DNA of 64,000 nt from Gemmatimonas phototrophica. Lineage in GTDB: Bacteria; Gemmatimonadota; Gemmatimonadetes; Gemmatimonadales; Gemmatimonadaceae. Both the position numbers and the translations under genes were made by a program. Below the pieces are notes generated by a model, which was given only the letters and a program-made list of their open reading frames with translations, did not search any database and was not told the origin of the DNA. How positions within the stretch are numbered: the first letter of the stretch is position 1; each line of letters begins with the position of its first letter. The DNA is taken from assembly GCF_000695095.2 (NCBI RefSeq), contig NZ_CP011454.1, forward strand, positions 1,116,001 through 1,180,000. The letters run 5' to 3'. Positions 1 through 64,000 of the stretch are shown piece after piece.

Positions 1-163
1 CTCTTTTCGGCCGCTCCCCGATCCGAGGTCAGGTCCCCTGCGAAGGAGAGGTGACGACGCGCACGCCAGATCGGGTGAGCGCGTACCAGATGCAGTTCGT
101 TGTCATGAGGCACCCGACCTTACTGACGGCAGCTACCTCCACGACCTCGAAAGAGGGGGATGA

Positions 164-3100
164 ATGCAACTCTTTTCTCGGAACAAGGCGCTCAGCGTCC
201 TGAGCCTCGGCGCCCTGGCGGCGCTCGGTGCTTGCGGCGATGACGTCACGGTGCCCGCCCCGGTGAATCCGCCGGTAGTGGTCACCATTTCGCCGTCCAA
301 TGCCAACGTGAACGTTGGCGCTTCCGTCGACCTCGCCGTGGCCATCACGGGCGGCACGACGACCCCGACGCTGACCGGCTGCGCGACGAGCAGTGCGGCA
401 GTGGCGACGGCCGCGGTGCAGGGCGGTACGGCCTGCCGCGTGACCGGCGTTAGCACGGGTTCGGTGTCGATCACTGCCACCACGTCGGGCGGCCAGACGG
501 CTGCCGCGTCGGTGACGGTGAACGCGCCGGTCGCGGCCATCTCGGGCATCGCGATCACGCCGGCTGCAGCCAACCTCCAGGTTGGTGGCACGACGACGAT
601 CACGGCTAACCCGACCACCACGGCGCCTGGCGCCGTTGTCGCTCGTGCGTATGTCTCGAGCAACACCGCGGTCGCCACGGTGACCTCGGCTGGTGTCGTT
701 ACGGCTGTGGCCCCGGGCCAGGCCACGATCACCGTGAGCCTCACGGGCACGGGCACGGGCCTTTCCACGGCCAACGTGACGGGCCAGGTGGCCATCACGG
801 TTACCGCGCTTCCGCCGTCGGTGACGGGCGTGACGGCGACGCCGACCTCGGCGACGCTCATCACGGCTGGCACGCAGCAGATCACCGCTACGGCCACGTA
901 CGCCGCTGGCAACACGGGCACGATCACCTACGGCACGAACGCTCCTGGCGTCGCGACCGTGAACGCGTCGGGTCTCATCACGGCGGTTGGCCCGGGTGCG
1001 GCCATCATCACCGTGACGGCCTCGTCGGCTGGCAACGCGTCGTTCGGCGCCGCCTCGGCCACCGCGCAGATCCCGGTGACGGTCAACGCTCCGGCGCAGG
1101 TCTCCATCGCGAACATCACGGAAGGCACCACGAACAACCCGGTCAACATCAACAACGTTGCCGGCCAGATTCAGGTGCAGCTGAACCTCGTGACGAACAA
1201 CAACAACGTCTCGTCGGTTTCGCTCTACGTCTGTGACGCTGCGGTGAACTGCACCATGACGGCCTCTCCGGCCGCTCAGCAGAACTTCGGTACGGCCGGC
1301 GCGGCCAACGGTCAGATCAACCTGTTCATCAACACGGCTGATTTCACCACGGACTTCGCGACCGCCACGGCCAAGTTCCTCAACGGTCAGAAGAACCTGA
1401 TCGCGGTGCTCAACGTTGCGAACTCGAACGCCAACAGCAACCTGGCGATCCTGAACTTCAACAACACCGACGGTTTCGCGGCCAAGCACACGGCCCCGAC
1501 GCGCTCGGCGGTGAACGCCTCGTCGAACACCACGTTCTTCGGTGGCCCGGACGCTGCTGGTCGCGGCCGTATCCAGATCGCTCCGGTGATCTACACGGCT
1601 GGTCGCTCGCTGGTGTCGGTCACGGCCGGCCTCACGGGCGTCTGCGGCGGCACGATCACGTTCAACTCGACGAACGCGTTCCCGATCGACTACACGTATG
1701 GCTACGCCACCACGGGTAACAACATCACGTGCGGCAGCGAATCGAACCCGAACGCTGATCCGGACGTGACCGCTCGCGTCGTTGCCTCGATCGACAACGC
1801 CCAGAACGCCGGCCCGTCCGCGTCGATGGCTTCGTCGTTCCGCACCACGACGTCCAGCATCCCCGCGGTGACCGCTCCGGCGATCATCCGTGTGGACTAC
1901 GACACCCCGTCCATCGACTACGCCTTCGGCTCGGAGCTCCTCGCCCCGACCGGTGGTGAGCTCGGCTGGGTGAACGCGGCGTACAGCTTCGCCACGGGTG
2001 ACATCGACGACAACGGCGTTGGCCCGCGTGCCAACAGCACGATCGTCTACGGCTTCGCCGGTTGCGGCACCAGCACCTACACCACGTTCACCACGAACAC
2101 GGGTGCTGACATTGCCGAGTGCACGACGGACTTCACCGGTGGTTTGGTGAGCGGCGTGAACACGCGTGGCCCGTACACGGCCCGCGCGACGGGTCAGGAC
2201 CTCCTGTCCAACGAGTCGTCGGCCACGACGGACAACTTCGGCGTCGACAAGACGAACCCGGCCCTCCGTTACACGGCCTCGTCCGACTCGCTGACGATCT
2301 ACAACGGCACGGTTCCGACGGTCGGAACGGCTGCTGACACGATGTTCTCCTCGGAAGCGCTCGACGAGCGCGCCGGCTTCGCCTCGACGGCCGCCGTGCA
2401 CATGCTCTCGCGTGCCAACCAGGCGCTCAACGCCGGTTCGTGCGTCGTTGGCACGGGCACGATCGGTTCGGCTTTCGTGACGGCCCCGGGCTGCACGATG
2501 GCGGCCGCTGCCTTCACGGGCACGGTCCTGGTCGACGGCTACAAGCCGATCGCCCCGGTGACCTACAGCTTCCTCGCGGGTGCTGAAGGCTACTGGACCT
2601 ACCGCGTCCGCGTCACGGACCGCGCCGGCAACATGACGACTCGTGAATACCGCTACGCGCTCATCAACACGTCGACCCCGACGATGACGGGCATGGGCAT
2701 TCCGAGCACGATCACGGCCGCTGGCACGAACACGTTCACGCCGAACTTCACGGAAATCGTGGAATCGCGCCTGAACAGCTTCCGCGTCGTCTACGGCGCT
2801 GGCGACACGCTGACGTTCCCGGCCACCGCGACGTACTCGCTGTGGGACGACGTCATCGGCTCGAACGGCAACACCACGATGGGCAAGCCGTTCACGTCGG
2901 GCGTGACGTTCTATACGAACATCCAGACCACGACGTCGACCAACACGATCGGCGATACGGCCTCCACGCGTCCTGACTCGGCCCTGGCCGCGGTCACGAA
3001 CGTTGGTGGCATCGGCTCGGCCTTCTTCGGTGTGGCGCTCCTGAATGCCAACATTCAGAACGACGCGACGGCGTGGACCACGTCGACGACCGGCAAGGGT

Positions 3101-3544
3101 TCGCTGGTTGACTCGTTCTTCGTCGCGGCTTCGGCCGCTGCCTGGAACTCGCCGGCCGGTGGTGTGAAGGCTCGTGTGTTCGCCAACACGAACATCATCA
3201 ACTCGCCGTTCACGCGCATCGACTTCTACTACCGCGCCGCTCCGGCCACGCCGTTCCAGTACGCTGGTACGGTTGACGCCACGGTGACGCCGGCTCTGTC
3301 CCCGGTGGCTGGTGCCCCGGTGTACATCGCCGACAACGGTACGCAGCGCGTCTGGACGTACGTCCTCCGCAGCGTGGCCAACACCAACACGAGCCTCACC
3401 GCTCTGGTTGGCGGCTACACCAACCCGCTCGGCACGATTGCGACGGGCTGCTGGCGTGCGATCGCCACCTCGAGCTCCAACGGCCGCGTGCTCAGCACGC
3501 AGAACGTTGACCTCGCTGGCGGCGCGGCTTGCGTGACGCCGTAA
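164..3544 (+). CDS. Large Ig-like (BIG2-type) surface lipoprotein
   Basis: A 1126-residue exported protein. The N-terminus is a lipoprotein signal with lipobox LGAC and the lipidated cysteine at about residue 24. Three tandem Ig-like modules follow (about residues 30-120, 125-212 and 218-305), each with the bacterial Ig pattern of 'VATV...G.ITAVGPG.A.ITV'. The remaining 800 residues are Thr/Ala/Asn-rich and beta-rich with no family I recognise. The ATG at 164 is preceded by a strong purine tract (AGAGGGGG). Codon choice is strongly biased: AAC, ATC, TTC, TAC and AAG almost exclusively, with many GCT and GGT. This suggests high expression, and the gene ends in a strong terminator. It is probably a cell-surface structural or adhesive protein; the role is inference. 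Confidence 0.85.
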   Translation: MQLFSRNKALSVLSLGALAALGACGDDVTVPAPVNPPVVVTISPSNANVNVGASVDLAVAITGGTTTPTLTGCATSSAAVATAAVQGGTACRVTGVSTGSVSITATTSGGQTAAASVTVNAPVAAISGIAITPAAANLQVGGTTTITANPTTTAPGAVVARAYVSSNTAVATVTSAGVVTAVAPGQATITVSLTGTGTGLSTANVTGQVAITVTALPPSVTGVTATPTSATLITAGTQQITATATYAAGNTGTITYGTNAPGVATVNASGLITAVGPGAAIITVTASSAGNASFGAASATAQIPVTVNAPAQVSIANITEGTTNNPVNINNVAGQIQVQLNLVTNNNNVSSVSLYVCDAAVNCTMTASPAAQQNFGTAGAANGQINLFINTADFTTDFATATAKFLNGQKNLIAVLNVANSNANSNLAILNFNNTDGFAAKHTAPTRSAVNASSNTTFFGGPDAAGRGRIQIAPVIYTAGRSLVSVTAGLTGVCGGTITFNSTNAFPIDYTYGYATTGNNITCGSESNPNADPDVTARVVASIDNAQNAGPSASMASSFRTTTSSIPAVTAPAIIRVDYDTPSIDYAFGSELLAPTGGELGWVNAAYSFATGDIDDNGVGPRANSTIVYGFAGCGTSTYTTFTTNTGADIAECTTDFTGGLVSGVNTRGPYTARATGQDLLSNESSATTDNFGVDKTNPALRYTASSDSLTIYNGTVPTVGTAADTMFSSEALDERAGFASTAAVHMLSRANQALNAGSCVVGTGTIGSAFVTAPGCTMAAAAFTGTVLVDGYKPIAPVTYSFLAGAEGYWTYRVRVTDRAGNMTTREYRYALINTSTPTMTGMGIPSTITAAGTNTFTPNFTEIVESRLNSFRVVYGAGDTLTFPATATYSLWDDVIGSNGNTTMGKPFTSGVTFYTNIQTTTSTNTIGDTASTRPDSALAAVTNVGGIGSAFFGVALLNANIQNDATAWTTSTTGKGSLVDSFFVAASAAAWNSPAGGVKARVFANTNIINSPFTRIDFYYRAAPATPFQYAGTVDATVTPALSPVAGAPVYIADNGTQRVWTYVLRSVANTNTSLTALVGGYTNPLGTIATGCWRAIATSSSNGRVLSTQNVDLAGGAACVTP

Positions 3545-3570
3545 GGCATCGCTTGAGCTGACCACGTAGG

Positions 3571-3608
3571 GAAACGGCCCCGCCAGAAATGGCGGGGCCG
3601 TTTGTTTT
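3571..3608. terminator. Intrinsic terminator after the Ig-like lipoprotein gene
   Basis: A GC-rich hairpin (ACGGCCCCGCCA / TGGCGGGGCCGT, loop GAAA) is followed by TTGTTTTTC. It lies 27 nt after the stop codon and would also work weakly on the other strand. Confidence 0.85.
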
Positions 3609-3712
3609 TCAACTCACCGGGGGCACCATCCACTCCCGCCGGGGTTTAGCTATCTTATCCCTGCCGCGCCGCATCCTATGTGCGCAGCTTGTTCAACCTC
3701 GACATACATCCC

Positions 3713-4234
3713 ATGAAGACTCGTTTCGTCCGCACGACATACATCACATTCGCTACGGCTCTCACGCTCCTCGGTGCCTGCGGCGACAGCGGCGCTGGTG
3801 ACGTTGGCGCCGACAAGCTTGAACCCATTGCCGAAGGCACGTCGCGGGACTCTGTGTTGCTCGTTATGGGCGAAGGCCCACTCACGGCGCAATACTCCGA
3901 TACCATGCGTCTCGAGCACGGCTTCCGCCGCGAGAATTACGTCATCGATGGCAAGTCCTACGAGGTGCTCTACTACCGTGAGCTTCAGGGCAACGTGGCT
4001 GAGCAGGTGCAGCAGGCCAAGGAAACGCCCGTCGTGCTGCAGAACGGCAAGGTCCTTGGCTGGGGGTGGAAGTACTACCTCGAAGCCATGGAATCGCTGA
4101 AGCTCCCCAACCCAACCGGAAACATCCCGGGCGGGAACGGCGCACCTCCGGCAATCATTCCCACTGATTCGAGCAACTCGGCCAAGGCCGATAGCGCGGC
4201 CCCCGCGGACTCAAGCAAGAAGTCGGGCGCCTGA
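3713..4234 (+). CDS. Small lipoprotein, unknown function
   Basis: About 173 residues. The ATG at 3713 gives a clean lipoprotein signal (MKTRF, hydrophobic stretch, lipobox LLGAC), so I prefer it to the GTG at 3680, which would add 11 residues before the signal. The body contains 'EGTSRDSVLLVMGEGP', reminiscent of the SmpA/BamE-like 'G.s.eeV...lG.P' fold. This is only a resemblance. The C-terminus is Pro/Ser/Asp/Lys-rich and probably disordered. It lies between two strong terminators, so it is its own transcription unit. Confidence 0.75.
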   Translation: MKTRFVRTTYITFATALTLLGACGDSGAGDVGADKLEPIAEGTSRDSVLLVMGEGPLTAQYSDTMRLEHGFRRENYVIDGKSYEVLYYRELQGNVAEQVQQAKETPVVLQNGKVLGWGWKYYLEAMESLKLPNPTGNIPGGNGAPPAIIPTDSSNSAKADSAAPADSSKKSGA

Positions 4235-4261
4235 TCGCTTTGAGGAACTGATACGAAACAC

Positions 4262-4298
4262 GACGGCCCCGCGATCTTCGCGGGGCCGTCGTGTTTTC
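4262..4298. terminator. Bidirectional intrinsic terminator between convergent genes
   Basis: Arms CGACGGCCCCGCG / CGCGGGGCCGTCG with a short loop, followed by TGTTTTC on the + strand. It sits between the small lipoprotein gene and the convergent lipB gene. Confidence 0.85.
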
Positions 4299-4320
4299 AA
4301 GGTCGGCGCGCCAACGGATG

Positions 4321-5022
4321 TCACGCCAGTCGCGGGTCGTCGGCCGCCACAGCGTGCGGCGAAAGAGAAAAAACCGACGCCATACCGCGCACCACCGCCG
4401 GCTCCACCGCTGCCATGCACGGCACCGGCAGATTCGCTTCCGCACACTCCCGGGCCACCGTACTCATTTCCACCCCATCAATGCCGCAGGGCACGGTGTG
4501 GTTGAAGGTGGAGAGATCGTTCTCCACGTTGAGCGCCACCCCGTGCCAGGTGACCCAGTCACGCGCGTGCACACCAATGCTGGCCAGCTTCACGCGGCTC
4601 CCGTTGGGCCGGGTACGCCATACGCCGGTGAGTCCCTCAACACGACCGCACTCCAGGCCAAATTCGGCGAGCGCGCGAATCACCACTTCCTCAATCTGTC
4701 GCAGATACCAATGGAGATCCTTCTTGTGGCGCTTGAGATCCACAATGGGATACGCCACCAGCTGACCGGGTTCGTGAATGGTGACATCCCCGCCACGCTC
4801 CACCTCCCGCACCTGAATACCACGCGACTCCAGATACTCCGGGCTGGCCAGCAGGTGACCCGGTTTGGTGCTGCGCCCCAGCGTGACCACCGCTGGGTGC
4901 TGCACCAGAATGAGCAGGTCCTCCGGCAGCGCGCCCGATATGCGCGCCGCCGCCGCGCGTTTCTGCAACGCCCAGGCGTCGTCGTACGGCGTCAGACCGA
5001 GGTCGAGAGTGTAAAGGAGCAC
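4321..5022 (-). CDS. lipB: Octanoyl-[acyl-carrier-protein]:protein octanoyltransferase
   Basis: Transfers the octanoyl group from acyl-ACP to the lipoyl lysine of E2 and GcvH proteins, the first step of de novo lipoylation in the cytoplasm. Family motifs are clear: RGGDVTIHEPGQLVAYP at about residues 77-92, the catalytic lysine in VKLASIG (K145) and the catalytic cysteine in TVPCGIDG (C179). I chose the GTG at 5022 because homology begins at LLYTLDLG; in-frame codons continue to 5202 but read as low-complexity Arg-rich sequence. With this start the protein is 233 residues, normal for the family. It works with LipA (15042-15953) and supplies the PDH E2 and GcvH encoded nearby. Confidence 0.92.
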   Translation of the reverse strand: MLLYTLDLGLTPYDDAWALQKRAAAARISGALPEDLLILVQHPAVVTLGRSTKPGHLLASPEYLESRGIQVREVERGGDVTIHEPGQLVAYPIVDLKRHKKDLHWYLRQIEEVVIRALAEFGLECGRVEGLTGVWRTRPNGSRVKLASIGVHARDWVTWHGVALNVENDLSTFNHTVPCGIDGVEMSTVARECAEANLPVPCMAAVEPAVVRGMASVFSLSPHAVAADDPRLA

Positions 5023-5204
5023 GCTGGAATATAAATGGCTGCCACTGTCTACCCCGAACACACAGCCGGCGGCGGTTCGTGCCCCCCGCAAGCGCGTGTC
5101 TGAGGGGCGACGCCGGCGCGCCAGCGCCCGGCCGCCCCGAAGCAACGCCCAAGGGGGTGTACGAACCGTCGCGGGCGGGTGATCGGAGACGTCCCCAAAC
5201 ACAA

Positions 5205-5230
5205 AACCCGGAACTGATCAGTTCCGGGTT
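5205..5230. terminator. Perfect 26-bp palindrome after lpdA, probable terminator
   Basis: Arms AACCCGGAACTGA / TCAGTTCCGGGTT are perfectly self-complementary. It lies 37 nt beyond the lpdA stop. On the minus strand the palindrome is followed by TTGTGTTTGG, so it may end lpdA transcription, although the T-tract is weak. Confidence 0.5.
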
Positions 5231-5266
5231 CTGGGTTCGGGGCATGAGTTGTGAGTGCGCAACTGC

Positions 5267-6670
5267 TTACGCGTGCAACATCTTCCCGAGCGAGTCCAGC
5301 ACCGCTTCGCCAATGGCTTCCGAGAGCGTGGGGTGCGCGTGCACCGCCAAGTCGATCTCTTCGACCGTGAACTCGTTTTCGCGGGCCACCACGATTTCGT
5401 GAATGATTTCCGTGGCGTGCGCACCCACAATGTGGGCGCCGAGAATTTCGCCGTGCTTGGCGTCGCGAATGATCTTCACGAAACCGTCGGTTTCGCCGCT
5501 GGTGCGGGCGCGACCGTTGGCGCTGAACGGGAACTTGCCCACCTTGTAGTCCAGCTTCTGGTCCTTGCACGCCTGCTCGGTGAGGCCAATGCTGGCCACT
5601 TCCGGATGGCAGTAGGTGCAGCTGGGGATGTTCTTGTAGTTCACCAGGTGGGCATGCTGTCCGCCCAGCAGGTCGGCCAACACGTGCCCTTCGCGTGATC
5701 CCTTGTGGGCCAGCATCTGGTTGCCCGCCACGTCGCCAATGGCATAGTAGCCCGGCACGCTCGTCTCGAACTTCTCGTTGATCTTCACGAAGCCGCGTTC
5801 GCTCTTCGCAATGCCCACGGCCTCGAGACCGATCTTCTCCACGTTGGGCGCGCGACCAGCCGCCACCAGCACCTTCTCCACCTCGAGCGTCTGCGTCTGC
5901 CCACCGGCTTCCACGGTCATGCTGGCGCCAGTCTTGGTGACCTTCACGTTCGAGATCTTCGCGCTCGTCATCACATCGATCTTGCGCTTCTTGAACGCCT
6001 TGGCCAACTCGGCGCTGCAATCGGCGTCTTCGATGGGCAGAATGTTAGCCGCGACTTCAATGAGCGACACCTTGGTGCCGAAGCTCGCGAACACGTCGGC
6101 AAACTCACATCCCACCGCGCCAGCGCCAATCACGGCCATCGTGGCTGGTGCCTTCTCGGCGATGAGCACTTCGTCGCTCGAGAGCACGACGTTTTTGTCC
6201 AGCTCGAGGCCAATCTGCGGCAGTCCCTTCACACGCGACCCGGTGGCAATGACCACGGCCTTCTTGGCCTCGTGCGTTTCCTTCTTGCCGTCGGCCGCGG
6301 TGACCGTGACCTTCTTGCCCTTTTCAATGACGCCTTCGCCGCGGATCCACTGCACCTTGTGCTTCTTGAACAGGAACTCCACGCCCTTGGAGTTCTGGGT
6401 GCTGACGGAGCGCGAGCGCTTCATGGCAGGGCCGAAGTCGAGCGTCACGCCTTCAATGGTGATGCCGTGTTCGGCCGCCTTGCCGATTTTCTGGGCGAGG
6501 CCGGCGCTCTCGAGGAGTGACTTGGCGGGAATGCAGCCCCAGAGCACACAGGTACCGCCCAGCGCTTCGCGCTCGATAACGGCAACCTGCAGCCCGAGCT
6601 GGGCGCAGCGAATGGCACAGACGTACCCGGCGGGGCCACCGCCGAGGACGATGACGTCGAAAGAAGCCAT
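5267..6670 (-). CDS. lpdA: Dihydrolipoyl dehydrogenase (E3)
   Basis: Reoxidises dihydrolipoyl groups of 2-oxoacid dehydrogenase complexes and the glycine cleavage system, passing electrons through FAD to NAD+. Visible: the FAD site VIVLGGGPAGY (7-17), the redox-active cysteine pair C41 and C46 in GGTCVLWGCIPAK, the NAD site VIGAGAVGCEF, and the C-terminal dimer/active-site motif AVHAHPTLSE. Its 467 residues are the usual length. The spacing between the two cysteines is normal, but VLW replaces the common LNV/VNV. It lies downstream of the PDH genes but is separated from them by the protease and toxin-antitoxin genes, so it is probably transcribed on its own. Confidence 0.96.
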   Translation of the reverse strand: MASFDVIVLGGGPAGYVCAIRCAQLGLQVAVIEREALGGTCVLWGCIPAKSLLESAGLAQKIGKAAEHGITIEGVTLDFGPAMKRSRSVSTQNSKGVEFLFKKHKVQWIRGEGVIEKGKKVTVTAADGKKETHEAKKAVVIATGSRVKGLPQIGLELDKNVVLSSDEVLIAEKAPATMAVIGAGAVGCEFADVFASFGTKVSLIEVAANILPIEDADCSAELAKAFKKRKIDVMTSAKISNVKVTKTGASMTVEAGGQTQTLEVEKVLVAAGRAPNVEKIGLEAVGIAKSERGFVKINEKFETSVPGYYAIGDVAGNQMLAHKGSREGHVLADLLGGQHAHLVNYKNIPSCTYCHPEVASIGLTEQACKDQKLDYKVGKFPFSANGRARTSGETDGFVKIIRDAKHGEILGAHIVGAHATEIIHEIVVARENEFTVEEIDLAVHAHPTLSEAIGEAVLDSLGKMLHA

Positions 6671-6751
6671 GGGGAGTCGGGGAAAGCGGTTAACGCCGGG
6701 ATGGCCGGCGACGAGGAATCTAGTGGGAGGGTGGCGGACCTGCGCAGCCAG

Positions 6752-7189
6752 TTACTGGTGTAGCGTGCCGGTGAACGGATCGAGAACCGGCATGCCGCGC
6801 TGTGCACAGTCACGCACGTTGCGCGTGACGAAGATCAAGTCATGGCGAGCCGCCGTCGCGAGCATCAGTCCGTCAATAACCGGCAGTGGCCGTCCCATGT
6901 CCAACCCTTCTGCCTCCAGTCGGCCCCAATGCCGGGCGGTTGGCAGGTCTACCGGGAGCACTCGGTCCCGGAAATAGGTTGGCAGTTCCAGCTCCATCCA
7001 GTTGGAGAGCTCCGTACGTCTCGCCCCAGCTGGCAGGCGCGCCACGCCCTTTTGGATCTCGCCGAGTAGCAGGACACTGATAAACAGGGTAAGTGGGGCC
7101 TGATCCTGAATCCATGTCACGACCCGCGGATCCGCATGCGGGTGGGCGAGCTCGCTCACGATGTTCGTGTCCAGCAGATAGCGTCTCAT
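6752..7189 (-). CDS. vapC: VapC-like PIN-domain toxin
   Basis: A 145-residue PIN-domain ribonuclease of the VapC toxin class, expected to cut RNA (often tRNA) when free of antitoxin. The start MRRYLLDTNIVSELAHP carries the first catalytic acids (D7, E13). Further conserved acids are in 'VIDGLMLATAARHDLIFVTRNVRD' (read in two halves). Its ATG overlaps the antitoxin stop codon by 4 nt, the usual arrangement for such pairs. The pair lies between the protease and lpdA, both of which read in the same direction. Confidence 0.88.
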   Translation of the reverse strand: MRRYLLDTNIVSELAHPHADPRVVTWIQDQAPLTLFISVLLLGEIQKGVARLPAGARRTELSNWMELELPTYFRDRVLPVDLPTARHWGRLEAEGLDMGRPLPVIDGLMLATAARHDLIFVTRNVRDCAQRGMPVLDPFTGTLHQ

Positions 7190-7509
7190 GCAGGGATGTC
7201 CGGCTCTTCGCGAACCGTCCCCTCTTGGGCATCGAGCACGAAATCGCGCGCCAACTCCCTGGACCTGGGGAACGGATCGTGCCGGTCGAATACCCCTTCG
7301 GCAATTGCTGCAGCCAGTGGGGACCGCTGCATGGCAGCATATAAATCGACCGGCGGCGCCAGCAGCCGCTCGTAATCGTCCCGCGCAATGATCACGACCG
7401 CGTCCATGCCTGAACGGCCGCGGGTGACCAACTGGGGCTCGTGCGCCAGGGCAAGACGCACAAGTTCAGAAAAACCGTTTTTCGCTTTTTCCAAGGTCCA
7501 GGAGCGCAC
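7186..7509 (-). CDS. Phd/YefM-type antitoxin
   Basis: A 107-residue antitoxin, first gene of the toxin-antitoxin pair. The N-terminus (VRSWTLEKAKNGFSELVRLALAHEPQLVTRGR) has the Phd/YefM signature of a small DNA-binding fold: 'A+..FSELV..A...P..VTR.G', then VVIIARDDYERL. The C-terminal half would wrap the toxin. The GTG start at 7509 places a perfect inverted repeat 13 nt upstream, a likely autoregulatory operator. Confidence 0.85.
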   Translation of the reverse strand: MRSWTLEKAKNGFSELVRLALAHEPQLVTRGRSGMDAVVIIARDDYERLLAPPVDLYAAMQRSPLAAAIAEGVFDRHDPFPRSRELARDFVLDAQEGTVREEPDIPA

Positions 7510-7521
7510 TAGATCCTCTTT

Positions 7522-7548
7522 GGCTAGTTTATTTTTCTAAAACTAGCC
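7522..7548. promoter_or_regulatory. Inverted-repeat operator of the toxin-antitoxin operon
   Basis: Perfect 9-bp arms GGCTAGTTT and AAACTAGCC around a 9-bp AT-rich spacer (ATTTTTCTA). It lies immediately upstream of the antitoxin start on the minus strand. The AT-rich core stands out against the GC-rich surroundings and probably contains the promoter. Antitoxin binding here is inference from position and family. Confidence 0.65.
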
Positions 7549-7570
7549 AAGTTGGACAGAAAGTGCACCC

Positions 7571-10500
7571 CTACCGCTTCACCGTACTTCGCACCCCGTC
7601 CGAGAACACCACTTCCACCGGCCGTCCGCCGGTGGCCACGGCGGCACCGTTCTGGCGCACGAAGCCCATGACTTCGCCGGTGTTGGCATCGCGCACCATG
7701 GCCATGGCGTAGCTGCTGTTGCGCCACGCCACCTTCACCTGTCGCGGGGCGCGCTCCAGGGCGGCGGCGGGGTCGGCCAGTTGAGCGGCCCGCGGGTCGG
7801 CGTCCTTCCCGAACGCCTGCGGTACGGCCACGGTGCTGCGACGGCTGGTGGTGCGCAACGGCACCCGCAGGTCGCTCACGCGCAGCTGGCTGAGCCGCTG
7901 TTCCAGCGTGGCGCTCCAGGGCACGACCACCGCAAACTGCCGTTCTTCATGGCCGGGTTGCACGTGGTCTACGGTGCTCGCTTCAATGGGCAGTTGCAGC
8001 AGCGATGCGCCGTTGTCGTCGAGCAGTTCCACGCGGTGGGTGGCCAGGCGCGCCGCGGGGGTGGCCGGAGCCGTCACACGGAACGCGGGCTCCAGACGGA
8101 TGTCGCCGTCAACCACACGTCCCCATACCAGCAGGCCGTCCCCCTTCACGTTGGCCGACGCGACCAGGCTGCCCGCCGTCTGGCGGTAATTCATCACCGC
8201 GGTCCAGTTGTAGTCACTGATCCAGGTGTTGCCGCAGTAGCCCATCAGGTCGGTAGCCGTGGGGGCCACCAGGGTGTTGGTGCTGGGGTTCCAACCGTGG
8301 TTCCCAATGACACCACCGGCATACGGATAGTTGGCGTCTCCACTGGTCCCACAGGGGGCATGCGAGCGCGAGAAGTTGTGTCCCCACTCATGCGCCGCCA
8401 CGCCGTCGCCGCTGGGCAGGCGGTCCCACCCCACGGCGGCCCGACCCGGTACGTAGCCGTAGCCGGCAATGCCGCTGCTGTACGACGTCCGCACCACACC
8501 GTAGTAGTAGGTGGACGAGGGCGCCCCGTCGGTGGCCCGCAACGTGTTCATCTCGCTGAGCGCGGTAAGCCAGTTGCCGTTGCCATCGTTGCTCTGAATG
8601 GCCGTGGCCGACGAGGTGAACGGCGCCCGCACGTCGGAGACGACCGTGCTGATGGGCCATACGCGGCGTGTGGTTGTGAGGAACGACTCCTTGTTCGATT
8701 CACTCACGCGACCGGTATCCGTGCCCACAATGATGGGCACGAAGCGCACGGTAAACGTGGGGGCCGTGCGCACGGTGATCAGCTGCGGCGATCCGTTGGA
8801 CGGCCACACATTGTCGGCCCGATCGTTGTCGGGCACCGCGAGGGTGGGATCGAGATCCACCAGAATGCGCGTGTTGGTGCGGATGTTTGCCCCGGGAATG
8901 CTCACGTTCCACGTGGAACCCAGCGTGCCTTCGGCAATGCTGGTGCGCACGCTGGTTTCCGGGGCGGTAATCGTGTTGGTGGAGAGCAATGTTGCGCCGT
9001 CGTACACACGCACCCGTACATCAGGGCGCGCGGTGTTGCTGGCACTGGCGGTGACAAACACCCGCAACAACGCCGTGCGATTGGCGACCAACGCGACCGA
9101 GTTGTCGAGCTTCTGAATGGCCTGCGTGAGGTACACATTGCTGATCGTGTAATTCGTGCCCGCCGGCACCGCGGCATACGCGAAGGACGTATTCGACGTC
9201 ACGTTGGCCGACACGGTCACGGCGGCCGACGTGGGCGTTGGCGAGTACGTGGTGCCGGAGGCTGACACGTTGGCGGCGGCCACGCTCCACGCACCAACAG
9301 CCAGCGCGGTCACCGTACCGACGCCATTCTGCGTGCGCGTAATGCCACCGGGACCGGTGAGCGTAAACACGGGGGTGGTTCCACCCGGCACGCCGCTCGC
9401 CGCAATGGCAATGGCGCCCCCAGGCAGGATGTAGGTCACCGTGGCGCCCGCGGCGACAACAGACGCCGATACCTGGACCGTCTGTGATGCACTGGTGGGC
9501 TGATAGGTGCCGCTACCCGTGCTCACGTTGGCCGCGGCCACGGTGTAGCTCCCCGGGGTGAGCCCGGTGATGGTGGTGGTGGCCGTCAGGGCGCGGGAAT
9601 AGCCTCCCGGGCCGGTCACCGTCACGTTGCCACTGCTGCCGTTGGGCAACCCGCCAATGGTCACCGCGAGCGAGCCGGTGGTAATGGTGTACTGCACGCC
9701 GAACCACAGCGTATCACCAGCCAAAACGGTCTCGTCGTACGACGACGGCGACGGCGCATACACGCCAAACCCGGTGGTGACCGAAGACGCCGCCAACCGC
9801 CACCGTCCCGTCTGGGCTGGCACGGCGCGATAGCTCGCCGTGACGTTGCTGGTGGCGTTGCTCGGATCCGTCAGCACAATGGCGGCGCTGGTGCCACTCG
9901 GCAGACCGGTCACCGGGACATCCACCACCGTGGGCACGAGCACATACGTAAGCGCCGCCGCACTGGGGGTTGCGCCGGCAGATACATCGATCGTCGCGAC
10001 ACCCTGTGTGAGGCCGGACTGCACCCCGTACGCTTCAGCGCTATTGCGAACGACCCGCGGAGACAGCGTATAGCGCCCCGGCTCAAGGCCGCGCAGGGTC
10101 TGTGTGGCGCTAATGGTGCGGGCGAAGGTATTGGGGCCCGTGACACGCACATCACCGGCCAATCCCGTTGGCAGACCGTTCACCGTGAGCGTGAAGGCAC
10201 CGGAGGCCAGGGCATAGCCAAAGGTGGCCGATGTGCTGGCGTTGGTGGCAATGGTGACCTGCTGCGACGACGGGGTGGCGGCATACCGATCGGTGCTGTC
10301 CAGCACGGCCAACGCCGACACGGTATAGCTGCCCACCGGCAGCGAGTCCACGGTGCCGCCGCTGGTGAAGTTGCGGTCAATGCCGCCGCCAACGACCCGG
10401 AACGACGGCGACGCTCCCTGCGGCAGCCCCGAGGCGGCGAGCACGAGGCGCCCAACCTGCGCCGCATACACCACCGGTGCCGGCGACGCCGTGAGCGACG

Positions 10501-11374
10501 CAACGACATCCAGCGTGAGGGTATCCGTAGCCGGCCGATACGTAATGCCGCCTTGCGACACGGCATTGCTCACGACGCGGTAGCGCCCAGGCTCAAGTCC
10601 CGTAATGGTCGTAGTGCTGCTGACCGACCGGCTGGTGGTATCGGGGCCAATGACCCGGACATTGCCATTCAGCCCGGCAGGGAGCCCCGTGACGGCCACG
10701 GCAATGCTGCCCGTCGCCACGGTGTACGCCACCGCCACCCGCGCAGTATCTCCGAAGCTGACAGTGGTGTCGAACGCGGTACGAGAGGGCGCAAAGCGCG
10801 CACCGTCCGAGGTGACTGGCTGGGCGGTCAGCGACCACGATTCAACGGCGGTAGGAACTCCCGTGGGGGCCGTGCCCGACAATGTGGTGCTCTGCGGTAC
10901 CGTCGTGGCGCTCCCACCGGGAGGCGTCACCGAGATAGCGGCATCCACGCCAGCGGGAAGCCCGCTCGTAACAATGGCAAACGCCGACGGCACCGCGCGA
11001 TACGCGGCACTGACCGCGACCGGCGCCCCCGACGGCACGGAGATTTCGTAGCTGGCGGGCGAGACGGCGAAGACGCCGAGGGCGGTCCGTACCGGACGCA
11101 CAGTCACCGTGTATCGGCCGGCCGGGACATCACCCCAATTGGTGCCGTTCTGCGCGGTGCGTGTGAACAACGCCCCAGGCAGCGGTCCGCTGAGCTGGAT
11201 GTCCGCGTTCACCCCTTCTGGCAGCCCACTGCTGGCCACACTGACGATGCCCGGCGGTACCGGCGCCGGTGCAATAGGCGGCGCGGGCGTGGTTGGCGAA
11301 TCACCACCGCCGCCACAGGCGGCCGTGAACAGCAGAAAAGCGGCAGCGAAACGCTGCCGAACGGCATTGGTCAT
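7571..11374 (-). CDS. Secreted metzincin-like metalloprotease with eight beta-rich repeats
   Basis: About 1267 residues from the ATG at 11374, which begins a lipoprotein signal (lipobox FTAAC followed by Gly and Asp). Eight tandem modules of about 80 residues follow, each opening with an 'SGLPxG...V.V.GP' strand and ending with 'TITGLxPGxYxV'. A CARDB-like domain comes next (YTISNVYLTQAIQ...RTALLRVFVTA), then the catalytic region with zinc motif AHEWGHNFSRSHAPCG. HExxHxxxxxH fits metzincins except that Ser replaces the usual Gly at position 8. The C-terminus is beta-rich. It probably acts at the cell surface or is shed. The substrate is unknown. A long inverted repeat precedes the gene. Confidence 0.8.
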   Translation of the reverse strand: MTNAVRQRFAAAFLLFTAACGGGGDSPTTPAPPIAPAPVPPGIVSVASSGLPEGVNADIQLSGPLPGALFTRTAQNGTNWGDVPAGRYTVTVRPVRTALGVFAVSPASYEISVPSGAPVAVSAAYRAVPSAFAIVTSGLPAGVDAAISVTPPGGSATTVPQSTTLSGTAPTGVPTAVESWSLTAQPVTSDGARFAPSRTAFDTTVSFGDTARVAVAYTVATGSIAVAVTGLPAGLNGNVRVIGPDTTSRSVSSTTTITGLEPGRYRVVSNAVSQGGITYRPATDTLTLDVVASLTASPAPVVYAAQVGRLVLAASGLPQGASPSFRVVGGGIDRNFTSGGTVDSLPVGSYTVSALAVLDSTDRYAATPSSQQVTIATNASTSATFGYALASGAFTLTVNGLPTGLAGDVRVTGPNTFARTISATQTLRGLEPGRYTLSPRVVRNSAEAYGVQSGLTQGVATIDVSAGATPSAAALTYVLVPTVVDVPVTGLPSGTSAAIVLTDPSNATSNVTASYRAVPAQTGRWRLAASSVTTGFGVYAPSPSSYDETVLAGDTLWFGVQYTITTGSLAVTIGGLPNGSSGNVTVTGPGGYSRALTATTTITGLTPGSYTVAAANVSTGSGTYQPTSASQTVQVSASVVAAGATVTYILPGGAIAIAASGVPGGTTPVFTLTGPGGITRTQNGVGTVTALAVGAWSVAAANVSASGTTYSPTPTSAAVTVSANVTSNTSFAYAAVPAGTNYTISNVYLTQAIQKLDNSVALVANRTALLRVFVTASASNTARPDVRVRVYDGATLLSTNTITAPETSVRTSIAEGTLGSTWNVSIPGANIRTNTRILVDLDPTLAVPDNDRADNVWPSNGSPQLITVRTAPTFTVRFVPIIVGTDTGRVSESNKESFLTTTRRVWPISTVVSDVRAPFTSSATAIQSNDGNGNWLTALSEMNTLRATDGAPSSTYYYGVVRTSYSSGIAGYGYVPGRAAVGWDRLPSGDGVAAHEWGHNFSRSHAPCGTSGDANYPYAGGVIGNHGWNPSTNTLVAPTATDLMGYCGNTWISDYNWTAVMNYRQTAGSLVASANVKGDGLLVWGRVVDGDIRLEPAFRVTAPATPAARLATHRVELLDDNGASLLQLPIEASTVDHVQPGHEERQFAVVVPWSATLEQRLSQLRVSDLRVPLRTTSRRSTVAVPQAFGKDADPRAAQLADPAAALERAPRQVKVAWRNSSYAMAMVRDANTGEVMGFVRQNGAAVATGGRPVEVVFSDGVRSTVKR

Positions 11375-11490
11375 AGAGGTCGGGTGAAGTCTGCCTAATA
11401 GACGACACGACGTACCAGTCGCCACAGGCGTGCTACCACCAGAATAGTTGGGCCCGTCGCGTAACAGCGCGGTGGCGGGCGTCACACAAG

Positions 11491-11594
11491 AACAGCTCTC
11501 ACGGAGAGTACGGAGGGGCGGAGGGCAGGGAGAAAGCAAATCACTTGCAGTTCTCCGTGCTCTCCGCCCCTCCGTGTTCTCTGTGAGAGCTGTT
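11491..11594. repeat. Long imperfect inverted repeat
   Basis: Two 44-nt arms (11491-11534 and 11551-11594) match at about 39 of 44 positions around a 16-nt loop. The outer 12 bp are perfect (AACAGCTCTCAC / GTGAGAGCTGTT). It lies between the pdhC stop and the protease start, both on the minus strand. It could terminate the PDH operon, or it could be a dispersed non-coding repeat or MITE-like element. No direct target duplication was evident. Confidence 0.75.
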
Positions 11595-11636
11595 TACGGC
11601 TCCCGCAACTGAAGAAGACTCAGTCGCGGCGCGCGA

Positions 11637-12959
11637 TCAGAACAGCATCATCATGGGCGCTTCCAGCAGCTGCCGCAGCGTCTGCAGGAACTTCGCCCCC
11701 ACCGCGCCATCAATGATCCGGTGATCGCAGCTCATGGTCACGCGCATGCGTTGACGCGGGACAAACTGCCCGTTCTCCCACACCGGCTTCGTTTCCGTGG
11801 CGCCCACCGCGAGGATGGCCGCTTCGGGCGGGTTGATGATGGCGGTGAACTGGTCGATGCCGAACATGCCCAGGTTGGACACGCTGAACGTGCCGCCCGT
11901 GAACTCGGCCGGCTGCAGTTTGCGCTCGCGCGCCCGCTTGGCCAGTTCCCGCGCTTCCTTGCCGATAGCTCCCAGACCCTTGAGGTGCGCATCGCGGATG
12001 ACGGGGACAATGAGTCCGTCGTCCGTTGCCACGGCCATGCCCACGTGCGCGGCGCTGAAGTAGCGAATGGAATCGCCCATCCAGTGCGCGTTCACTTCGG
12101 GGTGCCGCGTGAGCGCAATGGCCACCGCTTTGATCACGATGTCGTTCACCGACACCTTGAACTGATCGCCCGCGGCCACCATCTGCTCGCGCAGCTTGCC
12201 CACGTTCGTCATGTCGATCTCCGACGTGAGGAAGAAGGTGGGAATGGGGCCAATGGACTCGCCGAGGCGACGCGCGATGGTTTTGCGCATCTGCGTGAGT
12301 GCAACGTCCTTGTACTCGCCATCGATCTGCATGGCGGTGGCCGTCGCGGTGGGCTTGCTGGCACTGCTGGTGGCCGTGACCGCCGCTGCCGCTTGTGCCG
12401 CAACAGGCGCCGCCGAAGCCGCGGCCTCGATGTCACGACGAATGATGCGCCCCCCAGGGCCGCTGCCTTGAATGGCCGAGAGCGACAGCCCCTTCTCGGC
12501 GGCCATGCGACGCGCCAAGGGAGACGATCGCGTTGGACCCGCTGCCGACTCCGCGCTCTCTGTCCCCCCGTGCACTCCCACAGGCTGTTCCGCCACCGCC
12601 ACCGGAGCCGGCGCCGGAGCCGCGGCGGCAGCCGCCGCAGGCGCTGCTGCTGCAGGTGCTGCTGCTGCAGGTGCTGCTGCTGCAGCCCCACCACCGGCAC
12701 CGAATGCCGAAATGTCTTCGTCGGCCGCTGCAATCACGCCGATGAGGTTCCCGACCGGTGCCGTCGCGCCTTCCTCGATGAGACGCGCCCGCAACACGCC
12801 GTCGCCACGCGCGACGAGCTCCATGATCGCCTTGTCGGTCTCGACCTCGGCAATCGTGTCGCCCGACTTCACCACGTCGCCGACGTTCTTGGTCCACTTC
12901 GCCAGACGCCCCTCCTCCATCGTGGGGGAAAGCGCCTCCATCAATACTTTGGTCGCCAT
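11637..12959 (-). CDS. pdhC: Pyruvate dehydrogenase E2, dihydrolipoyl acetyltransferase
   Basis: Core of the pyruvate dehydrogenase complex, moving the acetyl group from E1 via its lipoyl arm to CoA. Order of parts: one lipoyl domain (1-80; lipoyl lysine K43 in VETDKAI), an Ala/Pro-rich flexible linker, a peripheral-subunit-binding domain (SSPLARRMAAEKGLSLSAIQ...GRIIRRDIE), a second linker, and the catalytic acyltransferase domain with the terminal DHRIIDGAVGAKF motif (HxxxDG). 440 residues, normal for a one-lipoyl E2. It is the last gene of lipA-pdhA-pdhB-pdhC, 25 nt after pdhB. Confidence 0.96.
   Translation of the reverse strand: MATKVLMEALSPTMEEGRLAKWTKNVGDVVKSGDTIAEVETDKAIMELVARGDGVLRARLIEEGATAPVGNLIGVIAAADEDISAFGAGGGAAAAAPAAAAPAAAAPAAAAAAAPAPAPVAVAEQPVGVHGGTESAESAAGPTRSSPLARRMAAEKGLSLSAIQGSGPGGRIIRRDIEAAASAAPVAAQAAAAVTATSSASKPTATATAMQIDGEYKDVALTQMRKTIARRLGESIGPIPTFFLTSEIDMTNVGKLREQMVAAGDQFKVSVNDIVIKAVAIALTRHPEVNAHWMGDSIRYFSAAHVGMAVATDDGLIVPVIRDAHLKGLGAIGKEARELAKRARERKLQPAEFTGGTFSVSNLGMFGIDQFTAIINPPEAAILAVGATETKPVWENGQFVPRQRMRVTMSCDHRIIDGAVGAKFLQTLRQLLEAPMMMLF
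12643..12687. repeat. 15-bp tandem repeat in the pdhC linker
   Basis: Three copies of GCTGCTGCTGCAGGT, the last varying at its final two bases. They encode the Ala-Ala-Ala-Pro linker of E2, so this repeat may change length by slippage without breaking the frame. Confidence 0.8.
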
Positions 12960-12984
12960 GTGATCGCCTTTGGGGTGAACCTGG

Positions 12985-13965
12985 TCAGTCGATGTAAAGA
13001 ACCTGCTTCACCGCCGCGATCGTCTTGGGGACGTCGGGCTTGGCGGCCTTCTCCAAACTCTTCGTGTACGGCATGGGCGCATCGGCCTGATGCACGCGCA
13101 AGACCGGTGCATCGAGATCATCGAAGCAATGGCGCTGCACATAATCGACCACCTGCGCGCCGACGCCGCACACTTCCCACCCTTCTTCCACGACGACCGC
13201 ACGATTCGTCTTGCGCACCGACGCGACAATCGCGTCAACGTCCATGGGCCGGATGGTGCGCAGATCGACGACGTCGCAGCGAATGCCTTCCTTCGCCAGT
13301 TGATCGGCCGCCTGCATGGCCACCAGCACCATCTTGCCATGCGTGATGAGCGAGCAGTGATCGCCTTCCCGCTTGAGATCGGCCTTGCCCAGCGGAATGA
13401 TGTACTCCTCGTCGGGCACTTCGCCCTTGGTGTTGTACAGCATTTCGCCTTCGAGGAAACACACCGGGTTGTCGTCGCGAATGGCCGCCTTGAGCAACCC
13501 TTTCGCGTCGTACGGTGTGCCAGGCGCCACCACCTTGAGCCCGGGGATGTGCGCGAGCCACGATTCGAACGCCTGCGAGTGCTGCGCGCCGAGCTGCAGC
13601 GCCGCGCCGTTGGGGCCGCGGAACACCATCGGCATGGGGAACTGGCCGCCCGACATGTACAGCATCTTCGCGGCCACGTTCACCACCTGGTCGATGGCGA
13701 GCAGCGCGAAGTTCCACGTCATGAATTCGATGATGGGCCGCAGGCCGCACATGGCCGCGCCCACACCCACCCCGGCAAATCCGAGTTCGGTAATGGGCGT
13801 GTCCACCACGCGCATTTCGCCGAACTCCTGCAGCAGTCCCTTGGAGACCTTGTACGCGCCCTGGTAGACGGCGACTTCCTCACCCATGAGGAAGACGCGA
13901 TCGTCGCGGTGCATCTCTTCGCGCAACGCCTGATTGAGAGCGTCGCGATATGTGATCAATGGCAT
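12985..13965 (-). CDS. pdhB: Pyruvate dehydrogenase E1 component, beta subunit
   Basis: Forms the alpha2beta2 thiamine-diphosphate-dependent E1 with PdhA and decarboxylates pyruvate. The 326-residue sequence shows the family pattern: ITYRDALNQALREEM at the start, VFLMGEEVAVYQGAYKVSKGL, the RVVDTPITELGFAGVGVGAAM loop and a C-terminal transketolase-like domain (CDVVDLRTIRPMDVDAI; ADAPMPYTKSLE). It starts 13 nt after the pdhA stop, consistent with co-translation. Confidence 0.96.
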   Translation of the reverse strand: MPLITYRDALNQALREEMHRDDRVFLMGEEVAVYQGAYKVSKGLLQEFGEMRVVDTPITELGFAGVGVGAAMCGLRPIIEFMTWNFALLAIDQVVNVAAKMLYMSGGQFPMPMVFRGPNGAALQLGAQHSQAFESWLAHIPGLKVVAPGTPYDAKGLLKAAIRDDNPVCFLEGEMLYNTKGEVPDEEYIIPLGKADLKREGDHCSLITHGKMVLVAMQAADQLAKEGIRCDVVDLRTIRPMDVDAIVASVRKTNRAVVVEEGWEVCGVGAQVVDYVQRHCFDDLDAPVLRVHQADAPMPYTKSLEKAAKPDVPKTIAAVKQVLYID

Positions 13966-13978
13966 GGTCGTGGCGCTC

Positions 13979-14998
13979 TCAGCTCGTGGTTTCGACGAGG
14001 ATGTCTTCCATGAGCGCCTCGAGCGGCAACTCCGGGCTCGCTTCCGCGAAGTCGATGCTTTCCTGCACGATCTTCTTGATCTCTTCGTCCATGGCCGTCA
14101 CTTCGGCGGCGGTGATTTCGCCCGCCTCTTCCATGCGCTGACGGTGCAGGGAAATGGGATCGCGCTTGAGGTACTGCTCCAACTCTTCCTTCGTGCGGTA
14201 CGTGCCGCTCACCGCGTCGGACATGGAGTGACCCATGAACCGATACGTGCGGATTTCGAGCAGCGTCGGCATGCTTTCCTTGCGCGCGCGCTCGATGGCT
14301 TCGGCAGTCGCCTTGCGCACGGCCATCACATCCTGTCCGTCCACCACATCACGCGGCATGTCGTACGACGCGCCGCGCTTATAGATGTCGTGGATGGATG
14401 ACGCGCGCTCGAGCGCGGTACCCATGCCGTAGCGGTTGTTTTCAATGATGAAAATGCACGGCAGCTTCCAGAGCGCCGCCATGTTGAGCGCCTCGTGAAA
14501 CGCGCCCGTGTTCACCACCGATTCGCCCATGAAACAGGCAATGACCTGATCGCCGCCGCGGTAACGGATGGCGAAGCCCACGCCCGATGCAATCGGCACA
14601 TGGCCACCCACAATGCCGTGACCGCCCAGGAACCCGAGCTGCTTGTCAAACATGTGCATGGAGCCGCCCTTGCCCTTCGCGCAGCCATCCTGACGGCCGA
14701 AGAGTTCGGCCATCACCGCCCGTGGCGTCATGCCACGCGCGAGCGCCTGACCGTGATCACGGTAGGTCGTGATGATGTAGTCGTCGGGACGCAGCAGCGA
14801 GATGATGCCCGTGGACACCGCCTCCTGGCCGATGTAGAGGTGGCAGAAGCCACCAATGCGGCCGATGGCATACATCTCGGCAGTCCGTTCTTCGAAGCGG
14901 CGCTGCAGGAGCATGCTGTACAGCAGCTCCTTGTGCAGGGCGGCGGTGTTGTCCGTCTTCACGGTCACCTGGGGGTCGGATTTCTTCTTGGGAGGCAT
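13979..14998 (-). CDS. pdhA: Pyruvate dehydrogenase E1 component, alpha subunit
   Basis: Thiamine-diphosphate-binding subunit of E1, 339 residues from the ATG at 14998 (MPPKKKSDPQ). In-frame sequence further upstream is not conserved in character. Family signatures: MLLQRRFEERTAEMYAIGRIGGF, YRDHGQALARG, GGHGIVGGHVPIASGVGFA, and the phosphorylation-loop-like YRMxGHS equivalent 'YRFMGHSMSDA'. The ThDP/Mg2+ motif normally read as GDGxxNxG is here MGESVVNTG, so the usual metal-binding Asp is Glu and the second Gly is Ser. The NN end of the motif (IIENN) is intact. The gene follows lipA by 43 nt. Confidence 0.93.
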   Translation of the reverse strand: MPPKKKSDPQVTVKTDNTAALHKELLYSMLLQRRFEERTAEMYAIGRIGGFCHLYIGQEAVSTGIISLLRPDDYIITTYRDHGQALARGMTPRAVMAELFGRQDGCAKGKGGSMHMFDKQLGFLGGHGIVGGHVPIASGVGFAIRYRGGDQVIACFMGESVVNTGAFHEALNMAALWKLPCIFIIENNRYGMGTALERASSIHDIYKRGASYDMPRDVVDGQDVMAVRKATAEAIERARKESMPTLLEIRTYRFMGHSMSDAVSGTYRTKEELEQYLKRDPISLHRQRMEEAGEITAAEVTAMDEEIKKIVQESIDFAEASPELPLEALMEDILVETTS

Positions 14999-15041
14999 CA
15001 GAACTGCAGAGGGGAGTGTTGGGTGGTGAGTTCTGAGTGAA

Positions 15042-15953
15042 TCAGGCGAGCGACGCGGCCTGGACTTGCTCCCAGGCGTGGTAGCTGGAGCGCACCAGCG
15101 GACCACTTTCCACGTGTCTGAAGCCCATGCGCATACCGATCTCATACAGCTCGCGGAATTCTTCCGGCGTGACGTACCGATCGAGTGCGATGTGCGAGTC
15201 GGAAGGGCGCAGATACTGACCGAGGGTCAGGATGTCCACGTCCACGGTGCGCAGGTCCTTCATGACTTCCACCACTTCCTCGTTGGTCTCGCCGAGGCCA
15301 AGGATGATGCCGGTCTTGGTGGGGATATCAGGGGCAATGCGCTTGGCGGTGCGGAAGATCTCGAGGACGCGCTCGTACCGTCCGCCGGGGCGCGCCTTCT
15401 TGAAGAGGCGCGGCACCGTTTCGGTGTTGTGGTTGTAGATCTCCGGGCGCGCTTCGAGTACGGCGCGAATGGAGTCCACGTTCCCCTGGAAGTCCGGGAC
15501 CAGCACTTCCACCGAGCATTCCGGGAGGCGCTGGTGAATTTGCCGGATGGTTTCGGCGAAGATGTAGGCGCCGAAGTCCGGGAGGTCGTCACGATCCACG
15601 GACGTGATGACGGCATGGCGGAGACCCATGCGGGCAATGGCTTCGCCCACCCGATTGGGTTCTTCGATGTCGTACTCCGGCGGCTTGCCGTGGGCAACGG
15701 CGCAATAGGCGCAGTTCCGCGTGCAAACGCTGCCGAGAATCATGAACGTGGCGGTGCCATGCTGCCAGCATTCGCCGATGTTCGGGCAATGGGCTTCTTC
15801 GCACACGGAATGAAGGTTCAGCTCCTTCATCATGTGCTTGAGGCGAATGTAGTTTTCTCCGCCGGGAGCCTTCACCTTGAGCCACGAAGGCTTCCGCTCG
15901 GGAAGCGCCTCGCGGCGGTGACGCCCCATAATCTGTACCAGCTGCTCAGCCAT
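15042..15953 (-). CDS. lipA: Lipoyl synthase (radical SAM)
   Basis: Inserts two sulfurs into protein-bound octanoyl groups to make lipoyl groups. Two iron-sulfur binding sets are visible: the auxiliary cluster CEEAHCPNIGEC (C51, C56, C62) and the radical SAM cluster CTRNCAYC (C77, C81, C84). The C-terminal RSSYHAWE motif supplies the serine ligand. With the ATG at 15953 it is 303 residues, the normal length; a GTG at 16043 would add 30 atypical residues. First gene of the lipA-pdhABC operon, which couples lipoyl synthesis to its main client, PdhC. Confidence 0.95.
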   Translation of the reverse strand: MAEQLVQIMGRHRREALPERKPSWLKVKAPGGENYIRLKHMMKELNLHSVCEEAHCPNIGECWQHGTATFMILGSVCTRNCAYCAVAHGKPPEYDIEEPNRVGEAIARMGLRHAVITSVDRDDLPDFGAYIFAETIRQIHQRLPECSVEVLVPDFQGNVDSIRAVLEARPEIYNHNTETVPRLFKKARPGGRYERVLEIFRTAKRIAPDIPTKTGIILGLGETNEEVVEVMKDLRTVDVDILTLGQYLRPSDSHIALDRYVTPEEFRELYEIGMRMGFRHVESGPLVRSSYHAWEQVQAASLA

Positions 15954-16137
15954 ATCCGGCACGGTAGTGCCCGGGGGTGGCCCGGGACGTGAAGTTTGGA
16001 AGCTAGCCCCATGTACCGTTTCCGGAAACAGTTGGGTAACCACTTATCCAAAAATAGCCGGAATTCCCCTCTGGGATGAAACCTTCAGGCGGCTGGCTCG
16101 TAGGGCACGATGAATCCTTTACCGCGCTGAGGCGCCT

Positions 16138-16353
16138 ATGCTCCGCACCTTGTTCACTGTTGGAATCGTTGCCCTGTTGGGGCTGGTGGCCCTCAAGCTG
16201 GTCTTTGGCCTGCTGGGACCGCTGGTGGCCCTGCTGTTCTGGTTGGTAGGCCTGGCCATCAAGGTGCTGCTGCTGGGCGCAGTCATTTACTTCGTGTTAC
16301 GCGTCGTCAGTCCGGTCACGGCTGAGAAGATCGAACGCGCCATTCGCGGCTAA
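16138..16353 (+). CDS. Small two-helix membrane protein
   Basis: A 71-residue, almost wholly hydrophobic protein with two or three short transmembrane segments (about residues 5-25 and 27-60) and a charged C-terminal tail (EKIERAIRG). I do not recognise a family. It stands alone between the divergent lipA operon and a convergent glycosyltransferase gene. The sequence lacks stop-prone or shadow-like composition, so I accept it as a gene. Confidence 0.65.
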   Translation: MLRTLFTVGIVALLGLVALKLVFGLLGPLVALLFWLVGLAIKVLLLGAVIYFVLRVVSPVTAEKIERAIRG

Positions 16354-16379
16354 GCGCCGCGGGTCGCTGACATCGTGTG

Positions 16380-16413
16380 ACGGGGGCGCGCCGGATTTAC
16401 GGCGCGTCCCCGT
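16380..16413. terminator. Hairpin between convergent genes
   Basis: Arms ACGGGGGCGCGCCG and CGGCGCGTCCCCGT (one G-T mismatch) with a 6-nt loop. It overlaps the stop codon of the convergent glycosyltransferase gene. There is no T-tract, so termination is plausible but not certain. Confidence 0.4.
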
Positions 16414-18385
16414 CGTGCATTGGTTCCGTTCCCTGGTCGGGGGCACCTTCTCCGTCGGGGCGATCCTTTTTGCCGCGCGACCGACGGGCACCGCCGCGAC
16501 GGCCCCGACGTCCCCGACGCCGCGGCCGGGGGGCACCTTCGGACATGCTTTCCACGCCGCCCGCCTCTTCCTCGTCGGCGTCGTCGGTCTCGTCGCCATC
16601 GTCTTCGACGTCTAGGCGCGCCGGACGCGCCTGGCGCACAGGTTCCCCGTCAACGTGATCGCCGGGGAGAAGGCGCACGCCAGCCTCCGCCTTGTCAGCG
16701 TCTGCGCTGCTGCCGGGAGTGCTGGCGTCGCTGTCAACTGGGGCGTCGGTCGTGTCGGAGGTTTCGCGGCCTTCCTTTTTTCGACGCCCGCGACGTGACC
16801 GACGGTTCCGCCGACGCTTGCGCCGCGGTTGACCGTCCGCATCCACTTCCCCAGCGTCCCCGTCGCCGTCCGGCTCGCCATCGGCCTCGACTCCGTCGGG
16901 GCCATCGAATTCGTCGTCGGATCCCTCGGCACTCCCGCCCATTGCCGCGTCACGAGGCGATGACAGGTCGGCAGTGGAGGGACGAGGCGCCGGGTTCGCA
17001 TCGGTGGCGTCTTCGCGGCGTGCCGGTGCCGCCTCCGCCATCGGCGCAACCTCTGGCAGCGTTGGCTCGGCGGGCACCGGTTCCGACATGGCGGCCCCGG
17101 CATCGGCGGCGCCCATGATGTCATTGAGCGACCGAGTGTCCCGCCGCGCTGACGGGGGCGCGAAGGGATCATCGAGTTCAAGGGTGGCATCGGCGTACGG
17201 CGACCGCGGCTCATCCCGCCGCCGAGGGGGGCGGGCATCAGCGGTGCGATCCCCCGACCGTTCCGGCCGCGGCGGGCGAGGTTCCCGGACGTCACGCGGG
17301 GGCCGATCGGCACGCGGCGCGTCGGTGCGCTTCTCGCGTTCCGGGCGCTCGCCACGTGGCAGGCGCTCGGGACGTTCCGGACGTTCCGGCTTTTCCGCGC
17401 GGGGTGGGCGTTCCGCAGGCTCCAGGCGCAACGCTGGGCGCTCCGCCTCGGTCTCGGGCGTGCGTTCACGAGGCCGGCGACGCCGCGGGTCGGGCGCTGG
17501 TTCCCCGTCAATGCCCCGGGAGCCATCGCGCTCCCGCACTTTTTCACGAATTCGTTCCACCGACAGCTCGGCCGGCTCTTCACGGCGCTTACCACCCTGG
17601 CGAGCGCCCCGGCGATCGTCCGGGGCGGCATCCACAGGGGAGGAGCCCACCACCGCGCGGCGTCCACGGGCCCCCCAGGCCCACTTCAGGGCACCGATGG
17701 CGTCGGTCATGGCCACCCGGCGGGTTTCGCGCATCCGCACGCCGTACGTGGGTTCCATGGGCACCGACTCCACTTTTCGTGCGTGCGGCGCCAGGCGCAG
17801 CAGCAGATCGGTGTTGGCGGTCCAGCTGTCTCCGCTGACCAGGGCGGTGGCCCCCGCGACCCGGATGGCCTCGCGCAGTGCGGAGATCCGGACCAGTCGC
17901 ATGGTAGCGGTGAGATCCTTGACGCCCTCCACCTTCACGAAGGGACGCATGGCCCAATGCCCGTACTTGAACAGCCGCTTCACGGCCGTGGGAGCGTCCG
18001 CCACGGTGAGTCGCTCGCCCACCACCAGATCGGCACCGCCCTCGAAACGCCGGGCAAACTCCGGCACAATACCGGGCGGGTCGGTGAAGTCGCCCTGCAA
18101 CAGCAGGACGGCGTCGCGCCGGGGGTACCGCGTCAGTCCGGCGACATGCCGCAATAGGGCATCCACGGCGCCGGCATAGCCCAACCGGGTCGCCCCCCGA
18201 ATGACGGAGACGGGCATGGCGCGTTCGTACTGCTCGGCCACAGCGGCCGTTTCGTCGGTACTCGCATCGTCGTACACCACCACTTCGTACTCGCGCGGGA
18301 ATTCGGCCAGCACTGTGCGGAGCCGCCAGAGCAGCACGCCAATAGTGGCAACTTCGTTGTGCGCGGGAATTGCGAGGTAGAGCAC
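16397..18385 (-). CDS. Family 2 glycosyltransferase with long Arg/acidic disordered tail
   Basis: From the GTG at 18385 the product is about 662 residues. Residues 1-250 form a GT-A glycosyltransferase of the dolichol-phosphate-mannose-synthase-like GT2 group: LAIPAHNEVATIG at the start, VVVYDDASTDET, LLLQGDFTDPP in the position of the metal/nucleotide-sugar motif, and VKDLTATMRLVR. No transmembrane segment is evident. The remaining 410 residues are low complexity, rich in Arg, Pro, Glu and Asp, with two very basic blocks (RRKRRRNRRSRRGRRKK and RRRGRRGRRGGARRSRGKK). The start is uncertain, as no strong ribosome-binding site is visible, but upstream sequence belongs to a divergent gene. Confidence 0.75.
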   Translation of the reverse strand: MLYLAIPAHNEVATIGVLLWRLRTVLAEFPREYEVVVYDDASTDETAAVAEQYERAMPVSVIRGATRLGYAGAVDALLRHVAGLTRYPRRDAVLLLQGDFTDPPGIVPEFARRFEGGADLVVGERLTVADAPTAVKRLFKYGHWAMRPFVKVEGVKDLTATMRLVRISALREAIRVAGATALVSGDSWTANTDLLLRLAPHARKVESVPMEPTYGVRMRETRRVAMTDAIGALKWAWGARGRRAVVGSSPVDAAPDDRRGARQGGKRREEPAELSVERIREKVRERDGSRGIDGEPAPDPRRRRPRERTPETEAERPALRLEPAERPPRAEKPERPERPERLPRGERPEREKRTDAPRADRPPRDVREPRPPRPERSGDRTADARPPRRRDEPRSPYADATLELDDPFAPPSARRDTRSLNDIMGAADAGAAMSEPVPAEPTLPEVAPMAEAAPARREDATDANPAPRPSTADLSSPRDAAMGGSAEGSDDEFDGPDGVEADGEPDGDGDAGEVDADGQPRRKRRRNRRSRRGRRKKEGRETSDTTDAPVDSDASTPGSSADADKAEAGVRLLPGDHVDGEPVRQARPARLDVEDDGDETDDADEEEAGGVESMSEGAPRPRRRGRRGRRGGARRSRGKKDRPDGEGAPDQGTEPMHDGDAP

Positions 18386-18484
18386 AGGAGCGGCGAGAGG
18401 GTCGTTCAGGCGAGTCGTCTGGCGCCAGTCGTCCGAGAGGCTGTCGTACTGGCGTGCGTCGATAATAACAGAGAAGAGGCCCCA

Positions 18485-19123
18485 ATGGGGTATACGAAGA
18501 GGAACGGCCGTGCGGGCCGTATCGCGTTCATCACGACAGACCCCTACCTTTCCTTCATGTTCGACGAGCTCCGCGACTCCCTCCGTCATCTCTCCTCCCG
18601 CCTCGACCCCGACGAACGTCGCCGGATGAGCGGCGGGATGCGGGACGCCATGGTCCATGCCAAGCTGGCCATCCAGGACCTGCGGACGGCCCTGACGACC
18701 ACGGAAGCGCGACTCCGGACAGAACAGGCGGAGCTGGAGACCGTGCGCCGTCGCCAGGGACTCGCAGCGCAAATTGACGACCAGGAAACGGTGGCCATTG
18801 CGGAGCGGTTTGCCGCGCAGCACGCCGAACGGGTTGCGGTACTCGAGGCCAAGCGCATGGTGCAGCAGCAGGAGCTCGACCTGGCGGAACGCGAGTACGA
18901 GTCCATGAGCGCCGACCTCAAGCGGATCATGTCGGGTTTTGCGCCTGAGGCGTCGTCGCCGGACGCTGCCGCCCGTCGCGAGGTGGAGGCGCTGCTGTCC
19001 GATGATCCACTGGCCGCCGTGGACGGGGCGGAGCTTCCCCCCGCACCGCGTCGCAGCCGCGCCGAACGCGAGGCCGACGCCGAAGCGCGGTTGGCCGATC
19101 TCAAGCGACAGTTCGGGAAATGA
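18485..19123 (+). CDS. Coiled-coil protein, unknown function
   Basis: About 212 residues from the ATG at 18485, which has AGAAGAGG five bases upstream; an ATG at 18557 (MFDELRDSLRH) is the alternative. The middle (about residues 60-150) is a long charged heptad-like helix (TEARLRTEQAELETVRRRQG and following), and the rest is Ala/Glu/Arg-rich. No signal peptide or membrane segment. Its stop overlaps the start of the next gene by 4 nt, so it is translationally coupled to a POTRA outer-membrane protein. A role with that protein is inference. Confidence 0.7.
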   Translation: MGYTKRNGRAGRIAFITTDPYLSFMFDELRDSLRHLSSRLDPDERRRMSGGMRDAMVHAKLAIQDLRTALTTTEARLRTEQAELETVRRRQGLAAQIDDQETVAIAERFAAQHAERVAVLEAKRMVQQQELDLAEREYESMSADLKRIMSGFAPEASSPDAAARREVEALLSDDPLAAVDGAELPPAPRRSRAEREADAEARLADLKRQFGK

Positions 19124-20928
19124 CCGCCGGCGGTCCACAGCGATGCTCCGCGTGGTTGCGGGCGCCGCTGGCCGTGTTTGGCGTGGCCGTGTGCCTGGCG
19201 AGCAGTGCCATCCCCGCACGCGCGCAGCAAAACACCAGAGTGGAGCCCCCACGACAACCACCGGTCTCCAGTCAGGGACGTTTGCCGGTGACCGGCTGTT
19301 CGGGGCAGGTGATCAGCGATATCGTGGTCATCACGCAGCCTCCGTTCACGGACAAGTTGCCGCGGGACCTGGAGTGGGTGCGCCGGACAGTGCGTGCGAT
19401 GCACGTGAACACCCGAGACGAGGTGGTCCGGCAGTTCCTGCTGCTCAAGGTGGGCGAACCCTGCAATCAGATCAAACGCGCTGAGTCAGAGCGTATTCTC
19501 CGTGCGCAGCCGTATCTCGTTGATGCGCGCATCCGGGCGTATGACGACGAAGAAGGGGGCGTCCGGCTGGAAGTGGAAACGCGGGATGATTTCAGTCTGC
19601 TGTTTGAGCCCATCCTGCGTGGTTCGTCGCCGCAGTTCCGTGGACTGCGATTGGGGGACAACAACCTGGCCGGCTTTGCCACGCAGGCGGCGGTGGAGTG
19701 GCGCGATGGCCTTGCCTACAACGACGTGCTGGGCGTGAAGTACACCGATTACCAGTTCTTCGGTGGCCGCGATGAATTGCGCATGGAAGCACGCCGCGAT
19801 CCGTTTGGCCAACGTCTGAATCTGGAGGTCGTGAAGCCGTACTATACCGACCTGCAGCGATTCGCGTGGGTCGCGTCGGTTGGAGGCACGCGCGAGCCCC
19901 TGCGCCTCTTGCGTGGCGACGTGGAGCAGAACGCAGTCAACGTCCGACGCGCCTACGGAAATGTTGGCGCGCTGACGCGTGTGGGGTCGGTGGGGCGACT
20001 GAAACTGCTGGGGCTTTCGCTGACGCGCGAAGATGAACGCACGGATTCAGCCGCGCTGCTGTTGACGCGTGACGGTGTGCGTCCGGACACGCTGGGCGCG
20101 CCGCCCGCGCCGTATATCCGGCAGAATGTGATGCGGGCCAATCTGCTGATGGGGATACGCGCCATCCGCTTCGTCCGCGTGCAGGGGTTCGACGCGCTGA
20201 CCGGTGCGCAGGATATTCGCGTCGGGGTACAGGCGGGGATCTCGGCCGGTCATTCCCTGCGTATCGGTCCCGCCGTGGACAACGACCGCTTTGTGTCCAC
20301 GAACATCTACATCGGTTGGGGCGGTGAGAAATGGTTTGCCGGCGCGCAGGGCATTACGGAGGCGCGCTACAGCAAGGATCGCGACCGGTGGGAGAATGTG
20401 ATTGGCAGCGGTCGGGCCGCGTGGTATTTCCGCCCGGCGGTACGGCAGACCACCGTGATCCAAACTGAATGGGCCACCGGTCGTCGCATGCAGGCCCCCT
20501 TTCAGCTGTCGCTGGCCGATCGTGAGGGGGGACTGATGGGGCACCGGTTATCACAGGAACCTGGAGCTCGCCGTCTGGTCGTGCGGGCCGAACAGCGACT
20601 GGTTGTGCCCACGCGATTGAATGTCGCCGACGTGGGTTTGGCCGGATTCGCTGAGGCAGGGCGGTTATGGTCGGAGCGTTCCGTGCCCTACAGTTTGGAT
20701 ACGCCGTGGCGTGGCGCCGTGGGCATTTCGCTACTCGCCGCGGTGCCGCCGCGCTCACGACGCCTGTGGCGCCTCGATCTGGCGTTCCCCGTGAGCAACG
20801 ACCCCAACAAGCGCGTGGAGCTACGCCTCACGGGACTCGATCGCAGCCGCACCTTCTGGCGCGACACGCGCGACGTGGAGCGGAGTCGGGAGCGGACCGC
20901 GCCAACGTCGTTGTTTACGTGGCCGTGA
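19120..20928 (+). CDS. POTRA-containing outer-membrane beta-barrel protein (BamA/TamA-like)
   Basis: 602 residues. A signal peptide ends near ARAQQ (about residue 33). A POTRA-like module follows at about residues 60-145 ('VISDIVVITQPPF... TRDEVVRQFLLLKVGEPCN...ESERILRAQPYLVDARI'). The rest alternates short amphipathic strands typical of a 16-strand Omp85-like barrel. Only one POTRA is visible, against five in BamA, so it is unlikely to be the essential BamA. The start ATG overlaps the stop of the coiled-coil gene (ATGA). Confidence 0.75.
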   Translation: MTAGGPQRCSAWLRAPLAVFGVAVCLASSAIPARAQQNTRVEPPRQPPVSSQGRLPVTGCSGQVISDIVVITQPPFTDKLPRDLEWVRRTVRAMHVNTRDEVVRQFLLLKVGEPCNQIKRAESERILRAQPYLVDARIRAYDDEEGGVRLEVETRDDFSLLFEPILRGSSPQFRGLRLGDNNLAGFATQAAVEWRDGLAYNDVLGVKYTDYQFFGGRDELRMEARRDPFGQRLNLEVVKPYYTDLQRFAWVASVGGTREPLRLLRGDVEQNAVNVRRAYGNVGALTRVGSVGRLKLLGLSLTREDERTDSAALLLTRDGVRPDTLGAPPAPYIRQNVMRANLLMGIRAIRFVRVQGFDALTGAQDIRVGVQAGISAGHSLRIGPAVDNDRFVSTNIYIGWGGEKWFAGAQGITEARYSKDRDRWENVIGSGRAAWYFRPAVRQTTVIQTEWATGRRMQAPFQLSLADREGGLMGHRLSQEPGARRLVVRAEQRLVVPTRLNVADVGLAGFAEAGRLWSERSVPYSLDTPWRGAVGISLLAAVPPRSRRLWRLDLAFPVSNDPNKRVELRLTGLDRSRTFWRDTRDVERSRERTAPTSLFTWP

Positions 20929-20936
20929 GCACCAAC

Positions 20937-22462
20937 CTACTTCACGTTCGCCATCATCTTGCGAATGGGGATCACCATGGCGAGCAGGATGGCTGTGCTG
21001 ACGAAGAGCGCAATGGCGGTGCCACTGAATACCGCCGGTGTCTGCTCCAGCTTGGACGGATCCACGTGACCGCCCACGAGGCCGGCGACGAGGTTGCCGA
21101 CTGACGCGGCCAGGAACCAGATGCCCATCATCTGTCCCACATACCGACGCGGTGCCAGCTTGGTCATGGATGACAGACCGACGGGGCTGAGACACAGCTC
21201 ACCCCACGTCTGGAAGAGATAGCTGAAGATCAGCCACCAGGGTGATACGAGCACGCTGCCACCACCGGCCACTACCTTGTTGGCCGCAAACACCATGAGC
21301 TGGAAGCCGATGCCGGCGAGCGCGAGCCCCAAGGCAAACTTGGCCGGGCTCGAGAGCTCCAGATTCTTCTTGGCAAGTCCGAGCCACAGCGCGGCGAAGA
21401 TCGGCGAGAAGAGAATGATGAACAGCGAATTGACAGACTGAAACCACGTGGCGGGAATGCTGAAGCCGAAGAGGTTCCGGTCGGTAAAGTCGTTGGCGAA
21501 CAGCTGCAACGACGTGGGAGCCTGTTCGAATGCCGCCCAGAAAATGGCCGCAAAGACGAACAACACGAAAATCACGCCACTGCGCTTCTTCTCGTCGCTC
21601 GTGAGGCCGCCGAAGGCGAAAATGTAGGCGAAGAACGCCACGGCAATACCGACCAAAACAAAGGTCATGACACTGCCAATGGCCAGGGGATCGATGTCGA
21701 CCACGCCGCTCGACGCGAGCGCAAATACCAGCGCCAGCACACCAAGCCCGGCGAAGGTGCTGGTGCGCACCATCGATTCCTGCTTTGCCTGCGCCGTGGC
21801 GTCCGGATTCCGCACGATATCTTCTCCAATGGGGCCCAGCAGCTTCTTCGCAAAAAACCAGAAGCTCAGCAGACCAAAGGCCATGCCAATGCCTGCAGCG
21901 CCAAAGCCCCAGTGCCAGCTGACGCGCTCGCCGAGATACCCGGTGACGAGCTGTCCTACAAAGGCGCCGGTGTTGATCCCCATGTAAAAAATGGAGAAGC
22001 CGGCATCGCGTCGCGCCCCGCCTTCCGGATACAAATCACCAACAATGGCGGAGATGTTCGGCTTGAGCAGTCCCGTGCCCAGGACGATGAGCACCAGTCC
22101 CAGAAAGAAGAACGACTTGCCGATGCCCGGCCCGGCAAATCCCGACACGCCAATGGCGAGGTGTCCCCCGGTAATCAGCACCGCGCCAATCAGAATGGCC
22201 CGACGCAATCCCAGCCAGCGGTCGGCTATCCATCCGCCAGGCAACGAGGCGAGGTACACACTCGCGGCATAGATGCCCACAATGGCCGAGGCCTGGGTGC
22301 GTTCAAACCCGAAGCCTCCTTCGTTGAGGGCGGCGGCCATGAACAGTACGAGCAGCGGGCGCAATCCATAATACGAAAAGCGTTCCCACATTTCGGTGGC
22401 GAAGAGCAGACCAAGCCCCTTCGGATGGCCAAAGAACGAGCGGTCGTTGGTGACGGCGGTGC

Positions 22463-22466
<4 letters not shown>
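20937..22466 (-). CDS. POT/PTR-family proton-dependent oligopeptide transporter
   Basis: A 12-14 helix inner-membrane symporter that imports di- and tripeptides with protons. The GTG start at 22466 overlaps the upstream ATPase stop (GTGA), giving 509 residues. Signatures: the ExxERFxYYG motif of helix 1 ([11 protein letters not shown]) and the PTR2 motif [13 protein letters not shown]. Further helices follow to the C-terminus, with a pair of extra helices usual for bacterial POTs. It is the last gene of the peptide ABC importer operon. Confidence 0.93.
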
Positions 22467-23463
<997 letters not shown>

Positions 23464-23467
<4 letters not shown>

Positions 23468-24486
23468 GTCTGCTGCTCCATGGCCATCACCCGGTGCTCC
23501 GGTTCCTGCACGAGGTGGCAGCGGGATCGGTGCGCGGGCCCTACCTGATAGAGCACCGGCTCTTCGGTGGCGCAGCGGGCAAAAGCGTGCGGACAGCGAT
23601 CGCGGAATGCGCAGCCGCTTGGCAGGGCACCCAACGGGGGCACCGAGCCACGAATGGTCGTGAGGCGGTCGCGTGTGCTGCCCAATCGTGGCATGGCCGC
23701 CAGCAAGCCTTCGGTGTACGGGTGCGACGGCGCGGAAAACAACGAGGCGACGGGCGCCTCTTCCACCACGCGCCCGGCGTACATCACGATCACCCGGGAC
23801 GCCATCTCGGCGACTACGCCAAGATCATGTGTGATGAGCAACAGCGCCATGCCGGTGCGTTCCCGCATGTCGCGCAACAGTTCCAGGATCTGCGCCTGAA
23901 TGGTGACATCGAGCGCCGTTGTGGGCTCGTCGGCGATGACCAGGCGCGGCGACAGCACCAGCGCCATGGCGATCATCACGCGCTGCCGCATGCCACCAGA
24001 CAATTCGTGTGGGTACTGTTTCGCGCGCGCGGGCGCATCGGCAATGCCCACCTGTTCCAGCATGGTCACCGCCTGCTGCCACGCGTCGGCCCGTCGGCAC
24101 TTGGTGTGAACTCGCACCACCTCGGCGATCTGATCGCCCACGGTCAACACCGGATTGAGCGCCGTCATGGGCTCCTGAAAAATCATGGCCATCTGGCGGC
24201 CACGAATACTGCGCAACGACGGCTCGTCGAGCGTGAGCACATCGCGCCCGTCGAATCGGATCTGACTGCTGCCCGTGATGCGCCCCGGTGGCGGCACCAG
24301 GCGAAGCAGCGACAGCGCGGTGAGCGACTTGCCGCACCCCGACTCGCCCACGAGGCATACCGTTTCCCCCTGCGCGACCGTGAACGTGATACCGTCCACG
24401 GCACGGACATCACCGGTTTTCCCGGGGAATGCCACCTGCAGCGATTGAACGTCGAGCAGGGGCTGGTCAGTGGTGGGTAATGTCAC
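23464..24486 (-). CDS. oppD: Peptide ABC transporter ATP-binding protein (OppD/DppD-like)
   Basis: First ATPase of the importer, 340 residues from the GTG at 24486, which overlaps the stop of the permease gene (GTGA). Walker [10 protein letters not shown], signature [15 protein letters not shown], Walker [14 protein letters not shown]-loop HDLGVV, and the C-terminal motif [17 protein letters not shown]. In-frame sequence upstream of this start is out of character and overlaps the permease gene. Confidence 0.93.
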
Positions 24487-25361
24487 GGGCGAAGCGCAGG
24501 GGAAGCGGCCGCCGGAGCAGACGGCGCGGACTCGGCAAACTGGACCGGCGCGAAGCGGTCGCGCAAGGCGTCGCCCACGGCATTGCAGGCGAGCACAGGA
24601 AGGACGGTGGCCAGGCCGGGAAAGACGGTGAGCCACCATTCGGTCTGAATGCCCCCCGCGCCGTCACGCAGAATGTTCCCCCAGCTGGCGGTGGGCGGTT
24701 GGATGCCGAGCCCAAGGAAACTCAGCCCGGCTTCGAGGCCGATGGTGTTGGCGACACTGAAGGCGCCGCTGATCATCAGCAGCGGCCCCAAATGGGGGAG
24801 CAGGTGACGCTGGAAAAGTCGCGGCAGCGGCACGCCCGTGGCGCGCGCGGCCAGCGAAAACTCCCGCGTGGACAGCGCGGTCAGCTCATCCGCCACCAGT
24901 CGGGCCACCGCATACCAGCCGGTGAGACTGATGAGGAGGATGAGCACGGGGATGGTGAGGGGGCCGGCTACCCCGGCCACCGCCAGCAGGACCAGCAGGC
25001 GCGGCACGGAGAACGCCACATCCAGAAGGCGTCGCAGGGTGGCCGACAGCGGCGAAGGGGCAAAGGCCATGGCCGCGCCGTAGGCGGTGCCAATGGTCAG
25101 GGTGAGAATGACCGACGTCAGCGCGAACCCCAGGGAGACTCGGGCGCCGTAGAGCACGCGACTCAACACATCGCGGGAATAGGCATCGGTACCAAACCAG
25201 TGCGCGGCCGAAGGAGCACGGCTCTTCAGGGCGACGAGGTCAAGCGTGTCGTTGGGGGGATACGGAGCCAGCCACGGCGCTGCCACAGCGACGACGCCCA
25301 GCATAATCATGAGCAGGGCACCGGGCTTCCACGCGGCGCGCTCGTGTCGGGGTGCGTTCAT
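24483..25361 (-). CDS. oppC: Peptide ABC transporter permease (OppC/DppC-like)
   Basis: 292-residue inner-membrane permease with six predicted helices. The N-terminal motif HWFGTDAYSRDVLSRVLYGARVSL is the OppC hallmark. The cytoplasmic EAA loop that docks on the ATPase is ARATGVPLPRLFQRHLLPH. The ATG at 25361 overlaps the oppB stop (ATGA). Confidence 0.92.
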   Translation of the reverse strand: MNAPRHERAAWKPGALLMIMLGVVAVAAPWLAPYPPNDTLDLVALKSRAPSAAHWFGTDAYSRDVLSRVLYGARVSLGFALTSVILTLTIGTAYGAAMAFAPSPLSATLRRLLDVAFSVPRLLVLLAVAGVAGPLTIPVLILLISLTGWYAVARLVADELTALSTREFSLAARATGVPLPRLFQRHLLPHLGPLLMISGAFSVANTIGLEAGLSFLGLGIQPPTASWGNILRDGAGGIQTEWWLTVFPGLATVLPVLACNAVGDALRDRFAPVQFAESAPSAPAAASPALRP

Positions 25362-26335
25362 GCGGCCGGCGCTGAGGATGGCACCACCGACCGCGATCGC
25401 TCGCCCATCCGGAGGCGCGGGTCGGCCACCTCGCGCAACACATCCACCGCCGCCCCGGAAAAGGCAATCACGGCGCCGCCCACAATGACACAGGCCGCCA
25501 CCACATCGTAATCGCGCGCATTGATGGCATTGAACAGGGTGAGCCCCATGCCCGGCCAGGCAAAGACCTGCTCCACAAACACCACGCCCATGATGTTGAG
25601 CGGCAGCAAGATCCCCAGCACGGTGAGCACCGGCAGCAGCGACGCGCGCCACGCCTGCACGTACACTCTCCCCCACGGCAGCCCCGCCGCTCTGGCGGTG
25701 CGCACAAACGGCTGTTCCAGCGTGTCGCGCATACTCTCCCGCTGGTAGCGCGCCAACGCCGCGGTATCAAACAGCGCGATCACCAGACACGGCAGCACCA
25801 GGTGACACAGGCGATCCCGCCACTGATCCGTTGGCGGCATGTACACGTGCAGGTCGCTTACCATGCCGCCGCTGGGGAATACCGGCCAGATCACACTGAA
25901 GAGCAGCAGGAGGAACAACGCGATCCAGAATTCGGGGAGCGCGTAGAGCAAAAACACCGCGGCATTGCTGAGGCGGTCACCCATGGAACGCGCATGAATG
26001 CCCTGCCACGCCCCCAGCGCTGTTCCTGCCAGCACGGCGAGCAATACGCCGGGCAGCACCAGCACGAGGCTGTTGGGAAGCGCATCAAGCACCACGGCCA
26101 CCGCCGGGCGCTGCTGCGACACCGACCACCCGAGATCCCCCTGGGCGGCGGCGGAAATCCAGCGCACGTACTGCACGATGACCGGCGCGTCGTAGCCGTA
26201 CACCGCCCGTCGGCTTTCACGAACCGACGCTGGAACACCTTCTCCCAATGCCGTCGCCGGGTCACCCGGCGCCAACTGCAGGCAGAAAAACGCAAAGGTG
26301 GCCGCGGCAAATGTCGCGACCACGCCTTGCAGCAA
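25358..26335 (-). CDS. oppB: Peptide ABC transporter permease (OppB/DppB-like)
   Basis: Partner permease, about 325 residues in the form given, with LAPGDPATALGEG in the first periplasmic loop and the EAA loop VRTARAAGLPWGRVYVQAWR. The first ATG/GTG/TTG in frame is a TTG at 26335, but family members usually carry a basic stretch before the first helix. Here that stretch (LTRRVGARLLQG) is encoded just upstream. A CTG at 26368 would overlap the oppA stop exactly as CTGA, matching the GTGA/ATGA overlaps in the rest of the operon. The true start may therefore be 26368 or 26359. Confidence 0.88.
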   Translation of the reverse strand: MLQGVVATFAAATFAFFCLQLAPGDPATALGEGVPASVRESRRAVYGYDAPVIVQYVRWISAAAQGDLGWSVSQQRPAVAVVLDALPNSLVLVLPGVLLAVLAGTALGAWQGIHARSMGDRLSNAAVFLLYALPEFWIALFLLLLFSVIWPVFPSGGMVSDLHVYMPPTDQWRDRLCHLVLPCLVIALFDTAALARYQRESMRDTLEQPFVRTARAAGLPWGRVYVQAWRASLLPVLTVLGILLPLNIMGVVFVEQVFAWPGMGLTLFNAINARDYDVVAACVIVGGAVIAFSGAAVDVLREVADPRLRMGERSRSVVPSSAPAA

Positions 26336-26364
26336 CCGGGCGCCAACGCGCCGGGTCAGGGAGT

Positions 26365-28080
26365 TCAGCGCCCGCCTCCGGCAGGCACCAGTCCGATGCG
26401 GTCGCGATCAATGCGTTGCGTCGGATCGACACGCCACTCGGCAAGATCGCTGTACCAGCCGTCGGCACGCAGTGGTGGTACCACAAAGCGCTTGTGCAGT
26501 ACGACCGGTGCCTGCAGCTCAAACAACCAGAGTGCCGGGACATCGTTCACGGCCTGTTGAAACGCACGTGCCCACAGGCGACGGGTCTGGGCCGTGTCGA
26601 ATGAGGAAAGCGCACTGTCGGCAAAAGCGTCGAAGGCGCGACTGCTGTACTTCACTTCGTTGCTTTCGCCGTTCGACATCCAGCTCTGTCGCATCCCCAC
26701 CAGTCCGGGGTTGGCGGCGATCCCTCCCAAATAGCTGTCGAACCGTTTTTGCGGAATACGTTCCTGCAGCGCATTGATTTCCAGCAACACCGGCGACGCC
26801 TTCACCCCCACGGCGCGATATTGCTCCTGCAACAGCACGGCAAAGCGCTGGCGGGTCACGCTGCTGATGGGGACAAAAATGTCGAAGGCGAGTTCGCGTC
26901 CGTTCTTCTCCCGGACGCCATCATTGTTGCTGTCACGCCATCCGGCCGAATCGAGCAACGCTCTGGCGCGCGCCACGTCGTATGGCAATTGGGAAAATGC
27001 CGCCGTGTCCGGCATGAGGGCCCGGGGCGCCGGTCCAAAAGCCACCCGGCCAAGCGAGTCGAGCACATTGCGGACGAGGGCCTTCCTATCCACCGCCATG
27101 GCCAGGGCGCGCCGCACGAGGGAATCGCCAAAGACCGGGTGAGGTTGGGTATTGTCGGTTGGGTTGCGCTGGTTGAACGCTACGAAGTTGTAGGTCAGTG
27201 CGGGATTCAGGACCATGCGCAGCGACGGAGACTGCGCGACCTGCGCTACGTTTTCGAGACCGATCGTCTCCAGAAAATCCGCATCGCCGGCAAACAACTT
27301 GACCGTGGCCGCTCCGAGATCCGGCGTAATGCTCCAGATCACCCGATCGAGCTTCGCCCTGCCACGCGCGTTGGTGGTATCCGCCACCACTTCAATCCGC
27401 TGTCCAGACTCCCAACGGGCAAAGCGGAAGCGGCCGCTGCCCACCGGGGTGCGCGCAAACGCCGCCCGGCCCAGCTGCGCCATGGGAATGGTGTCGAGCA
27501 GGTGCGACGGCAGGATGTACATGTTGTACGTCGCATCGTAGAACTGCTGCGGCATGCGGCGCTTGAACCAATAGTCCACCGTGCGTTCGTCGCGTACGGT
27601 GACGGAATCGATGTTCCCCAGTAACGACCGGATACTGGCACCGACACTGTCATCGGTGTACACCCGGAAGGTGTAGGCCACATCGGCCGCGCGCACGGGC
27701 TTCCCGTCGTGCCAGCGGGCGGCCGAGTCAATGGAAAAGGCAATGGAGAGGGAGTCGGTCGCCCACGTCCACGAGGTCGCGAGTCGTGGCTGAAATCCCG
27801 CGTCGCCGTTGGTTTCCAGCGCCGGACCGATGTCGGCCAGCTTGTCGAAGATGGCGCTGACGACAGCGCCTCCCTGCGTGCCAACGATTTGCGGCGGAAA
27901 CAGCGTGCTGGGTTCGGCCGGCACCACCACAATCAGCGTGCCGCCATTCTCTCCGCTTGCCTGATCCGACTGGTCGTCACCGCCGCACGCTGCGGCCGCA
28001 GCCAGCGCGAGCGTGCCCAAAAAGGTCGCGATTTGCCTGGTGGGCGAGGAGCGCGGTCGGAAAGCGGGAGCTGGGAGCAT
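26365..28080 (-). CDS. oppA: Peptide ABC transporter substrate-binding lipoprotein (OppA/DppA-like)
   Basis: Family 5 extracellular solute-binding protein, 571 residues from the ATG at 28080, which begins a lipoprotein signal (ALAAAAAC, then GGDDQSD). The mature part shows the SBP_bac_5 pattern: GGTLIVVVPAEPSTLFP, the 'P.LA.SW....D...F' block and VAYTFRVYTDDSVG. First gene of a six-gene operon (oppA-B-C-D-F-POT). The substrate is probably small peptides; the sequence alone cannot separate di- from oligopeptides. Confidence 0.9.
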   Translation of the reverse strand: MLPAPAFRPRSSPTRQIATFLGTLALAAAAACGGDDQSDQASGENGGTLIVVVPAEPSTLFPPQIVGTQGGAVVSAIFDKLADIGPALETNGDAGFQPRLATSWTWATDSLSIAFSIDSAARWHDGKPVRAADVAYTFRVYTDDSVGASIRSLLGNIDSVTVRDERTVDYWFKRRMPQQFYDATYNMYILPSHLLDTIPMAQLGRAAFARTPVGSGRFRFARWESGQRIEVVADTTNARGRAKLDRVIWSITPDLGAATVKLFAGDADFLETIGLENVAQVAQSPSLRMVLNPALTYNFVAFNQRNPTDNTQPHPVFGDSLVRRALAMAVDRKALVRNVLDSLGRVAFGPAPRALMPDTAAFSQLPYDVARARALLDSAGWRDSNNDGVREKNGRELAFDIFVPISSVTRQRFAVLLQEQYRAVGVKASPVLLEINALQERIPQKRFDSYLGGIAANPGLVGMRQSWMSNGESNEVKYSSRAFDAFADSALSSFDTAQTRRLWARAFQQAVNDVPALWLFELQAPVVLHKRFVVPPLRADGWYSDLAEWRVDPTQRIDRDRIGLVPAGGGR

Positions 28081-28135
28081 TGCAGCCGTTTGAGAGTGGA
28101 GGGGAATCACGACACCGTACGATGCGGAATGCACC

Positions 28136-28936
28136 CTACCGGCGCCAGAGCCATTCGGGACTGGCAAAATGCCCGTGCTGTAACGCGAGTACGCTGTCCC
28201 ACGCACGATCGGCAACAAACGGTGTAACCGTACCGATGCCCGCCAGCGCGTGATGCGTGGCGGCATAGACCAGGCGACGCAGCTCGTGGTCGGCATGGTG
28301 TGGAAAGGCGCTGCCCAGTGTGGCGGCCGCTGGCGGGGCCGGGCTCGGGGCCCCGGGGATTGATGCCAGCCGCCCCTGATCATCGTGCAGCAGCAGGCTG
28401 CCGTGCTGGAGATACGCATCGCCCTGCCTCCAGACGGCACTGCCCACCAGCTTGCGGCCGTCCACCGTGATTTCCCCTTCGGCAGGAAGGTCAAAACAGA
28501 CCGGGCCATCCGGCATGACCGGTTTGCCGGCTCCGGCCAAGCGGGCGGGTAGGCCGAGGGCCGTGAGGGCGCCGAGCAGCATGCTGTTGATGGCATCGTA
28601 GGCGCGGCGCCACGGCACCTCAGCCGGCAGCGGCAGCGCCACGCTGTAGGTGAGTTCGCGCCAGTGGAGCAGGGCCCGGCCGCCGGTGGGTCGACGGACG
28701 GCGTCGAGTCCGGCCGCCGCCAGTCCGTCCGGGGGGAACCGACCGGCCGTGCGTTCGTTGCGACCAAACGACACGGTGGGTCGGCTCCAGCCATACCACC
28801 GCCAGGTGCCGGCTCCAGGACGGACGGTGGCCAGCAGCGCCTGATCGGTGGCCATGTTAGTGATCCCATCGTGGGCGCCATCCTCCCACCAGCGCCACTG
28901 CGCGGGCAGCACGGGGGCGAGTCCGGACTCAGACAT
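28136..28936 (-). CDS. Lipoate-protein ligase A / octanoyltransferase (LplA-LipM-type)
   Basis: Biotin/lipoate ligase-fold enzyme of 266 residues that attaches lipoate or octanoate to lipoyl domains. The core motif is [19 protein letters not shown], and the catalytic lysine is in [12 protein letters not shown]. It has no C-terminal accessory domain like E. coli LplA, which fits LipM/LipL-like octanoyltransferases or bipartite LplA. It is divergent from gcvP and 55 nt downstream of oppA on the same strand as that operon. The neighbour gcvP suggests GcvH as a client; inference. Confidence 0.82.
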
Positions 28937-29211
28937 GGCGGATCTGGGGCAAAGGGCCTGTCATGCGGGCCGGTTGGCGGATGGTTCGGCGGTGGAGCAT
29001 TGGCGTTAAATTATCAGGGCTGGGCGCTTCCATGCGTTGTCCGATCCGGGCACTTCGTGGTTGTCCGCGCGTTGATTTGTGGCTGGACCGCCGGCCATCT
29101 GTTTGCCTGCTGTTCGTTCTTCGTTTTCCCTCCGTTTGCTCTCCGTCGCCGGCGGGTTGTGTTACCGCCGCCGCTGCCTGCATTTGCTGCCCGTATTACT
29201 CGAGGATGGTC

Positions 29212-32112
29212 ATGGTACCGCGCACCATCTCGCCCGCGCCTGTCGCGGTCGATTCATTCATTCCGCGCCACGTGGGACCGAGCCCTGCCGACCAGCAGGT
29301 CATGCTCGCCACGCTTGGCTACGATTCGCTCGACGCGTTCATTGACGCGGTGGTTCCGGAGCAGATCCGTTTTCGGGGGACGCTCAACACGGGAGCCCAG
29401 CAGAGCGAGGCCCAGGTGCTGGCGTCGCTCAGGGAGATGGCGGCGAAGAATCGCGTCTGCCGCAGTTTCATCGGCATGGGTTACTACGGCACGCATACGC
29501 CCAATGTCATCCTGCGCAATGTGATGGAGAATCCGGCGTGGTATACCGCCTATACGCCGTACCAGGCCGAGATCGCGCAGGGGCGACTGGAGGCACTGCT
29601 CAATTACCAGACCATGGTGATCGATCTCACCGGTCTCGAGATTGCCAACGCCTCGTTGCTCGATGAAGGGACGGCCGCCGCTGAAGCTATGGCGCTGGCG
29701 TTCGCGTCCAGGGGCAGCGCCACGAAGAACGTGATGCTCGTGGCGTCGGATTGCCATCCGCAGACCATTGCCGTGGTGGAAGCGCGGGCGTCGGCGCGTG
29801 GCGTCACGATCAAGGTGGCCGACCCCCGCACGTTCGTGATGGATGAGACGGTGTTCGGCGTGCTGCTGCAGTACCCTGGCACGGACGGCGCGGTCGTGGA
29901 CTATCGCGGTCTGGCCGAGCAGGCGCATGCGGCCAATGCCCTGGTGATCGTGGCCAGTGACCTGCTGGCGCTGTGTGTGCTCACGCCGCCGGGTGAATGG
30001 GGCGCGGACATTGTGGTGGGGAATACGCAGCGGTTCGGGGTGCCGATGGGCTACGGTGGGCCGCACGCGGCCTTCTTCGCCACGCGCGATGAATACAAGC
30101 GGTTGCTGCCGGGGCGCATCATTGGGTTGTCGCGTGACGTGGAAGGGGCACCGGCCCTGCGCATGGCGCTGCAGACCCGTGAGCAGCATATCCGTCGCGA
30201 GAAGGCCACCTCGAACGTGTGTACGGCGCAGGTCCTGCTGGCGGTCATGGCGAGTATGTACGCCGTCTATCACGGCCCCGACGGACTGACGCAGATTGCC
30301 CATCGTGTGCATACACGTGCCGTGACGCTGGCGGCCGGCCTGGAGCGCCTCGGCTTCGCGATTACGCACGAGCACTACTTCGACACCGTGCGGGTGGAAG
30401 TGGGGGCGCATGGCCAGGAGGATATTCTGGCCGCTGCGGCGCGTCACGACATCAATCTGCGGGTGCTCGAACCCGGTACCATCACGGTCGCGGTGGACGA
30501 AACGACGACCGAGCAGGACATCGCCGATCTCTGGCAGGTGTTCAACAATGATGCTCCGGCGGATTTCGGATACGCCGACGTGGCGACCGACGCCGATGCG
30601 CGTTACGACGAGCGGTTCCGCCGAGTCACCCCGTTCCTCACGCATCCCACGTTCCACCGCTACCACAGCGAAACGGAGATGCTGCGCTATCTCTACTCGC
30701 TGCAGGCGAAGGACTTCTCGCTGGTGCATGGCATGATCCCTCTCGGGTCGTGCACGATGAAACTCAACGCCACCGCCGAAATGATTCCGGTCACGTGGCC
30801 GGAGTTTGGCGCGCTGCATCCGTTCGCCCCGCGTGAGCAGGCGGCCGGTTACGCGCAGATGTTCCGCGAGCTCGAGCATGATCTGGCGGAAGTGACCGGC
30901 TTTGCCGGTGTCTCGCTGCAGCCGAATGCCGGCTCGCAGGGGGAGTACGCCGGGTTGCTGGTCATCCGGGCGTATCATCACGCGCGCGGCGATGCGCACC
31001 GCACGGTGTGCCTCATTCCGCAGTCTGCGCACGGTACCAACCCGGCGTCGGCGGTCATGGCGGGCTTCTCCGTCGTGGTCGTGAAGACGGACACCGATGG
31101 CAACATCGATGTTGACGATCTGCGTGATAAGGCTGTGCAGCATTCGGCCAATCTCGGGGCCCTGATGGTCACGTACCCGAGCACTCACGGAGTGTTCGAG
31201 GCACGCATCAAGGAAATCACGGCCATCATCCATGAGCACGGCGGTCAGGTGTACATGGACGGGGCCAACATGAACGCGATGGTTGGCGTGTCGCGTCCGG
31301 GCGATCTGGGTGCCGATGTCTGCCACCTCAACCTGCACAAGACGTTCTGCATTCCGCACGGCGGCGGCGGTCCGGGGATGGGGCCCATTGGTGTGGCCTC
31401 GCAGCTGGTGCCGTTCCTCCCCTCGCACCCGGTGGTGGCGTCGCACGAGGTGTCCACGGCCATCGGACCCATTTCGGCCGCGCCGTGGGGCAGTGCGAGC
31501 ATCCTGCCGATTTCGTACGTGTACATCAAACTGATGGGCGGCGAGGGGCTCGCCTACGCGACCAAGGTGGCAATCCTCAACGCCAACTACATCGCGAAGC
31601 AACTCGAGGCGCATTACCCGGTGCTGTACCGTGGCCAGAACGGTTTGGTGGCGCACGAGTGCATTCTGGATACGCGCGGGCTCAAAACGGTGGCGGGCAT
31701 TGAAGCCGAAGACCTGGCCAAGCGGCTCATGGACTACGGGTTCCACGCCCCCACGCTGTCGTTCCCGGTGGCCGGCACGCTCATGGTGGAGCCCACGGAG
31801 AGCGAATCGAAGGAGGAGATTGACCGGTTCATCGAGGCCATGATCGGCATGCGCCACGAGATCGCAGCCATCGAGCGTGGTGAAGCGGATCGAGAGGACA
31901 ACGTGCTCAAGAACGCGCCGCACACGGCAGGGCATTGCACGGCGGACGTCTGGACGCACCCGTACTCGCGTCAGCAAGCCGCGTATCCCACGCCGTGGAC
32001 GCGTGACCGGAAGTTCTGGCCCACCGTGCGGCGCGTCGAAAGCGCCTTCGGCGACCGCAACCTGGTGTGCGCCTGCCCGCCGATCGAGTCGTACGCGCCG
32101 GCCTCGGCGTAA
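29212..32112 (+). CDS. gcvP: Glycine dehydrogenase (decarboxylating), P-protein
   Basis: PLP-dependent P-protein of the glycine cleavage system. It decarboxylates glycine and passes the aminomethyl group to the lipoyl arm of GcvH. About 966 residues, a fused alpha-plus-beta form. Signatures: FIPRHVGPS at the N-terminus, [24 protein letters not shown], and the PLP lysine in [22 protein letters not shown] chose the ATG at 29212 because GAGG lies six bases upstream; an ATG at 29206 is possible. The 275-nt leader to the divergent LplA-like gene shows an AT-rich patch (29005-29015) but no glycine riboswitch that I can recognise. gcvH lies close by on the other strand; gcvT is not in the window. 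Confidence 0.95.
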
Positions 32113-32133
32113 CTCCTCGGCGTTTTGGTCTCA

Positions 32134-32168
32134 AGCGGCGCGCTCACCCCGGTGGGCGCGCCGCTTGC
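32134..32168 (+). terminator. Hairpin after gcvP
   Basis: Perfect arms AGCGGCGCGC and GCGCGCCGCT around a 12-nt loop, followed by TGCTT. It begins 22 nt after the gcvP stop. Confidence 0.65.
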
Positions 32169-32342
32169 TTAACGGAGAGGTCCGGCGCGAGAGGCGAGAC
32201 GGTGAGGCGAGAGCGCTGCGAGGCCAGACGGTGCGATGGATATCGAGTGTGAGAATGCCAGATAACCACGACAATGAGAGGTGCGGGTGCTGGCGTCCGC
32301 ACGGGGGCAAACGGCGCGGGCGGTCGCCGCACCTGCAAACGA

Positions 32343-32377
32343 AAGGGCCCCGGCGCACGAAGCACCGGGGCCCTTTT
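32343..32377. terminator. Bidirectional terminator at the gcvH 3' end
   Basis: Arms AAGGGCCCCGG and CCGGGGCCCTT with a short loop, ending in TTTT on the + strand and in CTTTC on the minus strand. It lies 17 nt beyond the gcvH stop. The 170 nt between this and the gcvP hairpin are purine-rich and hold no gene I can support. Confidence 0.8.
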
Positions 32378-32393
32378 ACATGGCGCGCGCGGG

Positions 32394-32780
32394 TTACTCG
32401 CCCAGCTGCGTGCGATAGTCGTCCGCGCTCATGAGCCCCGCGTCGCCGCCGGGGGCGACTCGCACCTTGATCATCCAGCCGTCGCCGTACGGGTCGTTGT
32501 TAATGAGCGCCGGTTCACCGTCCAGGCGTCCGTTCACCTCTACGACCTCTCCTGCCACCGGCATGAACAGCTCGGAAACGGCCTTCACGGCTTCGACCGT
32601 GCCGAACACATCATGCGACCCATAGGTGGCGCCTACTTTGGGCAACTCAACGTACACGATATCGCCCAGTTCGCCCTGCGCATAATCGGTAATGCCGATA
32701 ACCACCACGTCACCCTCCGACGTGGACTGTACGTACTCATGTTCCTTGGTATAGCGCAGATCGGCGGGGATGTTCGACAC
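32394..32780 (-). CDS. gcvH: Glycine cleavage system H protein
   Basis: Lipoyl carrier of the glycine cleavage system, 128 residues. The start SNIPADLRYTKEHEYV is the family consensus. The lipoyl lysine is K66 in GTVEAVKAVSELFMPVAG. The GTG start at 32780 is preceded by CTGGAG at good spacing. It works with GcvP (29212-32112) and LpdA (5267-6670), and is lipoylated by LipB/LipA or the LplA-like enzyme. Confidence 0.96.
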   Translation of the reverse strand: MSNIPADLRYTKEHEYVQSTSEGDVVVIGITDYAQGELGDIVYVELPKVGATYGSHDVFGTVEAVKAVSELFMPVAGEVVEVNGRLDGEPALINNDPYGDGWMIKVRVAPGGDAGLMSADDYRTQLGE

Positions 32781-32863
32781 GATGACTCCAGATGGGATTG
32801 GGAAACACGAACAGCCGAAGTATCCCCTCGTGGCGCCCGGAGCGGAAGTCTGCGAGCCCCGAT

Positions 32864-33475
32864 TCAGCGGCGCGCGCGCTCAATGGCGTCCCAGACCGCT
32901 GCCACTTGGGTCACCAGGGCCTCCCGGGGGCCGTCATTGTCGATGATCCAGGTCGCCCCCGCCCGCTTCCGCTCCGACGGCCATTGGGCATCGATCATGC
33001 GCTGCGCCTCCTCGGCGGAGAGCCCCCGGTCGCGCACCAGACGCCCCAGTCGTACCGCCGGCGCGGCGTCCACCAGGATGACCCCGTCGAACTGCTGCTC
33101 CAATCCCACTTCGAACAGGAGCGGAATGTCCGAGATGATCACCTGATCGCCACGGGCCAGCGCGTCCTGTACCGCCACCTCGCGTCGGCGGCGCACATCT
33201 GGATGCACGATTGCATTCAGCGCGTCGCGCGCGGCGGGGTCGGCAAACACCTGCTCGCGCAGCGCGGCACGGTCCAGCGTTCCATTGGGCTGGAGCACCG
33301 CGGGGCCGAAATGCGCCACCACGGCGGCAAGCCCGGGAGATCCCGGTGCCACGGCCTCGCGTGCGAGCAGGTCGGCATCGATGATCGTGGCGCCGTGGCT
33401 GGCGAACAGGGCCGCCACCGTGGACTTCCCGCTGGCGATGTTTCCCGTCAGCGCGAGATGGAGTGCGTGGGCCAT
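32864..33475 (-). CDS. coaE: Dephospho-CoA kinase
   Basis: Phosphorylates the 3' hydroxyl of dephospho-CoA, the last step of CoA synthesis. 203 residues from the ATG at 33475 (GGGG just upstream). P-loop TGNIASGKSTV, then ATIIDADLLAREAV and VIISDIPLLFEVG, all typical. In-frame codons upstream of 33475 run into a terminator hairpin and are not part of the protein. Confidence 0.93.
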   Translation of the reverse strand: MAHALHLALTGNIASGKSTVAALFASHGATIIDADLLAREAVAPGSPGLAAVVAHFGPAVLQPNGTLDRAALREQVFADPAARDALNAIVHPDVRRRREVAVQDALARGDQVIISDIPLLFEVGLEQQFDGVILVDAAPAVRLGRLVRDRGLSAEEAQRMIDAQWPSERKRAGATWIIDNDGPREALVTQVAAVWDAIERARR

Positions 33476-33532
33476 GCCCCAAAGTATGCCGCGACACTCC
33501 CGGGCGCTGCTCCGACTGGCGGGCGCCAAACG

Positions 33533-33566
33533 CCGAAAGCCCCCGGCGCTTGCCGGAGGCTTTCGG
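33533..33566 (-). terminator. Hairpin between the AraC-type gene and coaE
   Basis: Arms CCGAAAGCCCCCGGC and GCCGGAGGCTTTCGG (one mismatch) with loop GCTT. It lies 14 nt after the stop of the regulator gene, with only a weak T-run (GTTTGG) behind it on the minus strand. Confidence 0.55.
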
Positions 33567-33580
33567 TGAGTCAGTTGCAA

Positions 33581-34396
33581 TCAGGCCGCAGCCGAATCGG
33601 CGAGGTCGTCGTCGAGGTCGGACACTTGACGGCGCTTCTCTCGATTCACGAGCAGTTCCTGAATTACCCAGCTTGCGCCGCCCCGTAACCGAATCTGGTG
33701 CGGCGTGCAGCCCAGGTACCGCTGGCAGGTGTTCCGGAAGGCCGATCCGGAGGGGAAATCGAGTGCGCTGGCCACGCCATCTGCACTGCGAGATCCGTCT
33801 TCCAGCATGCTGGCCGCGACAATGAGGCGGCCCCACGTGAGCAACTGGTGCGGCGGCGGCAACTGCGCTCCTTCCAGGCGCTTCGACAGCAACCGGCGGG
33901 AGACGGCAATCAATCGCGCCAGACTGTCCGGGGTGAGCCGCTCATGCGCCCGCGTTACGGATAGCATCACTGCATCACGTACCACGCTGCGGAGGCCGGC
34001 GAGGTGCGGCTTGAGCAAGCTGGACACGCTGCGGGCCTCGGCCTGATCGAGCAGCGTCGCGAGCATCTGCGGCGTATCGGTCTCATCCGCCACGATCAGG
34101 ACGTCAATCCCGCAGCGCCCGGCGTCGAACATATCCTTGGCACGTTCCCGGGTAACATCCACATACGCCACCAGCGCCGCACGAGGGACACGAATGCGCA
34201 GCTGACGAACTCGCTCGAAGTCGGCGCGGCCGTCCACATACAGGTCGAAGACGACCACATTGATTGGCCCGCGCTCACACGCCCGTGTAAGGGAGGTCCA
34301 GTCTTCGCAGGGCACAAACCGATATCGATCCCGCGCGGCGCTCTTGAGCCGTGCGAGTCGTGGTTCATGCGCGAGCAACGTCGCGATTACGCCCAT
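33581..34396 (-). CDS. AraC-family regulator with degenerate receiver-like N-terminus
   Basis: 271 residues from the ATG at 34396. The C-terminal half has two helix-turn-helix units of the AraC type: SADGVASALDFPSGSAFRNTCQRYLGCTPHQIR matches the 'VA...GF.S.S.F.R.FK+..G.TP...R' pattern (read in two halves). The N-terminal 120 residues have alternating strands and helices with VVVFDLYVDG at the place of a receiver phosphoacceptor strand, but the acidic pair and the conserved Lys of true receivers are not evident. It is divergent from a hybrid histidine kinase and could be its partner; inference. Confidence 0.75.
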   Translation of the reverse strand: MGVIATLLAHEPRLARLKSAARDRYRFVPCEDWTSLTRACERGPINVVVFDLYVDGRADFERVRQLRIRVPRAALVAYVDVTRERAKDMFDAGRCGIDVLIVADETDTPQMLATLLDQAEARSVSSLLKPHLAGLRSVVRDAVMLSVTRAHERLTPDSLARLIAVSRRLLSKRLEGAQLPPPHQLLTWGRLIVAASMLEDGSRSADGVASALDFPSGSAFRNTCQRYLGCTPHQIRLRGGASWVIQELLVNREKRRQVSDLDDDLADSAAA

Positions 34397-34593
34397 GCGA
34401 CGATTCCGTCCAGGGAAAGTGAAAAAGGGAACTGCGATATCACACACAAGACGCTGAACCGGCAGAAAGCGTCACACGGCGCGTCGTTTCTCCGGTCCCC
34501 AGCGGCATTTTTCGCGCGAACGCCACGGTTGCCCCCTGACAAGGGCACCCCGGACCATCACATTTCAGCTGTCACCGCCAACCCCCCCGGTCA

Positions 34594-37500
34594 TTGCCCG
34601 CATCTGCTTCCAAACGCTTCGCTGACCTGCTGGCCATGCACGACGCACTGGGCGATGCCCTGCTCGTCCTGGACGCTGGTGGACGGGTCTCGCAGGCCAA
34701 TGTGCGCGGCGCGTCGCTCTTGGCGGCGTTGGGCGCCGCGCTGGGCGAGGTCTTGCCAGAGGCCGCGGGCGTGTCGCCCACACTGCAGGCGTGGTTGCGG
34801 ACCGGCTTGCGTGGGGAGCCCACGCGTCCGGTGCGGGTCGATGGCGCGGGCGAAGACGACGGGCCGGTGCATATCTGGGAATGCACGGTTGTGTCACCCC
34901 CTGGCCTGCCCGGCGCGACCCTGGTGCGCGGGCACGAGGTCACCGCCCTGGTTACGCGGGTCGAGGACAGTGAGCTCGCGCTGCAGAACTACCGGTTGCT
35001 CACCGCCCAGATGCGGGAGATGCTGTTCCTGGTGCGTGTGGAAGGGCCGGGGCGGTTTATTTGCGAAACCGTGAATCAGGCTTACCTCCTGGTGACGGGG
35101 CTGCGTGAGGAAGATGTGGTGGGGCGGCGCCCCGATGAGGTGCTGGCCCCTGCCGAGGCGGCGTTTGCCATCGCACGGTACGAGCAGGCCATCCGGTCGC
35201 AGGAGCCCATTACCTACCGTGAGGAGGTGTTACTCCCCTCGGGGCCCCTCATTGTGGAGACCCGGCTCTCCGTTCGTCGGGACAGCGACGGACGCCCCAC
35301 GCATCTGGTGGGGTTGGCGCGCAATGTGACCGACGTGGAGCAGGCAGCGTTGGCGCTTGCCGCCTCGGAAGCCCGCTTGCGCGGCGTGCTCGACGCGGGC
35401 TTTGATGCGTTCGTGATCGCCCGCGCCGAGCGCGGCCCCGATGGACGGATCACGGATTTCGTCATCATCGATGTGAACGCACAGGCCTGTGAAATGATTG
35501 CCCGCCGACGCGAGCAAATCATTGGCCGTTCACTGCTGGATGTGTTCCCGCGCAGCCGCGAGTGGGGGTTGTGGGAACAGTGCTGCATGGTGGTCATCAC
35601 GCATCAGCCGTTGGAGACCACGCAGTTCGCGCCCACGGATGACGAGCCCGCGCGTTGGTTGCAGCGCCAGCTCGTGCCGGTGGACACCAACGCCGTGGCC
35701 ATCAGTTCACGGGATATCACGCAGCGCCAGCTCGAACGGCTGGCGCTGGAATCCAGTGAATCCCGTCACCGGCAGTTGTTTGAGACCAACGGAGCCATCC
35801 AATTGCTCGTCGAGTTCGATACGGCGCGCATTGTGGACGTGAATCCGGCGGCGGAGGCCTTTTATGGATGGCCACGGGCCACCATGCGGGAGATGTATCT
35901 CACCGACCTCGAAAGCATTGCCATCGATCACTGGCGTGAGCTCACGAGCGGTATTGCCACTGGAACCGGGTTGCAGCTGCAGCGCGATCACCGCATTGCC
36001 AGCGGTGAGCTGCGCCAGGTGGAGGCGTTTATTGGCGTCGCGGAAATCTCCGAGCGACGCCTGCTTCACATCATCATTCAGGATATTTCCGATCGCGTGC
36101 GCGCCGAGCGCGAGTTGCGCGAGTCCGAGGCACGCTTTCGAGCCGTGATTGCGGGGATGCGCGAAGGCGTGGTGCTGCACGATGCTACCGGCACGATCCG
36201 GGTGCACAACCCGAGTGCGGAACGCATTCTGGGACTGACCGGGGATCAGGTGGCTGGTCTTGTTCCTGTTGCAGATGACTGGCAGGCCGTGCGGGAAGAT
36301 GGGTCTCTCTGGCCGCTGGAAGAACGGCCGGCGATCACGGCGTTGCGTACTGGCAAAGGGCAGCCGCGCCAACTGATGGGGATCCTGCGTGGCGATGCCG
36401 AGCCGGTGTGGTTGAGCGTCACCGCCGACCCGCTCATCCGGGCTGGCGAGTCACGCCCGTATGCCTCGGTGGCCGTGTTCACGGATGTCACGGAGACGCG
36501 GGCGTCGGAGGAGCGGTTACGGCAGGCCCAGAAGCTTGAGGCGGTGGCGCAGCTGGCCGGTGGCATTGGCCACGACTACAACAATCTGCTCACTGTCATA
36601 CGCGGGGCCACCGGGTTCCTGCGCGAAGGGGTTGGCCCCACGTCGCCGCATCTCGAGGATATTTCGGCCATCGAGCGGGCCACTGAGCGCGCCGAGGACC
36701 TCACACGGCAGCTGCTGGCCGTGGGACGTCGCCAAATGCTGCGCACGGAATCGGTGGAGCTGAATCAGCTGTTGAACGTGCAGCTGCCCATCATTCGCGA
36801 CGAAGTCCCGTTCTCCGTGATGGTGAAGCTTGAGCTTTCACCAACGCCGGTTGCTGCCACCATCGATCGCTCACGGTTGCTGGATGCCCTGCGGGCACTA
36901 GTGGACAATGCCCGCACGGCGATGCCCGCCGGTGGCATGTTGGTGTTGCGATCAGCCGAGGTGATGCGGACGCACCCGCACGAGCCGAGGGATACCCGCC
37001 CTCGATTTTTTGCGATGTTGGAAGTGCGGGACACCGGCGCGGGGATGAGTGATGACATCCGGGCTCGCCTATTCGAGCCGTTCTTCTCCACGCAGCCCTT
37101 CGGCACCAGTCGCGGGATGGGACTCGCATCGGTGCACGGCATGGTGCATCAAAGCCGCGGGTTTCTGGAATGTGAATCGGCCCCTGGTGAAGGAACCACG
37201 TTGCGGCTCTTCTTCCCGCTGGCCGGTGCGCCCAAGACGCCGGCGTTTTCGATGCCAGCCGTGGTGCAGGACGTTCGGGCCGGCGGCGTGCTGCTGGTGG
37301 ATGATGATCCAATGTTGCGGGACCTTGGCAAGCGCATGCTCGATCGGCTCTCGGAGACCGTGTACGTCGTGGAGTCGGGGGCGGAGGCGCTGGCGTTTCT
37401 GGCGAGTCGCGCGTCGGATGTGTCAGTGATCGTTACCGATCTCACCATGCCGGAAATGTCGGGGCTCGAACTGATTGAGCAGTTGGCGCTCCACTATCCG

Positions 37501-37653
37501 GCATTGCCAGTCGTCGCGGTGAGCGGGTTTGCCGTGAATCCGGGCGCGCGCACGGAGCTGGATGCGCGACATGTGCCCTTCGTGGCGAAGCCGTTCACGA
37601 TGCAGGATTTACAACAGGCGATGGAGTTGGCCCGGGGGGCACGACGGGGCTGA
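34594..37653 (+). CDS. Multi-PAS hybrid sensor histidine kinase with receiver domain
   Basis: About 1019 residues from a TTG at 34594, or 1005 from the ATG at 34636. No signal peptide or transmembrane helix, so it is probably a soluble sensor. Up to five PAS-like modules span residues 15-635 (repeated 'D..G.I...N..AE...G....E..G' patterns). The phosphoacceptor is His660 in GGIGHDYNNLLTVI. The ATPase domain has DNARTAMP, DTGAGMSDD and GMGLASVHGMV. A C-terminal receiver carries the acidic pair VLLVDDDPM, phosphoacceptor Asp949 in VTDLTMPEMSG and the lysine in VAKPF. The HDYNN form of the H-box marks the orphan hybrid kinase group. The ligand is unknown. Confidence 0.92.
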   Translation: MPASASKRFADLLAMHDALGDALLVLDAGGRVSQANVRGASLLAALGAALGEVLPEAAGVSPTLQAWLRTGLRGEPTRPVRVDGAGEDDGPVHIWECTVVSPPGLPGATLVRGHEVTALVTRVEDSELALQNYRLLTAQMREMLFLVRVEGPGRFICETVNQAYLLVTGLREEDVVGRRPDEVLAPAEAAFAIARYEQAIRSQEPITYREEVLLPSGPLIVETRLSVRRDSDGRPTHLVGLARNVTDVEQAALALAASEARLRGVLDAGFDAFVIARAERGPDGRITDFVIIDVNAQACEMIARRREQIIGRSLLDVFPRSREWGLWEQCCMVVITHQPLETTQFAPTDDEPARWLQRQLVPVDTNAVAISSRDITQRQLERLALESSESRHRQLFETNGAIQLLVEFDTARIVDVNPAAEAFYGWPRATMREMYLTDLESIAIDHWRELTSGIATGTGLQLQRDHRIASGELRQVEAFIGVAEISERRLLHIIIQDISDRVRAERELRESEARFRAVIAGMREGVVLHDATGTIRVHNPSAERILGLTGDQVAGLVPVADDWQAVREDGSLWPLEERPAITALRTGKGQPRQLMGILRGDAEPVWLSVTADPLIRAGESRPYASVAVFTDVTETRASEERLRQAQKLEAVAQLAGGIGHDYNNLLTVIRGATGFLREGVGPTSPHLEDISAIERATERAEDLTRQLLAVGRRQMLRTESVELNQLLNVQLPIIRDEVPFSVMVKLELSPTPVAATIDRSRLLDALRALVDNARTAMPAGGMLVLRSAEVMRTHPHEPRDTRPRFFAMLEVRDTGAGMSDDIRARLFEPFFSTQPFGTSRGMGLASVHGMVHQSRGFLECESAPGEGTTLRLFFPLAGAPKTPAFSMPAVVQDVRAGGVLLVDDDPMLRDLGKRMLDRLSETVYVVESGAEALAFLASRASDVSVIVTDLTMPEMSGLELIEQLALHYPALPVVAVSGFAVNPGARTELDARHVPFVAKPFTMQDLQQAMELARGARRG

Positions 37654-37675
37654 GGGCCGTACGGCCACCAGCCCC
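37646..37675. terminator. Nested hairpin between convergent genes
   Basis: Outer arms GGGGCT / AGCCCC enclose a 12-bp palindrome GGCCGTACGGCC. It overlaps the stop of the kinase gene and faces tdk. No T-tract. Confidence 0.35.
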
Positions 37676-37712
37676 GCTCACCCCGTGTGCACGTCCCAGG
37701 CGTGGCGCATCG

Positions 37713-38324
37713 TCAGAGCAGGCTCTGTTGCGCCTCATCACGACGCGGGACCTGATGACAGGCCCGACAGCGCGCTTCATAGGAATCGGCCGCTCCCACC
37801 ATGATGGTGGGAGATTCATAAGGCGCCGGCTTCCCTTCAATTAGGCGTTGCGTGCGGCTGGCGGGTGACCCGCACAGCACACAGATGGCGTGCAGCTTGT
37901 CCACGACTTCGGCCATCGCCATCAGTTGCGGCATGGGGCCGAAGGGTTCGCCGCGGAAATCGGTGTCGATGCCCGCCATGATGACGCGACGGCCACGATC
38001 GGCCAGACTCGCCACCACGTTCACAATCCCGACGTCGAGAAACTGGACTTCGTCCACGGCGATCACCTGCGCCATGGGATCGAGGCGCAGCAGAATCTGC
38101 GATGACGAATCAACCGGGGTTGCCTCGAAGGTGCGTCGGTCGTGGCTCGAGACCGCCCAGAGGCCAGCGTAGCGATCGTCGAGATGCGACTTGAACACTT
38201 GCACGCGTTTGCGGGCAATCGTGGCGCGCCGGACTCGACGCAGCAGCTCTTCCGTCTTGCCGCTGAACATCGAGCCGGCGATGACCTCCATCCATCCACC
38301 GGATGCCTGAAAGCCGCCACTCAT
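37713..38324 (-). CDS. tdk: Thymidine kinase
   Basis: Salvages thymidine to dTMP. 203 residues of the type II (human TK1-like, tetrameric) group. P-loop GSMFSGKT at 17-24, the DDRY loop, [28 protein letters not shown] lasso region, and a four-cysteine zinc site (CVLC and CRAC). It is three nucleotides downstream of the DbpA-domain protein gene, so the two are co-transcribed. Confidence 0.95.
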
Positions 38325-38327
38325 GGG

Positions 38328-40268
38328 TTACGCCTCGTCGTTCCGCTCGGGGGCGGGACCGGCCGGGCGTTCACGCTTGGCGTGCTTCATGCGCTCGGCA
38401 CGCTCCGACCACTCCGCACGATTTTCCGTGCGTTCGCCAATGGGACGATCGCCGAACGCGCGACGTTCATCGGAGGCGCGCGGCGGACGGTCGTTGCCAA
38501 ACTCACGACGCGGTCCACGCTCGCCGCCAGACGATGGACGGGCGGGCCGATCGCCACGGTCAAAGCTGCGGGCCGGACGATCGCCGCGATCGAAGCTGCG
38601 AGCCGGACGTTCACTGCGGTCGCCACCGAAGTCCCGGCGCGGGCCACGGTCACCACCGTCCCGGCGCGGACCACGGTCACCGCCCCCCGGGCGCGGACCG
38701 CGGTCACCGCCTTCGCGGCGCGGACCGCGATCGCCGAAGTCGCGGCGGGGGCCACGATCACCACCGCCGAACTCCCGGCGCGGCCCGCGGTCGCCAAAGC
38801 CACCACGCTCCGGACGGTCACTGCGCTCGTCAATGCGCGCGCTCAGACGCCGGCCACGCAATGTTGCGTTGGCCAACGCTTCAACCACCTTGTGCGCGTC
38901 GGCGGCATCCAGCTCGACCGTCGAGTGCGACTCGAACATTTCGACAGCGCCGATCTTCTCACCCGGGATACCCCCTTCGTTGGCAATCGCGCCAACAATG
39001 TCACCGACACGCACATTGTCGCGCTTGCCGGCGGCGAGGAACACGCGCTGCTTGCCCGCCGGCGCATCCGCGGCGGCATCCTTGGGCGTTTCGCGAATAG
39101 TGGACTTGGCGCCCGCCGTGGCGGCCTTGGCGCGGTTGGCCATGGCTTCGCGCTTGGCCCCTTCGTACAGGCGCAGGGCGGCGCAGGCGATTTCGAGCGA
39201 GTCGTTCGTTTCCAACAGCGGAGCGAGCAACGCCAACTCACTGGCGGATGCCGCTCCGTTGGCGAGCGTGGTGCGCAGCGCCGTGCGCAGCAGTTGCACC
39301 CGATCTTCCGCCGACGCCTTCTTGGGCGCGGGCGTCCAGGCTTCCGCCAGGTTGGCGGACATGCGACGGAACGCAGGCAGCTCATCGGGGAGGAGCAGCG
39401 CCACCGCGTCCACCGGGCGCATGGCGAGGGCATCGACCAGTGCGTCGTAGGTGGCCGGGGCCTCCCAGAGTACCGCCATGGCGACGTGCTGTGCGGTAGG
39501 CTGCCGAGTGACTTGCACACTCAGGCCATCCACCGGAATGCCGAGGCGGGCCAACGCGGCGGTGGCTTCTTCAATGCCAGCATCGGTTGCGGCGATGAGC
39601 ACCAGCGACGGCGGATCGGTTTCGTCGAGCACCAGACGCAGGGCGTCAGTGCGTCCGGCGGGTGAGGTAAGCACGAAGCGCGGCGTCACGGCCAACGGCG
39701 CGTCGCCCAGCAACAGGGCAGGCATGCGGCGGGCGCGACGGAGCTGGGCCTCAAGGAAGGCCTCCGTTTCCGGCGTTTCGCTATCGAGGGTGGCCACGCG
39801 GCTGACTTCAGCCGGGGCATCGCCCAACAGCGCCTGCAGGGTATCCCCGCCGTTGGCGGCCAGCATTTCGTCGAGGCCGACAATGACGACCGTCTGCAAC
39901 TGCTCGAGGTTGAGCGCGGCGCTGCGACGCAGCGCCAGCAGATCGGCCGGTGTGCCCGTGGCAATGGAGACGGGCGCCGCACCAAGGATTCGGCGCGCCC
40001 GCACGGCGCCAGTGACCGGCACGACGCGGATGGATGGATCGGCGAGCAGACGGCGGGCCTGGTCGGCCGCGGCCATGGCCTGCTCGATGGTGGGGGTGAT
40101 CACGAGGCACGCCGGTGCTCCCGTCTGGCCGCCCTCGCGGCTCCGTTCGACACCGGGGCGCATGGCCGCGGTCATCGTGCGCAAATCGGCGGGGCCTTGC
40201 AGCACCACATGCTGGCTCCGCGTCGCCCCTGGCGACGTCTCTTCCCGTTCCTGCTCGCTCACACCCAC
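38328..40268 (-). CDS. Degenerate DEAD-box-like protein with DbpA RNA-binding domain and RG-rich tail
   Basis: 646 residues from a GTG at 40268. Residues 50-370 keep the layout of two RecA-like helicase domains ([19 protein letters not shown] like motif Ia; [14 protein letters not shown] like the TPGR motif; [22 protein letters not shown] in the motif II region). The P-loop is absent, DEAD is replaced by LDEM, SAT is not recognisable and no HRxGR is seen. About residues 435-510 match the DbpA-type RNA-binding domain ([21 protein letters not shown]...RGRRLSARI). The last 135 residues are RGPRR(D/E)-FGG-type repeats. It is probably an RNA-binding protein without helicase activity. tdk follows directly. 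Confidence 0.75.
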
Positions 40269-40344
40269 CCCATCAGTTGTTAGTCAGCCCGGCGGTCCAA
40301 CCACCGGTATATGCGCCCCCATGGCGCTGCCCGTCCGTCATGGC

Positions 40345-40363
40345 GCGTGCTCCCGGAGCACGC
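40345..40363. promoter_or_regulatory. 19-bp palindromic site in a divergent promoter region
   Basis: GCGTGCTCC-C-GGAGCACGC, perfect 9-bp arms with a 1-bp centre, between the divergent DbpA-domain gene and the aminotransferase gene. The centre is too tight for a stable hairpin, so it looks more like a binding site for a dimeric regulator. Confidence 0.4.
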
Positions 40364-40479
40364 TTAATTGCCTCGCAGCTATCCTGACGATCCGTCCCGG
40401 TTCCCCGACCTACAGGCCAAACCGGTCTGACAAAGCTAGTCGATTCCGGCCCCAATACCACTCCGAGCCACTGCTCGTC

Positions 40480-41691
40480 ATGCCGCTGTCCTTCCAGCCG
40501 TCCCCGAACATTACCCGACTCAAGGAATCCGCCACGTTGGCCGTGGCGGCCAAAGCCCGCGCCTTGAAGGCGCAGGGGATTCCCGTGATCGATCTCGGGG
40601 CAGGGGAGCCGGATTTTGATACGCCGCCCTTTATCCGGCAGGCGGCCGCCAAGGCCATGGAGGCAGGGGCCACGCGGTACACCAATACCGAAGGCATTCT
40701 GCCGCTGCGCGAGGCCATTGCCGCCGACGCCAATCGCATCCAGGTGCAGGGCGCACCGGTCACGGCGTCGGAAGTGGTGGTCTCCAACGGATCCAAGCAG
40801 TCGCTCTACAACGCCTGTGTCTGCTGCTTTGGCCCCGGCGATGATGTGCTGATCCCGATTCCGTCGTGGACCAGCTACTTCGAAATGGTGGAACTGTCGC
40901 GCGCCAATGCCGTTCCCGTGCTGGGTGATCCAGCCAACTCCCTCAAAGTGACCGCCGCGATGCTCGCGGCGGCCGGGACGCCGCGCACGAAGGGGGTGAT
41001 GATCAATTCGCCCAGCAACCCCACGGGGGCGGTGTATTCGCGCACTGAGTTGGCGGACATTCTGGCGCTGGCTGCGGAACGGGGATGGTGGGTGATTGCC
41101 GACGAGATCTATCTGCGCATCGACTACCATGGCGACGCCGTCTCGGCGCTCGAAGTGGCGACGTCGCGCGACAATCTCATCGTGATCAATGGCGTGGCCA
41201 AAGCGTACGCCATGACCGGCTGGCGCATTGGGTGGAGCATTGCGCCCGTCGCTGTGTCCAAGGCTATGACCAACTTCCAGGGGCACACGACATCCAATGC
41301 CGCCGCGGTGTCGCAGCATGCCGCACTCGCGGCGCTGGCGGAGCGCGAACAGGCCGATGCGGCCGTGTCGGAGATGGTGGCCGCGTTCCGTCGCCGGCGT
41401 GATGCCGTGGTGCAGGCGTTGTCCGCTTTTCCGACGGTGCAGTACGTACAGCCGGCTGGTGCGTTCTACATCTACGTCAATGTGGACGGCTTTCGCGGCG
41501 CCGCTGATCCCGGCGCGGCCTTTGCCGCGGCAGTGCTTGAGGAGTATCAGGTGGCCATTGTTCCGGGCAGTGCATTCGGCACGCCCAACTGGATTCGCGC
41601 CAGCTACGCCACAACCGATGCCATTGCCGTGGAAGGCGTCACGCGCATTGCCACGTGCCTGACGGCAGCAGCCAAGGAGACGACACGATGA
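40480..41691 (+). CDS. Pyridoxal-phosphate aminotransferase (aspartate aminotransferase-like, class I)
   Basis: 403 residues. Fold-type I aminotransferase of the Igamma/aspartate subgroup: IPVIDLGAGEPDFDTPP near the start, RYTNTEGILPLREAI, VMINSPSNPTGAVYS, DEIYLRIDYHG, and the PLP lysine in NGVAKAYAMTGWRIGW. An exact substrate cannot be fixed from sequence; Asp/oxaloacetate is likely. ATG at 40480; in-frame codons upstream belong to the divergent gene's region. It overlaps the next gene by 4 nt. Confidence 0.92.
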   Translation: MPLSFQPSPNITRLKESATLAVAAKARALKAQGIPVIDLGAGEPDFDTPPFIRQAAAKAMEAGATRYTNTEGILPLREAIAADANRIQVQGAPVTASEVVVSNGSKQSLYNACVCCFGPGDDVLIPIPSWTSYFEMVELSRANAVPVLGDPANSLKVTAAMLAAAGTPRTKGVMINSPSNPTGAVYSRTELADILALAAERGWWVIADEIYLRIDYHGDAVSALEVATSRDNLIVINGVAKAYAMTGWRIGWSIAPVAVSKAMTNFQGHTTSNAAAVSQHAALAALAEREQADAAVSEMVAAFRRRRDAVVQALSAFPTVQYVQPAGAFYIYVNVDGFRGAADPGAAFAAAVLEEYQVAIVPGSAFGTPNWIRASYATTDAIAVEGVTRIATCLTAAAKETTR

Positions 41692-41966
41692 TCACGACGA
41701 TTGTGCTGGTGCAGGCGGATCCCAAGAGTATCCCCGAGTGTGCGACGGCGCTGGCGGGGATTGACGGTGTTGCCGAGGTGTACTCGGTGTCAGGGGCGTG
41801 GGATCTGGTCGCCATTGTCCGCGTGCCGGATCTGGAAAAGATCGCCACCGTGGTGACCCAGGAATTCGCCAAGGTGCCCGGCATTCAGCGCACCCAGACC
41901 CTCACGGCGTTCCGGACGTACAGCAAGGGCGATCTCGAACAGGCGTGGGATATTGGCGTGGAGTAG
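41688..41966 (+). CDS. Stand-alone Lrp/AsnC ligand-binding (RAM) domain protein
   Basis: 92 residues consisting only of the alpha-beta sandwich RAM domain: MITTIVLVQADP, VAEVYSVSGAWDLVAIVRVPD and GIQRTQTLTAFRTYSK match the Lrp/AsnC C-terminal domain. The DNA-binding half is absent. The ATG overlaps the aminotransferase stop (ATGA), suggesting it senses an amino acid and acts on the enzyme or another regulator; that is inference. Confidence 0.88.
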   Translation: MITTIVLVQADPKSIPECATALAGIDGVAEVYSVSGAWDLVAIVRVPDLEKIATVVTQEFAKVPGIQRTQTLTAFRTYSKGDLEQAWDIGVE

Positions 41967-42016
41967 GGCGTCTCGCCCGTACCCCGGGCGGTCGCTGCGG
42001 CCCGCGTTGACGCGGC

Positions 42017-42970
42017 CTAGCCCACGCAGCGCGTGCGTTCGTAGGTGAACGCGGCAATCCACGTGTCACCTTCGTAGCGGTAGCTGTACGTCACGAGTTC
42101 GGCCCGCGGGATTTTTTCTCCCAGTCCGAAGAACAGCTCGGCCCGTCCATCGCCGTCGCCATCCAATGCGCCAAGAAACCGTTTGCGTGGCGCAATGCGA
42201 CTGGAACTCACGTCGGCAATGATGAGGGATGGCTTGTAGCCGTAAATGCCCTTGTCGAGCACCACAATGAGCTGACGGGGCCGTTCCGCGAGTCGCGTGG
42301 CCCCCTCCGGAAGCTCTTCCGGATCTTCGTACGTAACCACGATGGTGGGACTGCGGGTGGCGCCCGTGCCGACGACCGCCACATCGCGGCGATAGCGCGA
42401 CATTTTTGACAGCGGTACGCCAGAAGACGGTGCCACCAGGGTCGTGACCACGTTCATCACATCCTGCAATTCCCCCTCACCAATACCGTTGGGTACCGTG
42501 CGCAGTGGCGTCCGGCCGCTGGTGAGCAGGTGTACGCCGTCGGGAATGCTCATGGCGGCTCCCGGCAGGAGCAGATTGCATCCGGGCAGTGAGTCGAGCG
42601 GGGTCCCTTCCCACATGCCCCGACTGCTACGGATCGGCGACAGCGCTTCGCTCCCCCGATAGGGCACAAACGCGCTTCCCGCTTGCATAGACTGCACATC
42701 CAGAGCACGCCATCCCCGACCGGTCAGCGTCAGAGCGCGCAAGCCGTTGGCGCCCACCGTGGCAAAGGGAACGGCGCGCGCGCCATCGGCAGTGCGTACG
42801 GCGCGAAACAGGACCATGGGCTGTCGCGCCAACACCGTGCTGTCGTTTTGCCAGGCGTTGTCGACCGGGGGCGGATTCAGGGCGCTCTTGATGCGGTCGC
42901 ACCCGGTCAGTGAGAACAGGGCGGCCAGCAGCGTGCCGGAGGCGAGGCGGATTCGTGGAGGACAGATCAC
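42017..42970 (-). CDS. Lipoprotein, unknown function
   Basis: About 317 residues from a GTG at 42970, or 329 from a GTG at 43006. A lipobox (FSLTGC) follows a short hydrophobic helix. The body is beta-rich, and one stretch, LDGDGDGRAELFFGLG near the C-terminus, is an acidic loop like the calcium-binding DxDxDG loops of FG-GAP/VCBS repeats. No family recognised. It is divergent from the NurA-HerA-SbcDC cluster. Confidence 0.75.
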   Translation of the reverse strand: MICPPRIRLASGTLLAALFSLTGCDRIKSALNPPPVDNAWQNDSTVLARQPMVLFRAVRTADGARAVPFATVGANGLRALTLTGRGWRALDVQSMQAGSAFVPYRGSEALSPIRSSRGMWEGTPLDSLPGCNLLLPGAAMSIPDGVHLLTSGRTPLRTVPNGIGEGELQDVMNVVTTLVAPSSGVPLSKMSRYRRDVAVVGTGATRSPTIVVTYEDPEELPEGATRLAERPRQLIVVLDKGIYGYKPSLIIADVSSSRIAPRKRFLGALDGDGDGRAELFFGLGEKIPRAELVTYSYRYEGDTWIAAFTYERTRCVG

Positions 42971-43069
42971 ACAGGCAGTTTCGTTCAGCCGGACCCGGAA
43001 GTCCACCGGTCAGCCATTCGCGGGGGCAGCTGAGTTGTGCCCGGCCCGCTGCCGCGCTAGCCTGTCCAC

Positions 43070-44137
43070 GTGACCTCCGTTGTACCAGTTGCCCACCCGA
43101 CGCCCCCTGAGGCGTCCGTCCATTCGGCGACGCTCACCGCCACCCTGCGGGCGCTGCGTCCGCTGCTGGCGGATCTGAATACCGCCCCGTTCGCCGATGG
43201 CGCCCCACTGGAGCGGCTGGTGATGCGGGCCGACACGCCGGTGGTGTCGTCGTGTCTCCCGCTCGAACCGGCGGGCGCAAAGGCGGTCGCCCCACGCGCC
43301 ACCCCGCTGGTCGCGGCGTTTCTTGACGGCATTCAGCGCAGCCGCGTGGTGGCTTATGCAGATGGCACGCCGCTCATTTTCGCGACCGTGGCAGCGGCGG
43401 TCCGGCAACGCACCAACGGCCACCTGGAGTCATGGGCGCTACCCCAGGTCCGTCGTCTCCTGTTGGCCTCCCGGGAAGCATTGGGGACGGCCCGGTGGGA
43501 ACAGCTGGTGGCGGCCGGTGTGGCGGTGGTGGATGTGGCGGACCACGGAGCTCCCGATGGCGAGCAGCACGAGGGGCTCTGGCACCCGCATGCATTGCGG
43601 GCCCGCGCGTTGGAGTTGGTGGCGCTGGAACGCGAACACCTCGAGCGACAGTTGGCGGCACAGTGGTGTGCCGAGGAAACGCGCTGGTTGTGGATTGACG
43701 GCGGCATCGCCGGCAACCTTGCACTGAGCGCCTCCAGCCCGGCCTTTGGTGTGGTCAAGTCACACAACACGCTCTACGGCGATGCCGCCGCGATTCGTCA
43801 GGTGCTGGCCCTTCGCGAAGGCGAACGCTCACCCGCGTTTCTGGTGGGATATCGTCCTCGGCAGGCGGTCGCCAGCTGGTATCTCCGCCTACGCGCTGCC
43901 GCGCACGGCGATCCGTTGTTCGGACTGGTGCGGGTGGAAGTCGCGCCGCCTGCCGAGGTCGCACACGGTAACGGTGGGCACGCGCAGCAGGCGGCGTTTA
44001 CCGCGCTCTGCGATGAACTGTCGTCTGCCATTGTGTTGGAACGTCATCCGGTGTCGCTGCCCGATGCGCGCTGGGATACACTCGCCTACGGCGTGCACGC
44101 CGTGGAAACTTACCTGCAAGCCCTGGTCGGTCCGTGA
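43070..44137 (+). CDS. nurA: NurA-like nuclease
   Basis: 355 residues from a GTG at 43070. I assign it to the NurA nuclease family from family features, the first Asp strand (LVAAFLDGIQRSRVVAYADG), a second acidic strand (WLWIDGGIAGN), GVVKSHNTLYGD, WYLRLRAAAHGDPLFGLVRVEV and the C-terminal DARWDTLAYGVHAVETYL, and from its position directly before a HerA-like ATPase gene, overlapping it by 4 nt (GTGA). NurA proteins are 5'-3' exonuclease/endonucleases that load onto a HerA hexamer to resect DNA ends. Sequence similarity within this family is low, so a profile search is needed to confirm it. Confidence 0.65.
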   Translation: MTSVVPVAHPTPPEASVHSATLTATLRALRPLLADLNTAPFADGAPLERLVMRADTPVVSSCLPLEPAGAKAVAPRATPLVAAFLDGIQRSRVVAYADGTPLIFATVAAAVRQRTNGHLESWALPQVRRLLLASREALGTARWEQLVAAGVAVVDVADHGAPDGEQHEGLWHPHALRARALELVALEREHLERQLAAQWCAEETRWLWIDGGIAGNLALSASSPAFGVVKSHNTLYGDAAAIRQVLALREGERSPAFLVGYRPRQAVASWYLRLRAAAHGDPLFGLVRVEVAPPAEVAHGNGGHAQQAAFTALCDELSSAIVLERHPVSLPDARWDTLAYGVHAVETYLQALVGP

Positions 44138-46125
44138 CGCACTCTCTGGTGCCCTCTCCCGTTGCGCCGTCGCGGTTGCCGCTTGGCCGTGTGGTGGCCA
44201 CGGAACGCAAGCCGAACACACCGCACGAGTTTCACTTCTGGACCGCCATTGATGCCCCGATCGGGATTGGCACCATTGTGCGCGTCGAAGGCACGACACC
44301 GGTGGAGTCCACGATCCCGCAGGTGTACGGTGTCGTGATGGAAGGGTTCAGCTATTCCGACCTGCAATCCCCGCTGCATGACGTACTGGGCTACGACGGA
44401 CAGCCCGCCGGCGGCGTGGTGGTGCCCACAGACCGCACCGAAATCCGCCTGTACACGGCACAGGTGCTGCGGCACCTGCCGGAAGAGCCGTTGCAGCCGG
44501 TCCCGCTCGGTCGCGTGTATCTGGCCGAGGATCACGATGTCGCGATGGCCCTCCGAATGGACGGCTACATCGCGGGGAGTGCCGCGACCGGCATTCCCGT
44601 GGGGGTCTATCGGGCCGGCGGGATGAAATCGCCCATTTTTCTTGACGCGGATTTTCTCGTCGGGCCCGAAGCCGCCCATCTGAATATTTCCGGCGTGTCC
44701 GGTCTCGCGACCAAAACGAGCGCGATCGAGTGGTTGCTGCAGTCGACCTTCGCGCACTTTCCGTCCCATCGCGGAACGGTCGCCGCGGTGTGTTTCAACG
44801 TGAAAGGTCCGGATCTGTGTTTCTTGGACCAGCCCGGGACGTTGGAAGAGAGCGACCGCGATATGTACGAACTGCTGGGGGTGCCTCCCACGCCTTTCCA
44901 GCAGGTGCGCTACTTCGCGCCGTACACAGCGCGTGGTTATGCGCTCAATACCTTGCGTTCCAATGAGGCACTTGCCGACACGGTGACGCCACTCACGTGG
45001 GGCCTCTCGGAAGTCCTGCAGTTTGCCGAGGTGCTGCTGAACAAGGATGATGTGGACGCCAAGGCCGACGCGCTCATCGACTTTATTCGTGAACGGGTGG
45101 TGGGCAAGGAGTTCGACGAGGCGGGTTTCTCACGCACCCATCGGGTACATTCCTTCGCCGATCTCGATGCGTGGTTCCGTGAAGTCCTGCGCAAGTTGGA
45201 AGACTCCAACGGTGATACCTGGCGTACCCATCACGCGGCCACCATCCGCAAGGTCCGCAACCGTCTGTCCAATCTCTCCACGCGCTGTGCCGGATTGGTC
45301 ACTGACGACGGATTGGCCTCGGATCTCCCTTTCGGGAGCTTCGAGGACCGCGTGGTGTACGTGGTGGATGTGGCCAACGTGGAAGAAGACGCGCAGAATC
45401 TGGTGTTCGCCCGGGTTGTCTCGAAGCTGCGCGAGCATCTCGAACGGCGCGATCTGGGCGTGGACCATGTGATCGTCTTCGTGGACGAACTCAACAAGTA
45501 TGCACCGCACGACGGTCCCGAGACATATGTGCGGAAGATGCTGCTCGATATCGCCGAACGTGGTCGCTACCTGGGGTTGGTGCTCTTTGGTGCGGAGCAA
45601 TTCCGCTCGCAGGTCCATCGGCGGGTGGTGGGCAATGCGGGGACGACCCTGTACGGTCGCATGGATGCCGACGAACTGGCCACTCCGGGGTACCAGGTGC
45701 TCAGCCCTGCGGTGAAGGCCCGTCTGGCCACGCTAGATAAGGGTCAACTCATGGTGCGTCATCCGCACTTCACGCAACCCGTCTTCATCCGATTCCCGAG
45801 GCCGGCGGTGATGACCGGTCGCGAAGGGGTGGAGCGCTTTCCGCAGGCGCCCGAGCCAACGGCGGCCCAGGCCGTGACGCGGGATCTTCGGCGCCTCGAC
45901 CCGAGTATCGAACTCGGTTGGGTGCAGCAAACCATTCTGCTGTACGATGAACCTGTTGTCCTCGCCGCCCGGAATGCCGTGATGCGTACCCGTCCCGATG
46001 CTGTCAAAAGTGCCTTTGTCCGCGAACTCCAGCGCCGGGCCGTCCCCACGGCCCGCGACGCTGAGGCTGTCGTGCATCGGCCGCGGGCCATCCGCCCATT
46101 CTCTGCCGACGAATACGGCGGGTGA
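44134..46125 (+). CDS. herA: HerA-like hexameric DNA-translocating ATPase
   Basis: 663 residues. An N-terminal HAS-barrel-like domain (PLGRVVATERKPNTPHEFHFW) precedes a FtsK/HerA-type RecA core. The Walker A region reads ISGVSGLATKTSAIEW, where Thr stands in place of the Gly before the P-loop Lys. The Walker B is VIVFVDELNKYAP. Further conserved parts: DIAERGRYLGLVLFGAEQFRSQVH and TTLYGRMDADEL. Expected to form a hexameric ring that pumps DNA and pairs with NurA. Overlaps both neighbours by 4 nt. It could act in double-strand-break resection with SbcCD or in defence; both are inference. Confidence 0.82.
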   Translation: MTHSLVPSPVAPSRLPLGRVVATERKPNTPHEFHFWTAIDAPIGIGTIVRVEGTTPVESTIPQVYGVVMEGFSYSDLQSPLHDVLGYDGQPAGGVVVPTDRTEIRLYTAQVLRHLPEEPLQPVPLGRVYLAEDHDVAMALRMDGYIAGSAATGIPVGVYRAGGMKSPIFLDADFLVGPEAAHLNISGVSGLATKTSAIEWLLQSTFAHFPSHRGTVAAVCFNVKGPDLCFLDQPGTLEESDRDMYELLGVPPTPFQQVRYFAPYTARGYALNTLRSNEALADTVTPLTWGLSEVLQFAEVLLNKDDVDAKADALIDFIRERVVGKEFDEAGFSRTHRVHSFADLDAWFREVLRKLEDSNGDTWRTHHAATIRKVRNRLSNLSTRCAGLVTDDGLASDLPFGSFEDRVVYVVDVANVEEDAQNLVFARVVSKLREHLERRDLGVDHVIVFVDELNKYAPHDGPETYVRKMLLDIAERGRYLGLVLFGAEQFRSQVHRRVVGNAGTTLYGRMDADELATPGYQVLSPAVKARLATLDKGQLMVRHPHFTQPVFIRFPRPAVMTGREGVERFPQAPEPTAAQAVTRDLRRLDPSIELGWVQQTILLYDEPVVLAARNAVMRTRPDAVKSAFVRELQRRAVPTARDAEAVVHRPRAIRPFSADEYGG

Positions 46126-47075
46126 GCGTCGTGGTGCGTTGGTGTTGGCGGCGACTTGTGGGCGCCCTGGGAGTGGTGGTACTGACGCCACTGCTGTTGC
46201 CGGCCGTGGCGCACGCGCAGCGCGGACGGCCGCGCGGCGGGGGCACCGAGGCCGTACGCCTCCTGGTCCGTCCCCGGGTTGGCGACACGCTGTACCTGCA
46301 GGTTGAGCAGACCGTGGAAGTGAGTGGCCGGAAGGTGGACGGGGCGCAGTCCAGCGTGCCGCCGGTTCTGCAGGGCAAGCGAGGTGCATCGCCTGCCCCC
46401 GAGTACGGTCCCCGGGTCAACCGGGCCAATACCCGGGTCACCAGGGTCCAGCTGTTTGCCCATTCGCTGGTCGAAGCGAGCGATCTGTCGGCCACCACCC
46501 TGTTGGCCACGACCGATTCCATCCGCATGTGGGCGGGTAATGCCGGCGATCCTGTGCGCCCCATGGTCGTTCCGGTGGAGGAGGACACGCGGTACGTGCG
46601 CGTGAAGGTCACGCCGGATGGGGCCATGCGCGTCAGTGATCCACCCACCGCACTGCCTCTGGGGGCTACGCTGGCTTCGGTCCCCGGCTTGCTCCCCGAT
46701 GGCCCCATCTCGGTAGGGAGTGAGTGGATGCGCGAAATGGTCCTGCCATCGCTGCCACTGGGGGCGTATCGGGCCGACGGCGTGGTGCAGGCGCGCCTCC
46801 GGCTTGATTCGCTCACAGGGGGAGGGCGTCAGGCGTGGATTTCGGTGTCCGGTGTGCTGCGTCGGGATGGGGCGGCCCGGGAACTCCCAACCGGCACGAG
46901 AGTGATTACCGCCGGCACCATGCGCGGCACCATGGTGGTGGACCGGACACGGGCATGGATTACCGATGCCCGGACGGTCATGGACGTGCAATCGGAAGTG
47001 GCCCCCGGGCCTGCCGGTGCCGGGACGCCCATGTTGCTCGATATCCGCATTGTCCAACGCGTCCGGGTGCGTTGA
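46122..47075 (+). CDS. Secreted protein embedded in the HerA-SbcDC cluster
   Basis: 317 residues from a GTG that overlaps the HerA stop (GTGA). The N-terminus is a signal peptide (RRLVGALGVVVLTPLLLPAVAHAQ). The mature part is beta-rich with repeated 'VGDTLYLQVEQTVEV', 'LPDGPISVGSEWMREMVLPSLPLG' and 'VLRRDGAARELPTGTRV' patterns like the DUF6263-type exported proteins; I do not recognise a definite family. Its location between cytoplasmic DNA-repair genes is unexpected. Confidence 0.7.
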   Translation: MSVVVRWCWRRLVGALGVVVLTPLLLPAVAHAQRGRPRGGGTEAVRLLVRPRVGDTLYLQVEQTVEVSGRKVDGAQSSVPPVLQGKRGASPAPEYGPRVNRANTRVTRVQLFAHSLVEASDLSATTLLATTDSIRMWAGNAGDPVRPMVVPVEEDTRYVRVKVTPDGAMRVSDPPTALPLGATLASVPGLLPDGPISVGSEWMREMVLPSLPLGAYRADGVVQARLRLDSLTGGGRQAWISVSGVLRRDGAARELPTGTRVITAGTMRGTMVVDRTRAWITDARTVMDVQSEVAPGPAGAGTPMLLDIRIVQRVRVR

Positions 47076-47121
47076 CGACCACCGCCGAACGGCGCCCCGG
47101 GGCGCCCGGTTAAGTTGTGGG

Positions 47122-48318
47122 ATGCGTATCGTCCATCTCGCCGACCTGCACCTTGGCTTCCGCCAATACCAGCGGCTGACGCCCGGCGGCATCAACCAGC
47201 GTGAAGCCGATGTGGCGGCCACCGTGCAGCGGGCCACCACGCACATCGTGGCGATCGCGCCGGAGCTCATCGTCATTGGCGGCGACATTTTTCACACCGT
47301 CCGTCCGTCCAATCCGGCCATTCTGCACGCATTCCGCGTGCTGATGCAGTTACGCGACCAATTGCCCGACACCCCCATCGTGATGGTGGCCGGCAATCAT
47401 GATGCGCCCCGGACCGCGGAGACCGGCTGCATTCTGCGCCTCTTCCGCGAAATCGGCGTGCATGTGGCCGATGCACAGGCGGAGCTGTTCACCTTTCCGG
47501 CCCGATCGCTGGCGGTTCTGGCCGTTCCCGATGTCCCGGGCATTGATCGGCCACCGCTACTGCCGCCGGACGGCTACACGCATCGTGTTCTGCTCTTGCA
47601 CGGCGAAGTCGCGGGACTGTTGCCGGCCCATGCGGCGTCGGCCGATCGCGCGGCCATTGAAATTCAGCCCGAAGAGTTGCACGCCGACCAGTGGAGTTAC
47701 GTGGCGTTGGGGCACTATCACGTGTATCGCGAAGTGGCCACTCGCGCCTATTACAGTGGTTCTCTGGACTACACCAGCAGCAATCCGTGGGGAGAGCTGC
47801 GCGAAGAGAAAGCGCAGGGGATCCCGGGCAAAGGCTTCATTGAGCACGATCTGGTCAGCGGTGCGCATCGGTTCCATCCGGTAGCCCCCTCGCGGCCGCT
47901 GCTTGACCTTGAGCCCATCGATGCCAGCGGCATGAGTGCTCAAGACCTCGATGGTGCCATTCGGGCCCGCGTGAATACCGCACCGGGGGGCATCGATGAT
48001 CGGGTCGTCCGTGTCACGGTGCGCAATGTGGCACGCCATATCGTGCGCGAGCTCGACCACGCGGCGCTGCGCGAGTATCGCAAGCGCGCGATGCATTTTC
48101 ATCTGGATACACGCCGTCCGGATCCGTTGCCGCGGCGCAAGGGAGACGGCGGGGGGGCAGGGAAGCGCGCGACACTCTCCGATATTGTGGCGGAGCAACT
48201 GCGCGAACGCGCGCTGCCCCCAGGCGTGGATCGCGAGCAGTTCGTGACGGTAGGGCTGCGCTATCTCAAGCAAGCGGAAGACGCCGCCATGGCCGCGCTG
48301 CCGGTGGTGGACGGCTGA
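47122..48318 (+). CDS. sbcD: SbcD/Mre11 nuclease subunit
   Basis: 398 residues, metallophosphatase exonuclease/endonuclease of the SbcCD (Mre11-Rad50) complex that trims DNA ends and hairpins. Metal-binding motifs in order: HLADLHLGF, IGGDIFH, VAGNHDAPR, LLLHGEVAG and YVALGHYHVY. The ATG at 47122 begins directly at motif I. The sequence is closer to the Mre11-type arrangement than to E. coli SbcD by eye. It is followed by sbcC after one base. Confidence 0.93.
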   Translation: MRIVHLADLHLGFRQYQRLTPGGINQREADVAATVQRATTHIVAIAPELIVIGGDIFHTVRPSNPAILHAFRVLMQLRDQLPDTPIVMVAGNHDAPRTAETGCILRLFREIGVHVADAQAELFTFPARSLAVLAVPDVPGIDRPPLLPPDGYTHRVLLLHGEVAGLLPAHAASADRAAIEIQPEELHADQWSYVALGHYHVYREVATRAYYSGSLDYTSSNPWGELREEKAQGIPGKGFIEHDLVSGAHRFHPVAPSRPLLDLEPIDASGMSAQDLDGAIRARVNTAPGGIDDRVVRVTVRNVARHIVRELDHAALREYRKRAMHFHLDTRRPDPLPRRKGDGGGAGKRATLSDIVAEQLRERALPPGVDREQFVTVGLRYLKQAEDAAMAALPVVDG

Positions 48319-48319
48319 T

Positions 48320-50815
48320 ATGCGACTTCTGTCTTTGCGACTGCAGAATTTTCGGCAACACGCCGACACGCACATCACGTTCGAACGCGGACTGACCGGC
48401 ATTATTGGCCCCAATGGGTCGGGCAAGTCCACGTTGCTGGAAGCCATTGCGTGGGCGCTGTACGGCAACCCTGCCGCCCGGGGGACGCGCGACAGCATCC
48501 GGTTTTCGCGCGCGGCGCCACGTTCTCCGGTGCGTGTGGAGCTGGCGTTTGAATTGGCGGGGCATCGCTATCGCGTGATTCGTGGGCTCACCAATGCCGA
48601 GGTGTATCTCGACGCCGGGGAGACCCCCATTGCCAACACGATTACCGGGGCAACGGAGCTGCTGCAGCGTCGGCTGGGGATGACGCGGGCCGAGTTTTTT
48701 CACACGTACTTCACGGGTCAGAAAGAGCTGGACATCATGGCGGCCCTTGGCGCCGCCGAACGCGCGCGCTTTTTGTCGCGGGTGCTGGGGTACGATCGCA
48801 TCAGTGGGGCCCAGGAGTTGGCGCGAGAACGTCGCCGGGCCATTCTGGCGGAGACCAATGGTCTCAAGCAGGGGATGCCGGATCCGGATGCCATCTGGCG
48901 CGCGGTCTCCGATGCCGAAGCCCGCGTGGCAGTGGCCCGTACCCGAGCGGCCGAAGCCGACGTGGCGCACCAGAGCGCTGCAGACAAGCTGACTGCACTG
49001 GTCCCGCGCTGGCAGGATGCGCAAGCGCAGCGCGACGCCCGGCAGCAGCTGGTGTCGGAGTTGCGCGTCGCCGAAAGCGAGGCGATGAGTTTTGCGCGCG
49101 ATGTGGAGCGACTGGATCGTGAGCTGGAGGCCATGGCCCAGGCGCACGAGGAGTTGCTGCCGCTGCGTGCGCAGATGACTGCGCTGCTCCCGGTGCGCGA
49201 GGCGTTGGTGGGGCAGGAGCAGCTGGCGGCGGCGGATGCCCGTCGGCAGGCCATGATGGAGCGCGTTGCGGCGTACGCTGAAGAAGACGCCAAGCTGTCC
49301 GAGCGTGCGGCTCGTCTGGAGAGTGCGCCGGCGCTCGAAGTTGACACCACCGCACAACTGCTGACACTGCGCAATGCTCTTGCCGAGGCCGAGCGGACCC
49401 TCAGTCAGGAGCGCGATTTGTGGTCGCGTGACCGGCAGGCGGCCGAGACGCGTCTCGAGACATTGCGGACGCAGTACGCCGAACTCACACGGCAGCGCGA
49501 AACGCTCGAAGGACTGGGCGAACAGAGCCCCTGTCCCACCTGCGGGCGGCCGCTGGGCACCAATTTTCACACGGTGCTGGATCAGCTCACGGAGCAGATC
49601 GAAACCTTACGGGTGGACGGCAACTACTATCGTCAGCGCACCGAGCAATTGACCGCGCTGCCGGCGGCTATTGAAGCGCTGGAGGAATCGCGGCGTACGG
49701 CGCAGGGGGAAGTGGCCGCTGCCGAGCGGCGGTTGCAGCGGATCCAGGATGCCATTGCCGAAGCGGCGCGCCTTTCCGAACAGCGGGCGCAGGTGACGCT
49801 GCGGTTGCAGGAGGCCACTGCGCAGCTGGCGCTGCTCCCTTCCGGATATGATGCCGCGCAGCACGCCGCCTTGCGTGCCGACGCAGCACGGTTGCAGGAA
49901 CTGGAGAACCGGGTGGCGCGGGTGAGTGGTCTCGTGGACCGGGAAGTGGCCGCGCGCTCAGAGCGCACCCGTGTGCTGGTCGCCCGCGACAGTGCACGAG
50001 CCCGGATGATGTCACTCGAGACACAGCAGGCGGCGTTGGGGATGGACGATGGGACGTACGCCAGTGTACGGGACGCCTACGACACGGCGGCGGCCGAAGG
50101 TCGCCGGGCGGAACTGGAGGCGCTGGCCGCGTCCGGCGAAGCGGAGCGCGCTCGCGCCGCGCTCGACGTGGCGGAACAGGGGCGCCGCGACCTGGCGCGG
50201 TTGCAGGGGACGTTGGATACGCTGGATACGGAGAAACGCCTGCATGATGAACTGGATCGCGCGCTCACGGATCTTCGCACCGATCTGAATTTTCAGCTCC
50301 GCCCGGAATTGGCCGACATCGCCAGTCGCTTTCTGGATGACCTTACCGACGGCCGGTATACCCATCTCGAATTCGATGAGGAGTACCGACTGCTGGTTCT
50401 GGAAGATGGTTTGCCGAAACCCGTGATCTCCGGTGGCGAAGAAGACCTGTGCAACCTGGTGCTCCGTCTCGCGATTTCGCAGATGATTGCCGAGCGGGCG
50501 GGGCAGGCATTCTCGCTGCTGATCCTGGACGAAGTGTTCGGGTCGCTGGACGAAACGCGGCGGGCCAACGTGGTGGAGTTGTTGCGCAAGCTCAATGATC
50601 GATTTGAGCAGGTCATTGTCATCACGCATATCGAACAGGTGCGTGAGGGGCTGGACCGGGTATTGCTGGTGCACTTTGATGAGACCCGGGGATGCAGTGT
50701 CGTCACCGGCGGCGTACGTTTGCCCGTCGAAGATGCGCTGGGAGGAGACGCGCAGGCTGCGCTCCCGTTGTTGGACGATGAGAGCGAGGATCCGCTCTCC
50801 CTTGCCGAGGCGTAA
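48320..50815 (+). CDS. sbcC: SbcC/Rad50 ATPase subunit
   Basis: 831 residues. Walker A IIGPNGSGKSTLLEAIAW at the N-terminus, two long coiled coils flanking a zinc hook (SPCPTCGRPLG, about residue 410), ABC signature VISGGEEDLCNLVLRLAIS and Walker B FSLLILDEVFGSLDE at the C-terminus. Shorter coiled coils than E. coli SbcC (1048 residues), nearer the archaeal Rad50 length. ATP-driven partner of SbcD that tethers DNA ends. Confidence 0.94.
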   Translation: MRLLSLRLQNFRQHADTHITFERGLTGIIGPNGSGKSTLLEAIAWALYGNPAARGTRDSIRFSRAAPRSPVRVELAFELAGHRYRVIRGLTNAEVYLDAGETPIANTITGATELLQRRLGMTRAEFFHTYFTGQKELDIMAALGAAERARFLSRVLGYDRISGAQELARERRRAILAETNGLKQGMPDPDAIWRAVSDAEARVAVARTRAAEADVAHQSAADKLTALVPRWQDAQAQRDARQQLVSELRVAESEAMSFARDVERLDRELEAMAQAHEELLPLRAQMTALLPVREALVGQEQLAAADARRQAMMERVAAYAEEDAKLSERAARLESAPALEVDTTAQLLTLRNALAEAERTLSQERDLWSRDRQAAETRLETLRTQYAELTRQRETLEGLGEQSPCPTCGRPLGTNFHTVLDQLTEQIETLRVDGNYYRQRTEQLTALPAAIEALEESRRTAQGEVAAAERRLQRIQDAIAEAARLSEQRAQVTLRLQEATAQLALLPSGYDAAQHAALRADAARLQELENRVARVSGLVDREVAARSERTRVLVARDSARARMMSLETQQAALGMDDGTYASVRDAYDTAAAEGRRAELEALAASGEAERARAALDVAEQGRRDLARLQGTLDTLDTEKRLHDELDRALTDLRTDLNFQLRPELADIASRFLDDLTDGRYTHLEFDEEYRLLVLEDGLPKPVISGGEEDLCNLVLRLAISQMIAERAGQAFSLLILDEVFGSLDETRRANVVELLRKLNDRFEQVIVITHIEQVREGLDRVLLVHFDETRGCSVVTGGVRLPVEDALGGDAQAALPLLDDESEDPLSLAEA

Positions 50816-50818
50816 GTG

Positions 50819-51796
50819 ATGACCGTAACCTCCCGCCCGTATCGCAGCGCCCGTCCCGTGGAAGGCCCGTTCGTGGCCGCAACGAGCGACATCCCGCAGC
50901 TCAATGAGGTGTTCACCGAGGCGTTTACGGAGCGCTACCGCAAGGACGGCATGACCGGGGTGCGGGTGCCGCCGCTCAATCCATCCATTTGGCAGTACGC
51001 CATTGAAGATGCCGGTGACGGTGCCCTCTGCTGGCGTGATGAGCGTGGGCGGGTGGTGGCGTTCAACATGGCGCACCATTCCGGTACGGAAGGATGGATG
51101 GGGCCGCTGTGTGTCCGGCCTGATCAGCAGGGCGTGGGGCTGGGGAAGATCATTGTGCAGAGCGGCATGCGTTGGTTGCGCCAGCAGCAGGCCCGCGTGA
51201 TTGGGCTGGAGACGATGCCCCGCACCATGGACAACATCGGGTTCTACTCCAACCTGGGCTTCGTGCCCGGGCACCTCACGGTCACGCTGACGCTGGAGGC
51301 TGCCGCCGGCGACCACCGTCCGCGGCTTCTGTCCCAACTGTCGGCGTCAGACAAGAACCTGACCATGCAGGCGTGCCTGGCGCTTACGGCGCGGGTCATG
51401 CCGGGCTACGACTTCACCCGGGAGATCGAAATTACGGATCGGCTTGGGCTCGGCGACACGCTGCTCCTGGGGACACCGGAGGCACCGACGGGTTTTGCGG
51501 TGTGCCACACGGCGCCGCTGGTGGAGGGGCGTAATCGCGATGAGCTCCGGGTGCTGAAGCTGGTGTTGGCCCGCCGCGCGGAGCTCCCGCTCATGATGGG
51601 CGCGCTCACGGAACTGGCCCGCCGGTCCGGAACGCGTCGGCTGGCGGTCAGGCTGCAAGGGGACTATCCGGAGGCGTATCGCACGCTCGTCGCGCTGGGC
51701 GCTCGCGTGCGGTGGACCGACCTGCGCATGAGCGCGCATGGCTGGAACGAAGTCCCACCCAGCGACGGAATGGTACTGTCGAACTGGGAGATCTGA
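50819..51796 (+). CDS. GNAT-family N-acetyltransferase
   Basis: 325 residues from the ATG at 50819 (a GTG sits at 50816). The GNAT acetyl-CoA motif is GPLCVRPDQQGVGLGKIIVQSGMRW, with a following 'IGFYSNLGFVPGHLTV'. The C-terminal 150 residues form a second, GNAT-like domain without a clear acetyl-CoA loop. The substrate is unknown. It follows sbcC by three bases and may be co-transcribed with it. Confidence 0.85.
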   Translation: MTVTSRPYRSARPVEGPFVAATSDIPQLNEVFTEAFTERYRKDGMTGVRVPPLNPSIWQYAIEDAGDGALCWRDERGRVVAFNMAHHSGTEGWMGPLCVRPDQQGVGLGKIIVQSGMRWLRQQQARVIGLETMPRTMDNIGFYSNLGFVPGHLTVTLTLEAAAGDHRPRLLSQLSASDKNLTMQACLALTARVMPGYDFTREIEITDRLGLGDTLLLGTPEAPTGFAVCHTAPLVEGRNRDELRVLKLVLARRAELPLMMGALTELARRSGTRRLAVRLQGDYPEAYRTLVALGARVRWTDLRMSAHGWNEVPPSDGMVLSNWEI

Positions 51797-51803
51797 CCCG
51801 CGG

Positions 51804-51971
51804 TTACTTGCTGGCCGGGCCGCTGGGGGTATCCCGAACGACCATGCGCCAAATGATCAGAAATACTCCTGCGGTGAGCAGCAGGTGTACCCAGCCCGGG
51901 GCTTCCGTGGCTACAGTGAGCCCGCCCCAGACCACGAGCATCACGATTCCAGCGAGTAGAGTGAGGTCCAT
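51804..51971 (-). CDS. Small two-helix membrane protein (DUF5670-like)
   Basis: 55 residues from the ATG at 51971. Two hydrophobic helices (LLAGIVMLVVWGGLTVA and VHLLLTAGVFLIIWRMVV) are linked by a short loop, and the protein ends in a polar tail. This matches the pattern of small DUF5670/lmo0937-type membrane proteins. Function unknown. Confidence 0.6.
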   Translation of the reverse strand: MDLTLLAGIVMLVVWGGLTVATEAPGWVHLLLTAGVFLIIWRMVVRDTPSGPASK

Positions 51972-51995
51972 GACACAATCTACTCGATTTTGCGA

Positions 51996-52024
51996 TTGCG
52001 CGTTCCGTGACGCCACCCTACACT
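51996..52024 (+). promoter_or_regulatory. Predicted sigma-70-type promoter
   Basis: TTGCGC, 17-bp spacer, TACACT. It would start transcription near 52031, inside the 377-nt gap before the pterin genes. Confidence 0.5.
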
Positions 52025-52030
52025 ACGCGT

Positions 52031-52233
52031 CGTTATCGTAGTTGCGGGGCGGAGAGGATTTACTTCTTGAGCCGATAAGTCCTCAGAGAGGATTCAATAA
52101 ACGGGTGAACGTCATGCCCCAGTGCGGGGAAGGCGACAGCGCGGTGAGAGTCTCATTTTTTTCTTTGGGCTTCAAGATCACCCTCTTCGTTCCCGTTCCT
52201 TCGCAAAAGCCCCGCCCTTGTGGCGGGGCTTTT
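52031..52233 (+). ncRNA. Candidate small RNA or attenuated leader
   Basis: About 200 nt bounded by a promoter-like sequence and a strong terminator, with no plausible coding sequence. Visible stems: AGTCCTC-AGA-GAGGATT, GCCCC-AGT-GCGGGG and several longer-range pairs (TTGCG with CGCAA, AACGGG with CCCGTT). It could be a stand-alone RNA (length fits 6S RNA, but I cannot confirm its bubble) or a leader for the pterin genes. I recognise no riboswitch consensus. Confidence 0.4.
52205..52233 (+). terminator. Strong intrinsic terminator upstream of the pterin genes
   Basis: Perfect 12-bp arms AAAAGCCCCGCC and GGCGGGGCTTTT with loop CTTGT, ending TTTTG. Confidence 0.85.
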
Positions 52234-52268
52234 GTGCGTCGTGGCCTCGGAGTGGCGGGGGGGCTCCC

Positions 52269-52343
52269 GTCAAGGCGTTTCACCGGTCCCAGAGCCGCCG
52301 TGGCGGTGGCCAACGGAACCATTTGACCGGCCGGCGCCTTGAC
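52269..52343 (+). promoter_or_regulatory. Structured 5' leader closing beside the ptpS start
   Basis: GTCAAGGCG (52269-52277) and CGCCTTGAC (52335-52343) are perfect 9-bp complements. The second arm lies 5 nt before the start codon of the first pterin gene. Inside are a CCGCC-GT-GGCGG hairpin and GGTCC/GGAACC partial pairs. The closing stem would hide the translation start, as in a translational riboswitch. No known riboswitch is recognised. Confidence 0.45.
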
Positions 52344-52348
52344 TAAGC

Positions 52349-52762
52349 ATGCCAATCGTCACCGTGACGCGCCGCCTGCGCTTCAACGCGGCGCACCGCG
52401 TTCATAATCCGGCCTTGTCCGACACCGAAAACACCCGGCTCTTCGGCAAGTGCAATAATCCCAACTGGCACGGCCACAACTACGAGCTGGAAGTGTCAGT
52501 GCGTGGGCCCGTGGATGACCGGACGGGGTACGTCATTGATCTGGGGCAGCTGCGCGACGTCGTGGAACGCGAGGTGATCGACCAGACCGACCACCGCAAC
52601 TTCAACATCGACGTCCCATATATGCAGGGGATCAACCCCACGACGGAGAATGTGGTGGTGGCCATGTGGCGGGTGCTCGCACCGGCAATTGCCCCGGCGC
52701 AACTGATCCGCCTGCGGCTCTGGGAAACCGAAAACAATTATGTCGACTACGATGGGGAGTAA
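52349..52762 (+). CDS. 6-pyruvoyltetrahydropterin synthase (eukaryote-like PTPS)
   Basis: 137 residues. Converts dihydroneopterin triphosphate to 6-pyruvoyltetrahydropterin. Zinc ligands are H16 in FNAAH and H41, H43 in the motif [15 protein letters not shown], with catalytic Cys35. The CNNPNxHGHNY form and the later blocks [21 protein letters not shown] and [13 protein letters not shown] follow the animal PTPS closely and differ from the QueD motif CxxxHGH. A queuosine-type (QueD) role is therefore less likely than biopterin synthesis. Followed by folE after 4 nt. Confidence 0.88.
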
Positions 52763-52766
52763 GAAC

Positions 52767-53414
52767 GTGATCCGACCGGTGAGCACCGTAGCATCTGGCC
52801 GTGCGGCTGTCAGTGTGGTGGCCCCCGACGACTTTGCCGTGGATGGCAACCTCGTGGAATACGAAACCATGGTCCGCCGGCAGCTCGAGCTGATGGGCGA
52901 GGATCCTGAGCGCGACGGCCTGCTGAAGACGCCGAGTCGCGTGGCCAAGGCCATGATGTGGCTGACCCGTGGCTACGACCAGACGGCGGCGGAAGTCATT
53001 GGTGATGCGCTGTTCGAGGAGAATCACGAGAACATGGTCATGGTGCGCGACATCGAGATGTATTCGATGTGTGAGCATCACATGTTGCCCTTCTTCGGCA
53101 AGGTGCACATTGCGTACATCCCGAATGGCAAGATCGTCGGGTTGTCGAAGCTGCCGCGGGTGGTCGAGGTGTTTGCCCGTCGCCTGCAGGTGCAGGAACG
53201 GTTGGGCGAGCAGATCGCCAATGCCCTCGAAGAAACGTTGCAGCCCAAGGGGGTTGGCGTGGTCATCGAGGCCGTGCACTTGTGCATGATGATGCGCGGT
53301 GTGGAGAAGCAGAGTTCGCGCACGATCACGTCCAGCATGCGCGGCTTGTTTCGCGACGATTCCAAGACGCGCAGTGAGTTCCTCCGTCTGGCGCATTCTC
53401 CCACGTCATACTGA
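52767..53414 (+). CDS. folE: GTP cyclohydrolase I
   Basis: Makes dihydroneopterin triphosphate from GTP, the substrate of the adjacent PTPS. 215 residues from the GTG at 52767, which has GGGGAG seven bases upstream; an ATG at 52740 overlapping ptpS is the alternative. Motifs: [38 protein letters not shown] with zinc ligands Cys and His, [19 protein letters not shown], and the second zinc Cys in [10 protein letters not shown]. Shared with the folate route. Confidence 0.95.
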
Positions 53415-53443
53415 TCCCAGCCGCCTGCGGCGCCGGAGCGCTC

Positions 53444-54157
53444 ATGGTGCTGACTGGCCGTTCGGCCCTTGTTACCGGCGCCTCGCGCGGCATTGGCCGT
53501 GCCGTCGCCAGCGCCCTCGCCCTGGCGGGGGCGCGAGTGTTTCTGCTGGCACGATCGGCGACGGACTTGCGCGCGCTGGCGGCGCAGTTGGGGGCGCTGG
53601 CCAGCGCGCACCCCTGCGATGTGACTGATGCGGCGCACGTGGACGCCGTAATGGCGCAGCTGTTCGAGCAAACCGGTGGCTCGCTCGATATTCTGGTGAA
53701 CAACGCCGGGACGTTTCCGTTGGCATCCATTGCGGATACCCCGCCAGCACTCTTCGAGCAGACGCTGGCCGCCAATCTGGCGGCGCCGTTCCGGCTGCTC
53801 CACGCCGTCTTGCCGGCCATGAGAGCGCATGGTCGTGGACATGTGGTGACCATGGGATCGGCGGCGGACCGTCGCATCTTTGGCGGCAACGGCGCGTATT
53901 CCGCCAGCAAGTTCGGCGCGCGTGCGCTGCATGAGGTGCTGCGGGAAGAATGCGCGGGGAGCGGCATCCGCACCACGCTGGTGTCCCCTGCTGCGACCGA
54001 TACCCCCATCTGGGATCCGGTTGACCCGGACAACACGCCCGGGTTCCCGCCGCGGGCCAGCATGCTGCACCCCGACGATGTGGCTGATGCGGTCATCTGG
54101 GCGGTCACACGACCCCCGCACGTCAACGTGGACGAACTCCGCATCAGTCGCGCCTGA
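53444..54157 (+). CDS. Short-chain dehydrogenase/reductase, sepiapterin-reductase candidate
   Basis: 237 residues, NAD(P)-dependent classical SDR: TGASRGIG cofactor loop (11-18), LVNNAG, and the catalytic YSASK preceded by a MGSAADRR serine. The C-terminus runs to DELRISRA. A basic residue after the glycine loop (SRGIGR) and an Arg near the end of strand 2 (LLARSATD) favour NADPH. Its place directly after ptpS and folE suggests it reduces 6-pyruvoyltetrahydropterin to tetrahydrobiopterin; SDR specificity cannot be read from sequence alone. Confidence 0.8.
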   Translation: MVLTGRSALVTGASRGIGRAVASALALAGARVFLLARSATDLRALAAQLGALASAHPCDVTDAAHVDAVMAQLFEQTGGSLDILVNNAGTFPLASIADTPPALFEQTLAANLAAPFRLLHAVLPAMRAHGRGHVVTMGSAADRRIFGGNGAYSASKFGARALHEVLREECAGSGIRTTLVSPAATDTPIWDPVDPDNTPGFPPRASMLHPDDVADAVIWAVTRPPHVNVDELRISRA

Positions 54158-54215
54158 CCGCCGGCGCGGGCCCGCCGCGGTGCTGGCAAAACGGCCCGCG
54201 GCGCTATCTTTGGGC

Positions 54216-54851
54216 ATGCTTCGCGATCTGCTCGACGCACTCCGCTGCCCCATGCCGCACGAAGAATCGTGGCTCGTCGCCATGGTGTATGAGGCCGAGG
54301 GGCCACTGCTGCGTCGCGCTGATCTCTCCTGTCCGGTGTGCGCCGCCGAATACATCATCCGTGATGGCATTGCGCGCTTTGCTGAGCCTCTCGCGGGGCG
54401 CGACGACCGCGCCCCCGACCCGATGCGACTCGCGGCACTGCTCGGCGTTACCGACGGCCATCTCCCCGTGCTGCTGAGTGGCCGCTATACGCTCGCGGGT
54501 GACGCACTGGGCGCCCTGATTCCCGTGCCGCAGGTCTGGGTGAATGCGCAGGCTGTCGCCCGCCCTGGCGCACCGGGCCTCTCAGAAATGCTCGTACGCG
54601 ACCGCGTCCCGTTGGGAGTGGCGACGCTCGCCGCCGCCGCCGTGGACGCCACCCATGCGACCCCCGCCATGCTGGCCAGTGTGATTCGCGCCGTGCAGCA
54701 GGGAGGGCACGTCATCGCGCCAGCCGAGACGCCACTCCCCGATGGGCTCAAGGAACTGGCGCGCGATGGAGAGGAATGGGTCGCGGAAGTGACGGCGCGC
54801 GCCAGCGGACTCATTGAGCTCCGCCGACGCGCGCCAGATGCCGTCGGTTAA
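54216..54851 (+). CDS. Trm112-like zinc-ribbon protein, unknown function
   Basis: 211 residues from the ATG at 54216. The N-terminal 55 residues carry LRDLLDALRCP and, further on, LSCPVCAAEYIIRDGIARF, the arrangement of Trm112/YcaR-type zinc ribbons, although the first pair of cysteines is incomplete (only one Cys seen). The rest is Ala/Val-rich alpha/beta with 'GGHVIAPAETPLPDG' and no family I recognise. It lies 58 nt after the SDR gene. Confidence 0.65.
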   Translation: MLRDLLDALRCPMPHEESWLVAMVYEAEGPLLRRADLSCPVCAAEYIIRDGIARFAEPLAGRDDRAPDPMRLAALLGVTDGHLPVLLSGRYTLAGDALGALIPVPQVWVNAQAVARPGAPGLSEMLVRDRVPLGVATLAAAAVDATHATPAMLASVIRAVQQGGHVIAPAETPLPDGLKELARDGEEWVAEVTARASGLIELRRRAPDAVG

Positions 54852-54869
54852 GGCATCTTCCGCAACGGG

Positions 54870-56756
54870 TCAGTCGGCTCCGACATACAGCTCATCGATC
54901 TGCGCCTTGTAGGTCTTGTCGATCACCCGGCGCTTCACCTTCAGCGTGGGCGTCAGCTCGCCGCGCTCAATGCTGAAGTCCTGCTCGATGAGTTTGACCT
55001 TCTTGGGCATCTCGTAGCTGGCCAGCCCCTTGAGCTGTTCCTTTACTTCTTTTTCCATCTTCGCCTGAATCGTCGGCATCGCCATCAGTTCTGCCCGCGA
55101 CGTCCAGACGATCTGACTGCGCGCCGCCCACTTCTCGAGCTGATCCCAGTCCGGCACGATGAGCACAATCGGAAACTTCCGCTTGTCACCGATCATGACG
55201 GCCTGAGAGACATATTTGTTTGTCTTCAGCATGTTCTCGATGGGCTGCGGCGCAATGTTCTTGCCGCCCGCCGTGACGATGATGTCCTTCTTGCGATCGG
55301 TGATGCGCAGGTAGCCATCTTCCAGGACACCGATATCCCCCGTGAAGAACCAGCCATCCTCGCTGATGGCTTCACGAGTCGCCTGCTCGTTGTTGTAGTA
55401 GCCGCGCATCACGTGGGGACCACGCGTCAGGATCTCCCCGTCCTTCGCAATCTTGACTTCCACGCCTGCGATGGGCTTGCCAACGGAGCCAAGGCGGTAA
55501 TGCAGGAGATTGTTGGCGGAAATCACCGGTGAGGTCTCGGTGAGTCCGTATCCTTCCAGGATGACCAACCCCGCCGAATAGAAGAACTTGGCAATCTCGG
55601 GCGAGAGTGGGGCGCCACCTGAAATGAAATAGCGGATGTTGCCGCCCGTCCGTTCACGAAGCTTGGAGAACACCAGCTTGTTGGCCAATCCGTACTGCAG
55701 GCCAAGGAGCCCACCCGGTTCACGACCTGCCAGTTTCTCGCTGGCCCAGCGATCACCAACCGCTTTGGCCCAGAAGAAAATCTGTTTCTTGAGGCCGCCA
55801 CTCGAGACCGCGTTCTCCAGCACGCGCGCGTAAATCTTTTCGTAGAGGCGCGGCACCGACATCATGAGCGACGGTTTGACTTCGCTCATGTTCACCGGGA
55901 CGGTGTCGATGCTTTCGGCATACGCAATGCGCACGCCGTTGGCAAACAGGAAGTAGTCTCCCGCCCGCTCGAAAATGTGGCTCAGTGGCAGGAAGCTGAG
56001 TGCGGTATCGGTGGTGCTCACCGGCATCGTTTCCTTCGTGGCCACCACGTTGGAATAGATGTTGTCCTGCGTAAGCATCACGCCTTTCGGATTCCCCGTG
56101 GTGCCCGACGTGTAGATCAGCGTGATCAGTTGATCGGGGGACACCGCGAGTGCGGTCTCCTTGAACGTCGTCGCCCGTTCAGCATTGTCGTCGGCCGCGC
56201 CAAGCGCTTCGACGTCGGCGAGCGTCAGGTCACACCCGTCGTCCTTCGTGGCGCCGAAACCGATGACCCACTGAAGGCCCGGAGCCTGCGCGCGTATCGA
56301 CGCGATCTTTCGTGCCTGATCCGCCGTGGAGACGAAGGCGGCTCGTGCTCCGCTGTCGTTCAGGATGTACGGGATCTGTTCCGCTGGCAGCGTGGGGTAG
56401 ATCGGGACATCTGTGACGAGACTGCATAAACAGGCGTAGTCGGCAATGAGCCACTCGGGCCGGTTCTCCGACAGAATGGCCACGCGATCCTGTGGCACGA
56501 TGCCCAGTTTAGCGAGGCCGAGCGCCGTGCGTCGTACACGTTCCAGAATGGTGCGATGACTGGTTGGCTCCCAGACGCCCTGCACCTTGTACAACAAGGC
56601 ATCGGCGCGGTCGTAGCGCTCCACGGCGTCGAAAAAGAGCTTGTTGATCGTTCCCGGGGCGGGGCGCGGTCCACCCATTGCCGAGGTCAGTGGCGATGGG
56701 ATTCCTGCCAACGTGTTGTTCAGGGAGGGAACGGCAGAGGCCGTACGGGAAGTCAT
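54870..56756 (-). CDS. Long-chain acyl-CoA synthetase (AMP-forming)
   Basis: 628 residues from the ATG at 56756, chosen because GGAG lies six bases upstream; a TTG at 56768 and an ATG at 56762 are close by. Adenylation motifs: LIYTSGTTGNPKGVMLT, a GYGLTETSPVI block, GEILTRGPHVMRGYYNNEQ and DGWFFTGDIG, then RKKDIIVTAGGKNIAPQPIE. Long FadD/ACSL-type enzyme activating fatty acids for beta-oxidation or lipid synthesis. It is convergent with the Trm112-like gene. Confidence 0.92.
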   Translation of the reverse strand: MTSRTASAVPSLNNTLAGIPSPLTSAMGGPRPAPGTINKLFFDAVERYDRADALLYKVQGVWEPTSHRTILERVRRTALGLAKLGIVPQDRVAILSENRPEWLIADYACLCSLVTDVPIYPTLPAEQIPYILNDSGARAAFVSTADQARKIASIRAQAPGLQWVIGFGATKDDGCDLTLADVEALGAADDNAERATTFKETALAVSPDQLITLIYTSGTTGNPKGVMLTQDNIYSNVVATKETMPVSTTDTALSFLPLSHIFERAGDYFLFANGVRIAYAESIDTVPVNMSEVKPSLMMSVPRLYEKIYARVLENAVSSGGLKKQIFFWAKAVGDRWASEKLAGREPGGLLGLQYGLANKLVFSKLRERTGGNIRYFISGGAPLSPEIAKFFYSAGLVILEGYGLTETSPVISANNLLHYRLGSVGKPIAGVEVKIAKDGEILTRGPHVMRGYYNNEQATREAISEDGWFFTGDIGVLEDGYLRITDRKKDIIVTAGGKNIAPQPIENMLKTNKYVSQAVMIGDKRKFPIVLIVPDWDQLEKWAARSQIVWTSRAELMAMPTIQAKMEKEVKEQLKGLASYEMPKKVKLIEQDFSIERGELTPTLKVKRRVIDKTYKAQIDELYVGAD

Positions 56757-56894
56757 CGCCATCTCCAACGAGGCTGATTTGGGGCTCCGGCGCGTCGGAG
56801 GACGCGGGCCGGACGGTGCCCCGGGTAGGCTCCGGAAAATTGGCGCCGTGACCGGACAGACGGGAGTCCGTCGCGTGACGGACTTCCGGCGGGC

Positions 56895-57719
56895 TTACTG
56901 GGAGGCCGGTCGGATGACGATCCCCACCAGCCGAACCGGGGATCCTGCCACGGGCCGTCCCTTGTAGCTGAGGGTCGCTCGCACCACCACGGAGTCGGTG
57001 ACTCGCGCCGATCCCTGGGCGACCGGAAAGAGGGCTGCCCGCACCCGAACCCGCCGGGCAGCCTGACCGGAGGCACTGGTGGTATCAAGCGTGGATGCCC
57101 GGAACTGGTCGTCCACCAGATAGGCGGCAGCGGTCGTGTCATTGGTGGGATTGGCCGGCCGGATGACTTCGAAGCGCACCAGCCATCCCTGCACATCCAC
57201 CGGAGTCGCACCGCTGCGATTGCGCACCCGGAGGGGCAGTTCCGGTGTCGTATTCGACTGTGCCCGGGCCCGGCCGGTATCGGGGAGCGTCACGATCAGG
57301 TCGGCCGGCGCCGGACCGGCAAAGGCGGTGTCGGGCCGTACCGTGGCGATCAGGGTGCGAATGACCTGCAATGAGGAGCCGATTCTGGCGGCTATCCGCC
57401 CCTCAGGCGCCGTCTTGGCGGCCACAACGACACCGGTGGTGGAGTCCACCAGGAATGCCGAATCCCGCCGGAAATCGGCGTAGAGATACGTGGGCGTGGC
57501 ATCGGTGATGATTGCGCCGGCCGAATTGCGCACGATGGCCCGGATCGGGGTGGCAATCCCGGCTTCATTGCGCAGCGTGTCTCCCACCACCACGGAGGGG
57601 AAGGCAAATGGCGGGAGTTCGATGGCCGCCGGCACATCGGGGGCGGTGCCAACTTCGGCGCATGCAACAATCAGGGCGACCGCCGAGGCGACGCCCAGCA
57701 GAGTCCGGAAACGGTTCAC
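56895..57719 (-). CDS. Ig-like lipoprotein, unknown function
   Basis: 274 residues. A lipoprotein signal ([11 protein letters not shown]) is followed by a beta-rich protein with bacterial Ig-like patterns ([19 protein letters not shown]..., [24 protein letters not shown]). Its ATG overlaps the stop of the ParA-like gene (ATGA), so it is translated with it. Confidence 0.8.
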
Positions 57720-58504
57720 GCGAAGCGTTCGGCGAGCAGCGTCGCGATGTTCACGTACGCCTGGCTGGCCGGATCGGCAGGGTTGCGCAGCACCACAGGC
57801 TGGCCAGCCGCAAATGCGTCGGCGGTCGCCGGTGTACGCGGCACAGGAACGTCAAAGACGAGATGCTGCGGGAGATGCTCACGGACATAGTGTACAACCC
57901 GCTCGGTGGCCGGGTTCCCCGCTTCGTACATCGTGAGGAGAATGCCCTCCAACGTGAGCTCTTCGTTCTCCGCCACCACATCCTGAATGGCGCGCAGAAT
58001 TTGCGGCGTGGTTTGCAGCGCCAACGGCTCGCACTGCAGCGGCACCACGACGTGCTGACTGGCGGCCAACACCCGACGGGTAATGGCCCCGAGCCCCGGC
58101 GGCGTATCGACCACCACCACATGGCACCGTTCACGGGCCATGGCGAGCAGGTCCGCTAGGACGGTGGTTTCTCCCACGTGTTTCTGGAAGGCCGTATGGT
58201 CGGCAGCGTCGCTCACACTGCCAGCCAGAATGACGCGCAGCCATGGGAGCGCGGTGGGCAGGATGACCTCGCGCAACGCATGCTCGCCGCGCAGGTAGTC
58301 ATCGAAGCCAATGGTGGGATGCCCTCGGCGGAGCCCCACACCGTAGCGCACCGCGCCCTGGGGATCCGCATCCACCAGCAGCGTTTTCAGGCCGCGACGC
58401 GCAAAGGCGACCGCGAGATTTACCGCCGTGGTGGTCTTGCCAACGCCACCCTTCTGACTGACGATCGACAGCACTCGCCCCACGTCAGCCCTCGGCCGGT
58501 TCAT
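57716..58504 (-). CDS. ParA/Soj/MinD-family ATPase
   Basis: 262 residues from the ATG at 58504. Deviant Walker [14 protein letters not shown], then LLVDADPQG and [10 protein letters not shown]; the usual ParA layout. No parB partner is adjacent, so this is an orphan of the ParA superfamily rather than a clear chromosome-segregation pair. It overlaps the TPR gene upstream by 20 nt and the lipoprotein gene downstream by 4 nt. Confidence 0.88.
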
Positions 58505-58970
58505 CGGCCGCCCCGTCGTTCGCGTCGTCCTGGTACTCCGGAGCCGCCTCCTGTCCGCTGAGTGCAGCGAGGGTGCGTTCCGCATGAGCCCGGAATTTGG
58601 CCGACGCGGGATCGTCGGCGCGCGTGGTGCGAAGAAATCCTTCCAGATGCAGACCGGCGTGCGCCGTGTCTCCTCGCTTGAGGAGCAGGAAGGCGAGACC
58701 GTAATGCGCCCCCGCCAGATCGGGATCGATCTGCAGGGCGCGGCGATACGTGCGAATGGCCTCTTCGGGTTGGCTCGTCTTGGAGAACGCGATGGCAATG
58801 TTCTGCAGCACGTGAGGATCGTCGGGGCGCTCGCGCAAGGCGAGGCGATACGACGTCAACGCGTTCGCGTAATCACCGCGTGATTCGAGATCGAGCGCTT
58901 CCCTGAGAAAATCGGGTTGCTTCGAATCCCGTCCGGACGAGCCGCCCACGAGGCGGCGCCACCAAGTCAT
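58485..58970 (-). CDS. TPR-repeat protein
   Basis: 161 residues, N-terminus with two Trp and many basic residues ([18 protein letters not shown]), then about three TPR units: '[26 protein letters not shown]', '[25 protein letters not shown]' and a final partial one. C-terminus acidic. First gene of a three-gene unit with the ParA-like ATPase and a lipoprotein, so it may be an adaptor for the ATPase; inference. Confidence 0.85.
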
Positions 58971-59168
58971 GCGCTCGCAGTGAATCGTGAGAGAAAGGAC
59001 TGCTGCGATCGGTTCGCAAGCGTCAGAGCCAACCTCGCAAACCTATCGGTGGAGCGTGTCCGCTACAAGACGCTCGGTGTGAAGTCAGGGGGTCCCTGAA
59101 GGGAATTCCCGAATGGCGCCGCGGAGCTCCACGGGCTACACTGCGGGAGACCCTAGAGGAGCCGTGGA

Positions 59169-59708
59169 ATGTCTGTGCCGCAACCGTATACCCCTGATCC
59201 ATCCAAAGGGGTGCTGATCGTGGATTGGCCGCTCTTCGGTGAACTTTCCCGTGCGCTGGCCGTGCGTGTGGGGCGCGAATGGATGCCCGACCTCATCGTC
59301 GGGATCGCCACGGCCGGGGTCGTTCCTGGCGCCGCCGTGGCAGCCATCCTCGACCTGCCATTCCACTCCATCCTCATTTCGCGCCGGTACCATGCCGAAC
59401 AGGTGCGGGAGACTCCGGCCGTTTTCGGGGCCGCTCCGGCCGATGTGCGTGGAAAACGCGTGCTGCTGGTGGATGTCACCTGCGATTCCGGCGCTACCAT
59501 GCGACTCGCCGTCGGCTCGGTGGTGAACGCCGGTGCCCGGGAAGTCCGGACGGCCGTGAACGTCAAGACCGGGAGCTACCCGGTGGACTACCACGCAATG
59601 GCGACCCAGTCCATGATCGTGCTGCCGTGGGACCGTGAAGTGTTCGTGGACGGCGAGTTGGAGCCGAACGCGAAGTATGTGGGGCTGGTGCCGGAACGAG
59701 TCGATTAG
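59169..59708 (+). CDS. Purine/xanthine-type phosphoribosyltransferase
   Basis: 179 residues of the type I phosphoribosyltransferase fold. The substrate-facing strand is LIVGIATAGVVPGAAVAAIL. The PRPP motif is RVLLVDVTCDSGATMRL, a variant of the usual DDxxDTG, and MIVLPWDREV is typical of hypoxanthine/xanthine PRTases. GAGGAG lies eight bases before the ATG. The base specificity cannot be fixed. Confidence 0.82.
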   Translation: MSVPQPYTPDPSKGVLIVDWPLFGELSRALAVRVGREWMPDLIVGIATAGVVPGAAVAAILDLPFHSILISRRYHAEQVRETPAVFGAAPADVRGKRVLLVDVTCDSGATMRLAVGSVVNAGAREVRTAVNVKTGSYPVDYHAMATQSMIVLPWDREVFVDGELEPNAKYVGLVPERVD

Positions 59709-59729
59709 GACTCGCGTGGGGCGGCCAGC

Positions 59730-60281
59730 TTACGCGCTCGCTGCCGCCCGGTCGTACGGAATCCCGCGTTCCATGGCTTCCCAGACGTAGCCCATCACGT
59801 CCACTGAGCCCAGCAGAAAACGGGAACGCCCGGGGCCGGCCGTGCCGGTGTCTACTTCCAGCACGCTGATGGGCGCGCTGGCGAGCCGGCCAAAAAACCC
59901 GGCAAAGAGGCCGGTGCTTACCAGGCATCCGCCCGCATTGTCCGACGCTTCGCCCCATTCCGATACGTCCAGGGCCATTACGGCATCGCTGAGGGCGTGG
60001 AGTTCCACGCGGCCCCACCCGATGCCGTGAAAAAACGCTTCCAGCAACCAGGGAAAACGCTCGTCCGACAGTTTGTCCGGGTGCGACTCCCCCTGCTCGG
60101 ACAGCCAGGTGGCGAAATGGCCATACAACGCCGTCCCGGCAGCGTAGCCGGCGTCGCGAATGGCGTCCACGGGGAGGACGGTGGCGCCGCCGTGTGCGGC
60201 CAGGGCGGACTGGCGCAGCCCGGCGAAGAATTCGACCGGGAGCGCGACCGTGCGGGGCTGGGTGCTGGTGGCGAGGCTCAT
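59730..60281 (-). CDS. V4R-like domain protein
   Basis: 183 residues from the ATG at 60281. The C-terminal part has the 4-vinyl-reductase-like pattern GGCLVSTGLFAGFFGRLAS followed by a VLEVDTGTAGPGRSRFLLG block. The N-terminal half is helical with an 'AIRDAGYAAGTALYGHFATW' segment. V4R domains bind small hydrophobic molecules and occur with regulators. A perfect 12-bp hairpin lies directly upstream. Confidence 0.65.
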   Translation of the reverse strand: MSLATSTQPRTVALPVEFFAGLRQSALAAHGGATVLPVDAIRDAGYAAGTALYGHFATWLSEQGESHPDKLSDERFPWLLEAFFHGIGWGRVELHALSDAVMALDVSEWGEASDNAGGCLVSTGLFAGFFGRLASAPISVLEVDTGTAGPGRSRFLLGSVDVMGYVWEAMERGIPYDRAAASA

Positions 60282-60286
60282 GCTTC

Positions 60287-60315
60287 CGTGACGCTCGCCT
60301 TCTGCGAGCGTCACG
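60287..60315 (-). promoter_or_regulatory. Perfect inverted repeat in the leader of the V4R-like gene
   Basis: CGTGACGCTCGC (60287-60298) and GCGAGCGTCACG (60304-60315), loop CTTCT. It ends 5 nt before the start codon on the minus strand, so it could fold over the ribosome-binding region or serve as an operator. Confidence 0.5.
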
Positions 60316-60373
60316 TCAAGGCGTCCGGGGTGTGACGCTCTATGCTGGCAACGTATGGAATGGATCGGCTCGC

Positions 60374-62410
<2,037 letters not shown>

Positions 62411-62496
62411 TTACCTCTGGTGCGCGGAGCATCCGAGTCCGACTGTTCGTCTGTCCGGCCTCACTTCAAGACGCGCCTTTGGCGCGGGAGGATAAC

Positions 62497-62814
62497 ATGT
62501 ACGATCGCACGGATGATCACGACGGGGAACAGGGGCAGCCGGGCACACGTCGGCTGGATGGGCGGGCGCTGGGCATTGGCCTGTTGATTGGGGCGGCCAT
62601 TGGCGCTGGTGCGGCGCTGCTGATGGCGCCGGCAGCAGGCGAGACCACCCGCCGGCAGCTTCGCCGCGGGGCCCGCCGCCTGTACGAGCGGAGTAGCGAG
62701 GCGGTGTCAGACCTGCGGGAGGACACCGATCGCATGGCCCGTCGGCTTGCTCGACGTGGGCTCAAGCGCAGTCGCGAACTGGCGCGCGAAGCCCGTAGCA
62801 ACGTCGGATTGTAA
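62497..62814 (+). CDS. YtxH-like membrane-associated protein
   Basis: 105 residues. A strong GGGAGG lies six bases before the ATG at 62497. A single Gly/Ala-rich membrane helix (GIGLLIGAAIGAGAALLMAP) is followed by TTRRQLRRG and a long basic amphipathic helix, the YtxH pattern. Probably a stress-related envelope protein; function unknown. Confidence 0.85.
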   Translation: MYDRTDDHDGEQGQPGTRRLDGRALGIGLLIGAAIGAGAALLMAPAAGETTRRQLRRGARRLYERSSEAVSDLREDTDRMARRLARRGLKRSRELAREARSNVGL

Positions 62815-62873
62815 GCACGTCATCTGATGTCGGCAGCAGCAGGCGGCGCACATGCACGCGGTGCCTCCGCGAG

Positions 62874-63659
62874 TCAGCGCATCCGGCGAAGTTCGTCGCC
62901 TGCCTGCTGCCGATAGCGCGGGTCATTGGCGTCCATGTTGGCGCAATTCAGCGCCGCCCGGTAAGCGGCGCGGGCATCATCGGCGCGTCCAAGGTCGCGA
63001 TAGATGCGCGCCATGTCGAGGCGGTGCACGAGACGGTCAGGCTCGACTTGCACGGCGAGCTCCATGTATCGCACCGCTTCCGGCCAGCTGGCCGTGTTGA
63101 AGATCTGACCGCCCAGAAACGTTTTGGCCACGGCGCGCGTGAATCCGTTGAGGCGCATGATCTCGGCGTTCCACACCCCCATGACATGCAAGGCGCCGGC
63201 GTGCCGTGGCGCCACGCGGAGCGCCTGTAAGGCGTGCTCGCGGACTTCAATGCCGTACTTCACGCGATCGCGCGGACCCAGCGACAGCGCCGTCCGCCCG
63301 AGCGCGCGCGCGAGGTGAAAGTGCCCTTCGGCATCGCCAGGATTGAGGGCGACCGACCGACGCGCATACGCCGTCGCTTTGGCAAACACCGTCGCGCGAG
63401 CGTTCGCGTTTGGCTCGAATTCCCCGTCGTCTACCGCAACCATGGCGGCCCGCCACAGTTCGTCGTAGCTCGTGGGCTCCGAAACGCGGGCTTCTGCCGT
63501 TGCCGGGCGCACCGACTGGGCCCCTGCGGAGCAGATGGGCAGGAGCGCGACCGTCAGCCACGCGACAACGGCGGCGGCGAGACACCTCCCCCCAGCTGCT
63601 GGTTGTGAGCGGCGTGAGCGGAACCGTGCAGCCGGCGACAGGGAGGTGTAGGTTGGCAT
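62874..63659 (-). CDS. Exported TPR-like protein
   Basis: About 261 residues from the ATG at 63659, which gives a cleavable signal peptide (AAAVVAWLTVALLPICSAGAQS). The mature part has TPR-like helical repeats: AYARRSVALNPGDAEGHFHLARALG, ALQALRVAPRHAGALHVMGV, YMELAVQVEPDRLVHRLDMA and ARAAYRAALNCANMD. Likely a periplasmic protein-interaction scaffold. Divergent from the phosphorylase gene with only 5 nt between starts, so their promoters overlap the coding ends. Confidence 0.8.
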   Translation of the reverse strand: MPTYTSLSPAARFRSRRSQPAAGGRCLAAAVVAWLTVALLPICSAGAQSVRPATAEARVSEPTSYDELWRAAMVAVDDGEFEPNANARATVFAKATAYARRSVALNPGDAEGHFHLARALGRTALSLGPRDRVKYGIEVREHALQALRVAPRHAGALHVMGVWNAEIMRLNGFTRAVAKTFLGGQIFNTASWPEAVRYMELAVQVEPDRLVHRLDMARIYRDLGRADDARAAYRAALNCANMDANDPRYRQQAGDELRRMR

Positions 63660-63664
63660 CACGT

Positions 63665-64000
63665 ATGGAAGCACGGACTCTGATCGAACGGAAGCGCGAT
63701 GGCGGGCGAATTCAGCCGGCCGAATGGCGTGCGCTCATGATACAGTACGCGGCGGGCGATGTGCCCGACTATCAAATGGCGGCGCTCGCCATGGCCATCT
63801 TTTTTGTCGGCCTCGATCGCGAAGAGCTTGGCGCGCTCACCAATGCCATGCTCGACAGCGGGGCCTCGCTCGATCTGGACCATCTCAAGATGGGGCGGGT
63901 GGACAAACACTCCACCGGTGGTGTTGGCGACAAGGTCTCGCTGGTGCTGGCCCCCCTCGTGGCCGCCTGCGGGGTTGCCGTCCCCATGATGTCCGGGCGC
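63665..64000 (+). CDS. deoA: Thymidine/pyrimidine-nucleoside phosphorylase, 5' part
   Basis: The start of a thymidine phosphorylase family gene, cut off by the window edge after 112 codons. The reading frame from the ATG at 63665 gives MEARTLIERKRDGGRIQ, an N-terminal helical domain (DVPDYQMAALAMAIFFVGLD) and the family motif VDKHSTGGVGDKVSLVLAP. Cleaves pyrimidine nucleosides with phosphate, the catabolic counterpart of the thymidine kinase at 37713-38324. Confidence 0.9.
   Translation, partial: MEARTLIERKRDGGRIQPAEWRALMIQYAAGDVPDYQMAALAMAIFFVGLDREELGALTNAMLDSGASLDLDHLKMGRVDKHSTGGVGDKVSLVLAPLVAACGVAVPMMSGR

Follow-up and report, generated by a model that had tools for sequence, protein, structure and literature searches.

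A probable bacterial counterpart, in Gemmatimonas phototrophica, of the archaeal mre11-rad50-herA-nurA operon for end resection

In the standard account of bacterial DNA-end resection, the work is done by RecBCD or AddAB, together with RecJ-RecQ, and RecBCD consists of a UvrD-like helicase and a PD-(D/E)XK nuclease. In archaea such as Sulfolobus, Pyrococcus and Thermococcus, nurA, herA, mre11 and rad50 stand in one row on one strand, and in Sulfolobus islandicus the four genes constitute an operon of which each member is essential (PMC4351679). Among bacteria, the NurA-HerA complex of Deinococcus radiodurans (7f6d, 7wrw, 7wrx) resects 5' ends in vitro (PMC9960219), and the joint action of SbcCD and NurA-HerA has been stated to be unresolved for that genus (PMC4663267). 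In the thermophile Oceanithermus profundus, sbcD and sbcC lie downstream of HerA in a nurA-hepA-sbcD-sbcC row, which was interpreted as an archaeal-like architecture that arose by local recruitment (PMC5448004).

The locus considered here belongs to Gemmatimonas phototrophica and lies in a window, by which we mean the whole stretch of 64,000 nucleotides that was analysed, within the single 4.72-Mb contig of a genome that is 99.96% complete. Like the archaeal operon, it unites these four functions in a single row of genes read from one strand, with an SbcC and an SbcD whose nearest PDB relatives are archaeal; it differs in its gene order, in the bacterial (Deinococcus) type of its NurA and HerA, in the presence of RecBCD in the same host, and in the dispensability of NurA-HerA in sister species, whereas all four genes are essential in Sulfolobus islandicus. 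From Deinococcus it differs in that SbcCD is not adjacent to NurA-HerA in Deinococcales and Thermus. The task proposed for the set, turning a double-strand end into one with a 3' tail, is that of RecBCD/AddAB, but the HerA ring and the RNase-H-like NurA of the host are unrelated to the proteins of those systems. Oceanithermus represents one bacterial four-gene case that was already published, in a single thermophile; the wider spread, over many mesophilic bacteria, and a second gene order, HerA-SbcD-SbcC-NurA, come from the survey described below. The features of the locus, in window coordinates, are as follows.

42017-43006, minus strand: divergent lipoprotein-like gene, bordering on the left both the cluster and, in relatives, the empty site
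43070-44137, plus strand: NurA nuclease, 355 aa, GTG start (profile and predicted fold)
43319-43330, plus strand: NurA motif FLDG, containing D86
43691-43702, plus strand: NurA motif WIDG, containing D210
43754-43765, plus strand: NurA motif VKSH, containing K230
44134-46125, plus strand: HerA, hexameric ATPase/translocase by similarity, 663 aa (phmmer to D. radiodurans HerA)
44692-44721, plus strand: HerA variant P-loop GVSGLATKTS
45475-45501, plus strand: HerA Walker B VFVDELNKY
46122-47075, plus strand: interposed gene, 317 aa, signal-peptide-like start
47122-48318, plus strand: SbcD, Mre11-like nuclease, 398 aa (HMM and motifs)
48320-50815, plus strand: SbcC, Rad50-like ATPase, 831 aa (HMM and motifs)
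48407-48430, plus strand: SbcC Walker A
49532-49543, plus strand: SbcC zinc hook CPTC
50429-50446, plus strand: SbcC signature SGGEED
50516-50533, plus strand: SbcC Walker B
50816-51796, plus strand: GNAT acetyltransferase (Acetyltransf_1, 4.7e-11), starting directly at the end of SbcC

The first gene of the row is without a match in Pfam, NCBIfam and PADLOC, and PF09376, the profile by which the original prediction had proposed to verify it, matches nothing in the host genome, nor any of nine relatives. This is a false negative, as the tests by family profile and by fold were both positive. A profile of 18 members, built from relatives of the window protein, retrieved drNurA (7f6d_H, E 1.6e-4) and, at E 0.22, Thermotoga NurA. 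The AlphaFold2 model (pLDDT 84, pTM 0.84) has a predicted RNase-H-like core, and its three Foldseek matches in the PDB below 1e-3 are all NurA chains, with 7f6d_G the best (E 7.6e-13) and 1zup_A at E 9.5e-10. Because the family profile finds drNurA and the predicted fold matches NurA structures, the gene is a NurA, PF09376 being simply too insensitive to recognise it. K230 aligns with residue 221 of 7f6d_H, which by manual count is drNurA K201 once the 20-aa tag is subtracted, and drNurA K201 is essential for nuclease activity; the fold and the catalytic lysine are shared with drNurA. D86 aligns with FVDG in Thermus-type NurA and is probably equivalent to the catalytic D53 of drNurA. Both the aspartate and the lysine expected of a NurA are accordingly in place, the motifs are conserved across phyla, and nurA stands next to herA both here and in relatives. 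A first gene without a NurA hit and a neighbourhood not conserved in close relatives had been named in advance as counting against the cluster; the Pfam match is indeed absent, but NurA was identified by other means and the gene order is conserved in relatives across the bacterial order.

For HerA, the only one in the host genome, D. radiodurans HerA is the sole PDB match at E up to 1 (phmmer, E 5.9e-47; 37% identity). The match runs over the full length and the protein has the HAS barrel, RecA-like ATPase and Walker residues of resection-type HerA: GISGVATKTS in the P-loop of drHerA is GVSGLATKTS here, and the Walker B acids are retained, so that the ATPase residues are the same. The roles of drHerA K175, T176, D487 and E488 have been described (PMC9960219). 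R495 and R552, which are basic pore residues in drHerA, are by manual count not retained. By analogy, the window HerA is predicted to assemble into a hexameric ring, translocating DNA and activating NurA. In PADLOC, its score against the HerA model is only 12 bits, and it has a weak similarity to mad8 of the MADS defence system (31 bits).

SbcD matches Metallophos (1.9e-9) and TIGR00619 (2.6e-19; 70.0 bits, just below the cut-off of 77.65), contains all the phosphoesterase motifs, and has archaeal Mre11 as its closest PDB match (1.3e-11). In SbcC, which has both ABC ATPase halves, the signature and the zinc hook of the SbcCD/Mre11-Rad50 type, the Rad50 model PRK03918 (2e-47) outscores the sbcc model TIGR00618 (4.4e-30), and the closest PDB match is archaeal Rad50 (4.8e-29). 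The similarity of SbcC to mad3 of MADS in PADLOC (124 bits) is stronger than that of HerA to mad8. Identities, motifs and predicted fold together support the archaeal-like four-function set, with a resection-type NurA and HerA, that the original prediction had put forward.

The open frames of the window confirm that the four genes lie on the plus strand where they had been placed, in the direction NurA, HerA, SbcD, SbcC, with one unrelated gene interposed between HerA and SbcD. That fifth gene had been overlooked in the description of a packed row of just four, and two claimed 4-nt overlaps need the same revision: both are present in the DNA, each as GTGA, the one joining NurA to HerA and the other joining HerA to the interposed gene, not to SbcD. 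A gap of 46 nt precedes SbcD, 1 nt separates SbcD from SbcC, and 0 nt separates SbcC from the GNAT gene. The four genes may be co-transcribed, but the 46-nt gap and the interposed gene before SbcD could reflect separate transcription. A promoter scan returned one weak site and none 5' of NurA, a count not above that in shuffles; terminator-like sites number 12, against a shuffle mean of 6.6, with short stems and mostly intragenic locations. No Rfam family and no tRNA was recognised anywhere in the window.

Among 61 genomes of the order, 58 gave a match for SbcC, 42 for HerA and 37 for NurA; HerA and SbcC are mostly 1-4 kb apart, and nearly all HerA-bearing relatives retain the NurA-HerA-SbcD-SbcC order. 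The consensus locus reads aminotransferase, AsnC, lipoprotein gene (minus strand), NurA, HerA, (extra gene), SbcD, SbcC, GNAT, QueD, FolE. Families f1 and f2 have NurA-HerA at the same syntenic place, and family f3 has SbcDC only. Eight members of the host genus (G001, G003, G004, G005, G016, G021, G023 and G026), in all of which the locus is assembled through, have cleanly no NurA-HerA and keep SbcD-SbcC; sequence comparison at six of the eight empty sites revealed no significant NurA or HerA remnants. Four further genomes of the order (G041, G049, G053, G060) have HerA beside SbcD-SbcC (loci L055, L056, L160 and L161) and no NurA detected by profile search in the whole genome. In G041, a 169-aa protein of no assigned family takes NurA's place and overlaps HerA by 4 nt. 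The NurA-HerA set is therefore not obligatory, since SbcDC persists without it in eight genus members and HerA occurs without NurA in these four genomes.

By parsimony on an unrooted SbcD+SbcC+GNAT tree, which does not give the direction of change, the presence of HerA requires no fewer than 5 changes within the genus (4 without the truncated draft G019) and 9 within the order (8 without G019). HerA distances correlate with those of SbcD and GNAT at r 0.96, and HerA and NurA distances with those of SbcD at r 0.93-0.96. Because HerA distances follow those of SbcD and GNAT, vertical descent with repeated losses appears preferable to repeated import.

Beyond the order, GTDB species contigs were searched using an alignment of HerA proteins headed by drHerA. 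The best 80 loci, not a census, were chosen by HerA similarity alone, after which NurA, SbcD and SbcC were sought by iterated profile search. In 44 of these best 80, all three share the strand of HerA and lie within some 10 kb, so the premise that bacterial sbcDC and HerA-NurA are usually apart does not hold for this HerA-selected set; a lone SbcC gene placed at random in a genome of this size would come as close as 10 kb to HerA in about 0.4% of cases (20 kb out of 4.7 Mb). The four-gene loci among the best 80 span at least five phyla and come in two gene orders. NurA-HerA-SbcD-SbcC accounts for 12 (Cyanobacteriota 5, Deinococcota 4, Acidobacteriota 2, Actinomycetota 1), and HerA-SbcD-SbcC-NurA for 32: 24 Actinomycetota, including the complete chromosome of Dactylosporangium roseum, 5 Gemmatimonadota, and 3 labelled Gammaproteobacteria, one of which clusters with Gemmatimonadota in the HerA tree. 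In that quick tree, whose long branches make it a guide to coarse features only, the latter order forms one clade with 99% support. NurA-HerA without SbcDC nearby occurs in Thermus, Meiothermus and Deinococcales, and HerA alone in Pseudanabaena, again within the best 80. The cluster is thus not peculiar to the host chromosome and is more widespread than had been supposed; its arrangement is not due to chance, because the order is conserved within the bacterial order and in other phyla. Long RecB/AddB-family frames are present in most four-gene genomes too. The Gemmatimonadota with the HerA-SbcD-SbcC-NurA order (L086, L101, L104, L107, L127) have HerAs that group with Actinomycetota, far from the clade of the window HerA, so that two versions exist in one phylum.

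The relation to the classical systems can be addressed directly in the host, which encodes RecO as well as the following row.

G000:C1 about 3875-3884 kb (7029-16044 of L039), minus strand: RecBCD row

RecC, RecB and RecD of this row score 700, 769 and 491 bits, each above its NCBIfam equivalog cut-off. Of the alternatives raised in the original prediction, that the cluster acts in addition to, or instead of, RecBCD/AddAB, only the former stands: with full RecBCD in the host, NurA-HerA-SbcDC is additional and not a replacement, and replacement is not general elsewhere either. Among the genomes of the order, RecC is confined to the host genus and G032, a narrow distribution of RecBCD that suggests its acquisition. 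AddAB-like pairs occur in G031, G046 and G049. RecC is present in 8/8 of the genus members with an empty locus and in G019, and also in nearly all HerA-bearing genus members; G028, about half complete, was left out of the scoring. Among 43 good genomes, those with RecBCD or AddAB have HerA in 9 cases and lack it in 10, and those with neither have it in 20 and lack it in 4 (Fisher p 0.02, kinship not counted). Independent pairs, typically 2 for, 0 against and 5 uninformative, gave no significance, so strict complementarity of HerA and RecBCD/AddAB lies in the expected direction but is not significant once kinship is counted. It is reasonable to suppose that RecBCD permits the loss of NurA-HerA. 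Family f3 and G043 have no HerA, and mostly no RecBCD/AddAB was found in them; a PF12705 match in G043 was discarded since, judged by eye, it lies in a Cas4/Cas1-like frame. Two sisters, both drafts, are reversed in content: G008 (L141) has NurA-HerA and no RecC was found, and G019 (L148), whose locus is interrupted by a contig end, has RecC and no HerA was found.

We consider the cluster a probable bacterial counterpart of the archaeal mre11-rad50-herA-nurA operon for end resection, inherited vertically within this bacterial order, in which NurA-HerA serves as a dispensable parallel motor. On the model of archaeal and Deinococcus biochemistry (PMC4351679, PMC9960219), SbcD-SbcC, being Mre11-Rad50-like, would recognise a double-strand end and clear blocked ends or hairpins; the HerA hexamer would then load and pump the duplex into the NurA dimer, which would cut the 5' strand to leave a 3' single-stranded tail, onto which RecFOR would load RecA. 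Both the 5'-strand polarity in the host species and a physical cooperation of HerA-NurA with SbcCD are expected by that analogy. The machine would run alongside complete RecBCD, and its NurA-HerA half could be lost where RecBCD is present.

The main rival holds that the two halves are adjacent but serve separate pathways, SbcCD performing its usual removal of hairpins and protein blocks and NurA-HerA acting separately, for instance in DNA uptake or transfer. The loss of NurA-HerA as a block while SbcD-SbcC stays, the SbcDC-only state of family f3 and the genomes with HerA but no detected NurA all agree with it, as does the requirement for HepA (HerA) in DNA donation by Thermus, where it also influences transformation (PMC5448004). 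The little effect of nurA or herA deletion on radiation resistance in Deinococcus (PMC9960219, PMC4663267) counts against the resection reading. Yet a linkage that recurs across several phyla, and in two gene orders, is not expected of mere neighbourhood, and archaeal HerA is reported to bind Mre11 (PMC2288612); weakened by the recurrent linkage, the separate-pathway reading seems unlikely.

As for the patchiness itself, repeated import of NurA-HerA into a single site by horizontal transfer would be compatible with an unrooted parsimony that gives no direction, but the same syntenic position in f1 and f2, and distances that follow SbcD and GNAT, make it quite improbable. An anti-phage cassette combining HerA with an SMC-like ATPase could draw on the HerA pairs known from defence systems (PMC11291478), the patchy presence inside the genus and the weak PADLOC similarities to mad8 and mad3. 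The window HerA, however, matches the Deinococcus resection HerA and no defence HerA in the PDB at E up to 1, its partner is NurA, and the locus is fixed in relatives between aminotransferase/AsnC and GNAT/QueD/FolE, with distances following its neighbours, unlike a mobile defence island. The locus does not pair HerA with a defence effector, nor does it behave as a variable island, and we regard a defence role as very improbable.

More tentatively, NurA-HerA-SbcD-SbcC may be a widespread bacterial end-resection machine in two fixed orders, working beside RecBCD, AddAB or AdnAB and dispensable when those are present; this broader proposal is possible but rather doubtful. Were it true, the natural losses in the genus would be a ready genetic test of function. 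An archaeal-kind row in several bacterial phyla makes cooperation of SbcCD with NurA-HerA directly testable in bacteria, and the host genus offers natural pairs with and without NurA-HerA at one syntenic locus, in a RecBCD background.

Two neighbours complete the locus. The interposed gene, for which no family scored above cut-off, occurs in the majority of the genus and in part of the family, and is missing in several genomes that retain the other four; as far as can be told, it lies outside the resection set. It remains beside SbcD where NurA-HerA is gone. Nearly every locus inspected, across three families of the order, has the GNAT gene after SbcC, loci that lack NurA-HerA among them.
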